Shown here: positions 1-26,573 of the stretch, piece after piece
Layout of the letters: each line of letters starts with the position of its first letter
Numbering within the stretch: position 1 is the stretch's first letter
Origin: a virus
Length of the DNA: 26,573 bases
Reading direction: 5' to 3' (one strand)
IMG/VR virus record: IMGVR_UViG_3300027899_000059
Span: 1 to 26,573 of that record
Program-made: the position numbers and the translations under genes
The notes under the pieces: model-generated
Database searches by the model: none
Seen by the model: the letters and a program-made list of their open reading frames with translations, nothing else
Told to the model about the DNA's origin: nothing

Positions 1-98
1 GGGTTGGTTGGAAGCGCGAAGATGTTGGTTCATGGCGCGAGCGCACACCTGAAGAACTTGCACTTGATGCACCTACTGAAGAACTACCGAACCCATAA
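1..98 (+). CDS. C-terminal end of a partial CDS, probably large terminase subunit
   Basis: An open frame enters from the left edge (codons from base 3) and stops with TAA at 96-98, giving 31 residues rich in Glu, Pro and Arg. No domain can be recognised in this tail. The assignment to the large terminase rests on position: the next + strand gene is the portal, and in siphoviruses TerL normally sits directly before it. The stop overlaps the end of the convergent minus-strand methyltransferase gene by 15 bases, so there is no room for a separate terminator. It could equally be another gene inserted between terminase and portal. Confidence 0.55.
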   Translation, partial: VGWKREDVGSWRERTPEELALDAPTEELPNP

Positions 99-746
99 CA
101 TTCCAACATCGGCAGTAGGGCGCAAATTAGCAACTTTCCAACCGCCTTCTTCCCAATAGGCCTTGTTGTTTTTGTGCCATTTGGCTAAGTCGAACTTTTT
201 AATATCATGCCATTTTTCAGGTTCTTCGCAATGGTTCACGATATATTGTGGCCCGACTTCGGTGTAACCCCCATGGGCTAGGTATTCAAGTTGCAGTTGA
301 TGTTCGGCCATTGTTTCTAATGTCCATTCAAACGCAATCGTTCCCATCTTGGAACTTAGGCCTTTGAATACATGCCATTCAGCGCCTTCAACATCTATCT
401 TAATTAAGTCAGGTGTGCCGTACTTTAAAGCCAATGTATCTAATGTAATCGTTGTTGCGCTAATAGTTCGGTAAGGTTTGCCGGCGTAGGGCATCGTTTC
501 ATCCGTAAGCCATGCTTTGTTAAGCGTGGACAAGCCATCTTCTTCGGCTTCATAGAATTCAACAATTGAATAATTTGTGCCGCTTACTGCATAACGCAAT
601 GGAACAACACTTAGGTTATAGATGAAATTCTTAACCAATTCAGCAAACACAATTGGCGCTGGTTCCAATGCAACTACTTCATAGCCTTTAGCGAGCGCGG
701 CAACAGTAAAGTCACCACGGTTAGCCCCAATATCAAAGCAAAGCAT
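84..746 (-). CDS. FkbM-family SAM-dependent methyltransferase
   Basis: This 220-residue protein is a class I methyltransferase of the FkbM type. It opens with the SAM-binding motif I (FDIGANRGDFT, residues 4-14), followed by an acidic strand-2 end (ALEPAP). The centre holds the FkbM hallmark, LDTLALKYG then PDLIKIDVEGAEW (about residues 102-124). FkbM enzymes O-methylate sugars or polyketides, so the substrate here is probably a glycan hydroxyl, although the sequence does not show which. A GGAG Shine-Dalgarno lies a few bases before the ATG. The start overlaps the TPR gene by 14 bases, so the two are co-transcribed on the minus strand. It is the last gene of a three-gene cassette that lies against the direction of the structural genes. 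Confidence 0.88.
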   Translation of the reverse strand: MLCFDIGANRGDFTVAALAKGYEVVALEPAPIVFAELVKNFIYNLSVVPLRYAVSGTNYSIVEFYEAEEDGLSTLNKAWLTDETMPYAGKPYRTISATTITLDTLALKYGTPDLIKIDVEGAEWHVFKGLSSKMGTIAFEWTLETMAEHQLQLEYLAHGGYTEVGPQYIVNHCEEPEKWHDIKKFDLAKWHKNNKAYWEEGGWKVANLRPTADVGMLWVR

Positions 747-1296
747 TTAGTTTCTCCAAATTGTAAGTGACTGCATTACGATACATTTCATTTAGATTTA
801 AGGCAGACAAAATCTTTAATCCGGCAAGTGATTCTTCTTTGCGGCCTATCCACCAAGCCGCAATTGAGCGTTGGAACAACAAACAATATTCACCTTCATA
901 TTCAGTAGGTACAGGCAATGGGTCTACACCATTTGCCCATCCTTGCCCCAAAATAGCGAAGGTATATGACTCACGCCAATTTTGGCAACGCTCGTAGTAT
1001 TGCGACAACAAAAAGTATGCTTCAGGGCGTGTATCGTCGTAAGTTAAAGCCTGAAATAAGCAATTGGTTACACTTAACTCACGGCCATTTTGGTCATTGA
1101 AACATTTAGCCATTCTAAGTAGCGATACATAGCCTTTAGGATTAGCAGGCGGGGCATATTCAACGCAACGCAAGTAAAAAGATACCGCGCTAGCAGTTTG
1201 ATTAAGTAATAAATATTCTTCCGCCACGTCAAAGTTAAGGTCAGAATTGAACGGGTCTTGTGATAATCTTACGATTAGATTAGGCAAATTGTTCAT
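733..1296 (-). CDS. TPR-like repeat protein
   Basis: A 187-residue, mostly helical protein. Residues from about 20 onward read as degenerate tetratricopeptide helices: AEEYLLLNQTASAVSFYLRC, then a segment containing RPEAYFLLSQYYERCQNWRE, with the Ala/Gly/Tyr spacing typical of TPRs and similar to repeats found next to glycosyltransferases in other phage and bacterial glycan clusters. It overlaps the upstream propeller gene by 17 bases and the downstream methyltransferase gene by 14, implying translational coupling. A scaffold or partner role for the two enzymes is inference. No catalytic motif is visible. Confidence 0.65.
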   Translation of the reverse strand: MNNLPNLIVRLSQDPFNSDLNFDVAEEYLLLNQTASAVSFYLRCVEYAPPANPKGYVSLLRMAKCFNDQNGRELSVTNCLFQALTYDDTRPEAYFLLSQYYERCQNWRESYTFAILGQGWANGVDPLPVPTEYEGEYCLLFQRSIAAWWIGRKEESLAGLKILSALNLNEMYRNAVTYNLEKLNALL

Positions 1297-2284
1297 ACTT
1301 CAAGCCTTCCGCTATTAAATCTTCAACAACTAATTTAGGTACGCGTAGCACAAATGCCGCGTTATCTTGAAAGCCAAAACTAAGCAATAAATCTTCACCT
1401 TGTTTAGCCGCACCAACACAGAATTCAACGCGAGCGTCTAAGAAACTAAACGGTTGCGATAGGCCAATAAAGTTAAACTCGTTATCCCACATCACTAATC
1501 GGTGTCGGTAGATAGCGTCCTTTTGACCAAGATAGTTTTTAAACAAATCTACTTCGTGCGTTATGCAGATGTAAATATTGCCCCACTTAATTACTTGGGA
1601 ACCACCGCGCTGGTCTTTATTAGGCGCAATTGTATGGCGCACAAATAGTTGTTCGGTTGAACCGCTAACTGGTTCGCAATAAACCAATTCAGTAGGCATA
1701 GTCCACTTAACAAAACGGTACGGTTTATCTACAACCGGCATCCAATTCTTTTCACAATAGGAAGTATCGGGTGCGGGTGCGTTAATGCGCTTGCGACTAA
1801 TTTCTTTCGCTGACCAATTATCTTTGTCAATTTCAATCTGCGTATATTCCATACGGCCAACGCCGGTAGTTGTGGTATCGCGGCGAACACCAATTAAAAA
1901 GTAATCGCCGTTCCATTGCACTACGCGGGCATCTTCAAGACCTACGAATTCCCAAATAGGTTCATGTAGGTCAAGCATTTCAACCTTTGCAAAGTCGGTT
2001 ATAGTTAATTCACTATCGAGCCGGCATAAGTAATTTTCAGTTACTAAGCGCTGGTCTTTTTCAGGATGTAGGTATGACAAAGGCCCAAAACGACTTGGAT
2101 ACTTTTGTTCATTTTCAGAGTGGTACAAGGTGTAATTAACATGTCGAAGATTCACTAGAATATCGCCGTCATTATCAATGAATACGCTAGGATTCATCAA
2201 GCCCGTACCGCTGGTTAGTCCGTGGGATATAACTAACGGTGCTAATTTTCCACCGTTTTCAACTGCCTTCTTTACTAAGTTCAT
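1280..2284 (-). CDS. Five-bladed beta-propeller protein, GH130/glycosidase-like
   Basis: A 334-residue protein with the repeated blade signatures of GH43/GH130-type propellers: NPSVFIDNDGDILVNLR (31-47), GLEDARVVQWNGDYFLIGVR (115-134), EKNWMPVV (178-185), RGGSQVIKWGNIYICITHE (226-244) and VEFCVGAA (286-293). Members act on or bind mannosides or related glycans; whether this one is a hydrolase, phosphorylase or transferase cannot be read from sequence. I start it at the ATG whose first base is 2284, because an upstream extension would run into the portal gene. No Shine-Dalgarno precedes this ATG. A TATTGT hexamer (2296-2291 on the minus strand) ends 6 bases before it, which would give a leaderless mRNA, a common arrangement in Actinobacteria. 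It heads the minus-strand cassette. Confidence 0.7.
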   Translation of the reverse strand: MNLVKKAVENGGKLAPLVISHGLTSGTGLMNPSVFIDNDGDILVNLRHVNYTLYHSENEQKYPSRFGPLSYLHPEKDQRLVTENYLCRLDSELTITDFAKVEMLDLHEPIWEFVGLEDARVVQWNGDYFLIGVRRDTTTTGVGRMEYTQIEIDKDNWSAKEISRKRINAPAPDTSYCEKNWMPVVDKPYRFVKWTMPTELVYCEPVSGSTEQLFVRHTIAPNKDQRGGSQVIKWGNIYICITHEVDLFKNYLGQKDAIYRHRLVMWDNEFNFIGLSQPFSFLDARVEFCVGAAKQGEDLLLSFGFQDNAAFVLRVPKLVVEDLIAEGLKYEQFA

Positions 2285-2311
2285 AGGAATACAATACCAA
2301 TAGGAGACACA

Positions 2312-4147
2312 ATGGGTCTGTTTGACAGAGTAGCGAAACGCATTGCGAACGAAATCGCTAAAGCACCTGTTGCCGATGGTGGTGGCGGAACTATGACCAT
2401 GCAACAAATGCAAGCCGTTGCAGGTATCGCGCAAGCGCAATACGGTAGCAATGTCAGTACAGCCCTACCCCGTAACCCATTACTTGCAAGCGTTCCTTTT
2501 GCTCCGGGTATGCCTATCTACCCGGGTGCTATTAACCCATTACGCGCCGATACTGGCCGACCTGACCCACGCCGTTATGAATTCCAAGTAGCGCAAAACA
2601 TAAATGTAAGCGATAACCGCTTAGTACCTTTCAAGACTTTACGCGCCGTGTCTGACCAAATTGATATTGTGCGCCGTTGCATTGAAGTTCGTAAATCAAA
2701 AATAACTGGCCTTCAATGGGATATTGTTTTAAGTGAAGCGGCAACCGAACGCATCATTTCAGAATCAGGTGGTAATCACTTAACTGCACTTAAAGAAGCG
2801 CGGGAAAAACTATCGCCTGAAATTGGTCGCTTGCGTAAGTTTTGGGAAACGCCTGACCCACAAAACGGTTTAGCATTTACTGACTGGTTAAGTATGTCAA
2901 TGGAAGAAATTGATGTGCTTGATGCGTGGGCTATCTGGCCGCAGGTAACAGTTGGTGGGGAAATCCGCGGCTTCCAAGTTCTTGATGGCTCAACTATCAA
3001 ACCATTACTTGATGATAGAGGTATGCGTCCGGAGCCAACAGTAGGCCCTGCGTTCCAACAGATTCTTTTCGGATTTCCGCGTTCAGAGTTTAACGCGGGT
3101 ATAGATGATGAAGCGGCAGATGGCGAATTTACTGCGGATGATTTGGCTTATTTCGTTCGTAATCGTCGTGCTAATAGCGTCTATGGATTAAGCCCAACAG
3201 AGCGTTGCTTACCGCTTGCAGATATTTATTTGCGCCGTCAGCAATGGATTCGTTCAGAGTTCACAGATGGCACAATGCCAAAATCTTATTTAGAATTACC
3301 TGAAACAACTTCAATGACACCTGACCAAATTCGTGCTTACGAAGATATTTACAACGATGATTTATCAGGTCAGACCGCTAACCGTAACCGCATGAGAATT
3401 CTTGTTCCCGGTGGTAAGTTAAACTTTGAAGAAGGTTATTCAGACAAGTTTAGCGATGCGATGGACAACTATTTAGTTACTTCAATTACTGGTCACTTCG
3501 GCGTACTTCCTTCCGAAATTGGATTTAATGGGTCGGGCGGTTTAGGCGCTTCCGGTTTGCAACAAGGCGAATCAGATTCAGGCGAAGCGATTGGAATTCT
3601 TCCTACTGCTAACTGGATTTCACAAATGATTAGCGCGCTTTCATATCGTTTCTTAGGTATGCCACGCGAACTTGAATTTCGTTTAGCACCTAGCGAGCGC
3701 ACTAACACACAAGAATCAGCGGCGCGTGATGATGTTCGCCGTAAGAACGGTGCAATTACACTTAACGAAAACCGTGCTGAACTTGGTTTGCCATTAGTCG
3801 AAACACCTGAAGCCGATATGCCAATGATTGTTGCTGGCAACAGCGTTTATTTCTTTGGCCCTGACGGCATACAACCTGCCGTTGAACCTATTGACCCATT
3901 GGCGGGTATGGGGTTAGACGAACCAATTGATGAATCAAAACCCGTAGATGATTTAAAACCGGCTGAACCTAAGCCGGCTGAAGAAGAAGTAAAAAAGTTT
4001 ATTCGCTGGATTCGTAAGGGAACACCAACCCGCGCATTTGAATTTAAAGAATTAGACGAAACATACGCCGAAATCCTAAACAAGTTTATTGAAACTAAGG
4101 ATGTAGATGGCGCACGTTGGTACGCTGAACATTATTTAGGTATCTAA
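2312..4147 (+). CDS. Portal protein
   Basis: A 611-residue phage portal, the dodecameric ring at the capsid vertex through which DNA enters and to which the tail attaches. The core follows the HK97/SPP1-like portal pattern: an N-terminal wing with a segment containing RRCIEVRKSKITGLQWDI, a mid-region TNRNRMRI-like strand region (LSGQTANRNRMRILVPGG), then GHFGVLPSEIGF and the long helix around QESAARDDVRRKNGAITLNENRAELGLP, a frequent C-terminal portal signature. The tail is Pro/Glu/Lys rich (PAEPKPAEEEVKKF) and probably disordered. A good Shine-Dalgarno (TAGGAGACACA) precedes the ATG. Its stop overlaps the MuF gene start (TAATG). Confidence 0.93.
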   Translation: MGLFDRVAKRIANEIAKAPVADGGGGTMTMQQMQAVAGIAQAQYGSNVSTALPRNPLLASVPFAPGMPIYPGAINPLRADTGRPDPRRYEFQVAQNINVSDNRLVPFKTLRAVSDQIDIVRRCIEVRKSKITGLQWDIVLSEAATERIISESGGNHLTALKEAREKLSPEIGRLRKFWETPDPQNGLAFTDWLSMSMEEIDVLDAWAIWPQVTVGGEIRGFQVLDGSTIKPLLDDRGMRPEPTVGPAFQQILFGFPRSEFNAGIDDEAADGEFTADDLAYFVRNRRANSVYGLSPTERCLPLADIYLRRQQWIRSEFTDGTMPKSYLELPETTSMTPDQIRAYEDIYNDDLSGQTANRNRMRILVPGGKLNFEEGYSDKFSDAMDNYLVTSITGHFGVLPSEIGFNGSGGLGASGLQQGESDSGEAIGILPTANWISQMISALSYRFLGMPRELEFRLAPSERTNTQESAARDDVRRKNGAITLNENRAELGLPLVETPEADMPMIVAGNSVYFFGPDGIQPAVEPIDPLAGMGLDEPIDESKPVDDLKPAEPKPAEEEVKKFIRWIRKGTPTRAFEFKELDETYAEILNKFIETKDVDGARWYAEHYLGI

Positions 4148-5979
4148 TGAACTGGCCTGAACAAAAAGTTGTTGTGCGCTTAACCGCGCAACATGCAACA
4201 AAGATACGTCAGGCTTTCAAATCTGCAATAGATGGTGATGCAATTGCTCAATCATGGGCAGAAACCCACCCCACAGGTGGCCTAGTCTCGCCACAAACGG
4301 CTAGAGATTGGGCGCTTGCACACGCGATAGCCAATGAAAAACCGCTTCAACATGCCTTATCGCGTGTTTATGCCGATGGCTATACATTAGGTGCAAAGGT
4401 CGCACAAACCCGCCTGAATGGTTTGAAAAAAGATGCAACGCCTAGCGTAAACATCATTGATTGGAATACATGGAAACCGGGCTTACCTAGCGCGGCGGCA
4501 TTAGTTAAACCTAGGGGCGGATTAAAACAATTACTTGATTCGCGCAAGATAACTATTGCAAACGAAATTACTCGCACCAAGTTAGACAGAATTGGTACAG
4601 CACTTTCAAGAAGTCTTAGCAAAGGTGATACTGCTAAAGAAACCGCTAAAGCCATTAACGCAATTATTGGTGACCCGCAACATGCTTTAACTATTGCGCG
4701 TACTGAAATGAATCGTGCTATGTCGGTTGCTACACGCGATTCTTATGAAAGCGCACAAGTTGAACAAGTTGAATGGTTAGTTGCCGAAGGTTGCGAAGAT
4801 TGCCAAGACAATGCCGATGCTTCCCCTATTAACATTGACGATACATTTCCTAGTGGCGATTCCGAACCCCCTGCGCACCCTAACTGCATGTGTGCGCTCG
4901 CACCTTATTATGACTATTCACCGGTTGATAGCACCGAACAAACAGATATTACAGCGGAAGATTTTGTATCTCAGGGTGAGGATTTTGCTAGTTCAATAAC
5001 AGACGAAATGCCTGTTATTGAAGAACCGGAAATTAACTTTACGCTTAATGAACCTGCTATTAAAAATGTAACTTATAGCGATGAGTTAATGAACAAAATT
5101 TTTACAGAAACAAAGGTAAATCATTTATCAGTACGTGAAATAAATAATTTGCCGCAAGATGTAATTGCCGAGTCTATTTCAAGACTTCAAGGTTTTAACG
5201 CTTTACCGAAGGTAGTTACAGCAACCAAATTTGACGACCTTGTTGGTAAAGAAAAATGGATACCGATATACCGTGGTGTTGGCGGTAAAACAAAAGCCGA
5301 AGTTGATGGGTATGTTAATGAATTTAAATCTGCACCTACTCAATTTGGTGGCCGCGGTATCTATGGTTCCGGAACTTATACGGCCGAAAACCGTGGAGTA
5401 GCGCAACATTTTTCTGAAGCCAACGGCGCTAAAAATGGAGAGTTACACGCGTTTGGGCGCGTTATGGATATGGCTATTAACCCTAAAGCAAAAATTGTTG
5501 ATTATGATGTAATCTCTAAAGCGACTAAAGGCCAAGTCGAAAAATTGCGTAAAACAAGCGGCGCGATGTATCTAAAGGAATATGCTAAAGCGCTTAAAAT
5601 TATTGCCAAAAAAGAAGGCATAAGTATTAAAACAGATGAATACGGAAGAAAAGTTCTTGATACTGACAAGTTCATAGTTCGGGAAACAAACGAATACGGC
5701 AACACACGCATAGATTACGATAAATCTGATTTTGATTCAGTAAGCCGCATTGATAAAGAATTACAGGCTTTAACAAAAGAATTTTTAGCCAAAACCGATT
5801 ATGAAAAACTTGCATTTATGGCCGATGAAGGGCTATATGTAAACGTAGGAAACCGGGCCGCGCTTGAAGGCGTGGACGTGATTCGTGTGCCTAAACCTGA
5901 ATATAGCAGGGATGATAGTGGTAACCTATCTGATTATTACATTGTTCTTAATAGAGGTGCGATTGCGGTGAGAGAATGA
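4147..5979 (+). CDS. MuF-like minor head protein with C-terminal ADP-ribosyltransferase-like domain
   Basis: A 610-residue two-part protein. Residues about 130-252 form a phage Mu gpF/SPP1 gp7-type head morphogenesis domain: TIARTEMNRAMSVATRDSY (182-200), then the Cys/His knuckle CEDCQDN...HPNCMCALAPY (216-254). After a linker of about 100 residues, residues 370-610 resemble an ART fold: IPIYRGVGG (372-380, with the NAD-binding Arg of the R-S-E type), GRGIYGSGTYTAEN (402-415, matching the second motif) and the terminal LEGVDVIRV...YYIVLNRGAIAV. A canonical catalytic ExE pair is not obvious, so activity is uncertain. MuF proteins lie inside the capsid and can be ejected with DNA, so a fused ART would be delivered into the host. 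The stop overlaps the next start by ATGA. Confidence 0.8.
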   Translation: MNWPEQKVVVRLTAQHATKIRQAFKSAIDGDAIAQSWAETHPTGGLVSPQTARDWALAHAIANEKPLQHALSRVYADGYTLGAKVAQTRLNGLKKDATPSVNIIDWNTWKPGLPSAAALVKPRGGLKQLLDSRKITIANEITRTKLDRIGTALSRSLSKGDTAKETAKAINAIIGDPQHALTIARTEMNRAMSVATRDSYESAQVEQVEWLVAEGCEDCQDNADASPINIDDTFPSGDSEPPAHPNCMCALAPYYDYSPVDSTEQTDITAEDFVSQGEDFASSITDEMPVIEEPEINFTLNEPAIKNVTYSDELMNKIFTETKVNHLSVREINNLPQDVIAESISRLQGFNALPKVVTATKFDDLVGKEKWIPIYRGVGGKTKAEVDGYVNEFKSAPTQFGGRGIYGSGTYTAENRGVAQHFSEANGAKNGELHAFGRVMDMAINPKAKIVDYDVISKATKGQVEKLRKTSGAMYLKEYAKALKIIAKKEGISIKTDEYGRKVLDTDKFIVRETNEYGNTRIDYDKSDFDSVSRIDKELQALTKEFLAKTDYEKLAFMADEGLYVNVGNRAALEGVDVIRVPKPEYSRDDSGNLSDYYIVLNRGAIAVRE

Positions 5980-6254
5980 GTTTAGAAACATCTGCCTTTT
6001 TGTCTAAACGCGCCGCTTTATTGATGCCATTAGTCAATTCTGAATTTAAGCCAAAAGTCTTTGATGCTGTTACAAAAGTTGATAACGTCAAAGATGTAGC
6101 CCAACCTTACAAAACTTGGTTAAATGATTTTTCTACAATTCCTGCAAATGCCAAATGGCTTACACCGGAACAAGAAATGAAAAAAGACAATCCCCCATTT
6201 TCAAAAGAAATAATGGATGCTTTAAAACAACGTAACGCCACTAAGGAGAAATAA
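5976..6254 (+). CDS. Hypothetical 92-residue protein coupled to the MuF-ART gene
   Basis: A charged protein with no recognisable family. It contains a Lys/Val-rich N-terminal half (KPKVFDAVTKVDNVKDV) and a Trp/Pro-containing middle (KWLTPEQEMKKDNPP) ending in a basic helix. The start overlaps the end of the MuF-ART gene by 4 bases (ATGA), so translation is coupled. This position fits either a small head protein or an immunity/inhibitor protein for the ART domain; the sequence does not decide. Confidence 0.6.
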   Translation: MSLETSAFLSKRAALLMPLVNSEFKPKVFDAVTKVDNVKDVAQPYKTWLNDFSTIPANAKWLTPEQEMKKDNPPFSKEIMDALKQRNATKEK

Positions 6255-6536
6255 ATGGCTTTCAACCATATTAACGCCGCAACCCAAACAACAGCAACAC
6301 CGCTTCTTAAAATCATACAAACCGCTAGACCGCTAACGCCAATTACTGTTTACAACGGCCACAGCGCGTCTATTTTTGTAGGCGATGCGACTATTGCAAC
6401 ATCGGGTGCAACCATTGGCCGCACTATTCCCGCCGCATCATCACAGACATTTTATGTAAATGGCGGCGATATTGTTTACGCTATTTCAGCCGCCGCATCT
6501 GCCGCCGGCGCTATTGTTATTACCTACTCGGCATAA
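6255..6536 (+). CDS. Small beta-rich virion protein, possible capsid decoration protein
   Basis: A 93-residue protein dominated by Thr, Ala, Ile and Val with alternating strand patterns (PLTPITVYNGHSASIFVGDA, then TFYVNGGDIVYAISAAA). This resembles small receptor-like or jelly-roll beta proteins encoded beside phage capsid genes. A clear AAGGAG Shine-Dalgarno precedes the start, which abuts the previous stop. It sits between the MuF and capsid protease genes, where decoration or head-fibre proteins are often found. No family-specific motif is seen, so the function is a guess. Confidence 0.55.
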   Translation: MAFNHINAATQTTATPLLKIIQTARPLTPITVYNGHSASIFVGDATIATSGATIGRTIPAASSQTFYVNGGDIVYAISAAASAAGAIVITYSA

Positions 6537-6545
6537 GGAGAAAAA

Positions 6546-7913
6546 ATGGCAATGGATTACGCAACAAGTTATGCGGCTATCGTTAAGTATGACAAAAACG
6601 ACGACGGTACTCTTATGGTTTACGGCAAAGCAACAGACGACACCTTAGATTTGGACTCGCAGATTTGCGACCCTAAGTGGCTAGATACTGCGATGCCACA
6701 ATGGTTCAAGTCCGGTGGAAACATTCGTGAAATGCACGGCCCGAGCGCCGCAGGTATTGCTAAAGAATATGAAGCCAAATCAGACGGACACTACATTGGC
6801 GTTCATGTTGTAGACCCATTAGCCGCCAAGAAAGTTGAAACCGGTGTGTATCAGGGTTTTAGTATTGGCATCAAATCACCACGCGTTGTGCGCGATACAA
6901 AAGCCGCAAATGGTCGTATCGTAGACGGGTCAATAATTGAAGTCAGTTTAGTTGATAGACCCGCCAACCCGTCAGCCAAATTGATTTTGGCTAAGTCAGT
7001 AGAAGGCGAAACAAGTTTGGTTCATGTAGAAGAACTGCATGAATACAAAGCACCACTACCAACAGAGGTAGCAAAGATGAGCGCGAAAGGTTCAAAGATG
7101 GAAACAATTAAGCAAATTGAGGAATTGGCTAAGTCTTTGACAACAGTTGATTCAGCAAAGTTTGACGCAACATTATTCGATAACGCACGTCGTGCGCTCG
7201 CGGAACTTATTGCCGCTGAAGCATTAGAAATGACTGAAGGACATGATGAGCGCAACTCACTTGCATCACTTGTTAATGCAGTTTACAATTTAATGTCATG
7301 GTACGAAGGTGAAGCCGCTGAAGGCGAAGTTGCAGAAATCGAAGAAATCGTAGCGGATAAGTCCGTTGCAGTTGAAGATTGTGCAGACGGAGATTGCGGT
7401 AAATGCGATAAATGCAACAAGGCTGTTGAAGCCGATGATGCAGTAGACGCAGAAAAAACAACTGAAGCCGATGAAACAGTAGTTGCTGAAGAAGCACCTG
7501 TTGCGGTTGAAGAAGAATTGCCTGTTGCTGAAGAAGCACCGGCAGTTGAAGAAGTTTCTGAAGTTGAACCTTCAGATGTTACATCTATTGAAGATGTAGT
7601 AGAAAAAGCCGTTAAGAGTGCTATGAAATCAGTTGAAGCCGAGATTGCTTCACTACGGGCGGATAAAGAGGCCGCAGTAGAGAAGTCAGTAAAACTTGAA
7701 TCTGACCTAGCAACGGCATTATCTAAATCAGTTGCAGGTGGGCCTAAGCGCACCGCAACTAAATTGTCAGACGAAGCAACAAATGATGCGCTTGTAAAAG
7801 CCGCAACATATAAGGCCAAGGCTGACGCAACAACCGACCCTGTTCTTGCTAAGGGATACCGCGCTTTGTATGCAGAATTTCTTACTAAAGCAACTCCAAC
7901 AGCAAGCAACTAA
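6546..7913 (+). CDS. Capsid maturation protease with fused scaffold domain
   Basis: A 455-residue protein. Residues 1-150 match HK97-type prohead proteases (herpesvirus-assemblin fold): the catalytic His in REMHGPSAAG (His64), the catalytic Ser in YQGFSIGIKSP (Ser106), and the closing IIEVSLVDRPANPSA segment (130-144). Residues 150-455 are scaffold-like: a helical stretch, a CX4CX2CX2C knuckle (Cys279, 284, 287, 290), a very acidic Ala/Glu/Val-repeat region (about 290-360), a coiled coil (about 365-410) and a basic C-terminal segment that would bind capsid protein. The protease cuts the scaffold during head maturation. A GGAG site precedes the ATG. An internal start at 7077 is described separately. 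Confidence 0.88.
   Translation: MAMDYATSYAAIVKYDKNDDGTLMVYGKATDDTLDLDSQICDPKWLDTAMPQWFKSGGNIREMHGPSAAGIAKEYEAKSDGHYIGVHVVDPLAAKKVETGVYQGFSIGIKSPRVVRDTKAANGRIVDGSIIEVSLVDRPANPSAKLILAKSVEGETSLVHVEELHEYKAPLPTEVAKMSAKGSKMETIKQIEELAKSLTTVDSAKFDATLFDNARRALAELIAAEALEMTEGHDERNSLASLVNAVYNLMSWYEGEAAEGEVAEIEEIVADKSVAVEDCADGDCGKCDKCNKAVEADDAVDAEKTTEADETVVAEEAPVAVEEELPVAEEAPAVEEVSEVEPSDVTSIEDVVEKAVKSAMKSVEAEIASLRADKEAAVEKSVKLESDLATALSKSVAGGPKRTATKLSDEATNDALVKAATYKAKADATTDPVLAKGYRALYAEFLTKATPTASN
7077..7913 (+). CDS. Nested in-frame scaffold protein from an internal start
   Basis: Inside the protease gene, in the same frame, ATG 7077-7079 (codon 178) is preceded by a strong Shine-Dalgarno, GAGG at 7065-7068, with 8 bases between. 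Translation from here would give 278 residues containing only the scaffold region (Cys knuckle, acidic repeats, coiled coil, basic tail). This matches the lambda C/Nu3 arrangement, where scaffold is made separately from the same reading frame so that it outnumbers the protease. Seen: the ribosome site and frame. Inferred: that it is used. Confidence 0.55.
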   Translation: MSAKGSKMETIKQIEELAKSLTTVDSAKFDATLFDNARRALAELIAAEALEMTEGHDERNSLASLVNAVYNLMSWYEGEAAEGEVAEIEEIVADKSVAVEDCADGDCGKCDKCNKAVEADDAVDAEKTTEADETVVAEEAPVAVEEELPVAEEAPAVEEVSEVEPSDVTSIEDVVEKAVKSAMKSVEAEIASLRADKEAAVEKSVKLESDLATALSKSVAGGPKRTATKLSDEATNDALVKAATYKAKADATTDPVLAKGYRALYAEFLTKATPTASN

Positions 7914-7943
7914 TAACACACTTAACGAAAAGGGATAAAACTT

Positions 7944-9614
7944 ATGGCACAAATGCCTAAAGCAAGCGACCTGTTCGGTGATGTAACACCACGCGAAGCG
8001 GCTGAACTTCAAGAATCATATCTTGGAGAACTTAACAAGTCTTTCGCTAATGCTTCACACACACCGGGCATGGCACCACAAGTAGACCCAATGGCACAGA
8101 TTGAAGCACTTGTTGCAAACAAGTCACTTTCACCTGACGCAGTTGGCGCACTAAACACAGCACTTGCATCACAGCGCGCAATTTCTGCTGACATTGCAAA
8201 AGAAATCACAACAACATCTCCACTTTCAACATCTTTCGCGGCGTTCGACTTGGAAGCACCTGCAAAGTTGCTTACACCACGTCCAACACCATTGCGTAAC
8301 AAGATTGTTCGTAAGAAGGGTGTCGGTACTTCACACCGCATCAAGCGCATCACAGGTTACACAGGTACAGGTACAGGTGGACAGGGAAACATCTGGCCGG
8401 GTATCACGCAGACCACTCAGAACAACTTTGCTCCGGGTGCATCTACACCACTTATGTACGAGCGTGGGCCACAGATTTCGTACACAGCGGATGATTTAAT
8501 TCTTCCGTACAACTCTTACTCACTATCTGACCAAGTTTCATTCGATGCAAACTTCTCAGGTATGGGTTACCAAGACCTACGCCAACTTTCATCAACTTCA
8601 ACTCTATACGCAACAATGCTTATGGAAGAACGTATGATGCTTATGGCTCGCGGTACAGCAAGCGGATACTCAGGCGCACTAGCGGCTCCTACAACAGTAA
8701 CTCTTACTTCACCGGTAGCAACTTCAGGTCAAGTTGCACTAGCAGGAACAACATATTATGTTTATGTAACTTCAGACGCGGGCGCGTTTGGTCAGTCAGT
8801 TGTTTCAACTGTTCAGTCCACCGTAGTCGCCACAGGAGACGTTCTACAAATTGATGTATCAGCCGTATCAGGTGCCATTGGTTACCGTGTTTATGTTGGT
8901 ACAACAACAGGCGTTGCTAACTGTACTTATCAGGGTCGCACAACTTCAACTACATTTGTAGTTCAAGGTGCTTCATCTACAACAACAGCGGGCAACACAG
9001 CGCCATACACAACAACAGGCGCACTTGCTTCAACAGCATCGGCCGATACATCTGCATACGCAACAGGTTATGATGGAATTCTTCCAACAGTTCTTAACCC
9101 TGCTATTTCAGGTGCAATCAACACAATCAACTCAACATTTAGCACCGCTAATCCGGGCGCTGAATTCCAAACTGTATTCGGTACACTTTACGAAAACGTA
9201 AAGGGTGACCCTGACGAAATCCTACTTAACGGTGCAGACCGTAAGCAATTGTCTGACACAATTAAGAACGGTTCAACAGCAAATTACCGTTTGACACTTG
9301 CACAAACAGAAACCGGCGATTATGTCGGCGGTGCTGTTATCGGTGCATTGAACAACGAAATCACAGGCAAGATGGTAAACCTAACAGTTCACCCATGGTT
9401 GCCACAGGGCGTTGCACCTGTTCTCTCATACACACTTCCAATTCCTGATACTGAGGTATCAGATGTTTGGGCTAACGTGCTTGTACAAGATTACATGGGT
9501 ATTCAATGGCCTGTAAATCAATTCTCATACGACTTCTCTACATACTTCCGCGGTACTTTTATGTGCTACGCGCCTGCATGGAACGGTGTTGTTTCAGGAA
9601 TTGTTTCTGCTTAA
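7944..9614 (+). CDS. Major capsid protein with inserted FN3/Ig-like domain
   Basis: A 556-residue shell protein. Residues 1-100 are helical and charged, like an N-terminal delta/scaffold arm. The HK97-type core follows, with basic arm LRNKIVRKKGVGTSHRIKRI (117-136), a long helix region (215-240, LYATMLMEERMMLMARG) and the P-domain/A-domain region GDPDEILLNGADRKQLSD (421-438). Residues about 247-350 interrupt the core with a Thr/Val/Ser-rich beta domain whose AIGYRVYVGTTTG stretch is typical of fibronectin-III/Ig-like folds; this would be displayed on the capsid surface. AAAAGGGAT serves as the Shine-Dalgarno. The gene is followed by the tRNA. Confidence 0.88.
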   Translation: MAQMPKASDLFGDVTPREAAELQESYLGELNKSFANASHTPGMAPQVDPMAQIEALVANKSLSPDAVGALNTALASQRAISADIAKEITTTSPLSTSFAAFDLEAPAKLLTPRPTPLRNKIVRKKGVGTSHRIKRITGYTGTGTGGQGNIWPGITQTTQNNFAPGASTPLMYERGPQISYTADDLILPYNSYSLSDQVSFDANFSGMGYQDLRQLSSTSTLYATMLMEERMMLMARGTASGYSGALAAPTTVTLTSPVATSGQVALAGTTYYVYVTSDAGAFGQSVVSTVQSTVVATGDVLQIDVSAVSGAIGYRVYVGTTTGVANCTYQGRTTSTTFVVQGASSTTTAGNTAPYTTTGALASTASADTSAYATGYDGILPTVLNPAISGAINTINSTFSTANPGAEFQTVFGTLYENVKGDPDEILLNGADRKQLSDTIKNGSTANYRLTLAQTETGDYVGGAVIGALNNEITGKMVNLTVHPWLPQGVAPVLSYTLPIPDTEVSDVWANVLVQDYMGIQWPVNQFSYDFSTYFRGTFMCYAPAWNGVVSGIVSA

Positions 9615-9688
9615 TCTTCTTCCTCTTTCAACGGAGTAAAAGAACAGACCTGAGTATGTCTGCAAAAACTGCTCACCAAACAAAATGA

Positions 9689-9759
9689 TTCCCTTTCGTC
9701 CAACGGCAGGACAACAGCCTTTGAAGTTGTGAATCATAGTTCGAATCTATGGGGGGAAG
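9689..9759 (+). tRNA. tRNA-Gln (anticodon TTG)
   Basis: This 71-base cloverleaf was folded by eye. The acceptor stem is TTCCCTT with GGGGGAA (two G-U pairs), the D stem GTCC/GGAC, the anticodon stem ACAGC/GTTGT, and the loop CTTTGAA gives anticodon TTG, reading CAA. The variable loop is 4 bases, the T stem CATAG/CTATG, and the T loop TTCGAAT. The discriminator is G, as expected for Gln. CCA is not encoded (CAC follows). CAA is visibly frequent in the phage genes. The 3' acceptor strand doubles as the ribosome site of the next gene. Confidence 0.93.
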
Positions 9760-9762
9760 CAC

Positions 9763-10017
9763 ATGTCAAAGATTATTGGCCCAAAAGGTATGCGCGAATT
9801 ATCTGTTGCGACTAAAGATGGTCAAAGAGTTTTAAAGGCTGGCAAGGATGGCATGTTTAATGTCACCGACCCGAAACTAATTAAAAAACTGAAGGCTGAA
9901 GGCTTAGGCGAAGCGAGTGCGGGCGGCGTAACAAACGCCAAAGGTTTCCCATGCAAATCGTGTGGGTTCGGTTCCTTTTTCAAAAAGTGTTCTAAGTGCG
10001 GAGAGATAAATGGCTAA
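9763..10017 (+). CDS. Small zinc-ribbon protein
   Basis: An 84-residue basic protein. The N-terminal half is a small beta/Lys-rich domain (MSKIIGPKGMRELSVATKDG). The C-terminus is a four-cysteine zinc ribbon, CKSCGF...KKCSKCGE (about residues 64-81). Similar short proteins occur between capsid and connector genes in actinophages, without known function. The only Shine-Dalgarno is the GGGGGGAAG that is also the 3' strand of the tRNA acceptor stem, 3 bases before the ATG. The end overlaps the connector gene by 8 bases. Confidence 0.75.
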   Translation: MSKIIGPKGMRELSVATKDGQRVLKAGKDGMFNVTDPKLIKKLKAEGLGEASAGGVTNAKGFPCKSCGFGSFFKKCSKCGEING

Positions 10018-10900
10018 CGGTTACGGTCACACAACACAGTTAATGACAATTCCTTATTTGACACTAGAAGAATATAAAAGCGCACCAACCGCAATTGATT
10101 TAGACAATTTAGTTTTTAATTCACAAGACCCTGACGTTCAAGACGCTGAGTTACATAATGTAATTACTCGCGCTTCGTCATGGATTGATACCTATTGTAA
10201 TCAAGTTATTGGCGCAACGCTTGAAACCGAACAACAGCGTTCCCGTATTAGTACAGATGGTTCCATACGCCTGCACCCACGCTTTAGCCCTATTATTGCG
10301 CTTACAGATTTTAACTACGGTTATCCGACTAACATGGCGGCGCTAGGCGATTGTTCGGTTGCATGGATTGAGGACTCGGAAATTATAATTCCAAATGCCA
10401 CTTTAGGCTCATGGACTTCACAAGGCCCACTTTCGTTTGGCTCATATAACGGCGGCCCTAGCAATCAAGTATTTTTGAAATACACATACGTTGCAGGTTA
10501 TACAAATACAGTAATTGTTGTAGCCGTTGCCGGTGCAAGTAGCCTGACAGTTGAAGATGGAACCGGTGTTACAATTGGGCAAATGCTTACAATTTATGAT
10601 GGCATGAATACTGAACATGTTACCGTTGCCGATACTTATGTATTTGGTAGCACAACTATCCCGCTTACACGCGTGTTAGTATCCGACCACCTTCCGGGTA
10701 CATCTATTAGCGCGTTACCACCGGCCATTAAAGAAGCCGCAATTCTTATTACAACTGCGTTCTTAAAGGTTCGTGGCGATAGTTCAATGACCATGATGGT
10801 TACAACTTCACCAACTATTGCAACGCCGGGGTCAGAGAAATATGGCGATGAGTTAGCACTAGCAACACGCTTGCTTAGTTCTTACCGCAGGGTTCGATAA
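10010..10900 (+). CDS. Head-tail connector protein (gp6-like adaptor)
   Basis: A 296-residue protein with the layout of HK97 gp6/SPP1 gp15-type adaptors: an N-terminal helical part beginning LTLEEYKSAPTAIDLDNL and continuing through ELHNVITRASSWIDTYCNQ, and a C-terminal helix (PAIKEAAILITTAFLKVRGD) ending in basic residues. Between them is a beta-rich insertion (about residues 70-235), including a hedgehog/DUF-like VEDGTGVTIGQMLTIYDG stretch, that makes it longer than classical adaptors. It would form the ring under the portal. The gene overlaps the zinc-ribbon gene and abuts the next one. Confidence 0.72.
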   Translation: MANGYGHTTQLMTIPYLTLEEYKSAPTAIDLDNLVFNSQDPDVQDAELHNVITRASSWIDTYCNQVIGATLETEQQRSRISTDGSIRLHPRFSPIIALTDFNYGYPTNMAALGDCSVAWIEDSEIIIPNATLGSWTSQGPLSFGSYNGGPSNQVFLKYTYVAGYTNTVIVVAVAGASSLTVEDGTGVTIGQMLTIYDGMNTEHVTVADTYVFGSTTIPLTRVLVSDHLPGTSISALPPAIKEAAILITTAFLKVRGDSSMTMMVTTSPTIATPGSEKYGDELALATRLLSSYRRVR

Positions 10901-11404
10901 ATGGCTAATCTTGCACCGGTTGGCCGCGCACAAGTACGACAGACGTTATTTAACTTTATTAACCCGCCGAATGTTGATGGGATTAACCAAGTATTTACAT
11001 CGTTACCTAAGCGTATTGATTTTCAAGTTAATGCCTTGCCTAGCCAACAAAGTCGCGTTGCCGCGGTTATCTTTATTGAATCCGAAACCGAAACGCGTAT
11101 TGCAGTAGGCGGCGCGCATAGCGGTTGGAAGCGTATTGATTACAGCGTAGTTATTCAATTGTTTCAACATTCATTGTCGCGTTCGGCTGAAGAAGCAATG
11201 GACGATTTTGATTATGTTATTGACGCGTTAAAAGAACGCTTACGGTCAGACCATAATCTTGGTGACCCAAGCGGTTACCTTGTATGGCAAGGTGCTGAAC
11301 CAATTATTGATGTTGCTTACGGTGAACCATTATCCCAAAAAGGTACTGCAACCGAAACATGGGCATCATTACGTTTTATCATTACACAAATGATTCAAGC
11401 ATAG
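10901..11404 (+). CDS. Tail terminator/completion-like protein
   Basis: A 167-residue protein starting directly after the connector stop. The pattern of N-terminal helix (RAQVRQTLFNFINPPNV), central strands (SRVAAVIFIESETETRIAVGG, RIDYSVVIQLF) and helix (EAMDDFDYVIDALKERL) then a strand near the C-terminus (ASLRFIITQMI) is that of gpU/HK97 gp10-type tail completion proteins, which cap the tail tube and join it to the head. The location, after the adaptor and before the tail tube gene, agrees. There is no unique motif, so the assignment is structural inference. Confidence 0.6.
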   Translation: MANLAPVGRAQVRQTLFNFINPPNVDGINQVFTSLPKRIDFQVNALPSQQSRVAAVIFIESETETRIAVGGAHSGWKRIDYSVVIQLFQHSLSRSAEEAMDDFDYVIDALKERLRSDHNLGDPSGYLVWQGAEPIIDVAYGEPLSQKGTATETWASLRFIITQMIQA

Positions 11405-11412
11405 GAGAAGCA

Positions 11413-11580
11413 ATGGTTACATTTATCTATAAGGGCGAAGGTGAACGCGTTTTCCCTAGCATTGGGGTAACCGTAAAATCCGGAGAACATTTTGAAGCGT
11501 CGAGTGACTTTACTTCACCTGACGTTTTGCAAGTAAAAATAACTAAGGCAACACCTGCCGTAACTAAGGAGAGTGAATAA
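11413..11580 (+). CDS. Small beta protein before the tail tube gene
   Basis: A 55-residue protein starting at ATG 11413 behind a strong TAGGAGAAGCA ribosome site; upstream in-frame ATGs lie inside the previous gene and have no such site. It is beta-rich (FIYKGEGERVFPSIGVTVKSG). Short proteins of this sort (head-tail or neck accessory) occur at this position in actinophages, but no function is recognised. Its stop overlaps the major tail gene start as TAATG. Confidence 0.7.
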   Translation: MVTFIYKGEGERVFPSIGVTVKSGEHFEASSDFTSPDVLQVKITKATPAVTKESE

Positions 11581-12569
11581 TGACAGTACAAAATACCGCA
11601 CGGAGTTACTTAGGTATTGCTAAAGAAACAACTAAAGGAACTCCGGTAGCACCAACTGATTTCATCCCTGTTGCATCGTCAAAGATGAAACCTGCCGATG
11701 TAATTGGTGAATTGCTTGCGTCCGATATGGCGCAAGGTTCGCTGGTTAAAAATTATGCTTACGTTCAAGGCCGTAGTAATTCAACCTACGATTTTGGTGG
11801 GCCGGTTTATGCCGACACAATTGGTTATGCAATTGCGGGCGTACTTGGTAGCGTAACGACAACAGGCGCTTCAGCACCTTATACGCATGTAATCAGCCTA
11901 AAGAACGCGTCAGCAACAGCCGCAGATGCGCAACCGACAGCGTTTACACTCACAGACTTTTATGCCGCCAATGTGCGCGCATACCCGGGTATGCAATTCT
12001 CTGACTTTTCAATGAAGTTTACCGCAGATGGTTTACTTGATTATGATGCAAAGGGAACAGGCTGGCTATCGGCCACAGCATCAACCCCAACGCCAACTTT
12101 TTCAACCGTACTTCCAACACCTGTTTGGCAAGCAACGGTTTCAATTGCTGGTTCAACTGTTTCAAATTCAGTTGATGGCGAAATTACAATGACACGTCCG
12201 GCAACACCTATTTTTGGACTTGCAAATACTAAAGACCCGTACCAAGTATTTCTTGGTGCGCTTGAAACTAAGGGCAAAATCAAGTTTGTTATGGAAGCGG
12301 ATACGGAACTTACTCGCTACCTTACAAATACACAGCCTGCAATTACGCTTAACTGGTCACAAGGTGCAGGCGCAACGGCAACTCAAATCGCATTTACAAT
12401 TACAAAAGGTGCTTACACAGCGGCAGTTATTGACCGTTCAAAAGACTTTGTTGAAATTGATGTTGATATTAACGCAATTGGTAACACTACCGATGCAGGT
12501 TCAACCGGCGGTTATTCAAACATTAAGTGGACGCTACAAAATGCAAAGGCTTCAGGTACTTATCAGTAA
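11580..12569 (+). CDS. Major tail (tube) protein
   Basis: A 329-residue tail tube protein. The N-terminus (YLGIAKETTKGTPVAPTDFIPV) is the common opening of lambda gpV/TP901-type tube subunits: a strand followed by a loop. It then has DFGGPVYADTIGYAIAGVLG, and a beta-rich C-terminal half with SVDGEITMTRPATPIFGL and the closing NIKWTLQNAKASGTYQ. It forms stacked hexamers around the tape measure. Its start is coupled to the preceding small gene (TAATG), and a strong hairpin follows its stop, which fits high expression of a structural subunit. Confidence 0.88.
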   Translation: MTVQNTARSYLGIAKETTKGTPVAPTDFIPVASSKMKPADVIGELLASDMAQGSLVKNYAYVQGRSNSTYDFGGPVYADTIGYAIAGVLGSVTTTGASAPYTHVISLKNASATAADAQPTAFTLTDFYAANVRAYPGMQFSDFSMKFTADGLLDYDAKGTGWLSATASTPTPTFSTVLPTPVWQATVSIAGSTVSNSVDGEITMTRPATPIFGLANTKDPYQVFLGALETKGKIKFVMEADTELTRYLTNTQPAITLNWSQGAGATATQIAFTITKGAYTAAVIDRSKDFVEIDVDINAIGNTTDAGSTGGYSNIKWTLQNAKASGTYQ

Positions 12570-12585
12570 CCTGAGATAATGTTGG

Positions 12586-12614
12586 CCGGAGTAGGCCGCC
12601 TTCCCCTACTCCGG
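12586..12614 (+). terminator. Hairpin after the major tail gene, partial terminator or mRNA stabiliser
   Basis: A perfect 10-bp stem, CCGGAGTAGG with CCTACTCCGG, and a 9-base loop start 17 bases after the tail protein stop. No T-run follows (TTCAACC), so it is not a full intrinsic terminator. It probably reduces read-through or protects the abundant upstream mRNA. Confidence 0.65.
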
Positions 12615-12651
12615 TTCAACCTAAAACCCACGAAGGCAGATGGAAGGAACC

Positions 12652-12999
12652 ATGTCTAAAACAATTACATTACCAAGCGGGGCTACCGTTGAAATGCGTG
12701 AGCCGCACACAATGCTTAAAAAAGACCGCGATAAAGTTTTGGCAATCGCTAGCGAACAAGATACCGATTTAATGCAATCGGTGGCATTGCAAGATGGACT
12801 TATTTCGGTATCTGTTCTCAACTGGTCGTTTGATTTAGTACCGCCAAACATTAAAGTTACTTCACTTGGTGACCTGACATTAGCCGATTACCAAGCACTT
12901 TCAAATGAAGCATTAAAAGCGCAAGATTATTTATTTCCTGCATTAGAAACAGGAAATCAAAATGACCCAAAAGCCCCTACCGCCAACTCCAACGATTAA
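12652..12999 (+). CDS. Tail assembly chaperone, short form (gpG-like)
   Basis: A 115-residue protein. The opening SKTITLPSGATVEMREPHTML and the later LGDLTLADYQALSNEALKAQ (about 81-100) are the usual features of siphovirus tail assembly chaperones, which coat the tape measure while the tube polymerises. I prefer ATG 12652 (GGAAGGA just before it), although ATG 12640, four codons upstream, is possible. Near the 3' end lies C CCA AAA (12966-12972), a slippery heptamer that lets part of the ribosomes move to the -1 frame. Confidence 0.82.
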   Translation: MSKTITLPSGATVEMREPHTMLKKDRDKVLAIASEQDTDLMQSVALQDGLISVSVLNWSFDLVPPNIKVTSLGDLTLADYQALSNEALKAQDYLFPALETGNQNDPKAPTANSND

Positions 13000-13187
13000 A
13001 AGATTTATTGCTTGGTAGTTCGCGGCATGAAGATATGGAATACCCTGACGCGTATTGGGAGTATTACTTATGCGCAAAAGAATTTGGCTGGACACCTGAA
13101 CAAGTAGATAATCAACCTGCACATGTAATTGCGTGGGTATTAGCAATAAACAATGTGGTAACGGAAGTGGAAAATGAGCGAAAGTGA
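12652..13187 (+). CDS. Tail assembly chaperone, -1 frameshift product (gpGT-like)
   Basis: If tRNAs slip at C CCA AAA (12966-12972), translation re-reads base 12972 and continues in the -1 frame to TGA at 13185-13187. The product is 178 residues: 107 shared and 71 new. The -1 frame has a TGA at 12963-12965, just before the slippery site, so it can be entered only there. The extension (containing HEDMEYPDAYWEYYLCAKEF) has no good start of its own. It fills what would otherwise be a 174-base gap before the next gene, which it overlaps by 14 bases. Gene order (tube, chaperones, tape measure) and the conserved use of this recoding in long-tailed phages support it. Confidence 0.85.
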
Positions 13188-13593
13188 TAACTTGCCTGAA
13201 GTCTTAGCGGCTTTGCGTATCACAAAAGAACGCTTTGATTTACAAGTTGGGGCCGCCGCTTACGAAATATCGCAAGCACTTGAAGGTGCGGCAAGGCGAC
13301 AAATTGTAGGTGACCGTAAGAACAAACCTTATCCCGCTGAATCAGGTAAACCGCCTATGAACGTAACAGGTGATTTGCGCCGAAGCATTAAAGGAAAAAG
13401 TAGCCGCGTTGGATTTGGTATTTATGCCGCTGAAGTTGGCGCATACATGGTTTATGCGCGAGCAGTTGAGTTAGGTGGCGCACCTACTTGGACAAACGGC
13501 CAACATTTTCCATACTTGCAACCGGCATTAGAACAATTTAGACGCACTAATTTAATTAAAACAATACTTGTCAAACATCTTAGGAGGGCATAA
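13174..13593 (+). CDS. HK97 gp10-like tail component
   Basis: A 139-residue protein with the features of the HK97-gp10 family: an N-terminal helix (AAYEISQALEGAARRQI), the PMNVTGDLRRSIKGKSSR stretch that corresponds to the family's 'TGxLRxSI' motif (about 62-79), AEVGAYMVYARAVELG (90-105) and HFPYLQPALEQFRR near the end. Such proteins take part in tail or neck assembly. The position after the chaperones and before the tape measure is unusual, as gp10-like genes usually precede the tail tube gene. GGAAGTGG precedes the start. Confidence 0.75.
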   Translation: MSESDNLPEVLAALRITKERFDLQVGAAAYEISQALEGAARRQIVGDRKNKPYPAESGKPPMNVTGDLRRSIKGKSSRVGFGIYAAEVGAYMVYARAVELGGAPTWTNGQHFPYLQPALEQFRRTNLIKTILVKHLRRA

Positions 13594-14960
13594 TGAGTGA
13601 TATTCCACCATTAAATGTACGCGTAAACATTGATGCTTCAGGTGTACAGGCAGGTGTTGCTAAAGCAACCGCCGGCCTTGAACAAATTAGTGGACAATCT
13701 AAAAGATTAACTAGCACAATGAGTAGTCTTAAAACTACAATGCTTGGTGTTTTTGGTGGTCAATTACTTACAAGTGCCGTGATGATGGTAGGGCGTGAAT
13801 TGAACGCCATGAAACAAGAAACAATTGACCTTCAAGCATCTAGTGAAAGATTAAGTCAAGCGTTAAATGGCGTTGGCATTACAAGTGAAAAAGCACAAAA
13901 AGCGGTTTGGGATAATGCAGACGCGTACTATTCATTAGGTTTTCAAGGTTCCGAAGCCGTTACTGCTATGGGTACTTTAGTTACCGCTACGGGTGATGTA
14001 ACGCAAGCAAATAAGTTAATGGCTATGTCTGCCGACCTTGCCCGTTACAAGCATATTGATATGGAATCAGCGGCCAAGATTCTTGCACGTGGTACGCAAG
14101 GTTCCGCTAAGGCTTTTAAAGAATTAGGCATTACCCTTGATTCTACTTTACCTAAGAATCAAGCCATTACTAAGGCCTTTGATGAATTAAATAAAAAGAT
14201 TGGCGGGCAGGCACAGGCTTACACAAAGACTTTTGCTGGTCAGATGGCTATTCTTAAAGAAAAGTTTGACAATATTGCACAAGCAATTGGTGCAGTTGTG
14301 TTGCCGGTTCTTACAAGATTAGTTGCATATTTAGGCACGGCGTTTACTTGGATTCAGCAAAACTCAACTGCACTTCAAGTTTTTATTGGAATACTTGTAG
14401 CAGTTGCGCTTGCAATGAAAGGTGTCGCATTGTGGCAGGCAATCATTGCCGGCATAAATCCTTTTACTTACATTATTCTTGGTGCTGTTGCACTTGGCGT
14501 TGCGTTTGTTGCTTTGTGGAATAAATTTGAATGGTTCCGTAAGGCTATGGCAACAGGTTTAGCGGTTCTTGTGGCCGCGGTTGGTTATCTTGTTGGTGGT
14601 ATTGCTAAACTTTTGGGAGTTTTATCGCATGTACCGGGAATGGGATTTTTAAAAGGAATTGCCGAAGGTGCAGACAAAGCCGCTAAATCAATTGGTAATG
14701 TAGCGGATAGTATTGAAGGCCTTAGTTCCAAAAAAATGACGGCTCCAAAGTTTCCAAAAATTGTAGGCGGTATTGTTCCGGGTAACGCAACAGGTATTAC
14801 GGGAAACGTCTCAGGTGGTAATGCGGCAGGCAAAGGCGGTGGTGGTGGTGGCGCAACTACGGTTCAATATGTAACCGTGTATGCTTCAAACACTAACGAC
14901 ATTGCTAAGAAATTATCTAAGGCCGCTAAGAATGGTACGCCGATTGGTGGGGGTAAATAA
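13593..14960 (+). CDS. Tape measure protein (short)
   Basis: A 455-residue tape measure. It shows a DASGVQAGVAKA opening (14-25), helical coiled-coil segments, the TP901-type middle beginning GFQGSEAVTAMGTLVTATG with ILARGTQGSAKAFKELGI following (163-180), a hydrophobic block at about 232-345 that would form membrane or pore helices, and a Gly-rich spacer (GKGGGGGGA) before the C-terminus. It sets tail length at roughly 1.5 angstrom per residue, so the tail should be short, on the order of 70 nm or less. An AGGAGG Shine-Dalgarno precedes the start, and both ends overlap their neighbours by one base. Confidence 0.92.
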   Translation: MSDIPPLNVRVNIDASGVQAGVAKATAGLEQISGQSKRLTSTMSSLKTTMLGVFGGQLLTSAVMMVGRELNAMKQETIDLQASSERLSQALNGVGITSEKAQKAVWDNADAYYSLGFQGSEAVTAMGTLVTATGDVTQANKLMAMSADLARYKHIDMESAAKILARGTQGSAKAFKELGITLDSTLPKNQAITKAFDELNKKIGGQAQAYTKTFAGQMAILKEKFDNIAQAIGAVVLPVLTRLVAYLGTAFTWIQQNSTALQVFIGILVAVALAMKGVALWQAIIAGINPFTYIILGAVALGVAFVALWNKFEWFRKAMATGLAVLVAAVGYLVGGIAKLLGVLSHVPGMGFLKGIAEGADKAAKSIGNVADSIEGLSSKKMTAPKFPKIVGGIVPGNATGITGNVSGGNAAGKGGGGGGATTVQYVTVYASNTNDIAKKLSKAAKNGTPIGGGK

Positions 14961-15757
14961 TGACATTGGCTAACTACACCTTCATTTTCAACGGTTTAAC
15001 AATTGGTGCTGGCACAAATTATTTAGTTACTAATGTTGAAGGTTTGGGCGGTACCGCACCGTTGCGTATTCAAGACGACAATCGCGGATACCTTGATGGT
15101 TCATACACAGGGCGCGATTTTTATGATGAACGCACCGTTTATATTGATGTAACCGTTTTAGGCGATTCAACAACAACCGCGCAAACTAATTACAAAAACC
15201 TACAAGTTGCCTTTGCACCACAAGCACTTGGTTATTATACCGACCCTACTGGCTACACGCCTTCCGCTGACCAATTACAAATGTTTCAATTTAGACTTAA
15301 CGCTAACACCGGAGATAAACAAATGTTTGGCCGTAGCCGCGGTTTAACAACACCTATTGACGCGGATTTTGCTTATGGTTACATCCAAACGCGAATTGTA
15401 ATGTCTTTTCCTGACCCGCGTTATTATGACAATGTTGCAACAACAGTTACCGGTACAAGTATTTCATTGACAAATACTGGTTGGGCTATTAGTTGTCCAA
15501 CTATTATCTTAACAACTTCCGCCACTAGCGGCACTATCACAAACGGTAGTACCACAATGAATTTTGCTAGCATGGCAACAGGAAAAGTTATGGATATAGA
15601 TTTATTAACACGCATTGTTTATTACGATACATACCCTACGCGCAATATTTTAACAGCGGCTTCAAACGGATGGTTGCAACTTAATCCTGCAAGCACATCA
15701 ACTTGGACAAGCACAATTGGTTCCATGACTGTTGTTTATAGAAACGCTTACATCTAA
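14960..15757 (+). CDS. Distal tail protein (Dit-like)
   Basis: A 265-residue protein directly after the tape measure, the standard Dit position. The N-terminal half has the Dit pattern of beta strands (FIFNGLTIGAGTNYLVTNVEG, GRDFYDERTVYIDVTVLGD), and the second half a galectin-like beta domain (MSFPDPRYYDN, TGWAISCPTIILTT, MDIDLLTRIVYY). Dit forms the hexameric ring at the end of the tube, where the fibre-bearing proteins dock. Start and stop overlap neighbours by one base (TAATG), indicating coupled translation. Confidence 0.8.
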   Translation: MTLANYTFIFNGLTIGAGTNYLVTNVEGLGGTAPLRIQDDNRGYLDGSYTGRDFYDERTVYIDVTVLGDSTTTAQTNYKNLQVAFAPQALGYYTDPTGYTPSADQLQMFQFRLNANTGDKQMFGRSRGLTTPIDADFAYGYIQTRIVMSFPDPRYYDNVATTVTGTSISLTNTGWAISCPTIILTTSATSGTITNGSTTMNFASMATGKVMDIDLLTRIVYYDTYPTRNILTAASNGWLQLNPASTSTWTSTIGSMTVVYRNAYI

Positions 15758-16926
15758 TGGCGTATGCAGAATTTCGATATGTAACAACTAATTTATATCA
15801 ACCGGGCAGTACGGCCAACCCAATTATTTCTGAATTGCCATTTACCGGAGTTAATTTTACTTCACAATTAAATTCAGTTGGTACGTTTCAAGGTCATGTA
15901 CTTTTGTCAGGCATTAACTCGGGGCCATCAAACGCTTATGATGGAACAATTCCCGGTAAAACTATTTTGTGGGTTCTTTATACTGACCCCGTAACTTACA
16001 CAAGCGTTCCCGTTTGGTCAGGGGTTATTTGGGCGCGTGAATATGATTCGGCATCGCAAACATTAAGTATTAGCGCGCAAGAAATGATTAGCCTGTACAA
16101 CCGCCGGCGTATTAGCACTACTAAAGATTATTCGGTAAATCCTTTAAATGTTAATGGTTATGACCCCGCTTATATCGCATACCAACTTATGTTATATGCT
16201 GAAGGTTTGACACATGGTAAAACAGGTTTGACTTACAATAGTGCCACTACGGCTTATTTAACAAAAAAACTTTACAACGGTTATGAATTAAAATCCGTGT
16301 ACCAAGCAATCAAAGATTTAGCGTCTAATTACTTTGATTTCAAAATTAAACCTTTAGTTATTGGCGGAACTTTAGTCAATCAATTTATGATAGGTTCCCC
16401 GCTTGGTACGATATACAGTACAACTTCGCTTACTGCCACGGTATTTCAATTTCCGGGCAACCTTGTTGAATACAAGTTTCCTGAAGATGCTTCAAGTGCG
16501 GCTAACAAACTTTACGGTTTGGGCTACGGCGCAAACAATACAAAGGTATTAGCGACAGCAATTGACCCGTCAAAGATTACAAGCGGCGACTGGCCTTTGT
16601 TGGAAGATAGTGCTAGTTATACAGATGTTGGCGATTTGCAATTACTTAAAGATTTAACGCTTGGACAATTAAACGCAACTTCGTATCCACCTACAACAAT
16701 TGAAGTTGTCTTACCACCTTACATTGACCCAATTTACCCATCGTATAATGTTGGTGACCAAGTTCGTTTAAATATCAAAGATGATTATTTTCCGGCTGGA
16801 ATTAATTTTGGTAATAACAGCGACCCATTACGCATTATGGCTATTAGCGTTTCCCCGGGTGAGAATGGGCCAAGCCGGGTTACTATTACATTAACTAGAC
16901 CACTTGCGGCGGGAACGGTGTCCTAA
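15757..16926 (+). CDS. Tail-tip hub protein (Tal/gp27-like)
   Basis: A 389-residue protein after Dit. Features of the hub fold are N-terminal strands (FTGVNFTSQLNSVGTFQGHV), a segment containing TILWVLYTDPVTYTSVPVWSG then ISAQEMISLYNRRRI (108-122), a helical middle (AIKDLASNYFDFKIKP) and a C-terminal beta part ending in PSRVTITLTRPLA. Actinophage homologues are often annotated as minor tail protein (gp37-like). It closes the tail tube and supports the fibre. No peptidase or lysozyme domain is visible in it. Confidence 0.77.
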   Translation: MAYAEFRYVTTNLYQPGSTANPIISELPFTGVNFTSQLNSVGTFQGHVLLSGINSGPSNAYDGTIPGKTILWVLYTDPVTYTSVPVWSGVIWAREYDSASQTLSISAQEMISLYNRRRISTTKDYSVNPLNVNGYDPAYIAYQLMLYAEGLTHGKTGLTYNSATTAYLTKKLYNGYELKSVYQAIKDLASNYFDFKIKPLVIGGTLVNQFMIGSPLGTIYSTTSLTATVFQFPGNLVEYKFPEDASSAANKLYGLGYGANNTKVLATAIDPSKITSGDWPLLEDSASYTDVGDLQLLKDLTLGQLNATSYPPTTIEVVLPPYIDPIYPSYNVGDQVRLNIKDDYFPAGINFGNNSDPLRIMAISVSPGENGPSRVTITLTRPLAAGTVS

Positions 16927-18377
16927 TGGCATTTGTGAACTTACCACCTAACTTACAAGATATGTTTTATAGCATTACTGACCGTATTGCTAAACTAGAA
17001 ACAGGGCCTAATGCCGCGGCTTATTCTGCACAATCAGCACAAACAACCGCGCAATCAGCGCAATCAAGTGCGCTGTATTCTCAATCGGTTGCAACACAAG
17101 CGCAAATTCAAGCAATCAACGCGCAAGTATCAGCCAACTTAGCCGCATCACAGGCGACTATTGCGCAATCACAGGCAACTATTGCATCATCACAAGCAAC
17201 CGCGGCGCAAACTTCCGCTAACGGTAAAAACACAAATCGTTATTCAACGTCAGCACCGGGAACAACTGCAAACATTGTTGGTGATTTATGGTTTCAGTAC
17301 GGAGTATCCGCGCCATACACAAACAAAGTTATTGCGCAATTTGTAGGAGCCGGCGGAACAACGTGGACTTCAATGCCAATTTCCGGACTTGTAGTTACCA
17401 ACATTGACGCAGGTTCAATTACAACCGGAACACTTAGCGCAATTCAAATTACTGCCGGTTCGGGCGCAACAACATTTTCAGTTAGTCCTACGGGATATAT
17501 GCAAGCAAATGGTGCATATATTATTGGAAACATTACAGCAACTAGCGGAACATTTTCTGGAAGTATTTACGCCGGTTCAGGTGCTTTTGGAACTCTTAGC
17601 GGAAACACTTTAATTAGTGGTTGGTCAATTGGTTCAAATGGTATTACAGGTGTTGGTTCAGCGACTATTACCGGCGGTTTAATTAGCGGTTCAAGTATTA
17701 ACATTGGTAGCGGCGCGTTTACGGTTAATAGTGCGGGCGCTTTATATGCAAGTAGCGCAACAATCTATGGAACTATTTATGCAAGTTCGGGTTCATTTAG
17801 CGGTTCGGTAACTGCAACAACCGGAAGTATTGGTGGATTTGTTCTTAGTAATAATTATATTGGTGACCCTTCAACAAGTTATGGCATAAATTCTTTAAAT
17901 GGTTTTGCAACTTTTTCTATAACGGGTGTCAGCGGGTTGATTTCTTCAGGCGGCGTATCAGCGGCAGGTGAACTTAACGCGCAAAAAGCAATACCTTTTA
18001 CGGTAACAGCGCAACCTAATTGTTATATTACAACCGCAGGAGATATTCGTAAATCATCTTATACTGTTCCTTCTTCAATACGATACAAAGAAAACATTAC
18101 CGATATTTCTAATGTTTATGAAATAGACCCGAAGTTATTGTTGCAAGTTCCTGTTAGGGCGTTTACATATAAAGACGGAGTATTGCCCGAAAACGAAGAT
18201 AGACAAGGTATGCAAATTCCGGGTTTTATTGCTGAAGAACTTGAAAAAATCTACCCAATTGCAGTTGTATATGTTGATGGGGAAGTTGAAACATACAACG
18301 ACAGATACATTGTTCCGGGATTACTTGCACTTATTCAAGACCAAGAAAAACGTATCAAACTACTGGAAGGCAACTAA
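16926..18377 (+). CDS. Tail fibre with C-terminal S74 intramolecular chaperone
   Basis: A 483-residue fibre. Residues 25-100 are Ala/Ser/Gln repeats that should form a trimeric coiled coil. Next comes NRYSTSAPGTTANIVGDLWF (104-123), a phage fibre motif that precedes the receptor-binding part. Gly/Ser/Thr/Ile-rich pseudo-repeats (about 200-310, such as SGSIYAGSGAFG and YGTIYASSGSFSG) suggest a beta-helix. The last 100 residues are a peptidase S74 domain: SSIRYKENI (Ser383/384 and Lys388 as the dyad), GFIAEELEKIYP and the closing helix LLALIQDQEKRIKLLE. This domain folds the trimer and then cuts itself off before the Ser. Confidence 0.9.
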   Translation: MAFVNLPPNLQDMFYSITDRIAKLETGPNAAAYSAQSAQTTAQSAQSSALYSQSVATQAQIQAINAQVSANLAASQATIAQSQATIASSQATAAQTSANGKNTNRYSTSAPGTTANIVGDLWFQYGVSAPYTNKVIAQFVGAGGTTWTSMPISGLVVTNIDAGSITTGTLSAIQITAGSGATTFSVSPTGYMQANGAYIIGNITATSGTFSGSIYAGSGAFGTLSGNTLISGWSIGSNGITGVGSATITGGLISGSSINIGSGAFTVNSAGALYASSATIYGTIYASSGSFSGSVTATTGSIGGFVLSNNYIGDPSTSYGINSLNGFATFSITGVSGLISSGGVSAAGELNAQKAIPFTVTAQPNCYITTAGDIRKSSYTVPSSIRYKENITDISNVYEIDPKLLLQVPVRAFTYKDGVLPENEDRQGMQIPGFIAEELEKIYPIAVVYVDGEVETYNDRYIVPGLLALIQDQEKRIKLLEGN

Positions 18378-18497
18378 ATGGAAGTACATATTGACGAAGT
18401 GTTAAAACACATGCGAGAACTTATTGGCACACAAGCCCAAGAAATCGCCGTACTTAAAGCAACGCTAGAAACACAACCACCATCAACTAACCCATAA
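18378..18497 (+). CDS. Small coiled-coil protein after the fibre gene
   Basis: A 39-residue ORF starting immediately after the fibre stop. Its heptad-like sequence (VLKHMRELIGTQAQEIAVLK) predicts a short coiled coil, ending in PPSTNP. The upstream TACTGGAAGG offers a Shine-Dalgarno. Small proteins of this sort sit between fibre and lysis genes in many phages. Function unknown. Confidence 0.6.
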   Translation: MEVHIDEVLKHMRELIGTQAQEIAVLKATLETQPPSTNP

Positions 18498-18513
18498 CCC
18501 GAAAGGGCGCAAA

Positions 18514-18768
18514 ATGTCGTCAGACGTAGCCACAATTATCTATTCGTATTTCTTTGTAGGTGCGGCCATTGCCGCAGGTGTTGGCATGATTGCCCGACAC
18601 TATGTGCGAATTCAAACCGAACAACTAAAAGAACAACTGAATAAGATTATGTACGCGCTTTACAATGATGGCAAAACTGGCCTAATCAACAAGGTAGACC
18701 AACTAATTGAAAACCAACAATGTATTCGGGTAGATGTGGAAGTGCTAAAGGCTAAGGCGGAACAATGA
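18514..18768 (+). CDS. Single-span membrane protein with coiled coil, possible holin partner
   Basis: An 84-residue protein with one N-terminal transmembrane helix (IIYSYFFVGAAIAAGVGMIA, about 8-27) followed by a basic, then helical cytoplasmic part (QTEQLKEQLNKIMYAL, LINKVDQLIENQQ). A GAAAGGGC ribosome site precedes the ATG, and the stop overlaps the endolysin start (ATGA). Its place beside the peptidase suggests a lysis role such as holin, antiholin or spanin-like; the one-helix topology does not tell which. Confidence 0.65.
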   Translation: MSSDVATIIYSYFFVGAAIAAGVGMIARHYVRIQTEQLKEQLNKIMYALYNDGKTGLINKVDQLIENQQCIRVDVEVLKAKAEQ

Positions 18769-19226
18769 GTGAAAAAAGTCAAAACGGTTGGGCCGCTAGT
18801 AAAGACCCAAACGAAATTCACATAAAGGCTTTTCCTGTTGTTGGCACACATATCCACTTGCGTTGCCAAGCAACCGCCGGCGTTATCCTTGCCGCTTTTG
18901 CAGGTGAATTTAATGCAACGGTTGAAAAACTTGAAGGCGTTACATTTGATGATTGGAGTTACGCGTACCGACCTGTTCGTGGCAAGACAACAGGATTATC
19001 TAATCACGCGTCAGGTACGGCCATTGACCTAAATGCGGTTAAACACCCATTAGGTAAACAACATACTTTTACCGGCCCACAAGAAGTAATCTTGAAGGCG
19101 TTGGTAAAGAAATACGGAATACGGTGGGGCGGAAGTTATAAAGACCGCATTGATGAAATGCACTTTGAAATAATCGAATCACCTACGCAAGTCAAACTAC
19201 GCATCAACAAGTTAGGGCTAAAATGA
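18765..19226 (+). CDS. Endolysin-type M15 peptidase (VanY/L-Ala-D-Glu or D-Ala-D-Ala type)
   Basis: A 153-residue M15 family zinc peptidase. The SNHASGTAIDLN block (79-90) provides His81 and Asp88, and DEMHFEI (130-136) provides catalytic Glu131 and the third zinc ligand His133. The fold would cut peptide cross-links of the peptidoglycan during host lysis. It lacks a signal peptide and a cell-wall-binding domain, so the flanking membrane proteins should export it. It overlaps both neighbours by 4 bases (ATGA), forming one lysis unit. Confidence 0.87.
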   Translation: MSEKSQNGWAASKDPNEIHIKAFPVVGTHIHLRCQATAGVILAAFAGEFNATVEKLEGVTFDDWSYAYRPVRGKTTGLSNHASGTAIDLNAVKHPLGKQHTFTGPQEVILKALVKKYGIRWGGSYKDRIDEMHFEIIESPTQVKLRINKLGLK

Positions 19227-19420
19227 AAAAACTATCTGACAAACAAATTAAAGCAATTAAGGATTACGGATTGGCTATTGTTGCCGCCGCGGTAACTATG
19301 GGCATCTCTTTGCTTACAGATTTAGCGCCACAATACGCAATTGTTATTGGAGCGCTTGCCATGCCATTAACTAAATGGGCTAACAAAAACTCTAAAGATT
19401 ATGGCGTAGGTTCAGAATAA
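19223..19420 (+). CDS. Two-span membrane protein, likely holin
   Basis: A 65-residue protein with a basic N-terminus (MKKLSDKQIKAIKDYG), two hydrophobic helices (LAIVAAAVTMGISLLT and YAIVIGALAMPLTKW), a short Asp-containing turn and a charged tail. Size, two spans and coupling to the endolysin gene (ATGA overlap) fit a class II holin that opens the membrane at lysis. The strong terminator 17 bases downstream marks the end of the late operon. Confidence 0.75.
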   Translation: MKKLSDKQIKAIKDYGLAIVAAAVTMGISLLTDLAPQYAIVIGALAMPLTKWANKNSKDYGVGSE

Positions 19421-19436
19421 TTAGACACGCTTAATT

Positions 19437-19472
19437 GCCCCACCTTGCCTAACAGCGGGGTGGGGCTTTTTT
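19437..19472 (+). terminator. Rho-independent terminator of the late operon
   Basis: GCCCCACC (19437-19444) pairs with GGTGGGGC (19459-19466), 8 G/C-rich pairs, followed at once by six T (19467-19472). It begins 17 bases after the holin stop and ends the structural/lysis transcript. Confidence 0.93.
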
Positions 19473-19509
19473 GTTGTATCATTTTACTACTCTAACGGAA
19501 GGTATAACG

Positions 19510-19752
19510 ATGGCATTAGCGGATTCGTTAAAGGAAGCGGCAGACAGCGCACCTAGAAATTCCACTTGTTCAATTTTTAAGATTAAGCAAAAGATGAACA
19601 AGGAAGATTTGGTTACATTTGAAGCCGTACTTTATGACCGTTCCGTTAAGGCTTCAGTTTTAGAACGGGCTTTGAAAAAAGAAGATATTGATTTACAACA
19701 AGGAACAATTACGCGTCACCGGAACGGCGGGTGTAAGACCTGTGGCGCTTAA
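19510..19752 (+). CDS. Small protein upstream of a phosphoesterase, possible DNA-binding
   Basis: An 80-residue protein. ATG 19510 is chosen because ACGGAAGG lies 8 bases before it and upstream codons fall in the terminator. Helical segments LADSLKEAADSA, KEDLVTFEAVLYDRSVKASVLERALKKE and the C-terminal ITRHRNGGCKTCGA resemble a family of short actinophage proteins with helix-turn-helix-like content and a terminal CxxC. A regulatory or small-terminase-like role is possible but unproven. A -10-like TATCAT (19477-19482) just after the terminator may start this transcript. Confidence 0.6.
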   Translation: MALADSLKEAADSAPRNSTCSIFKIKQKMNKEDLVTFEAVLYDRSVKASVLERALKKEDIDLQQGTITRHRNGGCKTCGA

Positions 19753-20776
19753 AGATTCGCTAGGAGAAGAACAGGCTAAAGAACAAGTCGAATTAGAAAC
19801 CGCTGAATTGCGCAAAGCGCTTTTACAAGCGCAACGACAACTAGCCAAGATTAAAATACGCAACGATGAATTAGTTGTTGCAACCCACCGCGGAGCCTAT
19901 GAAGCAATGTTGGCATTAGGCAAAGTTGAACCTGTACCCGCGCCTAAAATTGATAAGCGCAAAGTAAAAGCCGAAGTTGCATTAGTTCATTCAACCGACT
20001 GGCAGGGTTCAAAAGTCACATCGTCATACGACAGCGAAATAATGCGCCAACGCGTATTGCAATTTGCTGACAAGATTGTGCATCTTACGGAATTACAGCG
20101 CGAGCATCATCCTGTTAAAGAATGTGTAGTGATGTTTGGCGGCGATATGGTCGAAGGTTTGTTTAACTACCCCGCGCAATTGTGGCAAATTGACAGTAGT
20201 TTATTTGGGCAGTTTGTAAATGTATCGCGGCTTTGTGTGGACTTTGTTCGCGTCATGCTTGCTAACTTTGAAAAGGTAACTGTTGTCGCTGAATGGGGTA
20301 ATCATGGCCGCATCGGTGGAAAACGCGCTGAAGTTCCTAAGAGCGATAACGTGGACAGAATGGTTTATGAAATGAGCCGTCAATTGTTAGCAAATGAAAA
20401 ACGACTGACATGGGAAGATTGCCCTGAAGATATTCAAGAAGTTGAAGTTGGAAATTATCGCGCTTTGTTAATGCACGGTGACGAATTAGGCCGGTCAGGA
20501 TTTGCTTCCCCTGCGGCTTGGATTGCCGGCGCTAATAGATGGAAAGCCGGAGCGCATGATTACGATTTCCATGATATTTATTTGGGCCATTATCATCGCC
20601 ACGCACAAGAACCAATTCAAAAGCATTACAACATTTATTGGACAGGTTCTACCGAATCAGATAACAGATACGCACGTGATTCAATGGCCGCAAGTGGTAT
20701 GCCGTCACAACGATTGCATTTTATTGACCCGGTTAAAGGTCGCGTAACTGCTAACTATCAGGTTTGGTTGGATTAA
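19742..20776 (+). CDS. Calcineurin-like metallophosphoesterase
   Basis: A 344-residue protein when started at GTG 19742, which overlaps the previous stop by 11 bases; an ATG at 19688 would overlap it by 65. After an N-terminal coiled coil (about 10-45) it carries the two-metal phosphoesterase motifs: HSTDWQG (83-89), FGGDMVEG (132-139), EWGNHGR (184-190), LMHGDE (243-248) and LGHYHRH (281-287). Substrates of phage members are unknown; DNA or cyclic nucleotides are possible. It ends 4 bases into the convergent minus-strand gene. Confidence 0.82.
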   Translation: MALKDSLGEEQAKEQVELETAELRKALLQAQRQLAKIKIRNDELVVATHRGAYEAMLALGKVEPVPAPKIDKRKVKAEVALVHSTDWQGSKVTSSYDSEIMRQRVLQFADKIVHLTELQREHHPVKECVVMFGGDMVEGLFNYPAQLWQIDSSLFGQFVNVSRLCVDFVRVMLANFEKVTVVAEWGNHGRIGGKRAEVPKSDNVDRMVYEMSRQLLANEKRLTWEDCPEDIQEVEVGNYRALLMHGDELGRSGFASPAAWIAGANRWKAGAHDYDFHDIYLGHYHRHAQEPIQKHYNIYWTGSTESDNRYARDSMAASGMPSQRLHFIDPVKGRVTANYQVWLD

Positions 20777-20934
20777 TCTTTTTTAAATTCCAAATAAAAA
20801 CCTTTTAAATATTCGTTTTCAAATGTCCACATACCATCGGTTAAATCTGCATTTAATTTATTGGCAAAGTTCCATGCGCTACCTTGCGTTTTCCAATACT
20901 TTGTTTCGCCATTTGCATCTTTGTAAGTAATCAT
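20773..20934 (-). CDS. Hypothetical 53-residue protein
   Basis: A small ORF with a start at 20934, 6 bases after the stop of the upstream minus-strand gene. It is Trp/Tyr/Phe rich (KYWKTQGSAWNFANKL, MWTFENEYLKGFYLEF) and acidic to neutral. It resembles no family I know. Its codon use and aromatic pattern look protein-like, and its stop overlaps the phosphoesterase end by 4 bases. The ribosome site is weak (AATGGG), so it probably depends on coupling to the gene at 21123. Confidence 0.6.
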   Translation of the reverse strand: MITYKDANGETKYWKTQGSAWNFANKLNADLTDGMWTFENEYLKGFYLEFKKD

Positions 20935-20940
20935 AATTAA

Positions 20941-21123
20941 TTACCCATTCCATCCGTATCGAACAATTTCATTACATTCTTTTAATGTTTTAAATGTTCC
21001 AACTGTTAATTGCATTGTGGCGTTAATGTGTTCAGTTAATACATAACCAACTTCATTTTTTTTTGCTGAATAATTTCCATAACGGTCTTGGTAAAAACCT
21101 TTTTGTACTGTTTGCTTTAACAT
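20941..21123 (-). CDS. Hypothetical 60-residue early protein
   Basis: A basic 60-residue protein (MLKQTVQKGFYQDRYGNYSAKK...) with no recognised domain. A strong ribosome site, ATAGGGGC, precedes the ATG and matches the AAAGGGGC before the rightward gene at 21772. It is the first gene of the leftward transcript from the divergent control region, with the hairpin at 21141-21160 and promoter element at 21167-21190 directly upstream. Early, host-directed small proteins are often placed this way; that role is inference. Confidence 0.7.
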   Translation of the reverse strand: MLKQTVQKGFYQDRYGNYSAKKNEVGYVLTEHINATMQLTVGTFKTLKECNEIVRYGWNG

Positions 21124-21140
21124 TTTTTGCCCCTATCTTT

Positions 21141-21160
21141 ATGAAGCCTGTTTGCTTCAT
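21141..21160 (-). promoter_or_regulatory. 5'-UTR hairpin of the leftward transcript
   Basis: On the minus strand, ATGAAGC pairs with GCTTCAT (7 bp) around loop AAACAG. It ends 17 bases before the start codon, just before the Shine-Dalgarno. The loop with its closing pair (CAAACAGG) resembles TAAACGG in the hairpins at 21728-21750 and 25687-25705, while stem sequences differ. Confidence 0.75.
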
Positions 21161-21166
21161 GTCTTA

Positions 21167-21190
21167 ATCATAGGACATACCTTACGGTTT
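21167..21190 (-). promoter_or_regulatory. Leftward promoter with conserved AAACCGTAAGGTATG element
   Basis: Minus-strand AAACCGTAAGGTATG (21190-21176) is identical over 15 bases to 21698-21712. Three bases later comes TATGAT (21172-21167), a good -10. No TTGACA-like -35 lies at the right distance, so the conserved element occupies the -35/spacer position. Within it, ACC-N4-GGT is an inverted repeat suited to protein binding. Confidence 0.7.
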
Positions 21191-21228
21191 GTATACTTCT
21201 ACCGTGTTGCGTACACCACATTTTCTAT

Positions 21229-21242
21229 CGAACAGATGTTCG
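21229..21242. promoter_or_regulatory. SOS (LexA-type) box, left copy
   Basis: CGAACAGATGTTCG is a perfect CGAAC-N4-GTTCG dyad, the LexA operator form of gram-positives and Actinobacteria. It lies 38 bases upstream of the leftward 15-nt element, exactly the spacing of the right copy. Confidence 0.72.
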
Positions 21243-21540
21243 GGGTTTTAGTCGTTCCGGAGCCTAAGAAGCGGGCAGAATACGGCTTAGTTACAGCCGT
21301 TCCTTCACCTGAAGTTCTCGGTATAGAAATCGGGGGATTGCTCCCAATCGCGCCATGTATGGGTTCAGATTGATAGGAAAGCCCTAGGCGATTCGTTTTA
21401 AGGCTTCTGAAGCCATTCTGCCGGTTGCGGTATCCGGCCCGTTTGTTTAAGTAGACAAAGAAAAGAAACGCCATCTAACGGCGGTTTACGCGGGTACTGG
21501 CCGCGCTCAGGGTTCCTTGCACATTCAACCCGGATAACGA
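21243..21540. other. Hairpin-rich non-coding stretch, candidate structured RNA or origin
   Basis: No convincing gene occupies these 300 bases, which look richer in G+C than their surroundings. Successive inverted repeats seen by eye are: ACGGCT/AGCCGT (21282-21300), GATTG/CAATC (21336-21349), GGCTT/AAGCC (21402-21414), GCCGG/CCGGC (21420-21438), TTTGT/ACAAA (21442-21459), AAACGCC/GGCGGTTT with a bulge (21466-21487), CGCGG/CCGCG (21489-21505) and GGGTT/AACCC (21510-21531). The last loop contains CTTGCACA (21516-21523), complementary to TGTGCAAG in the loop of the next hairpin. A -10-like TATACT at 21192-21197 could start a + strand RNA. An origin or attachment site is an alternative. Confidence 0.5.
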
Positions 21541-21559
21541 AAAAAGAATAGCACATAAA

Positions 21560-21609
21560 AAGACCCGGGGCGTGTGCAAGAAGCCATACGACTTCACCCC
21601 GGGTCTTTA
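21560..21609. terminator. Strong 12-bp hairpin, probable bidirectional terminator
   Basis: AAAGACCCGGGG (21560-21571) pairs perfectly with CCCCGGGTCTTT (21598-21609) around a 26-base loop that itself holds GAAG/CTTC. Reading + it ends in TCTTT; reading - it ends in TCTTTTT, the better U-run. It separates the two divergent transcripts. Loop bases 21574-21581 are complementary to the loop at 21516-21523. Confidence 0.72.
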
Positions 21610-21645
21610 GGCGTTTCTGCCCGTCTCAGATAGTACCTGATTATC

Positions 21646-21659
21646 GAACATCCGTTCGG
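21646..21659. promoter_or_regulatory. SOS (LexA-type) box, right copy
   Basis: CGAACATCCGTTCG is a perfect CGAAC-N4-GTTCG dyad, followed by a 38-base gap to the rightward 15-nt element. Read in its own direction, the left copy is CGAACATCTGTTCG, differing at one base. Confidence 0.75.
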
Positions 21660-21697
21660 GCAAAAATGTGACGAACGCCACACCTTAAATGGCACAT

Positions 21698-21721
21698 AAA
21701 CCGTAAGGTATGCAGTACAGT
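21698..21721 (+). promoter_or_regulatory. Rightward promoter with conserved AAACCGTAAGGTATG element
   Basis: The 15-nt element (21698-21712) is followed after 3 bases by TACAGT (21716-21721), at the same offset as TATGAT in the leftward copy. TAAATGG lies upstream at 21685-21691 and also precedes the third copy. It should drive the early operon from 21772. Confidence 0.7.
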
Positions 21722-21727
21722 TCAACC

Positions 21728-21750
21728 ATAAGAACTAAACGGGTTCTTAT
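21728..21750 (+). promoter_or_regulatory. 5'-UTR hairpin of the rightward transcript
   Basis: ATAAGAAC pairs with GTTCTTAT (8 bp) around loop TAAACGG. It starts 15 bases after the promoter element, as in the leftward copy, and ends 21 bases before the ATG at 21772, ahead of the AAAGGGGC ribosome site. Confidence 0.78.
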
Positions 21751-21771
21751 TAAAAACAAAGGGGCAACAAA

Positions 21772-21927
21772 ATGTTAAAATGTAACAATTGCGCGGCACG
21801 TGTTGATGTATTGGCTCACCAAATTCGCGGCACTCAAACTGTAATCATTTGTTTAGATTGCGCTGACCGTTATTACCAAGACCAACTTACAAAGTCTTTG
21901 ATTGCTAAAGAAAAAGTAGGTGCTTAA
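21772..21927 (+). CDS. Small zinc-ribbon protein, first gene of the early operon
   Basis: A 51-residue protein with CNNC (4-7) and CLDC (27-30) pairs, a compact zinc ribbon, and a C-terminal basic/polar helix (DRYYQDQLTKSLIAKEK). AAAGGGGCAACAAA is the ribosome site. As the first gene behind the SOS-box promoter it is likely made very early; a role in binding nucleic acid or a host protein is plausible but not shown. Confidence 0.75.
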   Translation: MLKCNNCAARVDVLAHQIRGTQTVIICLDCADRYYQDQLTKSLIAKEKVGA

Positions 21928-21928
21928 T

Positions 21929-22237
21929 ATGACAACAACATTTATTAACTGCAATGCTGAAACAATGATTGCGCAAATTGGTCGAATGAACATTATGGGA
22001 ATTTCAGGCGGTCGCATCACAGTTCGTGAAACCGGAGTTACATTGCCTGTTGCCCGTGGATATTCAGTAACAGTAGATTTAGCCGCTAACTATACTTACA
22101 CAGTACGCCGCGTTTACACACGCGCCGGCAAGGTATCAATCAAAGGTGAATACACAAATGTTTATTGTGATGATTTAAATGAACGCACTTACGAAGCATC
22201 TTGCTACGTAAATATTGAAATGCCGAAGGGGGCATAA
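21929..22237 (+). CDS. Hypothetical 102-residue early protein
   Basis: Started at ATG 21929, one base after the previous stop; an in-frame ATG at 21920 falls inside that gene. The protein is beta-rich (GGRITVRETGVTLPVARGYSV, YTYTVRRVYTRAGKVSIKGEY) with an acidic C-terminal part containing Cys residues (YCDDLNERTYEASCYV). No family recognised. Phage proteins that load or modify host enzymes can look like this, but nothing specific is visible. Confidence 0.68.
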   Translation: MTTTFINCNAETMIAQIGRMNIMGISGGRITVRETGVTLPVARGYSVTVDLAANYTYTVRRVYTRAGKVSIKGEYTNVYCDDLNERTYEASCYVNIEMPKGA

Positions 22238-22240
22238 GGA

Positions 22241-22810
22241 ATGGCAAAAGAATATAAAGGGCCGCTGGATTACATTGACGTTGCAACACGCATTGTTGAA
22301 TTCCGCGAAAAATATCCGACAGGTTCATTACAACAACACGATTTAAAATTTGTTGTTGTTAATAATAAAGATTGGGTTGTTTACACAGCCGCCGCATACC
22401 GCACACCCGACGATGTTCGTCCGGGTATCGGTACAGCATGGGAACCAATTCCCGGGCCAACATCTTTCACCCGTGATAGCGAAGTGCAAAACGCAGAAAC
22501 GGCGGCATGGGGTCGCGCAATGGTTGCCGCACTTGCAGTTGATACAAAAAAGGGCATCGCATCATCTGAAGAAGTTCGCAACCGTGCAGAAAAGTCACCT
22601 GACAAACCGGCAATTGTTACAACGTACACACCTGAACAAATTGATTTAGCAATTGATGCAATGGGTCAGGTTCCCGATGTTGCCGACATGGAAGAACTTA
22701 AAAACTTTTATACAGGTGCGCAACAAGCCGGTCTACTTCACGTTCCGGTAAATGGTCAAACACTTAATGTACTTATTACTAATCGTAAAAAAGAATTGGA
22801 GATAATCTAA
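22241..22810 (+). CDS. Probable ssDNA-binding or single-strand annealing protein
   Basis: A 189-residue protein of an actinophage family usually found with recombination genes. Conserved-looking parts are YIDVATRIVEFREKYPTGSL (11-30), a strand region WVVYTAAAYRTPDD, and SEVQNAETAAWGRAMVAAL (about 80-98), an 'AET-AWGRA' helix that recalls ERF/RecT-type annealing proteins. The C-terminal third (TPEQIDLAIDAMGQV...) is a separate helical piece. Its neighbour four genes on is a Cas4/RecB-like nuclease, the usual exonuclease partner. Which subfamily it belongs to cannot be settled by eye. Confidence 0.55.
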   Translation: MAKEYKGPLDYIDVATRIVEFREKYPTGSLQQHDLKFVVVNNKDWVVYTAAAYRTPDDVRPGIGTAWEPIPGPTSFTRDSEVQNAETAAWGRAMVAALAVDTKKGIASSEEVRNRAEKSPDKPAIVTTYTPEQIDLAIDAMGQVPDVADMEELKNFYTGAQQAGLLHVPVNGQTLNVLITNRKKELEII

Positions 22811-22923
22811 TGCGAACACCTAGATATTATTTAATCCGGCGAATTGTGCGTTATACAATTTGGATACCGATTGCTTTGTATTGCTTTGTTGCAATTATTG
22901 TAGGATGGGCGAACGCAATATGA
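22810..22923 (+). CDS. Tiny single-span membrane protein
   Basis: A 37-residue ORF whose ATG overlaps the preceding stop (TAATG) and whose TGA overlaps the next ATG (ATGA). A basic N-terminus (RTPRYYLIRRIVRY) precedes one hydrophobic helix (TIWIPIALYCFVAIIVGWA). The tight coupling on both sides supports translation. Function unknown; membrane-directed early proteins sometimes block superinfection or alter host transport. Confidence 0.6.
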   Translation: MRTPRYYLIRRIVRYTIWIPIALYCFVAIIVGWANAI

Positions 22924-23147
22924 GCCACCCGGAAGGCCGCCTAGTTGCTATTCAACAGCAAATGTTTTTTGCTCAAATGCTTGCTGAAAAAATGGACATG
23001 GAAACCGAAACCATTTTACGCAAACTTGCTATTTCAGGTTTGGGTTTAACGCTAGATGTAAACGAAATAACCGTGGATGCCGCGGCAGTATTACCAAACA
23101 TCAATAAGTACAAAGCGCAAAAACGTTTGCAGGTGGTGCCAGAATGA
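22920..23147 (+). CDS. Hypothetical 75-residue protein
   Basis: ATG 22920 overlaps the previous stop by 4 bases; the open frame continues upstream, but only through the membrane protein gene. The protein is helical (VAIQQQMFFAQMLAEKMDMETETILRK reads as two helices) followed by a small strand region and a basic C-terminus (KYKAQKRLQVVPE). No family recognised. It overlaps the next gene by 4 bases. Confidence 0.65.
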   Translation: MSHPEGRLVAIQQQMFFAQMLAEKMDMETETILRKLAISGLGLTLDVNEITVDAAAVLPNINKYKAQKRLQVVPE

Positions 23148-23494
23148 GCATTACACCTATGCAAATTGAAAAACGTTTAACTGATTTATCACGCGAAATT
23201 GAAGAAGCGCATAAAGATTTAATTGCCGCCGAACAGGTTTACCATATAGCAAAAGCAAACCTTGAAATTTCAATGGCTCGCGCTCGCATGTCAGTTAGTC
23301 ACCCGGACATTAAACTTACAAGCGTTCAACGTGAAGATGAAGCACTTATTCAAAATGCCGAACAACACATGAATTTGGCAATAGCCGAAGCACAAGTAAA
23401 AGCGGCCCGGGCTAATGCAAATCGTATTCGTACACAAGTAGACATTGCGCGTTCAGTTAGCGTAAGCGTTCGTTCAAGTATGGAGGTTGGCTAA
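23144..23494 (+). CDS. Coiled-coil protein upstream of the nuclease
   Basis: A 116-residue, almost entirely helical protein (IEKRLTDLSREIEEAHKDL, then further Ala/Glu/Arg heptads to the end) predicted to form a long coiled-coil hairpin around a central SHPDIKLTS turn. Its stop overlaps the nuclease start (TAATG). Proteins of this kind often precede Cas4-like exonucleases in actinophages and may be an accessory subunit; this is positional inference. Confidence 0.68.
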   Translation: MSITPMQIEKRLTDLSREIEEAHKDLIAAEQVYHIAKANLEISMARARMSVSHPDIKLTSVQREDEALIQNAEQHMNLAIAEAQVKAARANANRIRTQVDIARSVSVSVRSSMEVG

Positions 23495-24141
23495 TGGATG
23501 TTTTTGGACTGTTAAAGACCGCGCTAACGGAAAACGACAAAGCCCGTGAGCGTTCCTTACAAACTGAAATTGGTGCATCATCCGTTTATGGTTGCGCACG
23601 TCAGGCATGGAGCATTATCCACCAACAAGAAAAGGTCAATAAAAATACCGAATCACTTGCGGCCATTATTGGAACGGCGGTACACGCAACGCTTGCCGAA
23701 GCAATGAAGCAAGCCGATACGTTTGACGATTTTCTTATTGAAGAAGAATTTAAAACGCCTGACCTTAAAGGCCATGTGGATTTGTATATCAAATCAACCA
23801 AAACAATTATTGATTGGAAAACAACAACCAAGAAAAATATGCCAAAATTTCCAAGCGAACAACAAAAAATGCAGGTTCATTTATACGGATATTTAATTGA
23901 AGAAAATGGATACCCGGTTGAAACTGTTTCATTGTGTGCGATTGCCCGCGATGGATGGATGAAAGACGTAAAAGTTTGGGAAGCACCTTATGACCGCAAT
24001 ATTGCATTAGCCGGTATCCAATGGGTGCGAGATTTGCAAATGCAAGTTTCCCCACCTGCACCTGAACGACCACGCCAATTTTGCAAAGATTTTTGTGAAT
24101 TTTATGATGAAACGGGGATAAACGGATGCGCGGGAAAATAA
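23494..24141 (+). CDS. Cas4/RecB-like PD-(D/E)XK exonuclease with Fe-S cysteines
   Basis: A 215-residue nuclease. The active site reads His64 (GTAVHATLAE), Asp96 (GHVDLY), Asp107-x-Lys109 (IIDWKTT) and QMQVHLYGYL (126-135), the QxxxY motif of the RecB/Cas4 group. Four cysteines, Cys34 and Cys197, 201, 212, are spaced like the 4Fe-4S staple of Cas4 and AddB nucleases. It would resect DNA ends for recombination or replication together with the annealing protein at 22241. No cas genes or CRISPR repeats are present. It overlaps the WhiB gene by 16 bases. Confidence 0.87.
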   Translation: MDVFGLLKTALTENDKARERSLQTEIGASSVYGCARQAWSIIHQQEKVNKNTESLAAIIGTAVHATLAEAMKQADTFDDFLIEEEFKTPDLKGHVDLYIKSTKTIIDWKTTTKKNMPKFPSEQQKMQVHLYGYLIEENGYPVETVSLCAIARDGWMKDVKVWEAPYDRNIALAGIQWVRDLQMQVSPPAPERPRQFCKDFCEFYDETGINGCAGK

Positions 24142-24503
24142 AAAGAAAAAATGTTGAATGGCACCGTGCATCATGTTTAGGCTTGGACACAGAATTATTT
24201 TATGAACACCGAACCGGTTTAATGGAACAAGGTTTGAGTATTCATCATCTTCGCCGCATTTGTGTTAGTTGCCCTATTCAGCGTGATTGTTTACAAATTG
24301 CAGTTGCCCACGAACCATTTGGATTTTGGGGCGGCCTTAGTGAAGATGAACGCCGACACATACACGCCGGGCGGCATCATACCCAAATCATTGATGCGCT
24401 AAGAAGGGATTTAAAAATGTTGAATATGAATTACCAAACCATTGTAAGTTTTGTTCAATCCATCGAACGCGACTTTACATACGCTAGCGAATCAAAATCC
24501 TAA
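24126..24503 (+). CDS. WhiB-family iron-sulfur transcription regulator
   Basis: A 125-residue Wbl protein. Cluster ligands are Cys17, Cys46, Cys49 and Cys55 (CX2CX5C core in CVSCPIQRDC), followed by the turn FGFWGGLSEDERR (65-77) that contacts the sigma factor, and a basic tail (GRHHTQIIDALRRDLK) for DNA. The N-terminal EWHRASCLG block is typical. Phage WhiB proteins can repress host genes by binding the primary sigma factor. This family is the strongest sign of an actinobacterial host. It overlaps the nuclease gene end by 16 bases. Confidence 0.92.
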   Translation: MRGKIKRKNVEWHRASCLGLDTELFYEHRTGLMEQGLSIHHLRRICVSCPIQRDCLQIAVAHEPFGFWGGLSEDERRHIHAGRHHTQIIDALRRDLKMLNMNYQTIVSFVQSIERDFTYASESKS

Positions 24504-24952
24504 TGAATTGCAAATGCGAAAATGAAGATTACTTACGGCAAATAATCCGTGAAGAATTATCGCAAATGCGTCAGCAACATTTGAATAAAAATCAACCAAC
24601 CGCTGACACACTTGTTGCGCTTTATATGGATAACTTTCCTGCCGATAGAGTTAAACCATCCGGGGCGCAAGTGGGAAGCAACATAAAAGTAATTTTGAAA
24701 CAATTGCCGTATGAACAATTGGCGGCGTTGATTCCAATTCTTGCAACCGCTGGAAAACCAATAAGTGCGGCATGGCTCAATTGGGCTAAAGACCAAGTAG
24801 AACCAAAAGCAAAACTTGGCCCGGCAACACCAACACCACCAAAATTCATAAGTGAAGAAACCGTAAGAAACGATGCAACACCAATGCCGTTAAACTTTAG
24901 GGATATGGTTTTTAAGCGTTCTACGGGGGTTGTGAGCGATGAACAAGGTTAA
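24503..24952 (+). CDS. Hypothetical 149-residue protein, possible replication accessory factor
   Basis: The ATG overlaps the WhiB stop (TAATG). The N-terminus has CKCENEDY and a charged helix; the middle (TADTLVALYMDNFPADRVKPSGAQ then KVILKQLPYEQLAALIPIL) looks like a helical DNA- or protein-binding module; the C-terminus is Pro-rich and disordered (KLGPATPTPPKFISEE). Similar layouts occur in phage replication initiation accessories, but no specific motif confirms it. Confidence 0.62.
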   Translation: MNCKCENEDYLRQIIREELSQMRQQHLNKNQPTADTLVALYMDNFPADRVKPSGAQVGSNIKVILKQLPYEQLAALIPILATAGKPISAAWLNWAKDQVEPKAKLGPATPTPPKFISEETVRNDATPMPLNFRDMVFKRSTGVVSDEQG

Positions 24953-25054
24953 AAAGTGTGGAGATATGCACCTGAATACATTACGGCGTGTCGTGGGTCA
25001 CAGGGCTTATTAAGTGCATAAGTAATCTATCCTTATCTTACGAAAGGGGAACAC
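24953..25054 (+). promoter_or_regulatory. Intergenic region before the gene at 25055, probable promoter
   Basis: 102 bases without a gene. CTTAT/ATAAG (25006-25022, loop TAAGTGC) forms an inverted repeat, followed by -10-like TATCCT and TATCTT and a GAAAGGGG ribosome site. The AAACCGTAAGGTATG element is absent, so it belongs to a different promoter type. Confidence 0.5.
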
Positions 25055-25240
25055 ATGACGAAATTTGTAGACGTATCCCATGTACAAGCCGGTGATGAAC
25101 TGGTTATGAACCAAGTCCATTATGCCGTTGAATATGTAGAACCCAATGGAATTGCATTTGATATGCAGTTACAAAGCGAACAAGGCGGTAAGATTCGTAA
25201 ATGCTTTACGGTGGGGGAAATGGTCAGCATCACTATTTGA
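25055..25240 (+). CDS. Hypothetical 61-residue protein
   Basis: A small acidic, strand-rich protein (VSHVQAGDELVMNQVHYAVEYVEP, then KIRKCFTVGEMVSITI) with a single strong ribosome site, GAAAGGGGAACAC. The pattern resembles small SH3-like beta proteins, but no function is recognised. It shares its last 4 bases with the RusA start. Confidence 0.68.
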   Translation: MTKFVDVSHVQAGDELVMNQVHYAVEYVEPNGIAFDMQLQSEQGGKIRKCFTVGEMVSITI

Positions 25241-25620
25241 CAATTGCTTTTCGGGTTGAAGGCAAACCGATACAACAGGGGTCAATGCGGGCGTTTAATA
25301 ACCGCGTAGTCCACAACAAAACAAAAGAACTTATGGCATGGCGGGGCGAAGTTGCGAAGGCGGCACATCGGGCTGGATGCACCCCAATTCAAGGCCCAAT
25401 AGCAATCGCCATGAGATTCACCTACGAAAAGCCTAAATCGGTCAAACGGGAGTTTCCAACCGTTCCGCCTGACCTTGATAAACAAATTCGTTCAATCCTA
25501 GACGCGCTTACAGGCGTGGCATACGGGGATGATTCCCAAGTGACCCAAATTAGGGCAAGCAAGGAATATGGGCCGCCGGGGGTCAAAATTGAGATAACCG
25601 GGGGCTTTGAAACGTTATAA
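25237..25620 (+). CDS. rusA: RusA-family Holliday junction resolvase
   Basis: A 127-residue RusA-type endonuclease that cuts four-way junctions in replicated or recombined phage DNA. The core PPDLDKQIRSILDALTGVAY (77-96) plus GDDSQV (97-102) supplies Asp79, Asp81 and Asp98, which line up with the catalytic Asp70/72/91 of E. coli RusA. I choose TTG 25237, overlapping the previous stop as TTGA, because the protein then begins TIAFRVEGKPIQQGSMRAF like the family. ATG 25201 would add 12 unrelated residues from inside the previous gene. Confidence 0.88.
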   Translation: MTIAFRVEGKPIQQGSMRAFNNRVVHNKTKELMAWRGEVAKAAHRAGCTPIQGPIAIAMRFTYEKPKSVKREFPTVPPDLDKQIRSILDALTGVAYGDDSQVTQIRASKEYGPPGVKIEITGGFETL

Positions 25621-25642
25621 AACTGTTACCTAAAACACACCC

Positions 25643-25705
25643 TAAATGGTCAGCACCGTAAGGTATCGGGTGTATCTTTATCTTATTGAAGTTAAACGGA
25701 CTTCA
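25643..25705 (+). promoter_or_regulatory. Third copy of the promoter element and 5'-UTR hairpin
   Basis: TAAATGG (25643-25649), ACCGTAAGGTAT (25655-25666), TATCTT and then TGAAGT/ACTTCA (25687-25705) with loop TAAACGG repeat the rightward early promoter in the same order. The hairpin ends 19 bases before ATG 25725. No SOS box precedes it; the RusA gene occupies that position. Confidence 0.75.
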
Positions 25706-25724
25706 TAAAACGAGAGGCAAGAAA

Positions 25725-25976
25725 ATGAACAAAATTGAAAAACTTGAATCAGGCCGTTATACATACCGCGGCGTTTTAATTTTTAAAGATAAGCATTACG
25801 GATTTGCATACAGTTATTCAGTTCGCACCGATAGATATTGCCGCGCCGATAATTCATACCCTGTTACATTAAAAATGATTGCAGAAAAGATTGAACGCGA
25901 TTTAAATAATAGCGGTGCTGTTGAAAACGGTCGAATTATTTTTGATTCACGCACCACAGCAAAGGCAGGTAACTAA
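25725..25976 (+). CDS. Hypothetical 83-residue protein
   Basis: Started at ATG 25725 behind GAGAGGCAAG; an upstream in-frame ATG at 25686 lies inside the hairpin region. The protein has beta strands (SGRYTYRGVLIFKDKHYGFAY...) and a helix (TLKMIAEKIERDLNN), and is basic. No family recognised. It is the first gene behind the third element copy. Confidence 0.68.
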   Translation: MNKIEKLESGRYTYRGVLIFKDKHYGFAYSYSVRTDRYCRADNSYPVTLKMIAEKIERDLNNSGAVENGRIIFDSRTTAKAGN

Positions 25977-25978
25977 TT

Positions 25979-26281
25979 ATGACAACTACAACAAGCCCAC
26001 AAGCAATTAGCAGAATTCTTAATGCCGCAGGTATTACACGAAGCGAACTTCGCCGTGGTCGTATTTGCATGATGGCTTCAGAAGGATTTGAAGTTACAAA
26101 AGATTATTATGGAACGATAGTTGTTGATTACCGCAACCGTACAAGTTCAATGTTATCTTATGCAGATTTTCAATCAAAAAAGGAAGCGGCATTAACAAAG
26201 ATTAATGAAGTTCTTACAGCAAAAGGTTATGCCGTTGTTCCAGGACCTCACGGTTTTATTGTACGAAAGGCAGGTAAGTAA
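25979..26281 (+). CDS. Hypothetical 100-residue protein
   Basis: A basic protein starting 2 bases after the previous stop, with AAAGGCAGG as ribosome site. An N-terminal helix-turn-helix-like stretch (AISRILNAAGITRSELRRGR) is followed by strands (GFEVTKDYYGTIVVDY) and a helix with a C-terminal hairpin (KINEVLTAKGYAVVPG). The layout could fit a small DNA-binding protein; no defined family. Confidence 0.65.
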   Translation: MTTTTSPQAISRILNAAGITRSELRRGRICMMASEGFEVTKDYYGTIVVDYRNRTSSMLSYADFQSKKEAALTKINEVLTAKGYAVVPGPHGFIVRKAGK

Positions 26282-26283
26282 TC

Positions 26284-26445
26284 ATGATTGAATCAACACC
26301 AAAACTTACAGTTGCGGGATTAATTGACCCTGTTTGTCCAAAATGCAAAACCGAAATGTATGGCGTTACTCAAATAATTTTAGGGGGCAAAAATAAACAT
26401 TTTGCACAATGCCCTGATTGCAATTACAAAACGAAGGCAAAGTAA
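26284..26445 (+). CDS. Small zinc-ribbon protein
   Basis: A 53-residue protein with CPKC (18-21) and CPDC (43-46) knuckles around a strand hairpin, and a basic end. The arrangement is a classical zinc ribbon, like the protein at 21772. It starts 3 bases after the preceding stop and overlaps the next ATG (TAATG). Function unknown. Confidence 0.72.
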   Translation: MIESTPKLTVAGLIDPVCPKCKTEMYGVTQIILGGKNKHFAQCPDCNYKTKAK

Positions 26446-26573
26446 TGTCTACCGCTGGCATTGGTTTAATTTGTGAACGCGGATATTGCGAAGAATTACA
26501 AACAAGCGAAAAAGCCGCCAACTACGGAATGTGTGATGGCCACTACAAAGGTTCATTATGGTATTGCGATGAA
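26445..26573 (+). CDS. Partial CDS with N-terminal Cys/His zinc-finger-like motif
   Basis: 43 codons are visible before the window ends. CERGYCEE (10-17) and CDGHYKG (32-38) form a C-x4-C...C-x2-H pattern like the small zinc domain that opens many actinophage HNH nucleases and DNA-binding proteins. The rest of the gene is missing, so the function cannot be assigned. Confidence 0.65.
   Translation, partial: MSTAGIGLICERGYCEELQTSEKAANYGMCDGHYKGSLWYCDE

Follow-up and report, generated by a model that had tools for sequence, protein, structure and literature searches.

What drives the two groups of genes that diverge from a short region of this viral contig, and what lies between them? The window, i.e. 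the whole 26,573-nt stretch of IMGVR_UViG_3300027899_000059 analyzed here, carries at this point a left arm beginning with a 60-aa gene on the minus strand (20941-21123) and a right arm beginning with a 51-aa gene on the plus strand (21772-21927), the latter with CxxC-type cysteine pairs; neither product has a family match. A preliminary description had read the region as a pair of inverted promoter modules, each with an SOS box through which host LexA would control an early arm. We compared the window with loci on related viral contigs, designated below by L-numbers.

Genomic context and likely host

The window encodes a WhiB-family transcription factor (PF02467; 24126-24503, plus strand), a family that serves as an indicator of actinophages (PMC10202952), and, because it also encodes relatives of Gordonia and Arthrobacter phage proteins, the host of the virus is likely actinobacterial. 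No repressor or integrase was recognized among the window proteins scanned, which represent a subset of the ORFs of a genome fragment. Elsewhere in the window, a Mu F-like minor head protein (PF04233; 4147-5979, plus strand) has a long C-terminal extension that looks ADP-ribosyltransferase-like by eye, although Pfam does not confirm it; a lone tRNA-Gln (TTG; 9689-9760, plus strand) immediately follows the gene at 7944-9614; and the minus strand at 84-2440, ahead of the portal gene, codes for an FkbM-type methyltransferase (PF05050), a TPR-like protein and an unknown 386-aa protein.

Putative promoters of a wider phage class

The same 15-mer, AAACCGTAAGGTATG, is found in both arms in inverted orientation and with 100% identity (21176-21190, minus strand; 21698-21712, plus strand), as originally reported. 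It includes an imperfect dyad, ACCGTAAGGT, placed 6 nt before a -10-like hexamer, which was read correctly in both arms as TATGAT on the left (21167-21172, minus strand; 17 nt from TATACA) and TACAGT on the right (21716-21721, plus strand). Farther upstream lies another dyad, the TGTG-N8-CACA-like TGTGGTGTACGCAACA in the left arm (21206-21221, minus strand, center near -52) and the TGTG-N8-CACA dyad TGTGACGAACGCCACA in the right arm (21667-21682, plus strand, center near -53), with boundaries accurate to 1-2 nt; these positions are counted from a predicted start 7 nt after the -10 hexamer. A third copy, overlooked in the preliminary description, is located at 25655-25705 on the plus strand and consists of ACCGTAAGGT, a -10 region and the hairpin TGAAGT-TAAACGG-ACTTCA, with no LexA-type box. 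It precedes a gene ending at position 25976. Such promoter sites number three in the window, versus 0.2 per window in dinucleotide shuffles.

The layout recurs in both arms of L003, L022/L102 and L170, at downstream positions in L022 and L105, and also in L008, so that the earlier assignment of divergent promoter modules is well supported. All 14 tabulated modules have 6 nt between the -10 and the end of the ten-base element, which is ACCGTAAGGT except in L170, L025 and one L105 site, where it takes a variant form. A TGTG/TGTT-N8-CACA-like dyad centered 51-55 bp upstream of the predicted start is present in nearly all of these modules, L025 and one L105 site being the exceptions. The -35 hexamer varies among the 14 without conservation, and a sigma-70 scan of the window (TTGACA, 16-18 nt, TATAAT) passed the left promoter alone, at 9/12, with total matches below the shuffle mean. 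At L019:2780 the reversed 15-mer has TTGACA on one side and a TATAAA-like -10 on the other, with an AACGG-loop hairpin next; the reversal of ACCGTAAGGT suggests an operator bound by a dimeric protein. On sequence grounds, the twin arms are members of a broader class of phage promoters, which is retained in relatives, in some of them without the box; we infer promoter activity of the modules from the same evidence.

In T4 middle promoters, a MotA box at a fixed spacing to the -10 takes the place of a weak -35 or assists it. The modules described here similarly combine a conserved element at fixed spacing to the -10 with a weak -35, but, unlike the MotA box at -30, ACCGTAAGGT is centered near -24, is nearly palindromic and is also found in reverse, in L019.

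Several searches yielded mostly spurious candidates. The exact 15-mer was found at 19 loci in viral contigs, with real modules only at L003, L008 and L019 and the others coding or due to chance. A search for the box followed after 30-58 nt by CCGTAAG gave 35 matches, with modules only at L003, L102 and L170, and a same-spacing peak (L195, L201, L202, L213 and L214) turned out to be one unrelated sequence family. In GTDB genomes, a 20-mer had no matches and an 18-mer had two chance matches.

Leader hairpins

Each arm does have a hairpin beginning 15 nt beyond the 15-mer, with the composition ATGAAGC-AAACAG-GCTTCAT on the left (21141-21160, minus strand) and ATAAGAAC-TAAACGG-GTTCTTAT on the right (21728-21750, plus strand), and both fold with z-scores near -4. 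Among 137 distinct hairpins preceding start codons at related loci, which are mutually related and hence not all independent cases, the loop word AACG is present in 18, ACGG in 16 and the overlapping AAAC in 16, versus 7 for the most frequent other loop 4-mer. While the stems vary (ATAAGC, TGAAGC, ATGAAGT, TAGGTTG, TGAGCG, GAACCG and others), the AACGG loop is retained, as would be expected from an RNA hairpin rather than from a DNA-binding site, in which the arms would be conserved.

The boxB of lambda nut and the put sites of HK022 are conserved-loop RNA hairpins located close to where two divergent transcripts begin. Here, too, conserved-loop hairpins are predicted near both divergent transcript starts; they differ in having an AACGG loop, in beginning at about the predicted +1, and in that no boxA or antiterminator was identified. 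We also considered pairing between the AACGG loop and a UUCGUUU segment in a loop of the RNA described below, which is complementary if wobbles are allowed, and dropped it: this part of the RNA loop varies (CGGUUU, CGUGUU, CGUAUU), and AACGG hairpins occur at loci where no RNA was found.

A structured RNA between the arms

The interval between the boxes, which the preliminary description had passed over, is filled by a structured non-coding RNA gene of about 370 nt on the plus strand (21243-21612, ends approximate), with a covariance model match at 21247-21524 and a 3′ hairpin at 21559-21608. The inter-arm interval of the window is shared with L003, L022 and L105 far past the promoter elements, and pattern scans, together with a covariance model built from 7 sequences, revealed RNA homologs in about 40 phage contigs, many of which are near-identical and do not represent independent events. 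The model also recovered L217-L221, loci which had been fetched via the neighboring exonuclease-like protein and not via the RNA pattern; L107-L109 were chance matches to a looser RNA pattern.

Hairpin P6 (21378-21403, plus strand, within 1-2 nt) has a variable stem and a conserved loop, GGCGAUUCGUUU, whose GCGAUU forms the pseudoknot P5 with an AAUCGC located about 34 nt upstream. Of 38 loci, 36 have the six-base P5 helix paired at 6/6 positions, at a distance of 31-34 nt; the strand just before GCC[A/G]U pairs to the P6 loop in five different fully paired sequence versions. P6 occurs with 15 distinct complementary stems (89% paired), which enclose the loop GGCRRUUCGUUU or one closely resembling it. 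Taken together, 93.4% of P5 and P6 cells are paired versus 68.4% in shuffles, and their covariation score is 0.721 versus 0.229 in shuffles and no more than 0.15 when slid; in percentage paired, in cells changed on both sides and in covariation score, they exceed every shuffle as well as all slid versions. Judged by this covariation, which is decisive, the inter-arm block is a structured, pseudoknotted non-coding RNA.

A third element, the P10 hairpin CGCC-AUCUAAC-GGCG (21469-21483, plus strand), is nearly invariant among the homologs found by pattern, in part since the pattern served as the search query. Divergent homologs in L218-L221 do not have the near-invariant CGCCATCTAACGGCG hairpin, which means that the family is larger than pattern searches indicate. 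A strong hairpin with a T run, on the same strand, closes the block in several lineages; the 3′ hairpin in the window is followed by merely a short T run on the plus strand. We found no clear promoter starting the RNA in the window, where no -10 is convincing.

The neighborhood of the RNA differs between lineages. It adjoins a small protein gene, an HNH endonuclease and terminase genes in L104, L115 and L175, on the opposite strand, and is situated between the large terminase and portal genes in L125. In L105, L218 and L219 it begins directly after a gene for an exonuclease-like protein, so there it might arise by processing of a late transcript; the window has it after the exonuclease-like gene and the left mini-operon. 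The proximity to HNH and terminase genes in the first three lineages and the terminase-portal location in L125 would suit a DNA site (cos, pac or origin) in place of an RNA gene; the compensatory changes, which preserve long-range intramolecular pairs including a pseudoknot, the hairpin and T run closing the block on the same strand in several lineages, and the position in the window away from packaging genes make such a site highly improbable.

No known RNA from Rfam 15, cultured phages or plasmids matched the block. Searches of Rfam 15 with cmscan at gathering and relaxed thresholds gave only chance-level scores for it, the tRNA being the sole match in the window; ARAGORN, applied for tRNAs and tmRNAs, detected only the tRNA-Gln at 9689; blastn of the RNA gave no matches in 50,697 phage records and none in plasmid records; and a literature search retrieved no description matching it. 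The RNA family is new in the sense of being absent from Rfam 15, and it is the part of the locus that is of most interest.

GOLLD and ROOL are large structured phage RNAs of unknown function. The RNA described here resembles them in being a conserved, elaborately folded, phage-borne non-coding RNA, and differs in being shorter and in having no Rfam match at any threshold tried. With the phi29 packaging RNA it shares a position of its gene beside terminase and portal genes in several lineages, but it is about twice as long, has no Rfam match, and in the window lies away from the packaging genes. It is conceivable, if rather unlikely, that the RNA is a conserved phage-encoded machine of a new class, distributed over several actinophage lineages and perhaps acting in packaging or host takeover, which in this lineage would have been placed beside a LexA operator so that host DNA damage sets its expression.

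LexA-type boxes

Two perfect CGAAC-N4-GTTCG dyads, CGAACAGATGTTCG on the left (21229-21242) and CGAACATCCGTTCG on the right (21645-21658), both unstranded, are indeed present, and the window has no other exact match. In 100 dinucleotide shuffles of the window the dyad never appeared, and versions with two mismatches are at chance level (8 observed versus 9.1 expected). The gap from box to 15-mer, initially given as exactly 38 nt, has that length in the left arm and is 39 nt in the right; the boxes, placed at first about 60 bp upstream of the starts, are in fact centered about 75.5 bp (left) and 76.5 bp (right) from the predicted +1. The sequence TCGAAC-N4-GTTCG in both boxes agrees with the LexA motif of Streptomyces venezuelae, tCGAAC-N4-GNNCGa (PMC9380542), and the proposed identity as LexA operators fits this consensus. 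Compared with actinobacterial SOS boxes, those in the window are distinguished by lying about 76 bp upstream of a predicted start, by forming a mirror-image pair, and by being dispensable in relatives.

The 994,476 bases of protein-anchored relatives contain 4 exact boxes where composition predicts 0.78, and each of the four is found 75-88 bp upstream of a module-type promoter; the spacing to the predicted start is 75.5-76.5 bp in both window arms, L003, L102, L170 and L105. The left box is retained in the three closest relatives (L003, L102/L022 and L170) in the same position relative to the RNA. The right box is exact in L105, where it lies to the right of the RNA, degenerate in L170, and missing in L003 and L022. 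A comparison with related phages, as initially suggested, thus finds the promoter layout kept, the left box kept in the three closest ones, and the right box patchy. Because the third module has no box and the right box is missing or degenerate in relatives, the box is, by comparison of these loci, an accessory add-on of the island, outside the core promoter module. L025 (4330-4430) has a LexA-type box 87.5 bp upstream of a module-type promoter, after a RusA-like gene, in a position equivalent to that of the box-free third module in the window.

According to the preliminary description, host LexA represses both divergent arms via the two boxes, making the early genes responsive to DNA damage. 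The match to the Streptomyces consensus, the constant spacing and the association of every exact box in the relatives with a module promoter speak for this control, but the boxes are not part of the core module, and the right one is poorly kept. Their centers near -76 are also far for steric repression, an oddity that the preliminary description had itself pointed out: an operator is expected to overlap or adjoin the promoter it represses, and the boxes come closer only to the 5′ side of the RNA. Simple repression of the arms from about -76 is therefore doubtful, and we regard LexA control of both arms as possible, with less than even probability.

That 5′ side suggests another target. Both in the window and in L003, L102 and L170, the left box occupies the 5′ edge of the RNA and precedes the core hairpin by 239-240 nt; L105, which has only the right-hand box, has an RNA that lost its 5′ domain. 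The left box could accordingly be an operator of the RNA and not of the left arm, with bound LexA or a phage regulator blocking transcription of the RNA, and the right box could be a later addition. Against this stand the lack of a convincing -10 for the RNA in the window and the RNA homologs of other lineages, which are boxless, so that the RNA does not need the box; we consider this operator assignment, too, possible at less than even probability. As far as the sequence can tell, LexA control of the RNA by the boxes and LexA control of the arms are equally possible.

Alternatively, the boxes may bind a phage-encoded repressor with a LexA-like site. Most copies (the left box of the window, L003, L022, L105 and L025) have CGAACANNTGTTCG, which is narrower than the LexA consensus, but no repressor gene was recognized in the part of the fragmentary window that was scanned, and we find this unlikely. 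A precedent for LexA itself is provided by the temperate Bacillus phage GIL01, in which the promoter P1 is repressed by LexA (PMC4551915). The two cases are alike in having LexA-type sites, here predicted from sequence, at phage promoters, and differ in that the window has no recognized repressor or integrase and its site is far upstream of the predicted promoter. Overall, the SOS reading of the boxes is plausible but unproven.

A model for the island

We consider it probable that the locus is a divergent actinophage control island, in which twin promoter copies flank a separate RNA gene and the boxes are possibly added LexA operators. Transcription of the left mini-operon and of the right operon would each start from one of two inverted copies of the promoter class. 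A dimeric regulator may bind ACCGTAAGGT and replace, or act on, the weak -35, and the leader hairpin might serve as a 5′-end stabilizer or as a protein-binding site. With less confidence, the CGAACN4GTTCG boxes would be host LexA operators added to the island, of which the left might control either the left promoter or the RNA, while the other might modulate the right promoter from about -76. The missing RNA promoter, the possible processing of the RNA from a late transcript in L105 and L218-L219, the short T run after the 3′ hairpin, the weak sigma-70 scan and the poor conservation of the right box count against this arrangement.

The fixed-spacing promoter class and the AACGG leader hairpins offer testable handles on the transcription program of these phages. 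If the boxes do bind LexA, a phage without a recognized lysogeny module would read the DNA-damage state of its host. Finally, a pseudoknotted RNA with a near-invariant hairpin, kept across divergent lineages of uncultured actinophages, must serve a need of the phage.
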